The translations under genes were made by a program, and so were the position numbers. A stretch of DNA of 64,000 nt from Mucidula mucida (taxonomy: Eukaryota; Basidiomycota; Agaricomycetes; Agaricales; Physalacriaceae): positions 1 to 64,000 of the forward strand of contig JADNYV010000151.1 in assembly GCA_015501055.1 (NCBI GenBank), read 5' to 3'. Below, piece after piece: positions 1 to 64,000 of the stretch. The notes under the pieces were generated by a model. That model made no database searches. It was not told the origin of the DNA and saw only the letters and a list, made by a program, of their open reading frames with translations. Positions within the stretch are counted from its first letter, which is position 1. Every line of letters begins with the position of its first letter.

Positions 1-434
1 AGAACAGTTAGGACACGGACTGATGATGAATTCGCGGTGAATGCGTGAAAGGAGAGGTGGCGGCGGCGGTGGTGAACCTTCAGTGGCTTCAGGAACGATC
101 AGCCATGCATGCCATGATCGCAAACTTTTCAACTTTGCAACGCACGTCTTCTACTCACAACTCACACAGGACATAAGTCATTTCCTCCTCGGCTCCTCTT
201 CGTGTCGATAGATTTAATTTATGTCAGTTAGAATTCGGTGCCCTCTTTACATCGCCCTCTCCTCCGACGATCATGAAACCAATGACTGTACATGTCAACC
301 CCTGAAGTCGAGGTACTTATACTGTCAGTCGACTGTCGTCAAGAGTAACATGGCATCTTAACAAGGTACATCTTATCCCATTGCGCTTCATTCACATACT
401 GAGATCAACCTGAAGCACGCGATGGATCTCCCAA
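1..434. other. Left-edge intergenic region
   Basis: I see no convincing gene here. A short GGC-rich run lies near position 60. The rest is the presumed upstream region of the F-box-like gene. Confidence 0.5.
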
Positions 435-1699
435 ATGCGAACGAACATCGAACCAAAGCTTCCGCAGGAGCTTCTAGACCATATCGTAGATGACCTCTGG
501 GATGACCGTCGAACACTCGTAACGCTTCTCCTCGTCGCTCATCGTTTTGGAGAACGCTGCAGACGATGGATATATCACACTCTACATCTCACCAACGACG
601 ATTGCTCTCACCCCCATGACCGACGCGTCCCATTAACAGCATTCTACAAACACGTCATGCGCTACCCTTTGTCTGGATGCCCCCGCGTTCATTTCCTCAC
701 TATCACCCTCGAAAGCCCCACCAACAATCGCCTGTCCGGACGAATTAAAGCTGTCCTGTTCTATGCATTTAACCTGCAGGAACTGTCCGTGCATTTCGCG
801 CAATGCAGTCCGGAATGGGCGCTCAATTATCCAAGGCTCTTCCGCACATTAGCGTCGCCCTCGGTCGTGACTTTGGAATTGACGTGTTTCGAGGATTGGA
901 CAACGCTGGAAGACTATAGCGGGGAACAAATTGCCCAATTACTGGCAAAATTTCCCCGGCTTCGATGCTTGAAGGCGGGTGGCACACTACGACCCATCCG
1001 ATCAGATCCCACCAAGAGCCTGCCCCCCATTGAGGCTCTTCACATTTCTGCAGATTCTCTATATTGTCTTCAGACACCACCGTTTGCCATGTGCGCGCTG
1101 CGCGACTTGGTCATCGATTACGGCGAACTCTTTACAAGTTCTGCGACTGGACTGCGCATGGCGCACAAGTCTTTCCTCTCCGCAATCCCAGAATCCGTGC
1201 AGTCTCTATCGATCATCGTCGAGACGTCCTGCTTGCACGGCTACACCGTAGATGAAGTCCTGCTTCAAACAGGTTAGTGCATTTACATCTTTCGGTTGAC
1301 AGCAACTGAGTGCGCGTTTAGTTATGGTGTCTTGTATCCTGCGGTTTCCTGATTTCCGATGTTTAGGGTTCCCCATCTCATTATCCATATCCAAGGAGAT
1401 TTGTACACGCGCTCTGGCAAGGCGCCCATAACAAGGGCTGGTTCATCGATTCGCTGCGCTCGGCCTTGCGCGCGGACACTGCCATCACATTACAAAAGCT
1501 AACAATGATGGTCGATATCACTCGCAGTACCACTAAGAGCGACTTGGGGATATGGCAGGAACTAAACATTGCGCTTTCAGACGCTCGTGTTCTTCGCTAT
1601 CTCAGGCACCTGAAGTTGTTTTGCGTTTTGTGCGTTCGCCACTTTGGGACCTTTCGTCCTGCGGAAAGAGGTGCATGTCGTTGGCAGAAAGAGGAGTGA
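435..1699 (+). CDS. F-box-like protein
   Basis: The first exon opens with MRTNIEPKLPQELLDHIVDD. The LPxELLDxIxDxL pattern at about residues 9-24 is the usual F-box-like start of the large basidiomycete family of putative substrate adaptors for SCF ubiquitin ligases. The following 250 residues are Leu-rich, with repeated short hydrophobic strands as in the degenerate LRR tails of this family. The exon stays open to 1272, where a GTTAGT donor is seen. A second open segment with similar composition (VHALWQGAHNKGWF..., later RVLRYLRHLKLF) runs to 1699. The best acceptor (TTTAG at 1366) does not keep the phase, so either another splice pair is used or a base is missing. The F-box-like call is fairly firm; the join and the C-terminus are inference. 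No ubiquitination target can be read from the sequence. Confidence 0.6.
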
Positions 1700-1927
1700 A
1701 CGGTCTTTTTCTTTAGCAGGTCCTACTGTCGTTACAGTTGAGAGTATTTGAATGTAATGATTGATAGCCCCGACTTTGATCTGCCTTGATTACACGCGGG
1801 AAAGTGGAAAACCGTATGATGTGTAAGTAGTTCGAAGTAAAATATCGAAAACAATAAATATGCCGGCCTTGGAGATTGGATGCTATGAGATAGATTTGTA
1901 CAGGTGCGCGAGAGAAACGAAAGGCGT

Positions 1928-3538
1928 TTATTGCCTGTTAGGTTTGCCTATACGCTGCGCGAGGACATCCAAGACCTCCTGCATAGAATAGACGGCGTCC
2001 GTGGAGCCGGAAAACTCAAAGGTCGACTCTGAGCTGGTGTTGAAATGACACGACTCGATACCGCGCTCATGGAGATCTTGAATCACATCGCCGGCGGCAG
2101 GATTCTTTCCCTCCAATGCACCATCCAAGGCCCTGATCTCCTTCTCCGTGAATCCAAATGCCTCTTGCAGCGCTGCGTCATGCGTGAGGTCATGTGAATA
2201 TTTCTTGAGACGGTCAAGATGGATGCCAGTGTACGCGTCGGTGACCATCTCGCTCGTCAGAATAGTGCGAATGAAATGACCGCTCATATGAGACATAACC
2301 AGCACGGCCATGAACTCGCTGTCCATATAGCGCATTATCGCGGCTCGGTCTTCAGGTCGAGCACGAAGAACGGGCGAGTCGTAGTGCTCTACAAGCAGAA
2401 GGGTTTGATGAGCGGGTGATGCCTACGTAGGAGGGTATGAGAAAGTATCAAGGTGTGACAAAGAATTCATACCGTAGCTACACCCAGCGTAACGCCCGGA
2501 GTGGACTTTAGGAACATGTCAATATCCAGACATCCATAGATGTGGTCGTACTTCAGCCACAGCTGACGTATCTGCGAATTCATGTATTCCTGGAGCGACT
2601 GCTTGATAGTTGATGCGTCTGCGGAGACTTTGGAGAGGTCCAGGTGCAGGACAGGGTAAGCCGGGGGAAAGTAGGCCTCCTCATCCATGGGGTATAACGC
2701 CTCTATCAGCGTAGGCGATGAAAGGTCATCACAGACCTGTGACACCATGGATAAGAATGTCTTCATCCCAAATCCGCGTGGGCGACGAATAATGAGTATG
2801 TTGTACGGGTCGCAATGATCAATAACCGAGACGCCACGGGTCTTGTCTACTAGTAGCATGCCCGGCTGCGCAAGTAGTTGCTGGATGTCGGATACATGCG
2901 GTGACGGTAAGACCTGTGTTCGTTTATTGTGAGCGACTGCAATACCGGGAGTGGGGAGAACACACCTGTTCAGGTCCTAGTGACGACAAAAGGTGTCGTC
3001 CTATACGATGAATGTTTTCGAGTTTGAGTCTCTTCGTCGCAGACCCGACGCTTCGAATAGAGCCCTCAGATTCCGATTCCGAAGTGGCATCATCGCCACC
3101 AAAGTATTTCCTCTTGGGAGACGCTAACTAGAATTGAGAGTGCAGATTCATTATATAGAGCGACGACCTACAGGTGTGGACAGATGCCTCGATATCAAAA
3201 GTCAAGTGGATGACATCCTCAGAATCGAGTGGCCATGTTGGAAATAACGACGAAATTGGCGCATCCAAGTCGACGCGTTTGGCATCCTGTGGGAGACCAT
3301 CGCATAAAACAGCGCTTCCTACATCTCCATCAAGTCGAATATGCGTCTTCCACGGCCTACACACTGTGTGGCTACATTGACAACACATGTCGTGGTCATC
3401 TTGAAGGTCCTGTTGAAGGTCGCGCAAGGTGGGAGACGCCTTTGTTGTAAACCAAGATGCACGCTTCTTCGTACGGTAAAGATAGCGCAGAGGATGAGAG
3501 GCGAGGGCGCAAACAAAGTTGGGGATCGAGTTCGACAT
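1928..3538 (-). pseudogene. AAA-ATPase-like family protein, copy A (in-frame stop)
   Basis: Three exons are recognised by comparison with copies B and C: 3538-2966, 2913-2473 and 2422-1928. Their phases match exactly. Exon 2 has the family's N-terminal signature (LLVDKTRGVSVIDHCDP), then a P-loop-like RRPRGFGMKTFLSMV. Exon 3 has the Walker-B-like LLVEHYDSPVLRA, then DLTHDAALQEAFGFTEKEI and VYSMQEVLDVL, all in the order expected for the AAA-ATPase_like family (PF09820, recalled). The first exon is a diverged paralog of the B/C N-terminus and starts MSNSIPNF. An in-frame TAG at 3130-3128 replaces the Trp found in copy B (QAWLAS becomes QF-stop-LAS), so the full protein cannot be made. The protein would stop after the PF09820-like part and lacks a nuclease domain. 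It is head-to-head with copy D. Confidence 0.7.
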
Positions 3539-3836
3539 GGTGGTTTGGAATAGAATGACGGATAGAGCCAAACGAACAATGAGCTCGATCATTTCCCACA
3601 GGTAACGTGACTCCGTATCTGATCAACCGCACAATCTCACCTGACTGCTGGACACGGCAAGCCAACGGCGCGCAATGCCATTGCAAGGCTCTACAAAAGC
3701 CGGGACAGTGGCTTACCATCGAACGCCCTCCTCGTTTCCTCGTCTCACTTCACCAGTCGCCTGGTATGTTTTCCTAGTCGCCTACCTCATTCGTTTAGAA
3801 ATCTAAAACCACTACAGACCATCCTCTCTCTTCAAA
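3539..3836. promoter_or_regulatory. Shared divergent upstream region of copies A and D
   Basis: This spacer of about 300 bp lies between two divergent family members. From about 3,640 to 3,836 it closely resembles the sequence upstream of copies B (9252-9480, reversed) and C (about 21,430-21,633). It includes the phrases CACGGCAAGCCAACGGCG and CGGGACAGTGGCTTAC and ends just before the ATGGCAGATA start. Conservation of this block in three places suggests a promoter duplicated with the gene. No specific factor site is claimed. Confidence 0.45.
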
Positions 3837-6799
3837 ATGGCAGATATCGGTACTCAATTGCCTCATGACGATGTCATTTTCGCTGGCATCTCGAGTCATG
3901 CAACCGCGTCCTACGTGGTCCCCCTACGGTGTCTTAATGGAGAAATATGTCCCTCAAGACGCTCCATACCACCGTAATAGATCTGCATAACGCGCACTGC
4001 TTCAAGCTATCGGACGAGCATACGGCGACTGGGAGAATCTGGAGTCGCCCCAACCTGACGTGCGACGAGGTCACAGCAGACCCCAAAATCCTACGCGACT
4101 ATCGGCCATCCGACTCCGCCATCGCACTGGACATTAGCCGCGATGGCGACTCTTTTGTGTCCAACCACATCCCAGCATTTCAAACAGCGACGCCGGGAGA
4201 TTTTCCTTTGGCCTTTGTTGTTGAAATCGTCGATAACATTACGCCCATCGCACCACCAAAATGTCTAGCCCCGGCCGATATAGATCATTTACGGCCCACC
4301 AAGCAACGAAAGACGTCTACAAGCAAGGTCCTCCCAGTTCAACGCATAGGTGACTCCCGCGCTATCAAGACGCCAGGCTCAAGATTGGTGTGTAGTGCTT
4401 CCTTTTGTGTTCGACATTTGTTATCTCATGCGCGTCTTTAGAAACTACCTCCGCCATCAGAACACTTTTCATCAGTGTTCAAAGTATCAGGTTGCTTGAT
4501 TGTCGATGGGACATCCGCCATCGCCACCCTTGAAGACCACGCAAAGACTGGCATCCGCCACGGGTCTTGGGGTTGTACTGTCCACATACCGACCAATTTT
4601 CCAAAACTTGCTTGGGCAACGTCAGTGGCTGGGTATTACAGCCTGCTACCCCAAATTCCGTACGAGGATTCTTATGCCCACTGCGATATTCACAGACGGC
4701 CGGACTTGAAGCATTTCAATCAGTCCTGTCTGGTCCTCATCTTAGACTGGACAACGATAAATCCGGAAGCCGACTTTGGGGCACTGTATGCATCAGTAAC
4801 TGTGTATTGAAAGTGCAGTTGGGTTCATTTTTGAGCTACTACTCCAAGCGGTTCCTCTCTCATTGCATGATTGATATGTCTGACCTTGAGGCTCACGAAG
4901 CCTTGAATGCTGTTTTGGTGAGTAAACGCTCATTTCACACGCAATGTATGGCTGACAAACATCCTTCAGAACCTCGTCCAGAAGCATGGTCTAACCGTGT
5001 TCCTTGGCTTTTTGGAATACGACCTTTTGGCGCTCAAAACCTGGATGGATTATATCCTGGGCCTGCTCCCTAGTCTTCCTCCACTAGACGTCATCTACCA
5101 CACCAAAACCTGCTTTTTACGCCTACATAATGTCATTCAGGCCTACCGACTGGGTCCAAACCCAACAATCACCCGAGCATTGTATGTCGGTTCCTCGAAC
5201 TCGTTCGCCTATGCGCTTGGGAGTGTACTAGACATGGAAGACATGCCAGAGCTAGCTTCCTCAGTTGCATGACAGCAAAGACGTGGAAGCTTGTCTTCGG
5301 CTTTGCCTTCCGTCTTCGAGTCCCGGCGAAGTGAATGACTACCTCAAGACTATCACGAACATAGCCGGAGGTTATTGTTTTTCTGCAGATGCGCCGCCGC
5401 ATTGTAGTGACCTCTTTCGTCCGCAGGATGTCCTGTCCTGTCTTACCTCAATACAGCAGTCAAAAAGTCTCACGAAACATGCGGTTTTCTCTGATCGCCA
5501 ACATGACTACCATGCCCAACTCAGAGTTTTAAACATTTACTACACATATCTTCGTCCAAGGACCGCAATGAAGTTGAACTCCTCCTAGTTCAGCATTTTA
5601 TAGAGATGAGTGATCCCACTCTTTGTTACGACATCGATGTTCCCGTACAACAAGCGCCAGCGGATCACACGAATGCTGCATTCCAGCAATACCTGGGTTC
5701 CACCAAACAGGCCGTTCAGAAGTTGATGATGACTTTGGGACTCCTCGCATTCCAGCCGGAGGATTCAGATATATGCGAGGACGGCGTATCTGCTTTTGCT
5801 ATTCCAAATCACGCTCTTTCAAGCAAAGTGAGTGATCTTATAATCCGAGCTTGAGTTTTCTGCCTCATGAATTGCCCTCTCCAGCTGTCAGCCGACCTAC
5901 GGGAAGATGCAGTCATGACGGCACACCTTACCAAGTTTGACGGTACGAAGCGATGGTTCGCAGGTCTTCTCTCGAATTGGTCAACAAGACATCGCGATAC
6001 CATTCGAACTATCGAGAAGATCCCGGAGGCTGTTCTCCAGAACACTGTGGAACTCTACGTCAATATGAGCTCCGGCATCACCATTTTGGGACCAACTCCC
6101 GACCGCGCAATCTCCGAAGTCCAGTTGATCGCCAACAAAATCTCGGACTGGAAGAATTTCGCCGACATCTTTGTGCTTCCCAGAACGCAGGAGAAAGGAG
6201 AAACCGATTCGGAATACTTCCAGGACCCGACTCACCTGCTACTCCTCCTCATCGAGCTCAAGAGCATACAGCTCTACTTTCTGTTTATAGGGACGTTTGG
6301 ACGAGCGCCAAATGTGACAGACCTCGCCAAATTTCGTGATAAACTCCTGGCGTTTCCAGAGGCTGATTGGCAAGCTCTCATCGATGATCTTGGCCCAGTC
6401 AGGACCAACCTCACCCCCAACGAATTTGCGAAACTGCAACAGGATCGGAAGGCTGCGAGGCCCAAATATGAGGGTGGCACTTTCTCAGAGTGGGACGGCG
6501 GAGCTTGTCCGGAGCTCACCGTTACGGACCTCTACGTCAAGCTATTTGATGAAAGGGTCAGCGTGCGCGATTTCTTGATGGAAGCGCGGGACCAGTACCA
6601 CCGGTACAGCAACATCGCGGAGCGTGGCACCGACAAGCGCCAATCACAGTTCATCGACGATCCTCGTGTTCGCTGTGATGACAACAACGCCCTCAAGCAC
6701 AAGATTCAACCGATGTCTATCGTGCTTGTTGGAGGGGTTGTACCTCTTATCGACGATACAGCACCGATACGTCAAACCGCCCACCATTATTCCCGCTAG
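3837..6799 (+). pseudogene. AAA-ATPase-like protein with PD-(D/E)XK-like C-terminus, copy D (frame-disrupted)
   Basis: The N-terminus (MADIGTQLPHDDVIFAGISS) matches copies B and C up to about position 4,300 and then diverges. Position-by-position comparison places the P-loop at NFPKLAWATS, so Gly and Thr of the usual GKT are replaced. Downstream come VLILDWTTINPEADF (matching VLHLDLS..ADAS in B), a helical stretch SFLSYYSKRF, NLVQKHGLTVFLGFLEYD, and GGYCFS...DLFRPQDVLSCL, which fits the 'GY.F ... LYNPxxVLxxL' end of PF09820. The last exon contains FADIFVLP followed by LLIELKSIQL, the D...ExK pattern of a PD-(D/E)XK nuclease as in PF08011 partners. Clear introns lie at about 4,919-4,969 and 5,829-5,884. 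Frame changes are needed near 3,936 (one base lost relative to copy C), about 4,790, about 5,256 and about 5,560. It may be a decayed gene or a real gene with base-calling errors. Only this copy keeps the nuclease-like tail. Confidence 0.55.
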
Positions 6800-7130
6800 A
6801 TTGAACCACTCGCTTTTATGATTGCTTGTAAAAACCATTTATGATATCTAACTATGCTTCATATGCTGTATGTTATGCTCTGTGTTCAATCACCACATGT
6901 TTATTTTATCGGCTGAACACAATGGAGATAAAAGGGCTATCACTATAACTGGCAAAGTATATAAGGATTAAATAAGCTAATCGTGGAGAGAAGACGTATC
7001 ACGTATGTCAGTACTCAATGTTGTAGTGACGGAAACAAAAGAAAATCATTTCCGTGTTGATAAAACTAGTTTTACCCTCGAGAAAGAAATTCTAGGACGT
7101 ACTTATTCAGCATCTCATTGACCAAATGAT
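6800..7130. other. Intergenic, AT-rich
   Basis: This is the 3' flank of copy D. I see no gene, repeat or structured element. Confidence 0.4.
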
Positions 7131-7316
7131 TCAGGGACCAGAGAAGGCACTGGAGAGCGCTACTGCTTCACGTAATATTGTGGCGTGGTAAACGGGAAGC
7201 GTTGAGACCGCGGGTACGTACAGTGGGCATACATTTTCAGGGAACAAGCTTTGTTCTAAGAATCTAGTGGAGTACTCAATAGCGATGCTCTCTCGCAGCG
7301 AGGACAAGAAGTCCAT
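7131..7316 (-). CDS. Small ORF of the duplicated cassette, function unknown
   Basis: A 61-residue frame begins MDFLSSLRESIAIEYSTRF and contains PVYHATILREAVALSS. About 55-60 bp upstream on its own strand is a TATA-like GTATATAAAG (about 7,367-7,376). The same stretch is recognisable downstream of copy C (about 24,110-24,390), with GTATAAATG upstream and the segment HRATIFREATDH in place of YHATILREAVAL. Several third-position changes between the two copies are silent, which hints at coding, but the C version has ATA in place of the start codon and a stop. It could be the first exon of a longer gene. I recognise no family. Confidence 0.3.
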   Translation of the reverse strand: MDFLSSLRESIAIEYSTRFLEQSLFPENVCPLYVPAVSTLPVYHATILREAVALSSAFSGP

Positions 7317-7514
7317 CTAATCAGAGTGCTTCTTGCAACCAGAGGACACAACCCTTTGATAGCCTAGTCTTTATATACACTGCCTCTGGAATGCGATAAT
7401 GTAGATTTCAATTCAGAGTAAGGTAGAATATAGTAGAAGAAAGATGTGACTCCTGGAGATTGGATTCTATGAGATAGCATTTGTACAGGTGCGCGAGAGG
7501 GGGAAAAAAGGCGT

Positions 7515-9251
7515 TTACTGCCTGTTAGGTTTGCCTATACGCTGCGCGAGGACATCCAAGACCTCCTGCATAGAATAGACGGCGTCCGTCGAACCGGAAA
7601 ACTCAAAGGTCGACTCTGAGCTGGTGTTGAAATGACACAACTTGATACCGCGCTCACGAAGATCTTGAATGATATCGCCGGCGGTAGGATTCTTTCCCTC
7701 CAATGCACCATCCAAGGCCCTGATCTCCTTCTCCGTGAATCCAAATGCCTCTTGCAGCGCTGCGTCATGCGTGAGGTCATGTGAATATTTCTTGAGACGG
7801 TCAAGATGGATGCCAGTGTACGCGTCGGTGACCATCTCGCTCGTCAGAATAGTGCGAATATAATGGCGGCTCATATGCGACATAACCAGCGCGGCCATGA
7901 ACTCGCTGTCCATATAATGCATCACCGCGGCTCGGTCTTCAGGGCGAGCGCGAAGAACGGGCGAGTCGTAGTTCTCTACGAGCAGAAGCGTTCGATGAGC
8001 AGGTGGTGCCTACGTAGGAGAGCATGAGAATGTAGCATCGAAGTCTGACAAGAAATTCATACCGTAGCTACACCCAGCGTAAGGCCCGGTGTGGCCATTA
8101 AGAACCTGTCAATATCCTGACATCCATAGATGTGGTCGTACTTCAGCCACAGCTGACGTATTTGCGAATTGATATATTCGTGGAGGGACTGCGCGACATT
8201 GGATGCGTCTGCGGATATTGTGGAGAGATCCAGATGAAGCACAGGGTATGCCGGCGCAAAGTAGGGCTCCTCGTACATGGGGTATAACGCCTCTATCAAT
8301 GTCGGCGATGAAAGGTCATCACAAACCTGTGACACCATGGATAAGAATGTCTTCATTCCAAATCCGCGTGGGCGACGGAGGATGAGTATGCTGGATGGGT
8401 CGCACTGGTCAATAACGGAGACGCCACGGGTCTTATCCACTAGCAGCATGCCCGGCTGCGCAAGTAGTTGCTGGATGTTGGATACACGCGATGACGGTAA
8501 CACCTGTGTTCGTTCCTTGTGAGCGACTGTGATACAGGCAGTGGGGAGAACACACCTGTTCAGGTCCTAGTGACGACAGAAGGTGTTGTCCTATACGGTG
8601 AATGTTTTTGAGTTTCTGTCTCTTCGTTGCAGACCCAACGCAGCCCTCAGAATCCGAATCCGAACTGGAATCATCATCATCCAAGAATTTCCTTTTGAGA
8701 GACGCTAACCAGGCTTGAGAATGCAGGTTCGTTATATAGAGCAGCGATGTACAGCCGTGCACAGATTCCTCCAGATCGAGCTTAGTGGGACCCGTATGAT
8801 CTATATCGACCGGGGCTAGACTTTTTGCTTTTGGCAGTGCGATAGGCGTAACATTATCGACGATTTCAACGACGAAGGACAAAGGAAAATCTCCCGGCGT
8901 CGCTGGTTGAAATGCTGGGATGTGGTCGGACACAAAAGAATCGCCATCGCGGCTAATGTCTAACGCGATGGCGGAGTTGGATGGCTGGAAGTCGCGTAGG
9001 ATTTTGGGGTCTGCTGCCTCCTCGTTGTAGGTTAGGTTGGGGTGACTCCAGATGCTTCCAGTCGCCATATGCTCCTTCGACAGCTTGAAGCAGTGCGCGT
9101 TACGTAGATTGCTTATAGTGGTATGGAGCGTCTTAAGGGACATTTTTCTCCATTTAAGACACCGGAGGGGGACCACGGAAAACGTGGTTACATGACTCGA
9201 AATGCCAGCAAAAATGGCATCGTCAGAAGGAAATGGCGCGGTATCTGCCAT
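7515..9251 (-). CDS. AAA-ATPase-like family protein, copy B (intact)
   Basis: Three exons (9251-8556, 8503-8063, 8009-7515) join in phase to give about 543 residues. Residues 1-170 form an N-terminal region (MADTAPFPSDDAIFAGISSH...) shared only with copies C and D here. An acidic/serine linker with a basic KRQKLK patch follows at about 205-220, a possible nuclear signal. The PF09820-like part then has LLVDKTRGVSVIDQ, the P-loop-like RRPRGFGMKTFLSMV, VLHLDLSTISADAS, the Walker-B-like LLVENYDSPVLRA, DLTHDAALQEAFGFTEKE and VYSMQEVLDVL. In the family consensus I recall (RPRxFGKT/S), Lys directly follows the Gly; here Met is inserted in register and Lys comes one later. The protein ends without a PD-(D/E)XK domain. 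The SDR gene lies upstream on the same strand. Catalytic activity is uncertain; the family is often linked to mobile DNA or genetic conflict. Confidence 0.75.
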
Positions 9252-9677
9252 TTTGGAAACAGAGGATGATCTGCAGTGGTTTTAGGTTTCTCGGAAGTGA
9301 ACAAGGTAGGTGACTAGGAAATATACCAGGCGGCTGGGGAGACGAAGCAAGGAATTGAGGTGGATGTTAGATGGCAAGCCACTGTCCCGGCTTTTTTAGG
9401 ACCATTGTTCATTGTACGCCGTTGGCTTGCCGTGTCCAGGAGTCAGGTGAGATTGAGCAGTTTGATCAGGTGGCGGTCAAATCAAGAGGAACAAATGCGG
9501 AATCATGTTACCTCAGCCTGTGCTTCCAAACTTTGACCAGCATGTTGCTCCGACCAGTTGTTTCGTCGAACACATGAACCACCACAATATAGGATCTGGA
9601 GAATAAAACTACATCTGAGGTGCAGGCCTCTGCGACGAAGTTAAACGGACAGAATTCTTGAACACAGCGCGCAATAT

Positions 9678-10678
9678 TCAGGGACTACGTCCCACGCTCG
9701 TCTCCTCCACCGAATGCTCCCACACCGCCATCTTATCCTTGTTCGAGATATTGTAACACCTCATGCCGATGTCATCCCCGTGCTCGTCTCTCCTGCTCCA
9801 TCCCCTCTCCTTCGGCTTACTATCAAGCAGCGCATACAGCATATACTCCGCACACTCCTCCGGCTGGACCCCATAGAGCCAAAACTTCAACCACACAAGT
9901 GGGGCGAGGAGCTTCAGGGGACCCCACATGGACTCGTACAGCTGGTTCACCGCAGGCGTATACACTACACCCGGATAGATATGCACGAAGCCAATCCCCG
10001 GATTTTGCTTCGCGTATTCCTAGATATCATCACTCCAGTCAGCGTTTTCAAGAGCTAGGAAATAGTGTGCACGCACCTCGATCATAACGTCGTTGTACAC
10101 GACCGGCTTCAACGCGGCGTTCCAGAACCTATACTTTTTGCGCATCCCCAGGTCGTCTCTGTCCACCGGAACGTCCGTCATCCCCGTCCCCAGCATCGTC
10201 ATCACCCTCGCGTCCTCCCCTTTCTCATTTGCCACACGAAGAACGGGCAACAACTCGCTGATAAACTTGAATCGGCAATAGTATCGCATAACCAGCAGCT
10301 TATCCAGCCCCTCCTCCGTCTCGTCGCGTCCCGTTATTCGAAAGTACCCCGCGGACAAAACGAGAAAGTTCATCTTCCCTTCTGGGACGCGCGTCTTGAG
10401 CTCGTTACACGTCGCGACGATGTTGCGCATCAGAAACGCGTCGCAGTACACAAACTTGCGCTTGACGCCCTCCGGGCGGGGAAGGGACGCGAACGTCTTT
10501 TCCGCCGCGGCTTGGTTGCGGCCGACGATGAACAGGTGGGTGTTTCCGTCGATGTAGGATGTGAGCGCCTTGGTCATGGCCTTGCCGATACCGGATGTGC
10601 CGCCGACGAACACGGCGACGGGGTGTAGGGAGGAGAGAATGTGCTGTTGGAGGCGCGCGCGTCTGTCAGTGAAGGCAT
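9678..10678 (-). CDS. Short-chain dehydrogenase/reductase (SDR), one frameshift near the N-terminus
   Basis: Exon 1 (10678-10077) and exon 2 (10019-9678) flank a 57-nt intron. The start MPSLTDARASNSTFSPPYTP is typical of a basidiomycete SDR group. It is followed by VAVFVGGTSGIGKAM, the nucleotide-binding TGxxxGIG-type loop, then VGRN (cofactor selection), LVLSAG (the NNAG equivalent), and a catalytic-type region with YND where YxxxK is usual. The cofactor should be NAD(P)H; the substrate cannot be predicted. The two N-terminal segments are in different frames: one base is missing at the G4 run at 10620-10623 (C4 on the coding strand). This may be a sequencing error or a real break. The tail (DEHGDDIGMRCYNIS, then AVWEHSVEETSVG) is repeated upstream of copy C. 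It lies about 430 bp upstream of AAA-ATPase-like copy B, on the same strand. Confidence 0.75.
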
Positions 10679-12084
10679 GGCGAATAGGTTGGAGAGTATA
10701 GTGTTATACCCACCCCACTTATAGTAAAAGTTGTTCCGACGGGTGTTCCGAGATGCGTGCTTACGCGTGAGTTTTTTGTAATGATCTGGTGCTATAATAA
10801 TGTTTCTTATAGTGAGTTCGTGTTCACCATGGACCATTAGAGTTGATTCTATTGCTGGGGGACACTCGTATGAAAGCTTTTCGGTCTTCTCTCGTTTCGC
10901 TCATTGCGCGCGGACTTTAAAGCTGTCTGGTTTGCTTCTTTTTCTCCCTACGGACTCATATAATCACTAGTCTTTAGTCGTCTGCCATCATTATCTAGTA
11001 AGGAGTCCTAGTCATTCACACTCTGTCTCCAAGCTTGTATAATCAATTTGGGCTGGCAGTCCAGACCTTGAGGCCGCAGAATCTCCTTGTTTGTTCCCGA
11101 TGATTATAAAATATGGACACTGTTAAGCTTAAGACACGTCTTAGAGATGCATGCTTTGCTGCTGTAATACTATTGTTTCTCCATAGCGATATGAAAGAAG
11201 GGAGTCTCATTCACCATCACAACAAAGTAAAAAAAAGAAAAATTGGGATCTGGCTGGCAGCTCTCGCGCAGGTTGGAGCTGGCTGGGCTCGATAATGATG
11301 CTGGTGCTTAAATGAAAAAAGAAAAAGAAAAGAAAAGAAAAGAAAAGAAAAAGAAAAAGAGAAGGAGGAAGGAAGGAGGAGGTGAAGGATGTGTTAGAGT
11401 GCCTCCTGGATGAATTGTGGTGTCTCCTACCGTGTCGTGAGTCGCGACGTGGAGGATGGCGGGAGATGGTACCAATTAAAGAAGTCGAAGGCACTGCCAC
11501 TCTGATTCTCCGATCATCTCAAAACGGAAACCGCGCCAAACCGATAACAAAATGCAAGATGTATGGCGACAGAGCCAATCATGGCCACTGCTAATTTATT
11601 CTTAGGCACTTGTATAAGATTAAAGTCATCTGTGACTTTCTCCGATTTTCTGGGGGACCACGAGGCTCTCCAACTTTTTTCTCATTCCTGGGAATTTGTT
11701 ATCGACGGAGTTTGAATGTGATTGGAGGCAGGTGACACCTCACGAGTCACCGCAACGAGAGAAAGCAGAAGTGAGCAGCAGCTTATCGCTGCAAGCTTCT
11801 CATGTCTGCAGTCATCTCTACTCCTTGCAACAATTTGACGCGTCTCTGCACCACGATATAAGTATTTTATCTGGACCCGCCATGATTAATCCGTCAATTC
11901 CAAACTTGCAATGGAGAGTCGAGGTTTGAAGAGCTTGAAGAAATATTCCAGGGCAAAGGTGTGCTCAATATTTTTTCTTTATTGAAGACTCTTAAATGCT
12001 ATAGCTGGTACAATCCCCGCTGCCCCCTACCCACTCTTTCATCAACATTGGGTTGACTAGTAGGGTTCGAATCCCTATGAAAGA
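10679..12084. other. Intergenic region with purine-rich tract
   Basis: This region of about 1.4 kb lies between the SDR gene and the exonuclease/transposase-like gene. No convincing coding region is seen. Short frames over the A/G tract are compositional. Confidence 0.45.
11314..11383. repeat. Low-complexity (AAAAG)n / GGA-rich tract
   Basis: About 70 bases of nearly pure A/G on the + strand. The unit AAAAG is repeated and then passes into AGGAAGGAGG. This is a simple polypurine microsatellite, with no coding meaning inferred. Confidence 0.85.
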
Positions 12085-15000
12085 TTATGATTTCTGTGTC
12101 CTTGGCCCCTTCCTTCCGTCTGCTGGAAGACCCAATCTGGCACACATTATCGGACACTGCTTCTTTGGATCCCGCCTTTGCCGCCCAGGACATACAAGTT
12201 CTCCACAGTCCCTGCACGCATTCGCACATCTGTTGCCCCCCGAGTTCCCTTTACACTGGATGGCTGGATTACCGCACTTCACACATGTGCGTTTGGCACG
12301 AGTTTTTGCTACAGCCGGGGAAGCTGTGATCTGCGGGGACATAACTTCTTCAGCCCTCTCATTCCTCTCGTCAGCACCACCATGGAGAGACTCTGCAGAC
12401 TGCTGAGTGCCAGTGCCGGAATTGTTGATATTCTCCGCTTCGCCAGTATGTTCTGTTGTTTCGGCATGCTGATCTGTACTGATAGACTGGTCTGCAGGTG
12501 GCGGTTCAGTTTTGACTCTGTTAATATTATGTTGCGTCTTTGGTCAAGCCGTGCGTTGTGAGCTTGGGAAAACGACGCCGGGCGAACTCATTTCTGATGA
12601 CGCCGTTATCGGCGCCATACTTTCCTTCAATCCTGACAACGGCGGGGTTGGTAGAGCCGGCGTCGCGACAGGTACATTTGGTGGTGCGTTTTCGAGGCGA
12701 CGTATATTTCGGACAAGTTGGTCCACTGTCTGACGTGATTCGGAAGTGGCAATTTGAGTGTGTTTTACGTTGACCAATGTTTTCCAGGCCGTATATTGTG
12801 TTTTGAGGTGTTCGACAAGCTATGATTTCCTGTAAGTCACCAATTAAAGTGATTGTAGCTATACTGACCTTATAGAAGATTGTTTTACCATCTGCGGAGC
12901 GGTTCCAGTGCTTTATAGCTTGAGCCCATATAGGACCGGACTCTCCTGAAAATGCTGGATCGGTTTGCATGAGGTTTGCAAACAGTCGCCTCTCCCAGTC
13001 TGTATGTACAGTGAGGACTGCGTAATGTGTTCCCTGCTTCGACGCGAGGTAGGCGTACTTCTTTGGCCGGTCGCTGTCATCAAATGACATGATATCACTT
13101 GACATCTGGACAGCCGATGGGATGGGAAGGATACCAAATACCTCAGAGGTAGGTTGATATAGATTGCCGTTGATCCATCCACTAACGGGTTTTGAGGTTG
13201 GCACCAGCTGTCGAATCTCTTCCGAATTCAGCAAAGCTTGACGTAAGTTAATTAACCCAATATTGTAGTGTCCTTTGTACGTGCCGCCCGTCATGTTTCG
13301 TGTACCAACCTGAGATACAAATAAGTTTACAATCAATAGAAGACTTTGAACTGTACCCGCATATTATGACGAAAAATGAAATCAATGAGACGATTAACCG
13401 TGTGTCGTGGTGAAGCACCATTGATGGGCATGCAGTGCCGAATTGGGTGATGGACGCCTCCTTCAGTAAAATTTGTCCCACGGAAACACTGATATATGGG
13501 AAGTCCGGTTGTTGAAGAGTAACCAAGGAAGTGATAGAGAGGAAGTCCCGGTGGATCTGAGATATATCCCGCTTTGATAAGGACCAGAATGTTCTTGACT
13601 GTCTTCCAAGTGGAAGCATTGAATAGCGGAAGACTTGTTTCTGCATCTTTCAGAGGGCCATAAGTCTCAAAGACTTTCGCAACGACTGGATATAGAACCT
13701 CGGCCGGTGGAACTATAAATTTGCAGTGTTTTTTCACAAGTTTTGGGTTCACCTGCAAACATTCATCCCAGGTCATTGGCGGGGAAAGTCTTGCAAGATA
13801 GGCAGTGATTTGTTGCTGATCCTCCTTATTAGGGAGAAATATTGCGTCACGGAGAGTTCGCGTAAACATCACGCATAAGCCGTGTGACTTGGATATCCAG
13901 ATCATCTGGAAAACATGAAAGATGTCTTTGAGGACGCGACTCCGAGTTTCGGCTGGCCAAGGAAGACTTGCAACATAGTCAAGCACCTTTTGCAAGGCAG
14001 CTTCTGACTCTGTATCACGCACTAATTCAAGTGCTGCCAAACCGAGCTCATCAACGCCGTTGACATCGTAATCGAGGTTAATTCCATCGTTTGCGACCCC
14101 GGGGCCTGCTGCTTCCGTCTCTGAGCCATTGAACACATTGCAGGCATCCTCCACTGCTTTATCCAACGCGCTGGATTGACTTGGCACCATTTGAGAATGT
14201 GCCGCCGCACCAGTGGTGCTGTCTTTGTTCCGGGGATCAAACTCTGCAACGTAGGTCTTTAGCCGCACTCTCTGACAGACAACATCGAAGGGTGCTGCTC
14301 CAAAACTTGATAGTGTCTGTGGATTCTGATCCTTCTTGTTATACAGTGTCAAGATGGCGCCCGGCACGAAGACATCCACAACACGAACTATGGTGCGCGT
14401 TTTTGTGATATTGATGCCGTCCAAATCAATGACCTGACTGAAGAGCGGCGAAATGTGACCACGAGCAATTAGATTTGTTTGGTCATCCTGATAGAGGAAG
14501 ACTTCGGTGTTATGAGGGGGCAGAGGATCCCATGAGAGGAAAGATGGAACCCGCATGACAATCAGTTCTTGATAGATACGAAGCGAGGCCCATGCATCTA
14601 GGGCAGCGTACTGAATCTGTTTCTATGTGAGGTCCACAGAGCCCCAGTCAGGACTGACTCGCACAGCAGGGTCCTTTAGAAGGTATTTCTTGAGTAGTTG
14701 CGCACATAGATCAGCTAATCCAATACGCGAAGTGGAGATAACACCCATGCCCTTTGCAAGATGAGCGATGTCGATTCCACCAACAAACGGACATTGTGAC
14801 TTGCTCTCCTCCTGCAGATAGCGCAAATCTTGCATAACATTTTTCCCCACTTTTTGAACTCTTGGATTCGCTAATAATGTGACAAGCTGAGGCGGGAAAT
14901 GTCCCGCAGCAAGATGGTCCGTAAGCTGAATAGTAGTTGCTGTGAGTACTGACCAGACTCAACCACTGTGTTGAACAAGCATTCACCTGAAGGATCCAAA

Positions 15001-17267
15001 CTGTATCATTACTTGCAATCTGCATTGTAGCAGTTTGTCTCTGGTCCGGAACTCCTCGTTGTCGAGCATCCAGATCAACATTCCACTCTGTGTTGAGTCC
15101 GATAATAAGTTGTGATGTCTCATCGTCTGGTAATGAATCAACAAGAGTAAGGATAGTCGTTTCGATCTGAGTTAACGATGTCTGGACGAGGATGCGGACA
15201 TCATCGGGAATGGAAAGCACTTCAAGCTCATCATGTGGAGCGATTGCTGTGACACCTTCGCGGAGGCTTGGAAAGGCTTCCTCAAGGAAGCTTTTGTCGG
15301 CCATGTTATCCGTGAATACACATTGTGGCGGTGTAAGCCCGTATGTCTCAAAGGATTCGACTTTACACTTTAATGCGAGATCAAATTGAGAGTGAGCCTT
15401 AGTAGGCACAAAGTCACAAATCCGGATTTGACCGTACTCGTTGGTCATGGTGAGAAGCCCGCTAAAAACAGTTTAACCAAGAATCTTGGCAAGCATTTTG
15501 CAAATCTGTAAGTCTGAATTATGAGGGATATTCATAGTAACATTGTATAGGAAACCAACCTTAAAACTATGATCAATTGCAAGCACTTTGGCGCTCAGCA
15601 TAGCAATGTACTGAAAGATCAGGTATGCGATCTCCTCCATGAACGTGTTGTACATCTCCTTGCACCAGACACCGGACAGAATTCCCGCATGAATACCATC
15701 ATCTCCTTTTTCGTCAAAATCAGAAAACGGTGCATAAGTCTTTGAGGCTGCCTCGCCACCGGCCCTGTGCCGTTGCAGAAGTGTCTGCAGGTACTGTACT
15801 TCTAGCATCTCATATCGGCGACGATGAAGAACGTGCAGCATGTCGGAAAACTGTTTCGCACCCAGCCCGTTTTGAAAACAACATCTCATTGTTGTAAAGA
15901 CTCCTTGGGATACACCACTGCGATGGCTCAGGCAAGCTGGAAATTTGGATGTCAGCTCTGGTGGTAACATCTTCATGATAATTCGGTTCCAGCTTCGATA
16001 TGTGTGTGTTGGGTTCCTGCACTCTGTACAGCGATAGCGGGGACCAAATATCCAGAACAAATCATCCAAATCAACGATTCATTGAGGACGAGTGGAATGT
16101 GCGTGGCGAGTCATAAACCCCATACAACCATTAACATGACACTTGATGCGATCAACCAAGAGAAGTGGATCCCAATAGAAGAATCAAGGATTAAAGAGAT
16201 CCATAGGCGAAATGTTTGCACGTTGTAGCAGAAAGAAGGATGGGGTTCGGGAACACCAATAAGACTGCATAACATCATAAACTCTATTCTTTAACTCTTT
16301 AACATAAGTATTGTGTTTCTCGAAGACGCGCATCACCCATGGGGGAGGCGGACGAGGATCAGAGGCACTGTCGGGATCCACCTCTGGCTGCGAGATATCC
16401 TCGTCATCGGCATCCTCCACTTTATGGTTGAGCAATCCGTATATGTTGTTGGTGTTGTCCACGTCGTTGTTGGAGATGATTCGTAAGGGATTGGAAGGAG
16501 GAATAATGAACGTTTTGTGTTCGCCACCGGTATCAGAAGTTGGATGAGTGGAAGTTGCATTTCCAGTATTGGGGGAGGGACTGTTCTGCAACGGAGAAGA
16601 ATGTGGGCTAGTACACGGTGTTGATGTACCACTGGGGTTAGCGCCAACTGGGGATGGAGGCGGATTCGACGCAGCAAATATGGGGGCAGGTCTTCGATCG
16701 GGGCCAACAGGGAACAGATTCGTACAACTTGAACTCTAAAAGTAATTCAGAGACTGCTATTATGCATTTGAAAAATATATAAACATACCCCAGATGACCG
16801 TTGTCCAAATGTAAAAACTTTGCGGGGTCAACCTCTCTTTCGCGGTGCCGCATTGTTGGGCATATTATCAGATGGCTCTCCGTTAAATTGGGTTCGGCTC
16901 TCATTAGATTCCTTAGATGGGCGACCACGACCGCGTTTCTGTACAGGCGGCGCATTGGCGTCATCGACGGCTGGACTAGGAATCTTGAGAGGGCGACCTC
17001 GTGGGCGCTTAGCAGGTAGAGGCTGAGAAAGAGGATCCTTGACTTTGTGCGGCCGGCCCCGTTTCCTCTTTGCGGGAATTGAAGGTGATGCTGCGAGTAG
17101 GAGAGTAAGTAGAGCAAGCAAAGAAGAATAAGCGACACACGTTCGGGATCAGGCTGGTATTCATCTTCAGATGATTCCACCATTTGCGTGGCATCCTCTT
17201 CCTCGACATGTGTGGTGCTGTGCTCAACGTCCATCCTGGTATTGGCTTCCGTTGAGGTGGTAGCCAT
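12085..17267 (-). pseudogene. Large transposase-derived protein with AT-hooks, DD core and WRN-type 3'-5' exonuclease (two in-frame stops)
   Basis: One multi-exon gene is inferred from consecutive compatible segments. The N-terminus (start near 17,267, MATTSTEANTRMDVEH) is acidic. It is followed by three AT-hooks: KRKRGRPHK, KRPRGRPLK and KRGRGRPSK. About 16,070-15,480 holds a Cys-containing region (FGPRYRCTECRNPTHTYRSW, then LSHRSGVS), like the DUF6729-type domain I recall in Agaricomycete proteins, and AIDHSFKV, the first Asp of a MULE-like DDE core. QCVFTDNMADKSFLEEAFPS holds the second Asp. The exonuclease has motif I as GLNTEW (Asn where DxE is expected), motif II MQDLRYLQ and motif III YAALDAW. 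The C-terminus is disordered and ends with a Cys cluster (CVKCGNP...CRDCGELVCPG). In-frame stops lie at 15475-15473 (TAA) and 14625-14623 (TAG), both inside otherwise conserved open frame. The locus is probably a relic. Confidence 0.6.
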
Positions 17268-17531
17268 GATATGTTGAAGGCACCGTGGGCGGGACAGATT
17301 TGTGTGAAGGCAGCCAAATATAGAAAAGTGCTTCAAGACGCGACGCGATGCGCTCAAGCACGAGGTCAGGAAGTGATGAGCTGATGGAGACGAACGACTT
17401 AAAGGAGCCGGAGACCCTGCGCAGATTCATGGCCGAAGTGTGAGAGAATATGCCCATATAAATTAAAACTCCGACGATAACAAAATGGGATAACAAAACA
17501 CCAGCATGGTAATCGAGCCCTGGCTGCTTAA

Positions 17532-17693
17532 GAGCCTGTTTGGATACTGGCAGCGGCAGTTCTGCCGCTGCCGCTGCAAGTGGCTGTGCACTGCTGGCAA
17601 GTGCCGCAGAGTGCTCACTGCTACTTTCTCGTGTTCAGCGCCACACAGAAGGCGCCGCCGGAGTTCTAGAGTTCTGAGAATGTCTCATAATGA
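17532..17693 (+). repeat. Left terminal inverted repeat of the MITE
   Basis: It pairs with 18133-18294 and I count only about four mismatches over 162 bp. Bases 17548-17571 contain a near-perfect palindrome (GGCAGCGGCAG, TT, CTGCCGCTGCC) that could form a subterminal hairpin. Confidence 0.85.
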
Positions 17694-18132
17694 AGTATTA
17701 CGCCTTAAAAAACTACCAACGTGTCTGCCATTGACCCCCAGAGTGAATATGGATGTACTGCGAAGCTAAGTAGTTCCGGAGCATGAACATATACTTTGCA
17801 CTGTTTCAATAAAGCAGGAAGGTACCCAGAGGTCTATTTATGCAACTAAAAGCAGTTATGCCCTTCGCATCCCACCTTAAACATAGGATTATGCTCAATT
17901 CAATATTCTGCATCCTGACAGGTCTCTATCCAGCGTTTAGCAATGGAAGAGGGGCTTGGGCTTCTCAAACACTCTCATATTATGCCCTTACATGAATACA
18001 CTAGTCACCATGCATGGCATCACAATAGATAGAGATGATGGCTCACCAGAAGGTGGTATAGGTCAATTCTACATTGTCTCCTCATTATAGTCATACTTCC
18101 ACTACTTTAGCGGTCCCAATGGTACCAAATAG

Positions 18133-18294
18133 TCATTATGAGACATTCTCAGAACTCTAGTAGTCCGGCGGCGCCTTCTGTGTGGCGCTGAACACGAGAA
18201 AGTAGCAGTGAGCACTCTGCGGCACTTGCCGGCAGTGCACAGCCACTCGCAGCGGCAGCGGCAGAACTGCCGCTGCCAGTATCCAAACAGGCTC
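18133..18294 (-). repeat. Right terminal inverted repeat of the MITE
   Basis: It is the reverse complement of the left TIR and carries the same internal palindrome. It is followed directly by the TAA duplication. Confidence 0.85.
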
Positions 18295-18532
18295 TAAAGG
18301 TTTGCTTCTCTCTCCTGCGGACTTCATTTTTGCAAATGTTCTTACCCTTGTTCCCGATGTTTTCAAGATATAGAGACTACTGATTCTTAAAATGCTAATG
18401 GTGGTGGGCATCCGCCGTGTACGGTGTCCGTGATGGCCATCAATTTCCCGGTAACTTGTTGATAACCGGCCTCGAAGTGAACCCACTGCTGTTCATTTCG
18501 CGTCGACAGTCAACTGGCCGCACAGCGTTGTT

Positions 18533-18871
18533 TTACGATACCAATAGGGTATAGCAGTAGTTATCTTCACTGTAGCCCAAAAAAATAGTGGCATTGTGTC
18601 CTAAACCATGTGTAAATCTAAGTTTGACTCCGCAATCAATCACTTTCATCCATCTCATCATCATCTTCTTTGTGCCAGGCTTCACGGTGACTTCCATCGT
18701 GTCGACTTCGACTGATGGATTGACGATTAGGTCTGGGATACCCCCCGTCTCCTTCAGGAGGACCAGATGGGCCCGGAAAGCACTGTCAAGTGCATCCTTC
18801 TTCTCCTGCAACTTGGAAATATGAGAAAGCTGCTTCTGTCGTGAGATCTTGCTTCCTGGCTTAATTGGCAT
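18533..18871 (-). CDS. Hypothetical protein, possible gene fragment
   Basis: A 112-residue frame starts MPIKPGSKISRQKQ. It has a Lys-rich helical start, then IPDLIVNPSVEVDTMEV and VKPGTKKMMMRWMKVIDC, an amino-acid mix that looks more like protein than noise. I recognise no domain and no splice partner. It may be a remnant of an inactive gene next to the MITE. Confidence 0.25.
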   Translation of the reverse strand: MPIKPGSKISRQKQLSHISKLQEKKDALDSAFRAHLVLLKETGGIPDLIVNPSVEVDTMEVTVKPGTKKMMMRWMKVIDCGVKLRFTHGLGHNATIFLGYSEDNYCYTLLVS

Positions 18872-19653
18872 GCTTTCAGAATGCTTTGATTAGGGCTATA
18901 ATTCAAGGGCCGGAGTAAGAATGTACTTCGGTTTGACGCGCGACTATTCTGATGCAAGAACTTGCCTAAAATGGGCATCGGACCGATATCACCTCGTAGA
19001 GGGTGGATAGGGGCTATTGACACTCCAGCTGAGTTGCAGCATTGTCGGCTCAAGTTCATACTCTAAAAAGTTCAGGCATTGATCCTTGGATGTAGTTTAA
19101 TAATCTGTCAGAGGGAATAGTCAATCCTCCATTAGTGTCTCACATTGGAATATAAATACAACTTTTAAATACAGATATTGCTAAAAGCCTCTGACAATGT
19201 TCCTAAATATATCCCAGGATGAAGTCCCATCGCTTCCGGGGAGTCAAGATGTATTGTGGGAAGCTACAACTCGGCCAAAGTACCGAGCTCACTGTGTACT
19301 ATGGTTAATGCTCTGGCCAAACAGAACCACTCTGCCATCACGGACACGGCGGATGCCCACCACCAACATTGCTAAGGTTTTTCTTGAGACTCACCGACGA
19401 ACCATAAGTCGCGTCGAATACCACTGTGCATGCACACTACTAACAGGTTGTTCGACGCTACCCATTCCTCCGGTGGACACACTCGTCTCGTTTTCCTTGG
19501 CATTGAAGGGTATCAAGATTTACAATTCGTCGCTGTCGACGCGAAACAAGGTACAAAAGAGCGGTATGTTGTCAAACGAACGCAAAGGGATTACTCACAA
19601 AGTAAACAAATCTCAAAACCCAAACCAAACCAAAAAAAACCTTTACCCACACC
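18872..19653. other. Intergenic region
   Basis: Several short overlapping frames on both strands show no recognisable family or consistent splice pattern. I do not support a gene here. Confidence 0.4.
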
Positions 19654-20339
19654 TCAGTTTGTAACTGAGTTCGAATACTTCAACCAGTCGTTGAAGTTCA
19701 TATAGGGGAGCTCGTCGCCGGTCGCGGTCCACTCGACGATGGGGTTCCACCAGTGCTCGCGCACATAATCGACGGATCTACGTATCACTCAGCCACAACA
19801 CAAGGATTTGCTTTCAAAAACGTACTCTGGCCACTTATCGGACCCCAGCTCGCTGAGCGTCCTATACACGAAATCGACATAGTTCTGGAAGGTAACCGCG
19901 CAACCGGCGTCGTCCCATGCGCACGCGCCGACCATTCCAGCGTAGATCTGCATGACTTTAACATATACACACACTAGAGGTCAAGGAAGAACACACGTTA
20001 TAGTTCAACTGGGGCGCAGTCGCCGGGTCGAGCTCGGGGTGCGCGCACTGAGCGGGGGTGGCGACCGCGCTGGTTCCGCCGCAGGTGACGGCGGCGACAC
20101 AGGAGGGGACGCTCCAGATATCGAGAAATTCCGCGGTGAGGGTGCCCAAGCACGCCGATTGCTGCGAGTTCATGTGAGAAGGAGAAGGGGAAGAAAGGGA
20201 AGCGTCTTACGAGCACACCGCACGCCTCGGTAGGGGTTTCAAATTCTGTGCACACGCCGGAGTCGCGCTTGGTCGCGAGGGGCGACGCGAGGACGCCGAG
20301 GGTGAGGGAAAGGAGTGTGGTGAAGATTGCAGACTTCAT
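19654..20339 (-). CDS. Small secreted Cys-containing protein
   Basis: Four exons on the minus strand. The start MKSAIFTTLLSLTLGVLASP is a clear signal peptide (basic n-region, hydrophobic core, A-S-P near the cleavage site), followed by a KR that might be a processing site. Short introns with GTAAGA..CAG and GTGTGT..CAG ends join ETPTEACGVL to SACLGTLTAEFLDIW, then IYAGMVGACAWDDAGCAV. A last intron with an atypical GTTTTT donor leads to VDYVREHWWNPIVEWTATGD and the end NDWLKYSNSVTN. The mature protein would be about 150 residues with about seven cysteines. It should be extracellular. I recognise no named family; a basidiomycete-specific secreted protein or effector-like protein is likely. Confidence 0.65.
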
Positions 20340-20952
20340 TGTGTGGGGGGAGAGGGAAACAAGCAAGCAAGCAGATCACAAGGCTGTCGGTCTTCCTTTT
20401 AAGAGCGCGGCCCAATTTCCTTGAATATCAACTTTCAGGTACGGTCAAGCGTCCTCGTGAGGATGTGCGTTGTCAAGGGTGCGCATGGTCTCACGGTCAT
20501 TCAAAGCGGACGTCTTATACTATGTAGCGGTCTCGCAAAGATGGCAAGCTCACAGCTCAGATCCAGGGCTTGGGATTCAGGAAGCAAACCTGATCAACAT
20601 CAATATACGCCCGTGATGCATGTAAGTACGGAGACCGAGAAGAACGAAGCAAAGCCAGCGGACGGAGTGTCTCAGCATCAGCAACCTGAGCAAGAAAGAT
20701 AACTGGTTGCTTGCGACGGCGATGTGGAAGATTCAAGAGACGACCAGGCATCAGTGGCGGTGCACTTGGCGCGAATCACCCCGTGCTATCGCTGTGGCCT
20801 ACCTTTTTACTAACGACCTCCTGGGCTTGCTGGGCACCTATTTGTTCAAGTCGCGTCTTGCGATCAATCGAGGGTCTCTTCTACGAAAGCCAACCACTAC
20901 CGTCTATCTGATGACGTCAGTACATCTACCAGACGATGTGTGCGGTTGACGT
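20340..20952. other. Intergenic region upstream of cassette copy C
   Basis: No gene is supported. It contains the left member of a diverged direct repeat (about 20,833-20,935). Confidence 0.4.
20833..20935 (+). repeat. Left direct repeat flanking AAA-ATPase-like copy C
   Basis: It shares CACCTATTTGTTCA-type wording, TCAATCG..GTCTCTT and ACATCTACCAG with about 23,958-24,068 in the same orientation. The copies are diverged but collinear over about 100 bp. Confidence 0.55.
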
Positions 20953-21102
20953 TTTGTTGTATGCATTACTCGATAGCAGAAAGGAGAGTGGATGGAGCCG
21001 AATGGACGAGCATGGGGATGACATTGGAATGAGGTGTTGTGATATCTCGAACGAGGATCATACGGCGGTGTGGGAGCATTCGGTGGAGGAGACGAGCGTG
21101 TG
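20953..21102 (+). pseudogene. SDR C-terminal remnant
   Basis: Reading + strand gives LLYALLDSRKESGWSRMDEH, then GDDIGMRCCDISNEDHTAVW and EHSVEETSV-stop. This matches the last ~50 residues of the SDR gene at 9678-10678 almost word for word. The rest of the SDR is absent upstream. The remnant lies 5' of AAA-ATPase-like copy C in the same order and orientation as the intact SDR lies to copy B, so it marks the edge of a duplicated cassette. Confidence 0.8.
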
Positions 21103-21169
21103 AGGTAGTTCCTAGAAATCGCGCGTTGTGTCCAGAAATTCCGTCCGCTTTATGTGTATAACGCGTCGC

Positions 21170-21412
21170 CTATCTTAGCAGAGGTCTGAGCCTCCGATGT
21201 AATTCTATTCTCCAGATGCTATAGTGTCGCGATTCACGTCGGGACAACTGGGACGCGTCCAAATCGATGTGTGTCACATCTTGCGGAAAATTCCTCATGA
21301 CGCCGACGGAGGAGATGAGAGGCAGGGTGCCAGAGAGATTGAAAGTCGAGTTTGACTTGCTGGTTGAAGTGGAAGCAATCACCAATTTTCCATGGGTACG
21401 TGACTCAGCCAC
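21170..21412 (-). pseudogene. Possible remnant of a copy-A-type N-terminus
   Basis: An 80-residue minus-strand frame contains FPQDVTHIDLDASQLS, resembling LPQDAKRVDLDAPISS in copy A exon 1. The nucleotides around 21,255-21,300 and 3,262-3,310 also align. It lies head-to-head with copy C, just as A lies head-to-head with D. The similarity is short and the call is tentative. Confidence 0.35.
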
Positions 21413-21633
21413 CTCAAGACCACCTGATTAAACTGCTCAATCTCACCTGACTGTTGAACACGGCAAGCCAACAGCGTACAATGGACAATGGTCCTAAAAA
21501 AGCCGGGACAGTGGCTTACGACCGAACGCCCTCCTCGATTCCTCGTTTCGCCGCCTGGTATGTTTTCCTAGTCGCCTACCTTGTTCACTTCCGAGAAACC
21601 TGAAACCACTGCAGACCATACTCTGTTTCCAAA

Positions 21634-23380
21634 ATGGCAGATACCAGTGCGCAATTGCCTCATGACGATGTCATTTTTGCTGGCATTTCGAGTCATGTAA
21701 CCACGTTTTCCGTGGTCCCCCTACGGTGTCTCAATTGGAGAACTATGTCACTCAAGACGCTCCATACCACCATAATAGATCTACATAACGCGCACTGCTT
21801 CAAGCTATCGGAGGAGCATACGGCGACTGGAAGAATCTGGAGTCACCCCAACCTAACCTACAACGAGGTGGCAGTAGACTCCACAATCCTACGCGACTAT
21901 CAGCCATCCGACTCCGCAATCGCGTTAGACATTAGCCGTGGTGGCGATTCTTTGGGGTCCGACCACATCCCAGCATTTCAACCAGCGACGCCGGGAGATT
22001 TTCCTTTAGCCTTCGTTGTTGAAATCGTTGACGTTACGCCCATCGCACTGCCAAAGCCTCTAGCCCCGACCGATATAGATCATACGCGGCCCACTAAGCT
22101 TATCCTGGAGGAATCTGTCCATACATGTACGTCGCCGCTCTATATAATGAACCTGCGTTCTCAAGTCTGGTCAGCGTGCCGCAAAAGGAAACACTGTAAT
22201 GACGCTGATTCCACTTCGGACTCGGAATCTGAGGGCTCTATTCGAAGCGTTGGGTCTGCGACGAAGAGACTCAAACTCGAAAATATTCACCGTATAGGAC
22301 AACACCTTTTGTCGTCACTAGGACCTGAACAGGTGCGTTCTTCCACTTCCTGTATCGCAGTCACTCACAATCAATGAACACAGGTGTTACCGTCACCGCG
22401 TGTATCCGACATCCAGCAACTACTCGCGCAGCCGGGCATGCTCCTCGTGGACAAGACTCGTGGCGTCTCGGTTATTGATCACTGCGACCCATCCAGCATA
22501 CTCATCCTTCGTCGCCCACACGGATTTGGGATGAGCACATTCTTATCCATGGTGTCACAGGTCTGTGATGACCTCTCATCGCCGACGTTGATAGAGGTGT
22601 TATACCCCATGGATGAGGAGGCCTACTTTCCCCCGGCATACCCTGTGCTTCACCTGAACCTCTCCAAAGTATTCGCAGACGCATCCAATATCAAGCAGTC
22701 GCTCCAGGAATATATGAATTCGCAGATACGTCAGCTGTGGCTGAAGTACGACCACATCTATGGATATGAGGATGTTGACAGGTTCCTGATGCCCACACCG
22801 GGCGATACGCTCTTTGTATCTACGGTATATATTCCTTCTCACACTCTCTGATCCCTTCTCATGCTCGCATACGCAGACACCATTTATTACGCCCGCTCAT
22901 CAAACACTTCTGCTCGTAGAAAACTACGACTCTCCCGTCCTTCGCGCTCGACCGGAAGACCGAGCTGCGGTGATGCATTATATGGACAGCGAGTTTATGT
23001 CCGCGGTGGTCATGTCTCATGTCCAAGGCCATTTCATTCGCACTATTCTGACCAGCGAGATGGTCACCGACGCGTACACTGGCATTCATCTTGACCGTCT
23101 CGAGGAATATTCACTCGACCTCACGCATGACGCGGCGTTGCAAGAGGCGTTTGGGTTTACGGAAAAGGAGGTCAGGGCCTTGGATGGTGCACTGGAAGGA
23201 AAGAATCCTGCCGCCGGCGATGTCATTCAAGATCTCCATGAGCGCGGTATTGAGTCGTGTCATTTCAACACCAGCTCAGAGTCGACCTTTGAATTTTCTG
23301 GTTCGACGGACGCTGTGTATTCTATGCAGGAGGTTTTGGATGTCCTCGCGCAGCGTATTGGCCAACCTAACAGGCAGTAA
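21634..23380 (+). CDS. AAA-ATPase-like family protein, copy C (intact frame, P-loop Lys lost)
   Basis: Exons 21634-22332, 22384-22824 and 22877-23380 are all phase 0 and give about 547 residues. The domain order is as in copy B: a ~170-residue N-terminal region (MADTSAQLPHDDVIFAGIS), an acidic/basic linker with KRLKLE, LLVDKTRGVSVIDHCDP, the P-loop-like region, VLHLNLSKVFADAS, the Walker-B-like LLVENYDSPVLRA, DLTHDAALQEAFGFTEKEV and VYSMQEVLDVL. The P-loop reads RRPHGFGMSTFLSMV, so the Lys seen in copies A and B is replaced by Ser; nucleotide binding is doubtful. The frame is otherwise intact. The upstream flank (~200 bp) and ~60 bp after the stop are shared with other copies. It probably came from a segmental duplication that included the SDR. 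Confidence 0.75.
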
Positions 23381-23957
23381 ACACCTTTCATTTCTCTCGC
23401 ACACCTGTACAAATGCTATATCTCAGATTGCAGTCTTCAGGATTGGCATATTCCCTACATATATCTGCCCTCGCTCCGAGTTGAAATTTACGTTACCGTA
23501 CGGCTTTCAAGCAGTTAGCTTGAGTTCTCTTTAGATTGACGCATTGTCACCCCAGAGCTCTTGCGGAAGCTTTATTGATAATTCGGTGTTAGCATTTTGA
23601 TAATCCATTGGGAAGATGACTTCAAAAAAATCAACAGCGCCGAATCCTACACTGGAGTCTACTAACACGTAGAGGAGTCAGTTGAGGATGTAACTTTCGC
23701 ACCCGTGTCAGTTGCGAATAGAGTTACGCACAACTAGTCCTTTCTGAGGACTCACTGCCGCCGCCACCACCTTTCCTCATCAGCCAATGTCCTTTAAGTG
23801 CGACTGTTACGATTCATTCAAACTGGGCGACTCTGCATTTCATTTATGTAAGTATACAAGTTTCCGAACTGCACTGAGCACGGCTAACAAATGGTCACTG
23901 TACAATGAATAGAGGGCTCGCGCACGCCCTCCTGTACTATCTCATGACAAATGCTTG

Positions 23958-24068
23958 GTGCCTATTTGTTCAGGTTGCATCTTTCGCTCAATCGAAAGTC
24001 TCTTGTACCAGAGCAGTCGCAGTTCTAACCAGTCAGGCTACCGTTTGCATCATTACATCTACCAGTCG
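23958..24068 (+). repeat. Right direct repeat flanking AAA-ATPase-like copy C
   Basis: It is collinear with about 20,833-20,935 (GGTGCCTATTTGTTCAGG, CTCAATCGAAAGTCTCTTGT, TTACATCTACCAGTCGA). The pair brackets the SDR remnant and copy C. Confidence 0.55.
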
Positions 24069-24109
24069 AGCTCTATGCCTCTAGGATGCCTTCCCTATCT
24101 GCCTCAGGT

Positions 24110-24390
24110 ATAAATGCAGTAGACCACTTACCCAAAAGGCTGTATCCTATCCTCGGGTTGCAGGACACACTCTGATCAGATAGACTTTGCTGTCCCCGCG
24201 AGAAGGGTAATCGTATAGAGTACTCAATCGTCCATCTTGGTGTACCATGAGATCCGTCCCGGCGAATACATGACTATACTTGCACGGCCCCGCGGTCTTG
24301 GAAGCTGACAGGAAGCTTCCACCGCGCCACGATATTTCGCGAAGCAACAGATCATTTGGAGCCGTTCAACTAATTGCCTTCTCCTCTCCC
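24110..24390 (+). pseudogene. Remnant of the cassette's small downstream ORF
   Basis: It aligns with the reverse strand of about 7,376-7,130: GGTATAAATG, GGTTGCAGGACACACTCTGA, CCCGCGGTCTTGG and CGCCACGATATTTCGCGAAG. The start codon position reads ATA and a stop follows, so it is broken here. It extends homology between the B and C segments well past the AAA-ATPase-like gene. Confidence 0.5.
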
Positions 24391-24667
24391 TATATGCTCC
24401 AGCTGACAGAAGTCAAGGGGAGTATGGTTCGAAGATGCACAGTAAATGAGGTTTTAAGCATCTCTTCTTCTTCCTTACGGAGGGTACGACTGAGTGAACA
24501 CGAAGTGATGGCATCAAACCGATACTTGAATTCGATGTCAAGCGCCACAAAGATCGGAATAACACCTCGCTCCCGCATCAAGCCGCTATAGTACAGTTGA
24601 TGGAACAGAATTAGATATACGATGAATAGTATGGTATTGATATGAAGCACTAAGCCGTGTATGTTGA

Positions 24668-25381
24668 TCATAACCTGGGCGGCCTGCCCCGCTCGCGTCT
24701 AATATCCGGAACGCCGTCCAGGACATTCGTCTCCGCCTCTCCCTCCTCCTCTGTGGTCACTGGTAAAGTCGGACTGCCCGCCATCTGCAAATGACACTTT
24801 TCCTCTACAAGCTTAAACCCAGACCCGGCGCCGCTGTCCTCCGACGCAGACCTCTGCCTCCGTCGCGCGCCACGTGTGAATTTCTCTTTTGGACCTGGAT
24901 GCATGAAAGATGCGGCACATTGGGGACAGCAAGGCCTCAAAGGGACTTCGAGCTCGTCGTCATCGTCGTGTTCGCGCCCGAGGAACGGAATGGATGCGAG
25001 AAAAGAGTTGGATCGACCCCGGAGAACACTCGCGCGGGGAGAAGAGGGTGGGGAGCGGACGACGGGAGGATCAGAGGGTTTTTCGAAAGAGACTTGGCGG
25101 TGGTGATGATGGTGGGCGTAGAAGCAGCTCTTTGAGGGGGACGCACTCGTGCTCGCGCTCCTCCGGGGTTTGTGGGGGATGAGTACACACGCGTCACTGA
25201 AGCGAACGAGGTGATTGTATGGGTCGCCGTCTTCGCTGCAGGTGGGAACCGCAATGGCTATAGGAATTGGGGAGCATGTCACGGAGGGCGGGGGCGGTGT
25301 GGGAGGAGAGTCGGAGGAAGAGGAAGAAGCGGAGGAGGAGCTGGAGGCAGTCCAGGATAGAGAGCGAAAGTTGAAAGGCAT
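24668..25381 (-). CDS. Conserved basidiomycete hypothetical protein, low-complexity
   Basis: A single open frame of 237 residues starts MPFNFRSLSWTASSSSS. After a Ser/Pro-rich leader comes PYNHLVRFSDACVLIPHKPR, a short block I associate with a conserved Agaricomycete hypothetical family. A Ser/Pro region with a His run, acidic HDDDDELEVPL and a CCPQC motif (about 155-160) follow. No enzyme domain is seen and most of the chain should be disordered. Opposite-strand frames here are GC-rich shadows. The function is unknown. Confidence 0.55.
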   Translation of the reverse strand: MPFNFRSLSWTASSSSSASSSSSDSPPTPPPPSVTCSPIPIAIAVPTCSEDGDPYNHLVRFSDACVLIPHKPRRSASTSASPSKSCFYAHHHHHRQVSFEKPSDPPVVRSPPSSPRASVLRGRSNSFLASIPFLGREHDDDDELEVPLRPCCPQCAASFMHPGPKEKFTRGARRRQRSASEDSGAGSGFKLVEEKCHLQMAGSPTLPVTTEEEGEAETNVLDGVPDIRRERGRPPRL

Positions 25382-26746
25382 GGAAGATGATTGTGAGAAG
25401 GAAAACAGCTTTTAGAGCATCCATGGGTAACGGATCGATCACAAGGTCACACACCTGACCGAGGCATGTCTGGGCCTGACGTAACCGGTGATCGACGTTC
25501 TTGTCGAGACGACCATTTCCCAGTGCCCGTAGTTCAAAACACTCAATCTTCTGTAAACACCTTCCACGACGACCTCCCTTTAGTCTCGTACAATCCGTCG
25601 GAACCGGCGTCATATCCTCAATCCAGCCTCAATCCTCCCAATCCACATCCTCGCATCCCGCAACGCAGACCCGGCGTCTTCGTTCCCGTCGCCCGGAGCT
25701 TGATCTTCAGCGCCTACCACACCGCCACATTACCATCGCCGCGACTCGTCCCCGTCCTATGTGACTTTCATTCCGCCTGCAAACGGAAGAGCAATCCCAT
25801 CGGAGCGAGGCAACACGCACAAGTCGCGCGCGCAATGGTTTCTTTTCTAGACAGTGCACGGCGAGTGTATCGTTCAAAGACGCAAAAGCGTGCGCGACGC
25901 CAAAGACCTACGGTATCCCCTTTAGTTTGCTATTGATATTACCTGCTCTCCCTCAGCAACGGCCTTCTCCTCCTTGGCGCTTTCGCTTTTCTCGGGGTGC
26001 GTTAGAGCCTTTTATCCAACCCCCCTCCATCCTCCGCAAACGCAAAGTCTTGTACCATCTTGGTTTTTACCTTCCGTCTCTCAGTACGTGGTTGGCAATG
26101 ACGATCTCCTGTGCATTCTCCCATCCGCGCAACTTGGGACATGTGGCTGGCCCATGCTTTCTTTGCCGCGCTATCTATAATCCCAAGCGCCCACCTCATC
26201 ACTCAACGTCTCCGGGGGGGTCCATCACGTCCATGAACAGTTTTTGACAAGTGTGGCGCTATGATTACTACCCAATGTTCCTAGCGCATACTATAATAAC
26301 CAGATTCCAGAAGCTGTATACGGATAGGGACACAAACTTAACAAGTTGACCGTAGCTCCAGACTGCTTCAGGAACGCAGAGTTTATTGAACTGTCACTGG
26401 TCCTGATCTCAATTTACAGTTCCATCTGGCGGCGGGCGCCGAGGACGACCGGGAGGGGTGTCCACGGGCCACATGGGAATGAATAGTCTAATGATTCCTA
26501 GTCAAGGTAGTTCTCTGACACCATCAAATGACATCTTCCTCAGAGTAACTAGCTGCTCGTGAACGTTACTGCGTCTATCCATATGTCGCTCCTCATCCAT
26601 GAGCACTATGATGCCTTTATCAGAGCCTCTACTCCCGCATCTACCAACATACTTGTCTCGCTCTCTTTGTCCTCTCGACAAGAAAAGCAGTTCCTAGACC
26701 GAGGTCGTCTCCAGTACAAGAAAACCCATAGAAGCTTTAGCTTGGA
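25382..26746. other. Intergenic region
   Basis: Pro/Arg-rich short frames at 25,466-26,247 look like compositional noise. I found no family signature and no consistent splice pattern. Confidence 0.4.
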
Positions 26747-29519
26747 CTACAAGAACCCTGCACTATAAAATCCCGCCGTCGTATCCGTATTCCAATTGCT
26801 CCAACTGCTGTTCGAAACCTTTAGTACAAAAAGTTTTATCAATTTAGCGACTATTCGCTCACCTATACCAGTCCTCCCCAAGGACCGCATTACTAGGCGG
26901 CATCAGCCACATCGACAAGTCCTCCTTCTCAAACAGCGACATATCCGCAGCGACCTGCGCGTACCCCGGCGACCCGGCCGCAGGAAAATGCAACATACCA
27001 AGATCAAGTTGTTGCGCACTTGTCGAGCCTGGTAGGTATCCCGAAGACGCCGTAAAGTCGTCCAAAGTCGTCGGAGGGGGCGGAGTTATGTCTGCTATCG
27101 GAAGTCCAGCAGACAATTCCTGGAGATTTATGCTTTGTTCGCCGACAATCAGCTAAAGGATGCAGAAAGAAGAAAAGAAGGCTACATAAGGCGATCACAC
27201 ATGCGGAATCTGAAAGGAGAATCAGCAGTGAAAAATCTCAACGTTTAACGGAACATTACTTCTTGGCGCCGTTTTGAAGTACGGTGAAACATGTGCACAG
27301 GTCCTCGAGGTCCCTATTTAGAGGTAACTGACCAGGCCGTATCCGCACCGTATGCCACATGTTCAGTATGATCACTGTCCCCGCAGCAAAGATAGACATC
27401 TGAGAACAGGTCAGCAAAGTTGTAAAAAGGGGACGCGTCCTCGTACATTTGGCACCAAACTTAGTACCGGACACGTCTTCAACAAGACATCCACCAGACG
27501 AATACAAGACCGTGCAGCATTCGTGCATATGGCGAGAGAAGGAAGAGACAGTCGGGAGTTGGTGTGGATGAATGGGCGATGGATGTGCATCTGCATGTTG
27601 TAATATGACATGTGCAGGATGCACGACGACTGGAAATACTCCCCAGGCTGCAAATTGGGATCCCAGCGTACTGAGAGGATTGGATTAGTGATAACCAAAA
27701 GATTGAATCCTAGAAACGTACAATGACTGGGTAGAGAGCTGTACCAAGAATTGAGCATGGAGTCGAGGAAGGAGATGTTACTGTCTATCCAGTTCCCGCG
27801 CATTCCCGCAGCCTCTTGCGACTTGCGAGTACCGAAAAGCGTCTGAAAAGCAAATGACAGAATATGTGAGAGCTTGATGTACGCTAGAAAGGCTTCTATC
27901 TTCGCCGGCTTGTCTGGCGGCTGCTTAAAGTCTGTCTTCGGATTGCCCGTCTCCCAGTATTCCTCGTCACATGCGAGTGGGTACTCCACATCGTAACTGC
28001 AATTAAATTTGTGATGGGCAGAGAAATGCCAAAGCGGCACTCACTCTTCCTCGCGTAGTTGACACGGCCGACCATGGTACAAGCTGACGTTGCGGTCCAG
28101 GACGAACGCCGCCCAGAACACCCGTTTCCTCATTTCAGTTTGCACGGTAGGAGTCTCCACTGGACGATGTCGGTGTAGTCCCAGTTCAATAGCACACCGC
28201 ATGGCTTCACCGGTAGTCAACCAGAGGGCTTGAGGGGCGGATGTGGCCAGAGTAAATTGGGCCCTCAGCTGCAGAATCTTGATTAGGAAACGCCATCTAA
28301 CCGCAGCGAAGAACGTACACAGTAAAACTGCACATCATACAAGCACGGCGAATCAAAAAAGGAACGTGTTGCCATCGTCGTTTGCACAAACCACTTCCAG
28401 CCGGCAGAATGCTCGGATTGCGGAACTCCATTTTTTTCAAGGAAGACACGGGGGTCTGACGAAGTCTGGGAGGCGATAGCACACAGCATCAAGAGCACCC
28501 TTGCAAAGCTCGTGTTGACGTGGTGCAAACCGGACTCTACGTCTCGTCTAAACGTTGCTTCATGTAAAAGAGGAAGATACGCGGGCACAAATTGAAAGTA
28601 CAAATCGAGGAGGTTGTCCATGAGATCGGCGGGAGGAAAAGAAAAAGAGGGATGGGCGATTGTATCCAATTCCCACTAAACGGATAAGCAGGTGCGCAAA
28701 GACGCGTGAAGATAACATACAGGATGTAACTCCCAGCCGTTCTGAGACCACCGCGCCTCGCCCTTCGCCATCATCATTTTCCACATGAAATGCATATTGC
28801 TTGATGGGCCGAAAAACCGGTCTGTCTTGGTGTCGACGAGCGAAAAATTCTTCATGTCTTCCACCAATGCATCGTCATCCGGATCAGTCGCGGGAGGTTG
28901 CTCGGTCGTGTCTTGTGAAGAAGGCGCCACACCGCCAGAGCTCGGTGAGGATGCCAAGGAATCCAAATCGCGTATTCTAAGAGGGATAAAGGGCATGCTA
29001 GTGAGTAACGAGGAAGCTTACCGGGCATGCGCCTGAGCCAGGGACTCTTCAAGCTCTTTGACGCGTTCTCGTAGGGTCGTAACATGCGTTGCTCTAATCG
29101 ATGAAAGAGCGGGAAATATGAAGAATTATCGGAACGTACAGGTCTTTCTTTCCGCGCTTCTACTTGGACATTGCTCGTCAACAGTTGTCGTTCAATGGAG
29201 AATCAAAAACCTACCTGTGGTGGAGTATCATGACTGCACGGGATGCCACTTTGCCGACAATTCTTGCATTGACCATCTGGAGCTGTAAGACTATCGCCTT
29301 GAGGGTTGTATCAGCCTCTGTTGCGAAAGGCTATATATAAACTAACATTTCACTACAGTGTTATGAGTCTATAAACGCCTCTACACTGCACAGATGCACA
29401 CCTTTCTTCCTTCTGCAGGCGTCGCAGCTTCCTGGGATGCGTTTCCAAGTCTTTTGCGGTTTCCCTACTCGTAGGCTGCTTGTACCTGCTCCGGTATCAC
29501 TGTGTTCGTCGGAAGACAT
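26747..29519 (-). CDS. Zn(II)2Cys6 fungal transcription factor 1
   Basis: Start at 29519 (MSSDEHSDTGAGTSSLRVGK). The zinc cluster CDACRRKK-VKC-DSLTAPDGQCKNCRQSGIPC is assembled from exon 1 (29519-29402), a 6-nt microexon (29352-29347) and an exon starting at 29297. Its spacing is CX2CX6CX9CX2CX6C, the binuclear cluster that binds DNA. A coiled linker (LRERVKELEESL) follows, then RFFGPSSNMHFMWKMM, and a fungal-specific middle-homology region (PF04082-type) with LLHEATFRRDVESGLHH, AIELGLHRHR, KRVFWAAFVLDRNVSLYHGRP and LDSMLNSWYSSLPS. The C-terminus carries MSLFEKEDLSMWL. A last exon beyond an apparent stop is supported by paralogy (SSWSNWN..TAGFYSAGFL, ending at 26747). The target genes are unknown. 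It lies 188 bp downstream of factor 2 on the same strand; the two are tandem paralogs. Confidence 0.85.
29347..29352 (-). other. 6-nt microexon in transcription factor 1
   Basis: TGAAAT on the coding strand is flanked by CTGTAG and GTTAGT. The introns are 29401-29353 (49 nt) and 29346-29298 (49 nt). It supplies Val-Lys and the first base of the third zinc-cluster Cys. Confidence 0.75.
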
Positions 29520-29706
29520 GTCGTGGTTCCGTTAAGAGAGGATGATGATCGGTATCAGTCGCACGGCGCGTCCTAGTTGCGTCCTAGGTATTCGTCAGCG
29601 GTCACGCTCTAACCATACCGCGAGGTGAGATTACGGTCACGCTATAGATTTCGTGTACGTGCCGAGGAACATAATCTACCTAGTAATACATTGGTACGAT
29701 ATCTTT

Positions 29707-32524
29707 CTAATATAGAGTCCGTTTGCCAGCATCATAGAATCCTGTCCTCGCGTACTCATTCCAATCGGTCCAGCTGCCAAATTGATTAGAGAGATCAAAC
29801 CAACAGCAAAGCTCGTAAAACTGACCTGGATGCCATGACTTCGGTCCCCGGTAGGCTACTCATCCACATCATAACATCATCCTCTTCAAAGAGAGACATG
29901 TCAGCATCGCAGGAGAATATCCCGACGCTGTCTCCTCAGAGTCTAGTTCCGCAGGCCTTCGCTGCATACCGAAAAGTGTCGGATCCAAGATAGAGATGTC
30001 AAAGGTCGCGCTGGGAGCCGAAACGTAACCTGAAGGAGCCTTGTGGAATACATCGGGCAGGAAGGGTCTACACGTGCTGGAATTGGAAGACCATTTGAGA
30101 GCTCTCGCAGACTCAACCTATCGGGGATTGGACTTTAGGGCTTCAATCCCACAAAGGAGATATGTTACGCACATGAGTCGATGGCACATGCGGTACCTAC
30201 GATGTGGGATGAACAGGTGTTTTGAGAGACGATGCTACGGGACGCTTACTGCTTTGCACCTTCTTGAAGCAGGTTCAAGCACCTACAGAGATCTTCTCCG
30301 TCTTTTTGAAGCGGCGGTTGTCCTGGGCGTGTACGCACGGTACGCCACATATTCATGATGATAATCGTCCCCGCCGAGAATATGGCCATCTAAGGTAAAC
30401 TCCGGTCAATGCACCAGAGCTACCCAATGAGAAGAACACCGACGTTTGGGATCAAACTCAGCACAGGACTTGTAGCCAACAATAGCTCCACCAGTCGAAT
30501 ACATGATCGTGCAGCATTAGTACAGATTGCCTGCGAAGGCAGCGCAAGAGGCGATGCTCTATGCACAAAGGGACGATGGACATGCATTTGGAGATCATAG
30601 TAGACCATGTATAACTTTGCTGAGTGTTGAAACCATTCGCCGGGTTCAGCTTGAGGGTCCCAGCGCACTAGACGAGAAACATCAGATCACGGAAGAGGAG
30701 AATGCACGCAGGCATACAGTGACTTGGGATGCCGTTATACCACGAATTAAGCATCGAGTCGATGACGGCGACGGTATTCTCAATCCAGCTACCCTTCAAG
30801 CCGGCAGCCTCTTGCGACTTGCGGATACCGTAAAGTGTACGCATCATGAAGGATATTATATGGCAGAGTTTGATGTATTGCGCAAACGCCTCCGCTTTAC
30901 TGGGCTTCCCAGGTGGCTGCTTGAAATCTGTAGCAGGATTTCCAGTATCCCAGTACTCATCGTCGCACTGTAACGGATATTCTACGTCAAAGCTGAGATT
31001 CGTTGTGAGTGCAATTGGCGCAAAAATCAGAGACATTTACGCTCACTCCTCATCTCTAATCATGAATGGGCGGCCTTGATAAAGACTACAGTGGCGGTCG
31101 ATTATGAAAGCGCTCCAGAAAACACGTTTCTTGAGTTCAGTTTCGACAGTTGGCGGACCTGGACGGTGTCGATGTAGGCCGAGTTCTATGGCATACCGCA
31201 CAGCGATTCCAACCATCGTCCATGTCGCTTGGGGGGCTGATGTCCCAAGCAAGTACTGCGATGCAAGCTAAACATTAACCCGATCAGCTCTAATGTCGAA
31301 GGCGCTGCTAAAGATGAAAAACTTACGATACAGTACTGAACATCATAGATGCTCGGGTTTTCAAAAAGGGAGCGAGAACGCGTCATTGTTTGAGAATACC
31401 ATTTCCACCCGGCGGATTGCACCGCGTCAGGCTCGTTCTCAAGAAAGACGCGAGGATCCGAAGAGCCACGCGAGGCAACGGCGCAGACCATCAAGACGAC
31501 AGCACCAAAACTCGTATCCAGATGGTGTAGGCCTGAGGCCACATCCCGCCTAAACGTCGGTTCGTGAAGGAGTATCATGTAAACAGGAAGATATAGGAAG
31601 TAGAAATTTATCAAATCCTCCAAAAGATCTTCCGATGGAAAGATGAAATTGGGGTGTACGATGGACTTGGCTTCCCACTATCAAAAGTGTTAGCATGGTA
31701 GGCGACATGTGAACCAACGCGTACAGAATGCATAGTCAAAATGTTGTAGTCTTCAATGTCAGATGGTCTGGTGAATGCCTGCTCTCCCTTCATGGCCATC
31801 ATCTGCCAAACGAAATGGATATTGCTCGAAGGACCGAAATATCGATCAGCGATCCCTGGACCATTGATGTTGATCTTTTTCATCTCGTCCACCAGCGTTT
31901 CATGCTCTTGGTCATCGCCCTGCGGATCCTCTGTGGGCGACGAGCCCACACTGAGAGGATCCAGTATATTCGAGGAGGTTTGTTGCCTAGAAGATTTGAG
32001 TTTCGCGTCCTGGCTGACAGCAATTCTGAGGCGCACCTAGCGCGAACGAGTAAGTCTTCCAATTCCTTGACGCGTTCTTGCAGGACGGTGACTTGTCTCG
32101 AGCTATATTTGAATGGCTGTAAGTCGATTAGGAGTGAAAGGAAGGGTCGTACTAGTTCTTGATACCGCGTTTCTATCGACGCGTTAAGATTTGGGTGCAA
32201 GCGATACAACAGACGAGACGCACTTGGACAGGTATATCATGGGAGCACATGATTCCGCCCTCTCGACAATGCCTGCATTTGCCATCTACTGATGTACTAC
32301 TGTCGCCTACACGTTTTGAGACAACAGGAGAGAGAAGAAGAATCGGCGCTCACATTTAACTGCAAGGCGCATGAGAAAAAAGCCAAGGACAGATATAGTT
32401 TTGACGTACTCTTCTTCCGCCGACAAGCATCGCAGCTCTTGGGAAGTCGTGTCTTCTTGGAAGGTAGATTTGAGACCTCGGGACTAGATTTCGCACCAGG
32501 GCCAGTATCGGGAGACGAGGACAT
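29707..32524 (-). CDS. Zn(II)2Cys6 fungal transcription factor 2
   Basis: Start at 32524 (MSSSPDTGPGAKSSPEVSNL). The cluster CDACRRKK-IKC-DSSTSVDGKCRHCREGGIMC needs the 6-nt microexon at 32359-32354. A coiled linker (VLQERVKELEDLL) precedes DRYFGPSSNIHFVWQMM and the PF04082-type region: LLHEPTFRRDVASGLHHLDT, AIELGLHRHRPGPP, KKRVFWSAFIIDRHCSLYQG, DVEYPLQCDDEYWDTG, LDSMLNSWYNGIPSH and HRPFVHRASPLALPS. The C-terminal motif MSLFEEDDVMMWM matches factor 1's MSLFEKEDLSMWL, and the last exon encodes SSWTDWNEYARTGFYDAG, ending at 29707. The frames are clean. This is a paralog of factors 1 and 3, presumably nuclear and acting on a metabolic regulon that cannot be named. Confidence 0.85.
32354..32359 (-). 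other. 6-nt microexon in transcription factor 2
   Basis: TTAAAT on the coding strand, flanked by TTGCAG and GTGAGC. The introns are 32409-32360 (50 nt) and 32353-32307 (47 nt). It supplies Ile-Lys and the first base of the third Cys. Confidence 0.75.
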
Positions 32525-32868
32525 ATGTTCAGAGAAACGGCAGATAGAAGGATGGTGACTGAAGATGGCGGTTGTTTGAGGGCAAAGTCATTATCGAACG
32601 GAACCAGAGCACAAAACCTTCGGTGCCGACGCGTTACATCAAGCCTCCGCCGATCCAACTGCCGATCCCTGGCCAATCCGCGCGTGACACGAACGTGATA
32701 CTGGGTATTATTATTATTGTGAGTATTGAATACAATTGGTTTATGCGGATGAGTGTCCCAGTCTGCGTGTAATGCTACTAATAATGATGAACGGCAGAGT
32801 ATGATGTCCGCTATATGTACGACAAAGCAAAACCAAAAGAAAGTCGACGAAATGAGAGATCCAAAATA

Positions 32869-35800
32869 CTACATCCCCGGTTTCCAACTCGAAGGCGGAG
32901 CCCCGCCACGCCTTTTACCACCACTGGGACTATGTTGATGCCCGTGCTGTTTCGCAGGACTTGCGGGTTGACTGACTGTCCTTGATCGAGACCCTCCCTT
33001 TGGAGGGGGTCCCTTGGAGATATTCCCACTCTGTTGCTGTTGAGGAATGGGAGGCATCGGTGGAAAGTAAGCTGAGCTCTGGCGACCTCGGTTGTCGCCA
33101 CCACCACCGTACGCGCTCCGAGAACCTATACCACCGCCGTACATGGATTGCGACGAACCCCAGCCACCACCACCGCCACCATACTCGCTTCGTGCGCCAC
33201 TCGGTCCTCCGTACATTGACTGGCTACCCCAACCGCCTCCGCCTCCTCCATACACACTCCCGGCAGTAGAGAACGCAACCGCTGAGCTACGTTCCCATTC
33301 CTCTGCTGCTGCTGCCATGGCCTGCTGCGCCACCGCAATTTGATATGCCTGTTTCGCGTACATCATCGCCTGCTGATGCGCTGCGAAAAATGCCGGATCT
33401 CCAGGAGGCGGCATGAATTGGGCAGGATTTATCATCGGAGTCCCAGTCATCATCTGAGGATTCATCGGCATCATTTGCGACATGTTCATCTGGGGCATGT
33501 TCATAGGCATATTCATCATCGGCATAGGCCAGCCCGGCTGAGCAAACATGGCACTACTCATGCGTCCTTGATTGACAGGCGTGTCTTCGTCATCGTCAAC
33601 GAGAGGTCCTCGGCCGTTAACGACATTGCCCAACTGGTAAAGTTTGTCAGTCAGTTCATTCACCAAGGCAACTGACGCATACCTCTATCGAAGCCTTCGC
33701 TTCGTTCCTCCTTCGCTCAAGCTCCTTCTTCTGCTTGTCCTGTCCCTTATCCTCAAAGCTCACACTCCGCTGCTTAGAATGTCCAGTCACGCTGCTTGCG
33801 ATATCGCTCCCATCATTGGGCGTCAACGGTTGACGGCCACTGCTTGAATCACCCGTGGAACTCGCAGGACTCGTAAACGGCTTCACGGGCATCAACTGCA
33901 TCATCGACGTACTGCGCGGACGAGGTACTATCGTGGTATCAGCTGGTTGAGGCCTTGCCTGCGCTCGGCCAACATCCATCGTGGAGGAGCTACCCGGCAT
34001 GACGATGCTGTTGCGCTGACGAGGAAGATCAGACGTCGAGGAAGGACCTGTTAGCGCGGGTCGTTGTCGGGGGGCATCAAATGTCGAAGATGGACTAGTC
34101 GCAGTGGTGCGCGGCTTAGGCGCCACCATCGGTAGCTTCATAGCGCTACGCTGCGATATCGGAGTACCCACAGGCATCTTGCGCGGAGCGAAAAACGAAG
34201 TCGTTACGGGTGTGGGACTTGTAGACGTTCTCGAGGACACGGTCGATGCACTGGCAGAGCTGGTCCCACTACTCATACTCTCGGTAACACTTGCCGGCGA
34301 CTGGCGGGGCTTCGTGAGTAGCGGAGAAGGAACTGGAGGTAAGGCGGGCGCTGGGGAACCACTTGGAACCATAGAAGCACTCCTCTGCCTAGTATCGGCC
34401 AGAGTATCACCCAGGCTGACGGATAATTTGTGCTGCGGTCGAGATGTAACAGCGAATGATGGCGCGGGTGTCCTTCGTTTGATAGGAATAGGTTTAAAGG
34501 ACGAGGTGACCTCTGGCTGCTTCTCTTGCTCCTCCGGTTTCTTTTCTTCCTCCTCACTGGGGTCGCTCTCGCCATTCATGCTAATCAATCTGATTCCACC
34601 GCCAAGCATCAATGCTAGATCGTCCATCCTATCTGAGGCCGGGCTCAAAGCTCTTGGGGGAGACTTATCGCTCGACGTTCTGCGATGCCCAACCGCTCTA
34701 CTGGATCCTGAGGGCGACACGGTCTCCGGAACCGCTGCGACTGCCTTTAACCTCTCAGCAAGGCCGGGCCTTGGGCTAACGGGAGAGCCGATGTTCACTC
34801 CCGAGTCCTGCCTTGCTGGATCCCGCCTCAACGTAGACGTTGTCAAAACTTCTCGACTGGGTTCCTTCCGTAGTGGCGTCCGTCCTAACGCATGCCGCAT
34901 TTCAGGAGAAGCCATCTCGTCAGGACTCAGTGTGCGAGGAATGACCGAAACCAGGTCAGAATCCTTCCTAGTCGGTGCAGTCCTTTTGACCAGCTCAGGG
35001 CTCTTCCTGAGCGCGTTCGCTGACGTGTCAATGGGAGCAAGTCCTGCGGATGCCTTTACCGGTGATCCAGGGGGGCTCACAAATTTGGCGGGAGGACTCT
35101 GGGAAACTATTCCGCCTGAAAGTAACGTCGACCCAGGTGTGAACCCGGCATTCGACGAGGAAGCTGCCGCAGTGCTAAATTTCGGCGGCTGTCCCACGAG
35201 TGAGTTAATGTCGATCAACGGCTTTGACGGATTGGATCGGTTAGACCGGTTAGAGTTATTGGACATTGCGCTTCCAGGTCGGCGTGGTGGTACCAGTCTC
35301 GCCAATGGCGCGTCGTCGTCGGAATCTGACGAAGAGCTATCAGAATTGGACGCCAGCGTGCTTCTACGAGGTTCGTCTGAAATAGACGGGGTCACATGGG
35401 GGAATCAAGCATGCAGGCAAAAATTCGTACCTCGTTTGACCGTGGGATTGGAAACAGTAAATCCTTCTCTAACATGACGCGATGGTCGCGCGTTGTCTGA
35501 TCTTGACGTGAGTGATATATTGCAAAGATGCTCCACGGAAAAACACACCAGCAATTCCGACGGCTCGCTGTGCAGCTGGGCTCGGCGCCAGGGCACTTGT
35601 AGAATGACTCGCGCGCTGTCTGGGAGAACGCGGCGTTATCGTCGGCGCGTCCTCGTCATCACGACTTCCATGCCCCATTTCTGAACGCGTGTTGGAAATG
35701 TACTTTTGGTTCCCAGACCTCCTCTGAGTAACGGTCCGCTTCCTCGACAACGAGGCTTCGTCCTGTCCATAATCGTCGTCACTCTCTTCTTCTTCTTCCT

Positions 35801-36739
35801 CGCTCTCATCACTATCTGACAGGTACCGACTCCTTCGTCTAGGTGCAGGGGCATGTACCGGTCTTGCGCCGCGCGGATTTGAGCCGGAAGAATGCATGGG
35901 CATTCCATGTGGACTCGGAGAACGTATAGGCATTCCATGAGGACTGGAGGAACGTAGTGAAGGGACTGGCGATCCAGCCGCGCTCCGACGAGCCTGGGCC
36001 TCCCGGAAAGCTGCGACGGAGATGCGCTGTGATGAGTCTGAGGCTGTGCTCGTACCCCGAGGCCGCGCTGCAGGTGGTATAGGCGGAGTAAGGGAAGTAG
36101 TTGATGATACAGAACGCGCAGGAGAAGGCGGTCGCACATGTCTAAATGCTTTGAGGTTGAAAGATGCAGAATCTGGGGATAGTAAAGGTGCAGAGGAATT
36201 CGGTTTGGCATTTTGTAAAGACGGTTTAGAGGGTGTAGAGTTTGTGCTTTTCGACCAATTGAAGAATGGGCGTTTCTGGCTACGAGGAGGCGTAGAATCG
36301 GGATTAGTCGGTAAGGAACGCGTGGAGAGGCCCTTGTGCGGATCGCTGTACGCTGCAAAGGAAGGTCTTGGTGCTGGGAGCTCCGCATCTGAGACTGACA
36401 CGCCGCCTATGCTCGTCCTGGGATCGTGACCGTCATTAGAATTGGAAAAGGTGGATCCTGCGGAGCCCTTTTTCCGACCAAACGGCAGGCGCAGCTTGCT
36501 TGACGATGCGACCGGCATACCCGCGGTGGGATAGACATGTTGTGAGGTAGCCGCATAGCATCTTGAGGGTGTAGATGGTTGCGACCATTGGGACTGGAAG
36601 GTAGTGACTTGTCGGGGCGCACGTATTCTGTTGTGGGCGACTCCAACGGCGAGTCCATGCCAGATTCAGCGCTGGTCATACTGCGCACATCGCTAGGACC
36701 ACGCTTGCTTTTCTTAGAGAACATCCCAAGAAGCGGCAT
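32869..36739 (-). CDS. Large intrinsically disordered Ser/Pro-rich protein
   Basis: The likely start at 36739 (MPLLGMFSKKSKRGPSDVRS) is followed by long Ser/Pro/Arg-rich exons: LRLPFGRKKGSAGSTFSN, repeated SSSPHGMPIRSPSPHGMPM, an acidic SDESEEEEEESDDDYG run, and 35395-33656 with SDSSSSDSDDDAPLARL. An intron with GTACGA..TTTCAG ends removes the frame break near 35,400. The last exon has ELERRRNEAKASIEV-LGNVVNGRG, Met/Pro-rich MNMPQMNMSQMMP repeats, Gly-rich YGGGGGGWGSQSMYGG repeats and the C-terminus GGAPPSSWKPGM. A frame change near 36,597 suggests one missing base. No catalytic domain is seen. A scaffold or cortical/regulatory protein is possible, but the function is unknown. It lies between two of the Zn2Cys6 paralogs. 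Confidence 0.6.
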
Positions 36740-38095
36740 CTTGGCTGGTGCTGACGGGCAGTGGTACTACCGTGGCGAGTGTAGCTCCAGTCTAGGTAAT
36801 TGCGACGATGAGCGTGTATACAGGCAATCACAGACCTCGGATAGGAGAAGGGCAGCGCCTACGTCGTGCTGCACGACGAGCAGATGGAGGGAATGAGCGA
36901 AGAAAAGACCGTGGACTGTTTGGGCCCTAGACGGCTGGCACGATGCACGTGGCTTAACGAACCCTGTTATGGAAACTCGGCCTCTTCATGATCTGTTTCA
37001 TTTAATTCGCCATGACACTCGAACGACGACTGTGATTTTGTTGACGATTCTGCTCCCTTTCAGCTCTGCTATATGTCTCTACCATTTGTCCTTGAATACT
37101 GGCAAGGCACCGTCCCTGGACTATTGACTGACGACATTAGACCCCTTCATTTCCATCTGATGGTCTGACTGGCGTCCGATCTTGCTTGAATAACCTACTA
37201 GCTCGCTTACACCCAACAGCCGCGAACTAACACTCTTACTCGGATCTAGCCCATAACGAACGGCACATAACAGTAACCGTCATCATCCTTCAATCACCAA
37301 CGAATATCTCTACCGACATACTCGACTTGATTGCGTCATTGCTAGGTACCGGTTCCCTGTATCCATTGCTCTTGATGTCCCCATGGCGGTTAATTTTTGA
37401 TCGCGATTATCGAATCTCGCACCATCTTCGCGGCGAGAGCGGTGACTACTTATATATGCCGTCTAGACTGACTGATCTCTTACACTGGTCCACTTTTCTG
37501 TTTACCGCTCTCACTTCGCAATGTCTGGGCATACTTGTATGATCCCCCTGCACGTGCGTTCTTGGAAACACGAGCTGACGTTTCGTTAACCTCGCTCCTT
37601 GAATTATGAGGTGACATTACGTTTGCATGTCGCTACTCCGCTCGTACTCCCGTTCCCCGGATTCTCCGAGTCAAACGGTGGCAAACTGAACGTCATGTTT
37701 TCACAACGAAATATACTTGATGCTTCCTGTCTTGCCTTGTATCGTATATCTGAATCTAGCAGTTCGCTTCCGAGGCTCTTTACCCCGACTGTCTTCCACA
37801 AACTGATGACTGTCAAGTTATAGTAAAGGCGACGAGGCAATCCCGCTCGCTAGCAAGTCATGCGAATATATGTAGCGAGTCTCTACTAAGCAGTTGAACG
37901 TAGCTGCAAGGAAGCCTATAAATTCTCCTGCCTTACTTTTTGACAATGAATGTCTTCACAGTGATAGATAAGATCATCAAAAATAATCTTATCAGTTGTC
38001 AAATTGATGAACACTAGGTTGAACTCTAACCACCATCTTCGACGTGTAATCTAATTCAGTCAAAGACGCGTTCTATCTCGTTGAACTCTAAAGGA
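36740..38095. other. Divergent intergenic region
   Basis: This 1.35-kb space separates the disordered-protein gene (minus) from factor 3 (plus). No supported gene is seen. It presumably contains both promoters. Confidence 0.5.
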
Positions 38096-40998
38096 ATGTC
38101 AGACTCGGGGCGCTCTGGAGAAGCGAGCACTCCATCCGAGGATGCAAGGTTTACCGCCTTCTTCCATCCACTTAGTGCTTGAGCTTACGCATCCCAGTCT
38201 CCGTCATGTACGAGTGCCAAAGACCAACGTAAAACGACTATCCGGTTCTTGCGATACGTGTCGAAGGAGAAAAGGTGTGCGTTTACCGTTAAGAAGCTAG
38301 GTGAAGACTAAGATCTTTCTTTACCCAACAGTGAAGTGTATGTGCAATCTCCGCAGCTTGTCGTACCTCGGACGACCGACTTTCTAGGTGACAGTCAGAA
38401 GGGCCAAGGAGCGCCCTGCACGAATTGCCGAGCACACAACATTCCATGTACTCATGATATGCCTGTTCAGGTGTGTCACAATCTGCCTAGCGTTATCTCT
38501 ACACGCTCAAATTGCTGTAGAAACCAGGAATAAAGAACTAGTGCGTGGAAGGTCTTGTTTCCTCTGTTTAATTTACACATGATTTAGTTCCAGGCAAGTT
38601 AACGTACTCCAACAACGGGTGAAGGAACTCGAGGAATTGTTGAAGAAAAGTCAAGATCAGCAGTGCGTATTCGCCCGGCCTGTCTATGCATCTATGTCTT
38701 ATCCTCTGTAGGAAACCGCCCATCTCGTCGGTTTCTGATCCTGTCGCAGAACTGACGGCTCGGCATGAGCACGTCGATGTAGATGATCAAACCGACTCGG
38801 AATATACGCAAATGCTCGACGATATGAAGAAGTTTTCTATAACCTCGACTGACGGGACCAATGACCGCTTCTTTGGACCATCCAGCAATGTCTACTTCAT
38901 TCGCCAGATGCTGAGCATGAAAGGTGGAGCGGGCCCGTCAGGTCGGTCATGGTCGGTACATTCGGTGCGTTTTTCGCGCGCAACTCTTTCCACCGTTTAT
39001 CCTCACGTGCACAACAGTGGGAAGCGGACACTATGAAGCGACCCCTTCTGATATTCCCGGAGGAAGATCTAATGCATAATCTAATCGACATTTTCTTCAG
39101 CAACGTCCCGAATTATCTCACCGCAATTCACGAGCCCAGTTTCCGACGCGAGGTCGCCTGCGGTCTGCATCACCTCAACTCCAGCTTTGGCGGCGTGGTC
39201 TTGATGGTCTGTGGCGTCGCATCGCGCGTCTCACGGGACAATCGCGTTCTCTTGGATGGCGCGTCGGAGCATTCTGCAGGCTGGAAATGGGTTTCGCAGA
39301 CACTGGATCTGCACACATCGCTCTTTCAAAGCGCAAATATCTACGATATTCAATATTGCTGTGTAAGTTCTTTTCAATCTTCCGTGGTTTTTCCCGCTCA
39401 TTCCTAACCGACGTAGCTGTTATCGGAGTACATGCTTGGGTCGTCGACACCTCAGTCGACGTGGTTCGTTATTGGTCAAGGAATGCGCTATGCGATTGAA
39501 CTCGGCTTACATCGGCGTCGCGGTGACGAGAAGCCGACTGTTCAAGGAGAGCTTAAAAACGAGTCTTCTGGACTATTTCATCCTTGATCGTCATATAAGT
39601 ATTTACCATGGTCGACCAGTGTCCATTCCAGACGATGCGTGAGCAATGGTCCATTGCTATTCCTGAGTACGCTGAACATGATCCCAGGTACGATGTGAAT
39701 ACCCGATTCTATGCGATGACGAGTACTGGGAGACTGGAAATCCGGCAACTGACTTCAAACAACCACTGGGAAGCCTTCAAAAATGGAAGCATTCGTTGCC
39801 CTAATAAAGCTCACTCAAATCACATCCATCTCCCTTCGATCTGTCTTCGGCATAAGGACTATGAAGGAGGCGTCGAGTATTCAGAGCAATCTGACGTTAC
39901 TCGACTCAATGCTGAATTCTGGTTCAACTCAGTTCCAGCTCATTGTAGTCCGCTTCCTGTCGTAAGTGTACTTGTACCATTCTCAATCTTCCTTCCTTAG
40001 TGCGCTGGGATACGACCAACCAACCGAAGGATTTCTTTGATCAAGCGTCCGAGTTGTACATGACCTATTACAATCTCCAGATCTTCATTCACCGCCCGTT
40101 TGTCCATTCGAATGCGCCACTTGCGTTGCCTTCGTTAGCAATATGCACCAATGCTGCTAGGTCGTGTATAAGATTGTTGATGATCAGGCATACATTAAGA
40201 CCTGTTCTGAGCATGGTCACCAACGTAAGTTCTCTGTTTGTTTCCTTGACGACTTGCTCAAGGTTTCATAGATGGCGGCGTTCTCTGCGGGAGGTTCAAT
40301 CATCATGAACATGTGGCGGGGATTACGAGAAACGCCACCGCGGGAGCCTGCGAAGAGGGATATAGATGATCTCAGTCACTGTTTGAATGCGTTGAGAAGT
40401 ATCTCTTCGAGGTTGCTAGTTCGTTTAAGTAAAAACAACTCGAGCTGACTTCCATTACAGGTTTCATATGTGTGGACATCTTGTGTATGTTACATACTCA
40501 TTCTGCAATCCCGTTGCTCTGCTCACCCTTTCGCATGGTAGCCATGGGTTGGAGGCTTTTGCCGAGGGCCTACCGTTAGATGAACACAAGGCTGAACCGC
40601 CACCCTGTTATGATATGCAGAAGATCACAGACGATGTTGAGATGCCTTTTGGCGCGTGGGTTCCTTCAGGATACGTTTCGGACCTCAAGCTGCACGACGT
40701 GACTCTCGAGTTCTGTGGTCCGAATTCGTTCGGTGTGATGCCGGAAGAGAAGGCCCAGTTGGAGAATACGGGGCTCTGGGATGGTTTCATTCAGGCTGAT
40801 GTGCCGTTGTTTAATGCGGCTGGGTGGATGAATCCTGCTGAGTCCACGACCAAGGCATTTTCTTCGGAGTGAGTCCATATTTTGTTTCTTCACGAGATCG
40901 AGCGCTCAACTCTTACCCTTCAGTTGGAACGATCAGTGGAACGGATATATGACATCCCTCCCTTCTTTGTCAAGTCTGATGATGGAGGATTTTTGTAG
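38096..40998 (+). pseudogene. Zn(II)2Cys6 fungal transcription factor 3, with multiple one-base frame breaks
   Basis: Start at 38096 (MSDSGRSGEASTPSEDA). An intron at 38149-38197 joins in phase to LRHVRVPKTNVKRLSGSC. The cluster CDTCRRRK-VKC-DSQKGQGAPCTNCRAHNIPC uses the 6-nt microexon 38332-38337. The middle region is clearly paralogous to factors 1 and 2: DRFFGPSSNVYFIRQM, AIHEPSFRREVACGLHHLNS and AIELGLHRRRG. Restoring homology needs one extra base at each of about 39,555-39,559 (A5 run), 39,573, 39,697, 39,773 and 39,919, and probably one near the C-terminus. The end is set at TAG 40996-40998 because SDDGGFL-stop matches factor 1's SAGFL. It is either a pseudogene or a gene damaged by base-calling deletions. 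Confidence 0.7.
38332..38337 (+). other. 6-nt microexon in transcription factor 3
   Basis: TGAAGT lies between CAACAG and GTATGT. The introns are 38275-38331 (57 nt) and 38338-38387 (50 nt). It supplies Val-Lys and the first base of the third Cys. Confidence 0.75.
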
Positions 40999-41216
40999 AG
41001 TAGTGTACTGTATAATAGTCAACAAGCCAATCTATGTAAGGTAGTAAATGGTTTTTTCCAGGACATCGCGTCCTTTTTACTAAGCTTCGATGTCCGGACC
41101 ATGACAAGGACGTTGAGATGGTGGCCAACTGGGGGCAGATCGCAAACCCTAACCTGAGTGTATTTTGTGAACCGGCGCAATCCGATTGGCCCAGTCTATT
41201 CCGCCCTCTCACCTTC

Positions 41217-43041
41217 ATGTTGAAAACAACGTCCTCGCCGATGCTGAGGGCGACGAGCCAAGGTAAAGCGTACTATTTAGTGCCTTGGAAACTATGCTGA
41301 CATTCTCTAGTGGCGAGGCCATTTCGTGCTAAGCTGCGACAGGCGTCCAAACATGCTCGGAGCTTCGCGACCGTATCTGACCCTCCCGTAAGGCGGTATG
41401 GCGGACTCAAGGACCAGGACCGGATATTCACAAACGCTTTCTGTCGACACGATCATGGTTTGAAAGGAGCGCAGGTGGGTTGGTGAGCTAAACGAATAGA
41501 GTAGCTTGCTGACGGAAAGTAGTCGCGCGGTGACTGGCACCGAACCAAAGATATTTTGCTCAAGGGCGACGCCTGGATTATACAGACTGTCAAGGATTCT
41601 GGGCTGCGCGGGCGTGGAGGAGCTGGTTTCCCATCTGGTCTGAAATGGAGCTTTATGAACAAGCCTGGTTGGGAGAAGGATCCAGGTCTGTCGTTCTCGT
41701 TCACCTGAAGCAAGCAACTCTGCTTACAGCAAGCTTAGGCCTCGTTATCTTGTAGTCAACGCTGACGAGGGAGAACCCGGTACATGCAAAGACCGCGAAA
41801 TCATGCGTGGAGACCCACACAAGCTTGTTGAGGGCTGTCTCGTCGCCGGCCGTGCTATGAATGCCAGCGCTGCGTACATCTATATTCGTGGCGAGTTCTA
41901 TCAGGAAGCATCCCATGTTCAGCAGGCGATCGACGAGGCTTACGCCGCTGGATTATTAGGCAAGAACGCTTGCGGCTCCGGTTACTCATTCGACGTGTAT
42001 CTTCATCGAGGAGCGGGAGCCTACATCTGTGGAGAGGAGACGGCGTTGATTGAGAGTTTGGAGGGTAAACAGGGCAAACCTCGTCTGAAGCCTCCCTTCC
42101 CAGCTGACGTGGGTCTCTTCGGTTGCCCAACGACTGTGGCAAATGTCGAGACAGTCGCGGTCGCGCCTACTATTTGTCGCAGGGGTGGAGCCTGGTTTGC
42201 TGGCTTTGGGCGGGAGCGAAACCAGGGCACCAAGCTGTTCTGTATCAGTGGCCACGTCAACAACCCTTGTGTTGTTGAGGAGGAGATGAGTATTCCGTTG
42301 AAGGAGCTCGTCGAGAAGCATTGTGGTGGTGTCCGAGGTGGATGGGACAACTTGCTGGGTATCATTCCTGGAGGTTGCTCAGTACCTGTTCTTCCCATTG
42401 ACAAGTGCGCTGAGGTTTTGTGAGTCATTCATGATCCCGTCTCGCTATGAGTTAGTTTCTGATTCTTTTCAGGATGGATTATGATTCACTCAAAGATGCT
42501 CAGTCTGGTCTTGGTACAGGTGCTGTCATTGTCATGGACAAGAGTACCGACATCGTCGCGGCCATTGCTCGCTTCTCGCAGGTAAGTTCGTAGAAATCAC
42601 AGCGTAATGCAACATTGACACTGTCGTAGTTTACAAACATGAGTCCTGCGGGCAATGTACACCTTGTCGAGAGGGTACTACATGGATGATGAAGATGATG
42701 GACCGTATGGTTGAAGGTCGTAGCCATGTACGGGAAATTGATATGTTACTCGAATTGACGTATGTTCTCCCCACTTGCATCTCCTTCCGTACTCACAATA
42801 TTACAGAAAACAAGTCGAGGGACGTACTATATGTGCTCTCGGTGATGCTGCAGCATGGCCTATTCAAGGCCTGATGCGTCACTTCCGTCCTGAAGTGGAG
42901 GCTAGGATTGAGGCGTTCAGGCAATCTGAGGGTAACGTCGCGTTTGGAGGTATGCTGACTCGGGATGTTGATGATACTTTGGCGGTGCCCGATAACTTGG
43001 GCGTACGGCTTCCTGTCTCGCCGCCATCTGCATCTTTCTAG
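41217..43041 (+). CDS. nuo51: NADH:ubiquinone oxidoreductase 51-kDa subunit (complex I, NDUFV1/NuoF family)
   Basis: The protein starts [15 protein letters not shown], an amphipathic Arg/Ser-rich mitochondrial presequence, with an intron inside it. The mature part begins [17 protein letters not shown]. Key motifs are [18 protein letters not shown] (NADH site), [34 protein letters not shown] (FMN site), and [15 protein letters not shown] plus the later [11 protein letters not shown], which together supply the four Cys of the [4Fe-4S] N3 cluster. The length of about 500 residues fits the family. The protein accepts electrons from NADH in the matrix arm of complex I. At the exon end near 41,684 the splice is one base short of [15 protein letters not shown]; an A is probably missing. 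The RPN7 start lies only 123 bp after the stop. Confidence 0.95.
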
Positions 43042-43164
43042 AGTACATAATACTATTTGTGTTTTCAAAAAATGCACCAAGAGTCGTCGGAAGATGCCGA
43101 TCTCGATTAGTCATCAACTTACGCGTCGCGTCGACGCCTGCCTGCCTTTTGTAAACACACAACG

Positions 43165-44426
43165 ATGAGTGAAGAAGTAGTGCTCCCGATTCCCAACCTT
43201 TCCGTTCCCCAACATCTCTTCATTCTCACATCACCGTCGCTCTCACATCTGCACGAACATTCCAAACATGAACTCATCGAAAGCATAACCACTGATGAGA
43301 TGGCGCCTTACTATGCCTCCATATCGTCCATAATACCGTCGGATGCTGCCCTACTGGAGAAGTTACAAGCATCTAACAAGAAGGGGCTGGACGAGCTGGA
43401 CGAAAAGCTGAAAAAGGCGGAGGATTTGGAGGGCGAGACGGAAATTGGTGATGCCTTAAGGGAGCGGGCCAACTTTTTGACCAAGATTGGCGACAAGGAC
43501 AAGGCTGTTGAAGCGCAGAAACTTGCACTCGAAAAGACGCCTGGATTGGGAAGCAGGATTGACATTACTCTTACGCTTGTGCGCATTGGTTTGTTCTGGC
43601 TCGACCGCGATCTTGTCGTTTGGGGACTCGACAAGGCTGAGGCGTAAGTGTTTTTTGGACTTCCAGTTTCCCTCTGATGTTTTGTCAGGCTAATAGAAGA
43701 GGGCGGAGACTGGGACCGTCGCAATCGCCTCAAAGTCTACAACGGACTCCACCTGCTTTCAATCCGACAATTCTCGCGTGCATCCGTGCTTCTCCTGGAC
43801 GCCATATCCACCTTCACGGCTACCGAGCTGTTATCCTACAATGATTTTATCGCGCTTACCGTCATCGCATCCGCCCTATCCCTTTCCCGTGTTGATCTAA
43901 AGAAGAAACTCATCTCGGCCCCAGAGGTCCTTTCTGTTCTACCAGAACTACCGATACTTGGAGACCTTGTCAAGTCGCTGTATGAGTGCCATTACGACAA
44001 GTTTTTCGTGGCGCTCGCCACGCTTGAACAGACTCATCTTATACCGTCACGGTTCTTGAATCCCCATGCGCGATTCTATGTGCGCGAGATGCGAATCTTG
44101 GCGTACAAGCAGCTCCTACAGAGTTACAAGAGCTTGACGCTGGATAGCATGGGCGTAGCATTCGGTGTCCGTCCGGACTTTGTAGATAACGAGCTTTCGA
44201 GATTCATCTCGTCGGGGAGGCTGAACGCCTCGATTGACCGCGTGAACAGGATTGTAGAGACTTCGAGTGGTACGTCACGCTTCTGCTCTACGATCGTTTC
44301 CTAACGCACTGTCAGATTCCGACGCACCTGGGCTCAGCCTCAAGGGTGCTGCGGTCGATGTTGTTATCAAGCAAGGTGACCTTGTTCTGGCACAGGCTGG
44401 AAGACTCAGCCGGGTACTCGGGTAGC
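43165..44426 (+). CDS. RPN7: 26S proteasome regulatory subunit Rpn7 (PSMD6 family)
   Basis: Three exons with introns at 43644-43688 and about 44,270-44,315. The start is MSEEVVLPIPNLSVPQHLF. Helical-repeat stretches follow (ERANFLTKIGDKDKAVEAQK, then LTLVRIGLFWLDRDLV and GGDWDRRNRLKVYNGLHLLS), the standard Rpn7 core. The PCI domain is seen in YVREMRILAYKQLLQSYKSL, MGVAFGVRPDFVDNELSRFI and ASIDRVNRIVET. The end DLVLAQAGRLSRVLG matches Rpn7. It is a non-ATPase lid subunit that scaffolds substrate deubiquitination. The frame is clean. It is in tandem with the complex I gene. Confidence 0.95.
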
Positions 44427-47400
44427 ATATCGTATGTGTTGTTACGATGACAATGTGAACACAAATCCACCACCTAAGAAAAGACCGTTCAAACGAGCTT
44501 CTCCGAAATATGTTGGTTCTTATGATTTTACGGCTTAGAGTGGTTCACAGTAACGTATGATGTTTCTTTCGACACTTCCACAACTCGCACTGACTGGCCA
44601 TCAGACAGATATTCTCAGCACCGGGAGCTCGTGATTAACGTCAATGTTTCCTTTTAGTTAGTTGTATACGTCAAGGTGTGTTCAAGTGGGACGCTTATAG
44701 AACCGGTCAATAGATCCGCCGCTCGCTGTCACTCGAGCTTTGTCGACGCAACAAATACCACGCCGCTGCTACCGTGCATCAGGGTTTTGAGGTATCCACG
44801 ATCGCTGCTCGGGGACCTCAAGCTCTGATGTGAGCAGCCAACCATTGACATTGAAGAAGTGCAGGCTTGTATCATTAAATCTTCTCTTGCTCGGAGTCCG
44901 ACTGAATACTCTTCAGAATGTGTTGATCGTTCAGTCATTGTAACGTGCTGTCTCTATGGCAAAGAACCTACTCGCGTATTCAGTCGAGCGCCGCTGCCCG
45001 ACTCGGGAGCTATACTTACGATTGTGCCACACAAAGAACCTTGGGTAAGCGGCCAACAAGTTGGTTGCCGGCTCAACACTTTCCAACCTCTCTCAATCGT
45101 CCTATCGCGCCGCTGTTCCCGCATCTTGGCCGGTCAACAAGCTAAGGCCGGCTCTTGTGCATAGTACGCGGTGTTATCCCGCTTGTTGGCCGACTGTACA
45201 TTGTAACAATACGAGATGTCAGAAAGCTCGGACGGGATTCCACATGTGGCGATGAAATCGCTTTACTTGGCATCCGCCGGTGAACAAAGACTAAACCGGA
45301 TTTACTCAAGGCAGACGAGCCTCGGTGGAGTGAGCTGGAAGAATGGGTATCGCTCGTGTCAGGAGCGTATGTCATGTTTAGTGGGATTCCGCGGACTCAA
45401 GCTGACTGCCGCGTTCAAGTAGAGGGGGGAGGGTGTATGTAACAGTTCACGGTCGAACCACCTTCACGGTAATCTTGACACGCACCGATGAATGCTGCCT
45501 ACCGTATGTTACGCTGGCCAGTGATGAACGAGCACAAGAACGTAAGTAAAAAACGTGAACATCGCTGTATCTTAAGTTTAGGCAGTTATATTTCGAGCCG
45601 AATGGATGGTAGCCGGCGATTGGCATGCGAATGCCGAAGTGGTCAATGCTATCTGATTCATCCTGAAGGGTGCGCCCCGTTGAAGAAAGGGTGGGACACC
45701 TGAAAAAGTCTAAATGTCTTGACTGCGGGGGGTGTTGATAGATACTTCGCGACGTTCAAAGATGCAACACATTGCGTTACGATGGCCCTACCCAAGCGAG
45801 CTGATAGTAGTATGTAAAGTGGTAGTAAGTAGGACCCGCGCGCGCGATTACGCCGAACTCGTACTGCTGATGATGGTACATTTCTCCGTACACGTCACAA
45901 CGGCGCAAATAGACCAAATGATGGTGAAATACGGCTTTGGGGGGGGGGGGCGAGAGCGAATGGTACGATGATGAGATGGTATGAAGTCGCCTGGATCTGG
46001 GAGGAAGGAGTACGATGCCAGGGCGATCCTGATTCCTTAACGTCCCCATGAGAGCCGAACCCTGTGAATCAGGGTAAGTGGCTAGGAACCAGAGTGGGAA
46101 CACCATCAGATTCATGAACAGGTTATCACTGAGAGAGTCCTGCACTCCCTTACAAGGCGGGGTAAGGAAGAATCACTGTCAAGCACGTTCCGTCCGTGCT
46201 TCTCAGCCTCGATGAGTGTGAGAAGAAGATACAGGGAGAACGTGCAAAGAGCTAGGCAGGCAACGAGTTCAAGTGTATATCGCGACTTGGCAACTGAGAT
46301 GATTGACAAGACAACAGGTAGGTTTGATCCGAGTATTGCTGTAATGAGAGGTCGGGATTGTCCAGACACGCAAGTTGCCTTGAAATGGTTGATTGGGACT
46401 GCAACTTGAAGTGAGCGCCGAGTTTTGCTCGGTCGGGAAAAAGCAGACCGGAGTTCTGTATCTGTATACTATTACTATCTTCAAATGTCATGAAACGTCT
46501 TGAGAAAAACACCTAGAAAAAAAATGATACGACGAAGTGGATAGCAAGATGCGACGTCCCGTGAAGTCGTTGCAGATGGCGGCCAGACGCGGTCTCAGCT
46601 CTCATGGAAACTGAGAACTGAAGAACTCAAAACGGTGACTGTGCGAAGGATAGCCGCGATACCAGACGAATGCTTTCCGTAGCCAACGGTGATCCTTCGG
46701 GGTGGATGATTGACTGTGCCAATCTTATCCAGCATCATAGAAGACATGAAACCTTTGCGAAGCTGATGAAAATGCGATTCCCTGGTTCATTGTTCCTCGC
46801 GCCGTGGAGTGAGTGATACACGGAGACTTACCGACGCTTCAGACCTTCGCATTGAATACGAGAAAGCTCAACAAACAAGTCGCCGACAGAACCCGAAAGT
46901 GTTTGAAGTGCCTCTGGTCTGATTCCATCAACTATATGAGATCATCCCGGGTTCAATGGAGAACTTGGAACGCAAAAGGAAAGCAGAGGAAATTCGAATT
47001 ATAATATGCTATTGCGCACTCTCCTCCGACTCTGCGCCAAACGTGTCAGTCGATAAGAACCCAAAAGTAGTGCCTATTTACCGTCCGCATCATAACATTC
47101 AAAACGCGCCGGTGCCGATGGTATACGAAGTTGAGTCGTACTAAACCGCAAGGACATAATTGGTCGGTTCTTCAATCGGCCCATGAGTCCAGATATACAT
47201 ATCTGGCGAGACGAGACGCTAGGCAACATCCGCCACTGCTCGTCTGAAGCCTTGTCCAATGGAAGCTCATCTCACTGTCTTGAGCTGGTAAATACAATAA
47301 ATTGTCAGCGGTAAGTAGAGAAAGCGCTGAGGTGAAAGAACGTCTCTAGTAAAGCGCAGTAGACGAATTCACCAGTTGTACAGGGCAACGATGCACACGG

Positions 47401-48018
47401 GAAAATCGCACGAAAAGGCAAGGTCGAAATGAAGTCGCTCTCGTGCAGACCCTGGATCACAGGTCATGTCGTTCGTGAGAGCGAGGTGGCAAATCTAATA
47501 ACACTAGAGTGGGTTCCTGGTGTGTTCAAACGTTCTCAAAATCGGCCGTGTATCCGCATATCGTTAAAACTTTAGATGCGCCTTGAAACACTTGTCGGGA
47601 GCTTTGCCAAAGCAGCGCACAATGACATACTATCGATAGAGGGGGGGGGATGTCGGTTGCTCTTCCGGAGATCTCCAGAAAAATGTCTGCGAAAGTATCA
47701 GGCCGTGATAATCGAGTGTGAACCAAAATGGATTAGTTCGACGACGGAGCGGATCACAAACGGTAGCGCTCAGTCGTGAGAACGTAGGATAGAACGACTC
47801 CAGATGACTTTATGACTTGACGATGGTCGCTATTGGAGCCAAGCGCAGTCGGTCTCAACGCAACGAGCGTGCTCACAGGCACTTTTTTTTTTCTTCGAAT
47901 CATGTCTACAACAATCTAATATAGTAGTACGTGCGTATGTAGGTGTATGCAATGCGGGTCATGAGTGAGTACAACAAGAGTATGGAAGTACAAAAATGAC
48001 GGTCGTCAATTATACAGT
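44427..48018. other. Long gene-poor region (3.6 kb)
   Basis: Only short frames without recognisable domains occur. There are homopolymer runs (G12 at 45939-45950, G9 at 47641-47649, T-rich at about 47,884) but no terminal repeats or RNA genes that I can support. Confidence 0.5.
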
Positions 48019-50330
48019 CTATGTCCTGCCTTTGGGCGCGGTCTTTGAAAAGAGTTTTGCCTTCTCAATAGCAGCGTTACCTAAGAGGAACGAATGTTAG
48101 CCTCGCATACATGGCAGTTGCCTATGGAAAAGACTCACTCTGCTTAACAAGGTTCTTCTTGTAATCCACGATACTAATGTCCTCTTTCGTCAAGTTACGA
48201 ATGGTCTTGTTGGCCACCTCCCATAGCTCCTCGGCGACTTGCGAAATGAGGCCTATTGAAAGCGACGCCGCCCAGTTAGTTGATGGATACAGTGTGAGAA
48301 AATAACTTACGGAAATCGTGAGACACGATAACGACACCACCCTCGAACTCCTTGATGGCCTTAGCAAGTGCATCAATACTCTCCATATCCAAATGGTTAG
48401 TGGGTTCATCTAGGAGTAGGATGTGCGGGTGCTCCATGGCCAGCTGAGCAAAGACGACACTGCATAACAATTAACAACTGCAGATAACGAAGACGGAGCG
48501 ACGAACCGATTTTTTAAACCGTCGGAGAGCTGTTTGATGGGCGAAGTCTGGTGACTGCCCGACAAGCCAAATCGACCAAGCTGTGCGCGCCAGGCCTAGT
48601 GGACGATGAGGACCTCAAATTCTTCTTGTTCGCGCACGACAACGTACCATGATATCTTTTTCCGGGAACTTTTCATGGAAGAGCTGCTGGAAATACTCAA
48701 TCGGGCAAAGGTCATAAGGGAGCTGGTCAGCGCTGTGTTGGGAGTACTTGGCAAGTTTGAGCGCAGCATGTTTGGAAATGGTCCCCTGTGACGGTTGGAG
48801 GGCACCGGTAATGAGATGGAGGAGCGTCGATTTTCCAGCACCATTGGCACCCAGAATAGCGACACGGGAATCCATGCTAGAATACGGTTAGCGGATGTGA
48901 CGGACTGACAGATCGACGTACTCGATACCAAATGAGAGGTGTTCGTAGAGGAACTCTTCCTTCTTCCCTGAATAGGCGAACGCAACGTCGTCGAAGGCAA
49001 TGATGGGTGGCGGCAATTTGCGAATGTCTTCGAAGTTGAATCGTAAAGGCTTCGCCATTTCAATCTTCTCGATGAGACCCGCGGCCTCCATCTTGTCAAG
49101 AATCTTTTGTTTCGATTTAGCCTGTCGTACCAAATTCGCGTAAGTACCAGCGGAAGCAATGAATCTAGCGAGGCCTGTGAGTTGACACTTCTCCCAAGGT
49201 GATGACATGACGTACTTTTTGATGTGCAGAATTTCTTCCTGCTGCTTGTGATACGCTTTCATCTGGTTGACTTCGTTCTCACTCTTCGTCCGACGTAGGT
49301 CGAGTAGTTACCGGCGTAATAGAGGAGCTTCTTCTTGTTGGTAAGATCCATGATGTTTGTGCAGACGGAATCCATGAAATCCTGAGAGTGGGACGTGATG
49401 ACCAAGATGTGATTATAGGTGGACAGATACGCCTCGAGCCAGACAACGGCGCCAAGATCAAGATGATTTGTAGGTTCGTCGAGGAGAAGGAGATGAGGTT
49501 TGACGAAGAGGGCACGAGCAAGGGCGACACGCATACGCCATCCACCAGACATGTCTTTCGTAGGTTTCTTCATCATTGTTTGGGTAAAACCAAGACCGTG
49601 GAGAATACTGCCTGCTTTGACTTCGAAAGTGTTGGGATCCAATTCTTCGAGCTCCTCGTAGGCGGCATCAAGAGCAAGCTCGTCTACATCGTCGGCCACT
49701 GATAGATCCTCGATGTACTTTTCAAGTTTGGCGACCTTTGCTTTTGCCGATGCGACGATGAAATCTACGGCATTGACTTCGGATGGCTCAGCTTCACCAC
49801 TGACGAGGTAGATATCAATGTGAGCAGGAATTTCAATGTCGCGTTCGGCGATGGATTGCAGGAATGTCGACTATAAGGGGGTGAGTGATTGCTGGCAAAC
49901 CGAAGCATTTGAAACGTACCTTTCCAGAGCCGTTCTCACCAAGTAAACCGTAGCGTTGGCCATAGTTGAGAGCGATCTCTGCACCCTCAATGAGGAGCCG
50001 ACCGTGGAAGGACAGGGTAAACTGGTCAATCTTGATGTCCCGAGCCTTGACATCGGAAACCAACACTCCGGCTGCGCTCCTGCATGCATGTGAGCCGGCT
50101 ACGAGAGCATGATCCAGCTGTTCCTACCTGTCCGTTGCAAGGTTCAGTTTGGCCATCGATATCAGGTCATCCTGACTGGTGCGGCGCTCCGACTGGTCAG
50201 GGGGTGTTGGTGCTGCTTGCACCGTTCACAGAACCGGTTGGCGTCGAGGTCGAGGTGGATGCATCGGTTCCAGATGCCTTTTTGCGGCCTTTTCAGCGAG
50301 ACGCTTTTGCTTCGACGCGGAGGGGGCCAT
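48019..50330 (-). CDS. ARB1: ABC-F family ATPase (ARB1-like, ribosome biogenesis)
   Basis: Start [18 protein letters not shown] (50330), then [20 protein letters not shown]. There are two ABC domains. The first has Walker [11 protein letters not shown] (split by an intron), signature [15 protein letters not shown] and Walker [21 protein letters not shown]. The linker is the ABC-F type ([15 protein letters not shown], then [18 protein letters not shown]). The second has [18 protein letters not shown], signature [30 protein letters not shown] and [17 protein letters not shown]. It ends [13 protein letters not shown]. It has no membrane segments; it is a soluble translation/ribosome factor, shuttling in yeast. 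The first 60 codons need three single missing bases (T5 at 50279-50283, G5 at 50200-50204, about 50,178), although this gene should be essential. Confidence 0.9.
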
Positions 50331-50365
50331 GTCGTGGTGTCGTCTAATCGATTGCACTGAAAACT

Positions 50366-50638
50366 TCAGATGCCATGACTAATCCATTCGGTTCCGCCCC
50401 TGACGTCACCCAGCTCAACCTTGCTTCCTTCCTCGTCGTACTCGCGCCCAGTCCTCTCGCGTCTCTTTCTCCATACCACCTTTCCACTAGTCGGCTTTAG
50501 CATGCTCCGAATTACCATTGCTTCTCCGATGACTTCTGGGTTTTCCAGCGCGCGATCATTGATGCTGAACGTAACTTGACTGGAGTCGAACGGCCTCATA
50601 TCAGCCGTAAATAACACGACTGCATCTAGCGCTGGCAT
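50366..50638 (-). CDS. Small hypothetical protein upstream of the ABC-F gene
   Basis: A 90-residue frame starts MPALDAVVLFTADMRPFDSS and continues QVTFSINDRALENPEVIGEA, then a basic WRKRRER segment. The composition looks coding. Its stop lies 35 bp from the ABC-F start on the same strand, so it may be a compact separate gene or an upstream reading frame. I recognise no family. Confidence 0.4.
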   Translation of the reverse strand: MPALDAVVLFTADMRPFDSSQVTFSINDRALENPEVIGEAMVIRSMLKPTSGKVVWRKRRERTGREYDEEGSKVELGDVRGGTEWISHGI

Positions 50639-53600
50639 TCTCTACGGAAGCATGTTCCGGCCTTGGCCAATACAAACTCTTTTCAGCTTGGGAAGGACGC
50701 TTCACGTTCATCTTGAACACAAGGCTTATTATTATCGGTGTTCTCTATACGTGCATCCTCTCCATCGGAGTCCCCGTAAGTTGGCGCTTCCGACTTCTCT
50801 ATGAACATTCGCTTCTTTGGAAAGCACGATGCATTAATGCTCGCCGATCAGGTGGTGGCGTGCTCGACATCGCGGTCTCGCATGTGGACAATCTTTCTCA
50901 AGGCGGACTGTACTGAAGAACTTCGAAATTCTCGGTCAGACTCAAGTACCGACAAAGGTGATTCTTCCCGTCCGGTTTTTTCCAACGAAACAGTTCTTTT
51001 GCATGTGTGTACAAACGATAGCTCCCTAACGGTGTGCTTCGGTTGTATCTATCGTTCTGTTCCCATGTCAAATAACATGCGATTCCATAGGAGACGCCTC
51101 GCTCTCTCACACATTTTTGTCTAGGCCTAGTCTGTCAAACCTCATGCATGCATTAAGACATAATTCGATATAGGGTGCTACGGAACATCGCACCGAGGTG
51201 TGGCATGTTTTAATGCACGCCTGTGATGCCCGACTTGTGGACTTGCGAGAGAGAGACGGTGACTGTCTCTCCGTCGAATCGGAGTGGATTTCTGTTCTGA
51301 TGAATCACAACAGTTGATTCAGAGTCGGCCGATGTCAGCAGGACATAGACATATCCCATCCCCGTAAGTAGTCCGTCCCGACGTTAGTACAAGACGCCTG
51401 CAGCTGATATCTTTTCCTACTTCCTAGATGACGGAAGCTGCCTCCACTACCGTAAACAATTGACCCCGCATTCTAGGGTCTGGTTCGTGCAGCGGGCAGT
51501 CTGATGGCCAGATAGAAGCAGTTTGATACCCAGACGGAATACCTCCGGGGATATCGCTTTGACACCCTCACATTTGGACGTCGAAATGTTGGCATATGTT
51601 CAACAGCGAGCGGGGGGCCCGGTAATCTTGCAAATCGTTGCTTTCCGTCGTGTACAAGGTACGCAGGCACCATACAACTCAAGGTAAGTGGCACGCTCGT
51701 CTGATTGACTGACCCATGACAGATTGTGGAGGTTTTTGCGGCTTTAAACGTACAATTACCTATAGGCGGATGCATGGAACCACCTGTACACCGGGCCCTG
51801 TTCCGCTCGACTCAAGGTCGTGCCCCCCATCCCCATTAACAGACCTTCCTCGCTGAACTTGAAATCCTCTATTGTCAGTGTTTAATTTAAATGATGCAAA
51901 CAGCGGTGAGTTTGATAGCCGTCCTTTTGTAAATCGCGGTAGCCTAAGCCTGGATTTTCTTGTGACAGATTACAAGTACGACTTACCTCTTACCTGGGGG
52001 CACGTCGGGCGGGCTGGTACATTGGGCGACGAACTGGACCTGTCTGTTTACTTCGAGAGCACTCAGGGTCCATGGATGAGCACTATTTTTGGGACCACTG
52101 CGACCCCTCCCCGATGACCCTTGCCGAAGAGTGGGGGGACGGAAGCAACTTGCATGCGCGCCCCCGGGTGCTATGAACGGATTTTCCGCCTTCGCGGGTG
52201 TCCTTCGTCTGTCGATGTCGAAGCAAGGGTCTACAATCAGACTCATGACAGGAATTCCTGAGGTGGCTGTCTACGATCCATGCGACTCGGCCTGTAAATC
52301 TGGAATTCGGGGACACTCATTTCCGTTTTTAATCGTGGAGACCCTTGCAAGTTGTTCCTCTGGAGGCAAATTGGGGGATTGTATAACTCGAGGATGTCAA
52401 TGTCCGCTGGTCTATTTCCAAAGCTTCACTCATCATAATGAAAGGTTGTTCGACTGCGCGATCGTGTCGATTTAGAACGCGCAACACGCGCATCTATGAG
52501 CATCCCGAAAGTGGATCCCGATGCAGGTTTAGGTTTTGAACTTGAGAGTTGTACATGCGAGGCAAACGGAAGGTGTTGAAGACCAGGATTTGCACTTTCG
52601 TTGTCCTGGACCCCACGAAGGTATGGAAGGCGTCGTCGACGAAAGCGGCCTCTTCTTGTTACTGGGCTACACTCCGAAAATGCACGGCTTGTTTCGCTGA
52701 TTGGGTATTAGAGGAACGTGATAGTTGGCCTTCGCAAAACTGAAGCAATGTAGCTCCTTCCGACATAAGAATGCCTAGATTTGCTTTTGATCATTCTTGA
52801 TTCAAGCTTGGCAAAGAGTCTCGAGATGTGAGGATGATAACGAACAGCAGCAAGTGGGACGTCCGATTGATTCCAAGTACGCGTCTAGGCAGATACTGGA
52901 ACGTCGCGCCTTGCCTTTCTGGAACCTTCTCAGCCTGAGCGTGTAGTCTACAATCCTGACTTTTCATTATACATCCCTTCTGGTATTCGACGTCGATCAG
53001 TTCTCAGGGTTTTCGCGTGCTGCAGCCCGTGCCGTAAGGGATACACAAGACCACGGACGCAAATCCAGTAATTATGGAGAACCGAAAAGGAGGCGGGGTC
53101 GCCCACGGATGCAAATGGAGCGCGTCAACATGGATAGATGCGTCACGTCCATCATACGTGATCCAAACCCGCCGCTCTACCCGACTGCGTCTTGTGAGGT
53201 TCCTGTAAATTGATACGCAGACACACGCAAACGGCAGAACTGAATTGGATGCTGATGTGTACCATTCTTGGATGATGGCCATGGACAAGTCACTTGAGGG
53301 TTTTGATTACCAGTTTGATAGCCAGGTGTCAGAGTTGCGCAGCTGGGAAGAAAAAATGCTGAGAAGGCGTGATGCGGCCTCGCTCCGCCAGCTTGCGCCA
53401 TCAGTTGGATTACGTGCGTTATACGGAAGAAGGACGACGTATGTCGAGATGAAATTTTACACGTCTGAAAACGCGCAGAAGACCATTCATGTTATCGGGT
53501 TCCGGGTAGCCGCGCCGGCCAGTGCGGAGTCGAAAATGGTGCCTAACGACAGCACAGTCATGCCCAAATTAGAGAGACGTCCTCCTCCATCCCCCCTTCG

Positions 53601-54364
53601 AGAGAGTTCCGAAGTCATGCTTCACACGCGCTCGAGGAAGAAGGGGCGGGGCAGGGAGGAAGGTGCAGGGAGATCTGGCGTCCAGAGAAGATCTCGAATA
53701 GGTAGGAGAAGGACTAGACCCTGGGAGATCAGGGTGCAGGGTCATGTTCTGGACTGATGAGGATGAAACGAGCAGGAATTGGAAAGACGAAAAGATAGCG
53801 AGGGCGGCAAAAGGCCGACACAGATGATTGAAACGCGCGTTTAGATGGCAACTGTCTGGTGATGCGCGCGATTTTCAGACGAAAAGAGAGAGAAGGAAGC
53901 AACCCAAAAAGATTGTGGGAGCGCGATGAAACACATTGCGATCATGCTAAACCGAAAGAGGATAATTTGCAATGGTAGTTTTTGATTACGTTTGTGGAGC
54001 GGAACCGACGGGAACAAAAATACGAGGAAAAGTGCGGAAGACAAGCAAAAGTTAGGATGGAGGATGGAAAAAGAGAGATTGAATGGAATAGTGGCCATGT
54101 CAGACGTTTGTTGTTGAAAGACCGGTGACTTGATGGATAGACGGACTGGACGCGGGTGGCAAGCGAACCAAGCCAGGTAGGTGATGGGCACGTGTGCCGG
54201 CAAAAGAAATAATAATATTTTGCGGATCTCGTTTCGGGATCTGAAAAACATAAACGGCTTTGGGCAACATAAGCGGTTCTTATCTCTGTCGGGATACTTA
54301 TTTGAACCCTGCCTCTCACTCGTCCCCATCTTCATCTCTCCCTCCCGCTTATAACTCTTCTACC
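50639..54364. other. Long gene-poor region (3.7 kb)
   Basis: No supported gene is seen. The best frame, 53,245-53,757 (+, 170 residues, starts MDADVYHSWMMAMDKSLEGF), becomes Arg/Gly-rich and has no family features, so I treat it as doubtful. The last 100 bases before 54,365 are CT-rich, as expected for a fungal promoter/5' leader. Confidence 0.45.
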
Positions 54365-55304
54365 ATGCCTCGCGCTCCCTCTGAAAAGTCCCAGTCGCCT
54401 GCCATGTCCTCGTCGTCGCTGCCAAAAAAGAAACACGTCTGCCCCACCTGCGAGCGGGCCTTTACCACCTCTGGCCACCTAGCACGCCATTCGCGTGTCC
54501 ATACCGGGGAACGGAACCATAAATGTCCTTTCCCTGGATGCGAGACACGCTGCTCGCGCCAGGATAACCTTCAGCAACAGTATGTTCGTTTTCCGCCAGT
54601 ATCTAGGCCCGTCTGACTCGTGCCACAGCTACAGAATACATCTGTCGCCAGGTTCGCGCAGAAACAGCGCGCGTTCGGCCATCTCTCGTGTTCTCAACAC
54701 GCCCGCCCAGCCCAAGAAGGAAGAATCTCCTCCTCCAGCCTTGGAGCCTGCACGAGTCTACACGACCCATTCCCCACCTCCAGATTCACCTCCACCTTTG
54801 GCACACGCGACCCTACCTGCTACTACCACAAATGGCTCGTATTACGAGACTACATCCAACGGCAACAACGGCTATTCCTATGTGCATTCCAATCCCACTC
54901 CATCGCCTCCATTCTCTGGGCATTCTCTGCAGCATCACCAGACGCAGCAGCAACAGCAATTGAGTCCGATCCAGAGTCCTCATGCTCTGGCGCACCAGCC
55001 ATCTCTTTCTCACCAATCTTCTCAACATCTTTCGCAGCATTCGTTGCCTCCCCCGCCACAGCTTACCCATTCACACTCCCATTACGAGACGTCCTCGAGA
55101 CATAGCATTGCCCACATCTCTCCGCCCAGTCCGGACAGCTCGAGCGGCCCGCCGACGCCATACCAAGCTTATTCGCAAGATGGCTATGCGCGGTACGACA
55201 GCCCTCCACCTGTGCTAGCGCCGCTGCGGGGCGTTGAGCGGGGATACTACTACGGCGGGAGCAATGCAGAGTGGGCTCCCCGTGGAAAAGGAATGGTTCA
55301 ATAA
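54365..55304 (+). CDS. C2H2 zinc-finger transcription factor
   Basis: Start at 54365 (MPRAPSEKSQSPAMSSSSLP). Two classical fingers lie near residues 25-82: HVCPTCERAFTTSGHLARHS-RVH and HKCPFPGCETRCSRQDNLQQHYRIH. An intron at 54580-54628 splits the second finger (CA|C TAC), so a model without the intron would lose its His residues. The remaining ~230 residues are Pro/Ser/Gln/His-rich and disordered, with a Q-run near 54,940 and a Tyr-rich end (GVERGYYYGGSNAEW). The finger pair resembles the Nrg1/Com1-type repressors of fungi. It probably binds DNA in the nucleus. The frames are clean. Confidence 0.85.
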
Positions 55305-55563
55305 GCTGATTGTGGCGTCTCTTCCTTCTCTCGTATCATTACCATTTTGTGCTTTCTTAGTTCTTGTGCTTCTCTCTCATCTAGGTAACTTATGTCTCTG
55401 TATCAACATCGTAGATATTCTTGTACTTTTATTGTCATATAGTCTTATGTTTTTGACCTCCTCACCTTGAATCTTGCGTGGGTTTCGGAAAGTTATCTTA
55501 TTAAGGCAAGTCACATCACGCGCAGGCTGTGAACCATCTTGGCCATCTCCGACTCGTCTTACA

Positions 55564-57677
55564 ATGCCACCACCACCTCCTCCAACCGATTATCGTATGA
55601 CATCGCCTATGCCAGCACCACGTCCACAATGGACCAGCAATCCCGCCGTCGATTTGGAGGGTCTGGCCAATCTCAGTGTCAATGCACCTCCGTCTCAACA
55701 ACCCGCCGTGTCATCCCAGTCCTATGGAGGTATGAGTGGCTTTGCTGGAGGCTTCGCCTTGTCCGCCTCTCATGGCAATGGCGGCGACGACGTGATGGCC
55801 AGTATACGAAGGGTGGGCAGCGTTACAGGTGGTTATGCCCACACACCTCCTCCTGCCCTCCAGCCAGCGACGTTCTCAGACACTGCACCGCCTCTTCCCA
55901 CTGTGAAGGATCTCACTGCCGCGTCGCCCTCCACACCTGCAGGCCAAATGGCTTGGTGTCGGGACGCCGTGTTTCTCATTGAACGTGGAACACCCCACGC
56001 CCAGTCTCTTCAAAACAGGGCGAACAGCCTGCTGTCCTCCCTGGCAGGTTCCAATCCGGAAGCTGTGTACCTACGCGCGTGTATATCTGCGTCAACCAAC
56101 CCGCGGCAAGCTTTCCGTGATTTCGAGGCATCAGCACGAGCAGGCTGCCATTTGGCCTGGTTCAGACTCGGTCGGGACTATGAGCAGTTTGGAGACAATC
56201 AACACGCGAAGGAGTGCTTTGAGCGCGGAGTTCGCGTTGGCGTGAATAGCTGCAGCTACCGTATGGGTATGGCCTATCTTCTCGGTCAGTTGGGCGTCAA
56301 TCAGGATCCTGTCATGGCGATGGACCTCTTGAAACGCGCCGCAGACGGAGCGACCATGTACACGCCGGAGCCAGCGTACGTCTACGCGTTGCTGCTCATG
56401 AGCGAGTTTACCGCCCCCGCTCCGCACACACTTCCTCAAATCCCCCTTCCTCCCAACCCTCTCCTTACTGCAAAGCCTTATCTTGTCAAAGCAGCGCAGT
56501 TACACTTCCCGCCGGCTCAGTATAAGCTTGCGCACGCTCATGAATTCGCGACCTACCCATTCTCCTACGACGCGCTGCTCTCTGTCGAGTACTATTCCAA
56601 GGCTAGCCAAGCAGGTGAACGCGAGGCCGATATGGCACTGAGTAAGTGGTTCCTGTGCGGTGCGGAAGGCGCGTTTGAGAGAGACGAAAGTTTGGCGAGG
56701 GTCTTTGCTGAACGTGCTGCCGGCGAGTTGGCAAGTGCAATGTTCGCAATGGGATACTACGACGAAGTTGGCGTGGGCGGACCAGTTGACCTCGACAAGG
56801 CGAGAGGATGGTACACCAAGGCATACGAGCGAGGAAATACTGACGCTGGTGAGAGGTTGAAAGCATTGAGTTCACAGGGTGGAAGGGGGATGGGTCGTGA
56901 AGATCACGAACGCGTCATGGGGGATACTTTGGTCAGGACTCGGACAAAGGCGCGGATGAAGGCACATAACGGCCCTCAACAGCCTCAGGGACCTGGTCGA
57001 GACGTCGTTGGGATGGTGAGGAAGAACACGCTCGAGATGACGCCGCCAATGCCACCTATGCCGCCAATGCCTCATCAGCCTATGCCGCCAATGCACCGGC
57101 AGTCCTTGTCGCCAATGCCGCAGCAACTGATGCCTCCAATGCACCAGCAAAACATGTCACCTGTTCCTCAGCAACCGATGCCGCCAATGCACCAGCACAA
57201 TATGTCGCCAATCCTCAGCAGCAGATGGTACCAATGGCGTCGCAACCAATACAGCAGCAGATGCCTGGGCGGAACGATATTCACTTGCCGATCCTGGCAC
57301 TGGGTCACCCAGACCGCACTCGCAGTCACCTTCACGTCCCGTAGTTGGCCGTATGCCCAGCGGTCAAATTCCCCAGGTATCGTCGCGACCGCCTGCAGCT
57401 GGAGGATCGCCCGCGAGTGGCCACGCAAAACTTCCCTCGGGAGGTATGTTTCTCTATCTACTTGTGCGTCAATGAATGTGTTTTGATGTCCTTTGTAGCT
57501 CCCAATTCGCGACCATCGACTGCGGCGTCGAATCAGGGTGGGCGGATCCCGACAGGTGTGGTGAATACGCCGCAGCCCGCTAGTTCGGGGCCGTCGAAGC
57601 GTCCGGGTCCGGCGACGTTTGCTGAGATGGGATTCCAAGGTGGCAAGGCAGAGGAAGAAAAGTGTACTGTGATGTGA
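55564..57677 (+). CDS. Chs4/Skt5-like chitin synthase activator (Sel1 repeats, C-terminal CaaX)
   Basis: Probable start at 55564 (MPPPPPPTDYRMTSPMPAPR); an in-frame ATG at 55474 is a weaker alternative. A disordered N-terminus is followed by Sel1-type helical repeats: AGCHLAWFRLGRDYEQFGDN, AKECFERGVRVGVNS, YKLAHAHEFATYPFSYD, LASAMFAMGYYDEVGVGG and KARGWYTKAYERGNTDAGER. A Met/Pro repeat tract comes next. The last exon (from about 57,500) ends KAEEEKCTVM, a CaaX box suited to prenylation, as in yeast Chs4. Such proteins activate and place chitin synthase at the membrane. Two frame changes (about 57,212 and 57,275) in the low-complexity tail must be restored to link the Sel1 part to the CaaX exon; an intron follows at about 57,443-57,498. 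Confidence 0.8.
57040..57205 (+). repeat. Met/Pro-rich tandem coding repeat
   Basis: Repeated units of the type MPPMHQQ/NMSPVPQQ lie inside the Chs4-like tail. The DNA repeats CCGCCAATGC-like words. The frame change near 57,212 lies right after this tract. Confidence 0.7.
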
Positions 57678-60000
57678 AGGAGATGATAACTTATTTATTT
57701 TATTCAATGCATAATCTTTCAATGGACATGACTGGACATATTTTATGTTTTGGCTGCAAGATTTGTTAGACACTTTGGAAGGAGGAATAACTTCTATTTA
57801 GGAATGACTTTTACATAAGGGCACTCTATCTACCCTTCAACTTAATAAGCTAATAGGGACCTTCAGAGTAGAACACATTACAGCATAAAATCCGTAAAGT
57901 AGTCTAAGGTACTTTACCAAAATGTCACTCTTGTCATCCCTATGTGACTCCCTAATGTAGATGATGATTGTGCCCTAATTGGTACCCCATTCACAAGGGT
58001 GGGATGCTGAAAAATTTCCAGTGATTTCTCTCCCCCGCGCACCACCACTGAGCAAGGCTGTCCCATTCAGAAGCCAAAATGAAAAATAAATTTATTGGAA
58101 GGCTGAAATTACTTTTATTCACTCTGACAACAAAATTCATGAGGCGGGAACTAGGCGGGAACAGTGCTGAAAGAGGCAGTTGGTTGCGGAGCCCATTGAC
58201 AATCGGCTCCAAAGAACAATAGCCAAAATCATGCACTGTGACCAGATGTGACCACCGTAAAGCATTTTAGGCGTTTATGCACATTACCCATAATGTGTTT
58301 TACTTTGAAGGTTCCTAATAATCTTAATCTTCCTTACTATCAAATGTGTGTTCAGCAATCAGGGACTCAACAAGGACCCCAACATGCCCTTCAAGATGTT
58401 TAATTTTTTCTCATACATTTGAGACAAAAAATGAGTTGAACATAGTCCAAAGATAATATTTAAACTTTCATTCATACACAAAGTCTCACATGTTTGGTGA
58501 ATTGTTGGACATCTATTATTATAAATGTAATCTGTCTCAGACCTGACACTCTCAACATAATTGATATTAGATAATGATAATATTAGAGTCTGTTATAGAT
58601 CATGGACTAAATCAATCTGCAATCTGTTTTATAATTCTGTTGTCTTAAAAGCCAGATAGTAATTTAACCCACAATCTGATCACCTATAGATCTAATTTGT
58701 TATAATGATTTATTTTGTAGATTAAATCATAGATTGGACTTGCAGATACCCCTGAATGGAGAAAAGTTTTTTTAATGAGGTGCAGAACACTTAAGTAAGT
58801 GAACTGCATACCTCATCTAAAAGTAAATCAAATTGGGGGTGGAGGAAAAGGAGGAAAGGACAAAGCTACAAAGTGATAAGGCAGATTACAGTTAGTAATA
58901 AGATGTTGCATCTATTAGAGTTTGTTGGATGTTCACAGTACAATAGTCATAGTGCTGATATGTATATTGGTGTTGATGTCATATCTATAGCATTTGAAAG
59001 TCAGGTCAGATTAGGTCTTTGGACCTTACCTGGCTTGACCAATAACTGTGCCCAAAAATTTTGTTGGACATAACCAGTGATTGTAGTTGCAGTTAGACTG
59101 TAACCACCCATAACCACAGTTTTTGCAGCAGTTATTAACTAGTTAAACTGCTAGGTGGTCAGATTATTCAATAACCAATGATCACTGGTTATAACCACTA
59201 TAACTATAGCAAAAGGCCTTACCAAGGCCTAAGTCAATGTTATTTGTCATTGCTTAAGTTCAACTAATAGTATACTACTTTATGTTACTCTTATGGTATA
59301 CTTACATATCTGGGATTCATGCTATTGAGATATACATTACAATATACTACATCAACAGAAATAATACAACAACTACTATAATTTAGAAAAGAACCCAAGA
59401 CCACGCTTCCAGTGTGTTGCATGATTCGCCTACCATTGTGCCAATTTATTTTTGCTGCACCACAAATAAAGCTTTCTTGCATTTAAAACTCATTCACAAC
59501 CTATCAAAAAAGTCTGCCGGCTATGTATTGTATAATAAAGTAGCAGCATTACAAGGTTGGATGGAGCAGTTGAAGTGTACAAGAAGGGCGGAGGGTATGA
59601 AAATGGTAAAGCCAAGAGGGAAGTCAATCACAAGTTTTAAGTCCTACAGGACTAACTACCCACCACGGTAATGGTCAAACAGGCCCAGGACATAATACCG
59701 CACCACCCGTCAGATTTATTAGTGCTATTAATATAGGTATATGTGACAGTGCATAACTCACTGTTAACAGTTATGCAGGAAAAAACACTGCAGAAAAAGT
59801 TACGGTGAGGATGATGTCAGTGAAGAAGCTCTTAATGCATGGCATATTTGTGGTACATGACAGGATTATATGTACAAAAAAGATCTAGGAAAAGAAGTTT
59901 AGCATGACACACTAAAAAGAAGAAGGAACATACTATATATAAACCCAGATAAGTGTTGTATACCAGGATGATCCAGAAGACTTTGCATGTAGGCGCATAT
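57678..60000. other. AT-rich gene-empty compartment
   Basis: Base composition shifts visibly to A/T just after the Chs4-like gene. No frame has family features. The sequence is probably old repeat DNA, and the inverted repeat at 59070-59192 lies inside it. Confidence 0.55.
59070..59192. repeat. Small inverted-repeat element (MITE-like)
   Basis: ATAACCAGTGAT at 59070-59081 is matched by its reverse complement ATCACTGGTTAT at 59181-59192. The 99 bp between them are rich in AACCA/TGGTT words that could extend the hairpin. I see no clear target duplication. Confidence 0.4.
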
Positions 60001-60489
60001 ACTCTTGGAAAGGCAATAATTCCCTAGCTCCTAATAAAAAGTTAGCAAAAATAAATGAAAGTAAGTATACCATTCTTATTTCCTCCTCGCTCCTATAAGA
60101 AACACCAACAGCGGTGATGAGGAAGCATTCACGCTTATACTCCTGTTCCTTTGTATTAAAGGTGATGCTGTCTAACTCCTCTTTAATGGCGCAAATCACC
60201 TCTTGCTCCACCTTCACGCGCTACGCTGGGGCATTGCGCAGCAGACTACCCAAAACAAATAAAAGACAATAATGCTGATCAATGAAGGGAATAGATTTAT
60301 CCCCTTCATAGCAAATTTGGCAAAATCCTGCAGCCTTTAAGGCATCGGCAGTGTCAAGGACAATGCACGCAGAACATAATAACCACTTGAATGGAAAGGC
60401 AGAAGGAGTATGGATAGGCAGATAAAGGAATAAGAGCAATACTAGGCTAAGCCTGTAATGTAGTATAGGAGCAACCATGTAGTACAGAG

Positions 60490-60733
60490 ACATTAAGGCA
60501 GAGTAAGGAACTAGCTACTGAGGGCATGGATATATATACAGGAATCTAGGTATACAGCCTTTGATAGGTTACCGTGTGGCACCGTGCTGTGCACACATTA
60601 TCATGAGTCATAGGCTGTCCATCTAACTTTGAGGCTGTTCCGGGCCATGTGAGCGGACCACCTTGACAGACTATGTGGCTGTGCAGGATGGAAAAAGGAA
60701 AGAATCATGTGAGAATGAGAGAGATCTGTGACA
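60490..60733 (-). repeat. 5' part of the 3' LTR of the gypsy element
   Basis: On the minus strand, a polypurine-type AAAGAGGGGGTAT precedes TGTCACAGATCTCTCTC at 60733, the usual PPT-then-TG start of a 3' LTR. A TATATATATA box follows on the same strand near 60,525. The LTR's far end was not located; the partner LTR is outside the window. Confidence 0.5.
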
Positions 60734-63700
60734 ATACCCCCTCTTTAGGCTGTGCTTGCGCCTGAAGCACAGGGGTTGAACACTAAATGTCCCTAATAGT
60801 AAGGCCAAACAGAGCACAAGTCCAAGGAACATGTGTACACGTGCTCCATTATGGGGGTTAAGCTGGTGGATTGGCAACCGTAAGCGCCCAATTAGCATCT
60901 AGATGGGCTTGGTGGAATTCATAGATCAACTTTTTTGAGCCAGTGGCAAAACTGGAAGTGGAAATTCATAAATTTTCTGACAAGGGGTATCCAAACCACT
61001 TAACAAGGTATTGTGTACCGTTCCATTAACTGGCCTGCATAATTCAAGAATAGTCTTTATGTGTATTGCTTAACTCCACCCAAGAGATCAGGTATGGCAT
61101 CAGGTACTAGTGGACATTTGCCTTGGTTTCCACCCATGGGAGGAGTAGTCCAGCATTGAAGACATTGTGGATATGCCATTTTCTGGCAGATTAAGTTAAA
61201 AGTTCACTGTCCCAATGGCTTCAATAATCTTAAACAGGCCATATCGCTTATTGGACAACTTAGCTGATGGACGTGTAGTCTCAATGTTTTTCCATCAAGT
61301 GTCACCAAGTCGCCACTTTGAACAGCGGGTGTTTAAGGAGATGGTTGCTGTATTGAGCCTTCATAACCTCTGCCGCATTGGTCAAGCTGGCCTCCACTTT
61401 TTACGCAATTGCTCCAGTGTTTTAAGGTGGGCTTCAATAGATGGATATAAGAGTAGTGCAAACAGCGGAAATAATGCATGGAAGGTAACCATGGAGGAGC
61501 TCAAACAGGGCTTTCCTGTAGCGGAGTGAGCACAAATGTTGTGCAAGAATTGCAAAAGGGAGGTGCTTAACCCAGTTGTTCTGTCAATAGTTGCAGAACA
61601 TGTGCAAGTATTGCTCCAACTCCTGGTTGAATTGTTTGGTCTCGCCATCTGTTTCCAGATGATAAGCCATACTGAGAGCAGAGATAATACTAAGTTGTTT
61701 GTGTATAGCTTGCATGACCTGGCTAGCAAATTGGGGGCCACAATCTGTGATAAGCTTGTCCCAGAGGCCAAAGTGTCGGTAGGTGCAGTTAAGCAGCAGA
61801 TCTACCATATTGTCTGAGGTGACTATGTCTCAGCACGGGGTGACCACTACCATCTTAGTGGAGCAGTCAACAACACAATGGATTGCATTGTAGCTACGGC
61901 ATTTGGGTAAACCAATGATAAAGTCACTAGTAATTATACCAAAGGGGTGTTAGCGACTGACTATAGCCACGAGACTAAACCAGGTACCACAGAGAGACTT
62001 TAAGAGAAAGAAGCGTTCACGTTCGTAGAACTAAGCTAGGCCAGGTGTATAAACAAGATCGGAACTAAAGTACAATGATACTACACTACTGCTTATATAC
62101 TAGTAAGTCTGTGTTTGGGACTCCTTGTCCATACATGTTTCCGCTAGGGATAACTCCACGCCCTTGATTCAGTGCTGTATGCTACTAGTCCGTAAAACCA
62201 TTAAATACGAGTGGTGTCTGCATGTAAGTAATAATACTGAAACGACCATGTGTGCTACGAGTGTCGATGGTGTGTATACAATAGGAAGTCCATGAGGTAT
62301 CAGCATGTATGATGTCATCCATGTGTTGGACATGTGTCCAACATGAGTACGGCTTCGGTAATGAAAAGGGGTATGATCGGTGATGAAACAGATGATGAAA
62401 CGGTCCGTTGATTGATAAGACAAGGTCCCCAATAAGATATGATAAGATGTGAAAATGTGAAAATATGGCGATTCATAACAAGGGGCGTGTAGGGATTTTA
62501 TTAGGGACTAGCGGTACACGTGTAGGATGAGTGTTAGCCTTAATAAGCTGACAAGTGGGGCAGTCTTGAACGTAGTTACAAATAAAGACAAATATGCCTG
62601 GCTGCTAAAACACCCAACTAACCAACTTGTAGGTCTTGTATCTTCCCGGATGTCATGTTGTTATGGAATCATGGTACATCTTTACAATGTCGCAATGGAG
62701 TTTGAAGTTCTTAGGGACATAGACCTTTCCTTGGCATAGGATAATGTCCTTCTTGTAATCCATTTCTGTAGGTTTTTAATCAGCAAACAAGGACCATTGT
62801 TTAGGATTACATCTAACGCATCAAGGACTTCTTTGTCCTTTGAAGGACATTCCCTAATTTGTCAATACAGATCCAGATCTCTTATTGATGTCACTGTGCT
62901 CGGGCGCACTGCTTGTATCTGGAAGAACTGCAGGTCTAACAGTACACAATTGAAGTTGTTATCCTTAATCCCCTCTTTATGGTCTGGTTGCCAAGAGTGG
63001 GTTGCTGTAGTTTGAAGTCCCTAGGCGGTGAGTGAGTTCAAAGTCAAAACACGTAAGGAATAATGCCCATCGGGCTTGGCGACAACTCAGCTTCTGGGAT
63101 TATGTGAAGTATTTCAGATTCTTATGGTTAGTGAGAATCTCAATCTTGTGCTTAGCCCCTTCAAAATAGTGTTGCCAGTCCTCTAGTGCCCAAATAATAG
63201 CAAGAAGTTTCTTGTCATGAATATTGTAGTTGCATTGTGTGTCATTAAGAGACTTTGACAAGAATGCACATGAATGCCACTATTTGTTGTCTCTTGGCTG
63301 AAACAAGGTGGCTCCGGTGGTGTAGTCAGACACATCTGCCTCAACGCAATAAGGCTTTTTAACATTAGGCATAATGAGAACAGGAGCAGAGATAAATGCA
63401 TCTTTCAGGGCCTGAAAGGCCGCTTGCGCCTCGTCAGACCAAACCCACTCTTAATCCTTCTTGGTGAGATTGAACAGGGGACAAGCAATCTTGGAGAAGT
63501 CTTTAATGAATCAGTTTTCAAAACCCAAGAACAATTGCACGTCCTTGACACATCTAGGGCTGACCATTTGGTGATGCCTTCTACCTTGACCGGGTTCATT
63601 TGCAGGGTGTTGTGAGAGATGATCAATCCCAGAAACTTAATGGACCCAACTTCAAAGACACATTTCTCTGGCTTAGCGTATAAATTGTTATCCTGGAGGC

Positions 63701-64000
63701 ATTGCAAAACTTCACAAACTAGTCGCTGATGCTCTTTAAGCGTTTTGATAAAGATGAGGATGTTTTCATGTAAACAACCACCTTGCCTAAGTTGATGAGA
63801 GCCTTGAGCAGCGTGTTTATCATAGCCTAGAATATGGCAGGGGAGTTCATGAGCCCAAAGAACATTACCGTTGGCTCAAAGAGACCACAGTTTGTCTTGA
63901 ACACTACCTTCCACTCATTTTCTTCCTTAATGTAAACATTATTATATCACCATTAAAGGTCAATCTTAGAGAATACTCAAGTGCTTTTGAGTTTATCAAT
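60734..64000 (-). mobile_element. Degenerate Ty3/gypsy chromovirus (internal region, continues beyond the window)
   Basis: Read on the minus strand from the right edge. The reverse transcriptase end is seen in LQCLQDNNLYAKPEKCVFEV and GLIISHNTLQMNPVKVEGI (63,720-63,600). RNase H follows: KPYCVEADVSDYTTGATLFQ and NYNIHDKKLLAIIWALEDW (about 63,370-63,170), then SCRQARWALFLTCFDFEL. The integrase core is at 61,810-61,590 (KLITDCGPQFASQV, then HLETDGETKQFNQELEQYL), with Asp and Glu partners visible. A chromodomain-like QYLVKWFGYPLSEN lies near 60,990. The order RT-RH-IN-chromodomain identifies a chromovirus. Stops and frame changes interrupt all parts, and a solo LTR splits it at 61948-62480. Confidence 0.85.
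61948..62480. mobile_element. Solo LTR inserted in the gypsy element, with 5-bp AGGGG target duplication
   Basis: The 533-bp insert starts TGTTAGCGACTGAC and ends ATTCATAACA, with TGTTA/TAACA inverted ends. It is flanked by AGGGG at 61943-61947 and 62481-62485. It interrupts the integrase region of the older gypsy element. A single LTR without internal sequence implies recombination between two LTRs. The TGTTA ends are common in copia-type elements, but the superfamily and orientation are not certain. Confidence 0.85.

Follow-up and report, generated by a model that had tools for sequence, protein, structure and literature searches.

The window, the whole 64,000-nucleotide (nt) stretch of Mucidula mucida DNA analysed here, carries three paralogous Zn2Cys6 genes, two on the reverse strand and one on the forward strand. 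In all three the window DNA contains an exact 6-nt exon between two short GT–AG introns, in the midst of the zinc cluster. The modelled features are given below with their sources; 'chains' stands for the enumeration of splice chains in the DNA and 'comparison' for the own-genome comparison, both described further on.

29402–29519, reverse strand: gene 1, first coding exon, running from the start codon through CDACRRKK to base 1 of the Val codon (chains and model; same residues in P0001)
29353–29401, reverse strand: gene 1, intron 1, 49 nt, GTGTGC...GTAG, phase 1 (chains and model, comparison)
29347–29352, reverse strand: gene 1, 6-nt microexon TGAAAT, completing Val and supplying Lys and base 1 of Cys3 (chains and model; present in P0001)
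29298–29346, reverse strand: gene 1, intron 2, 49 nt, GTTAGT...CAAG, phase 1 (chains and model, comparison)
29215–29297, reverse strand: gene 1, exon from the end of Cys3 to Cys6 (spliced model)
27257–29214, reverse strand: gene 1, other modelled exons and introns, with linker, coiled coil and Fungal_trans; the crude model runs to about 26747 (gene finder, model, Pfam)
32410–32524, reverse strand: gene 2, first coding exon, with CDACRRKK and base 1 of the Ile codon at its end (chains and model)
32360–32409, reverse strand: gene 2, intron 1, 50 nt, GTACGT...GCAG (chains and model, comparison)
32354–32359, reverse strand: gene 2, 6-nt microexon TTAAAT (chains and model, comparison; the crude gene finder chose the same)
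32307–32353, reverse strand: gene 2, intron 2, 47 nt, GTGAGC...GTAG (chains and model, comparison)
32224–32306, reverse strand: gene 2, exon from the end of Cys3 to Cys6 (spliced model)
30339–32223, reverse strand: gene 2, other modelled exons and introns; the model stops before the 3' end (gene finder, model)
38096–38148, forward strand: gene 3, first coding exon (spliced model)
38198–38274, forward strand: gene 3, exon with CDTCRRRK and base 1 of the Val codon at its end (chains and model)
38275–38331, forward strand: gene 3, intron preceding the microexon, 57 nt, GTGTGC...ACAG (chains and model, comparison)
38332–38337, forward strand: gene 3, 6-nt microexon TGAAGT (chains and model, comparison)
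38338–38387, forward strand: gene 3, intron following the microexon, 50 nt, GTATGT...CTAG (chains and model, comparison)
38388–38470, forward strand: gene 3, exon from the end of Cys3 to Cys6 (spliced model)
38521–39550, forward strand: gene 3, additional modelled exons and introns; the frame seems disrupted further on, near 39551–39592 (sequence reading, model)

The apparent break in gene 3 at 39551–39592 (forward strand) is seen relative to genes 1 and 2, in the region matching KKRVFW...DRH. Small frame changes or an assembly error may account for it, and gene 3 may be a pseudogene.

What do the six bases contribute? In all three genes they encode V-K or I-K and contribute the initial base of the codon for the third Cys. 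The models spliced from the DNA read CDACRRKK-VKC-DSLTAPDGQCKNCRQSGIPC in gene 1, CDACRRKK-IKC-DSSTSVDGKCRHCREGGIMC in gene 2 and CDTCRRRK-VKC-DSQKGQGAPCTNCRAHNIPC in gene 3. The flanking introns measure 49/49, 50/47 and 57/50 nt, respectively; all are GT–AG and all are of phase 1. Since every intron modelled in genes 1 and 2 is 45–59 nt long, introns this short are usual here. We took as a microexon any internal coding exon of 15 nt or less with canonical splice sites; in the DNA of genes 1–3 the exon is 6 nt long, with GT–AG on both sides.

Can the two halves of the cluster be joined in some other way? We enumerated every chain between them with up to two GT–AG introns of 35–120 nt. The chains that make a CX2CX6C...CX2C...C cluster number two in gene 1, one in gene 2 and three in gene 3; the 6-nt chain is the sole one common to the three genes, and the sole one that retains the Asp after Cys3. 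A longer middle exon of 10 nt (genes 1 and 3) or 28 nt (gene 3) would also give six cysteines, and the 6-nt reading would then be incidental. Such an exon does not exist in gene 2, however; it loses the conserved Asp and relies on poorer donors or on a 35-nt intron. P0001, the NCBI protein of gene 1, has the 6-nt form, and paralogs with the second intron only (see below) have that intron at the position of the 6-nt form. We rejected both longer exons and consider their use very improbable. A single intron jumping the hexamer was likewise rejected: the reading frame survives, but not Cys3 or the Pfam call.

Short motifs can arise randomly, and GT and AG sites might complete this one by chance. 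An equivalent 6-nt exon appeared in 38, 20 and 46 of 20,000 dinucleotide shuffles of the inter-exon stretch of genes 1, 2 and 3, that is, in 0.10–0.23%, figures that are not independent trials because the paralogs are related. Yet the exon is present in 18 of 23 own-genome entries, and the residues predicted for its omission do occur in homologs. The likelihood of mere chance is negligible.

The hexamer of genes 1 and 2, but not that of gene 3, was recovered by a crude gene finder of our own, which placed the adjoining junctions wrongly; the final models were made by hand. P0001 (CPB85DRAFT_221500, Mucidula mucida) agrees with our model of gene 1 across the cluster, microexon included. Genes 2 and 3 are absent from the 120 proteins listed, the best 120 of a longer list. 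By alignment gene 2 is 59% identical to gene 1, and its nearest relative among the matches listed is P0003 of Hymenopellis (87% over 65% of the query), a 395-residue model without a DNA-binding domain. We conclude that the observation of a 6-nt exon in three genes is confirmed. The first-pass annotation had proposed that TGAAAT, TTAAAT and TGAAGT complete CX2CX6C in these genes, at the same phase and encoded position and between introns of 47–57 nt; chain enumeration and spliced models bear this out, and its coordinates and phase were exact.

If six bases complete the cluster, what is the cost of leaving them out? The cysteines of Zn2Cys6 proteins are spaced CX2CX6C...CX2C...C. With the microexon, Zn_clus (PF00172) scores 33.6, 28.8 and 38.4 bits in genes 1, 2 and 3, against a Pfam cut-off of 21; with six cysteines and these scores, all three genes belong to the Zn2Cys6 class. 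Without it the scores are 14.9, 12.9 and 20.8 bits, all below the cut-off, gene 3 only just. The skipped forms and the intact form of gene 2 were scored as N-terminal pieces of 112–117 residues. Two annotated proteins with the skip scored 13.6 bits (P0002) and 21.7 bits (P0043); the latter lies just above the cut-off, so some skips stay above it. A Fungal_trans domain (PF04082) is usual, though not universal, in Zn2Cys6 factors. It scores 113.4 bits in gene 1 and 37.6 bits in the partial model of gene 3; for gene 2, entered in Pfam as its N-terminal part only, the 59% identity to gene 1 stands in. Among solved structures, the zinc cluster of the heme activator protein is closest in sequence (1hwt, E 6.7e-4). 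In GAL4 numbering the microexon presumably spans Leu19, Lys20 and the start of Cys21.

Skipping the microexon keeps the frame, turns [V/I]-[K/R]-C into a single Gly or Ser and removes a zinc ligand. The exon is symmetric (phase 1/1), and skipping is in frame in 18 of the 18 own-genome entries that have it. Retention of intron 1 brings a stop in 13 of these 18 and a frame shift in four more, L075 staying open; retention of intron 2 brings a stop in 11 and a shift in four more, with L072, L074 and L085 open.

How widely is the exon spread in the Mucidula mucida genome? A protein search with gene 2 gave 97 own-genome matches; for part of these we took 24 stretches, either at the match or upstream of it, plus L003. 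The microexon comparison comprises 23 entries, the three window genes and 20 stretches. A 6-nt exon at the same position and in phase 1/1 is present in the DNA of 18 of the 23, the near-identical copies L069 and L070 both being counted. The hexamers vary (TGAAAT, TTAAAT, TGAAGT, TAAAGT, CAAAAT, TAAAAT, TTCGAT, CACGAT, CCAAAT, TGCGAT), and all encode [V/I/T/M]-[K/R] plus the T of Cys3. P0111, the NCBI protein of the gene on contig C715, contains its TTCGAT exon. Four entries (L077, L078, L083 and L089) have the second intron only; they are uninterrupted at the microexon site and have the same spacing to Cys3, with I-K in L083 and L089 and K-A in L077 and L078. The I-K of L083 and L089 is an internal control for the 6-nt reading. 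The one entry without assignment, L076, gave no complete zinc cluster.

A FastTree phylogeny of the transcription-factor domain of 23 paralogs, L089 left out, places L077, L078 and L083 (C858, C81) with C185 and L076 in one clade (support 0.993). The sister of this clade, C183, has the microexon (support 0.987). Since the intron-2-only clade is nested among microexon genes, loss of intron 1 there is favoured.

Among the other stretches taken, L003 has a zinc cluster without introns, L088 yields a one-intron candidate only, of doubtful fit, and no zinc cluster was found in L082, L091 and L092. Family contigs such as C72, C449, C263 near 43 kb and C294 near 273 kb lie outside the microexon comparison. 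The fixed pattern YAGTNAARTGTRNGY occurs at 41 sites genome-wide and, written backwards as a control, at 17; of the 30 of these 41 sites that were inspected, four lie behind a zinc-cluster half, all in the family of genes 1–3. The pattern alone is thus not diagnostic. By eye, L073 (C183, about 1710–1800) and L074 (C349, about 1325–1405) have an extra intron near Cys1 and a further exon of about 21–22 nt directly before the 6-nt exon, so that the cluster is in four pieces. Very similar zinc-cluster stretches lie on different contigs, L069 (C164) with L070 (C560) and L072 (C263) with L074 (C349); they are perhaps haplotigs or recent duplicates in the 59.9-Mb assembly.

What would become of such an exon in public gene models? 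Joining the outer exons puts the first base of codon 9 before the GY of Cys3, so that Ile (ATH) becomes Ser and Val (GTN) becomes Gly. Three protein searches gave 211 different proteins among the best 120 of 520, 1,313 and 1,426 matches, which do not form a random sample; 194 of the 211 were classed as annotated. Among these 194 listed homologs, 116 have an intact cluster by pattern (including P0037 and P0077, which look patched), 52 are skip-like (50 strictly so, with the exact in-frame skip signature), eight are otherwise patched, ten have the second half only and eight show no cluster close to the N-terminus (in one of them a cluster follows further along). Altogether 77 of the 194 are without an intact cluster. 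The precomputed Zn_clus call is absent from 46 of the 50 strict skips and present in P0053, P0080, P0130 and P0184. It had been suggested from the sequence that gene finders miss the exon and that the proteins then lose the domain. This happens frequently, as the 50 and the 46 attest, but not universally, for gene 1 itself was annotated with the exon (P0001).

The residues found at the junction follow the codons. For 48 skip-like proteins we compared the nearest intact relative: Ile there corresponds to Ser in the skip in 38 of 38 cases, and Val to Gly in five of six and to Ser in one. The nearest intact relative has Asn in two further cases and Ser in two, and the skip residue is Ser in all four. 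The association of Ile/Val with Ser/Gly has a Fisher p of 5.5e-6, although the proteins are related, many with one common nearest relative, and so are not independent. The sole Val-to-Ser case, P0008, resembles the Mucidula paralog L071, which has Thr; Thr predicts Ser, which would explain it.

The skip signature is directly established in other species. Strict skips occur in the Hymenochaetales, Gloeophyllales, Russulales, Boletales and Polyporales (one looked-up species each) and in Hymenopellis P0002 and Agaricus P0108, genera of the Agaricales; Trametes versicolor P0102 is annotated with the skip. From these protein signatures we infer the microexon in other species. In Neolentinus P0147, Crucibulum P0087 and Exidia P0199 (Exidia being of the Auriculariales) the filled stretch ends in Gly-Asp, as AG|GY would give, which suggests that intron 2 has been translated right after Cys3. 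The proposal that the exon is ancient is sustained by the same structure in 18 of 23 own-genome entries and by the skip signature in annotated homologs from several Agaricomycete orders.

P0058 and P0037, from the same strain (Mycena sp. CBHHK59/15), are 96% identical, one having the skip and the other a filled third Cys; the pair is an example of inconsistent gene models. The same Met, a few residues behind Cys3, is the start of the annotated proteins P0113, P0136, P0161, P0166, P0170, P0193 and P0201 and of the transcript-like P0116, P0127, P0153, P0175, P0186 and P0187. Such starts could reflect retained introns or an internal start, and the product would be a factor without the full zinc cluster.

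Do the annotated skips reflect real transcripts? We treated as transcript-like the 17 listed proteins whose sources are 'lgn' or 'jgi' only. For 12 of the 17 the longest contigs exceed the reading frame by less than 500 nt; ten introns of about 50 nt would not fit into that, and we therefore read these proteins as derived, presumably, from cDNA. Ten of the 17 have an intact cluster, seven of these with at most 436 nt to spare on the contig, and none has the skip. The other seven are without the first half: six start at the Met just behind Cys3 and one is without the region. The intact, transcript-like P0163 shares 80% identity, across 1,078 aligned columns, with P0171, an annotated skip from Coprinopsis, and the intact P0172 is 72% identical to the annotated skip P0188. 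Taken together, the ten intact clusters, the lack of any skip among the 17 and these two pairs favour mis-annotation over real skipping. P0001 and the transcript-like homologs also lend indirect support to the presence of the exon in mature mRNA. Retained introns would still be compatible with the six late starts, and incomplete splicing or another start with the seven incomplete proteins.

These late starts bear on another explanation, that inclusion is regulated, in-frame skipping or retention of a flanking intron giving factors without the cluster that antagonise or modify the full form. The symmetry of the exon, in frame when skipped in 18 of 18 entries, would suit such a switch, as would the six transcript-like reading frames beginning behind Cys3 and the ten annotated proteins with the second half only. 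There are precedents: in Trichoderma virens the 20-nt zinc-cluster microexon of Xlr2 is included without glucose and not with it (PMC11121469), Neurospora fluffy retains a cluster-disrupting intron at pH 8 (PMC4821360), and intron retention in Coprinopsis cinerea counts, with alternative sites, among the major forms of alternative splicing (PMC10532568). Against it, no skip occurs among the 17 transcript-like homologs, and the annotated skips are presumably what gene finders that avoid tiny exons would be expected to produce. One own-genome clade has no first intron and hence is unable to skip, and the term exon skipping is absent from the main text of the C. cinerea survey (PMC10532568). We consider a regulated switch unlikely. 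There is similarly only an outside chance of a class-wide switch in Agaricomycetes, in which many paralogous Zn2Cys6 factors would have kept the 6-nt in-frame microexon since before the orders split; if it were true, cells would be able to use microexon inclusion or intron retention to switch the entire family between isoforms that bind DNA and isoforms that cannot. The earlier suggestion of a possibly regulated splice event is thus not supported by the 17 transcript-like homologs.

The exon is instead very probably an ancient coding microexon, included as a rule and often overlooked in annotation. Genes 1–3 would belong to a large Agaricomycete family of transcription factors with Zn2Cys6 and Fungal_trans domains, whose cluster would be split over three exons: one with Cys1, Cys2 and the basic stretch, the 6-nt exon, and one with Cys3 to Cys6. 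The microexon would supply the rest of codon 9, a Lys or Arg codon and base 1 of Cys3. Splice sites (3' and 5') only 6 nt apart could hardly both be occupied at once, and so each intron of about 50 nt would probably be recognised as a unit (intron definition), the two being removed one after the other. Both constitutive inclusion and this order of splicing we infer from sequence. The microexon is predicted to be normally included and to be required for DNA binding. Its structure would be older than most duplications in the family and widespread in Agaricomycetes, the first intron having been lost in one own-genome clade. Gene prediction often joins the outer exons, and many public models consequently appear without a DNA-binding domain.

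How does this exon compare with known ones? As described for Trichoderma Xlr2 (PMC11121469, 2024), a microexon lies within the Zn2Cys6 domain, the cluster depends on it and standard models miss it; by sequence and Pfam score, the Mucidula exon too lies in the cluster and is needed for it. It is not the same exon. That of Xlr2 has 20 nt, encodes PCRRCE with two cysteines, belongs to one gene of an ascomycete and is conserved in relatives within one genus, with glucose-dependent inclusion demonstrated by RNA-seq and RT-PCR (PMC11121469). The Mucidula exon has 6 nt, leads up to Cys3 and is found in many paralogs and, by protein signatures, in a class of Basidiomycota. Neurospora fluffy is similar in that splicing decides the DNA-binding domain of a C6 zinc regulator, but it involves a single retained intron and no microexon (PMC4821360). 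P450 genes of the Agaricomycete Phanerochaete chrysosporium (PMC1184071, 2005) share exons down to 6 bp and frequent introns of 45–55 bp; unlike the present exon, theirs encode enzymes and mark no single conserved site of a DNA-binding domain, as far as described. The one-nucleotide exon of Fusarium CYP621A (PMC12940212, 2026) is also ultra-short and needed for a conserved motif; it was confirmed by reads and, unlike here, belongs to a P450, to Ascomycota and to one gene family. Plant microexons of 1–15 nt (PMC8831610, 2022) are similarly conserved, their misannotation is pervasive and their omission removes domain calls, as with the 9-nt exon of AP2 factors; kingdom and families differ from those of the Mucidula exon. 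A Pleurotus zinc-cluster survey (PMC7295025) reports many exons below 50 bp in one group, removed sequences without six cysteines and corrected the remaining models with reads; its text, as excerpted, mentions no 6-nt zinc-cluster exon.

We recognised no known microexon at this zinc-cluster site among the open-access papers that our searches listed. As far as these searches reach, a single conserved 6-nt site common to many paralogs and several orders is new, as is the extent to which it marks public gene models. In this large family of mushroom regulators one zinc ligand depends on six bases, and public models leave them out in about a quarter of the annotated homologs listed. Surveys that discard every sequence short of six cysteines could count too few members of the family or describe them as lacking the domain. 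The microexon family is a natural set in which to study how a short-intron splicing machinery handles a 6-nt exon, and if inclusion of that exon is under regulation.

The window also holds a gene family in three copies, at 1928–2976, 7515–9281 (−) and 21604–23380 (+), which end in ...QEVLDVLAQRIGKPNRQ or close to it.
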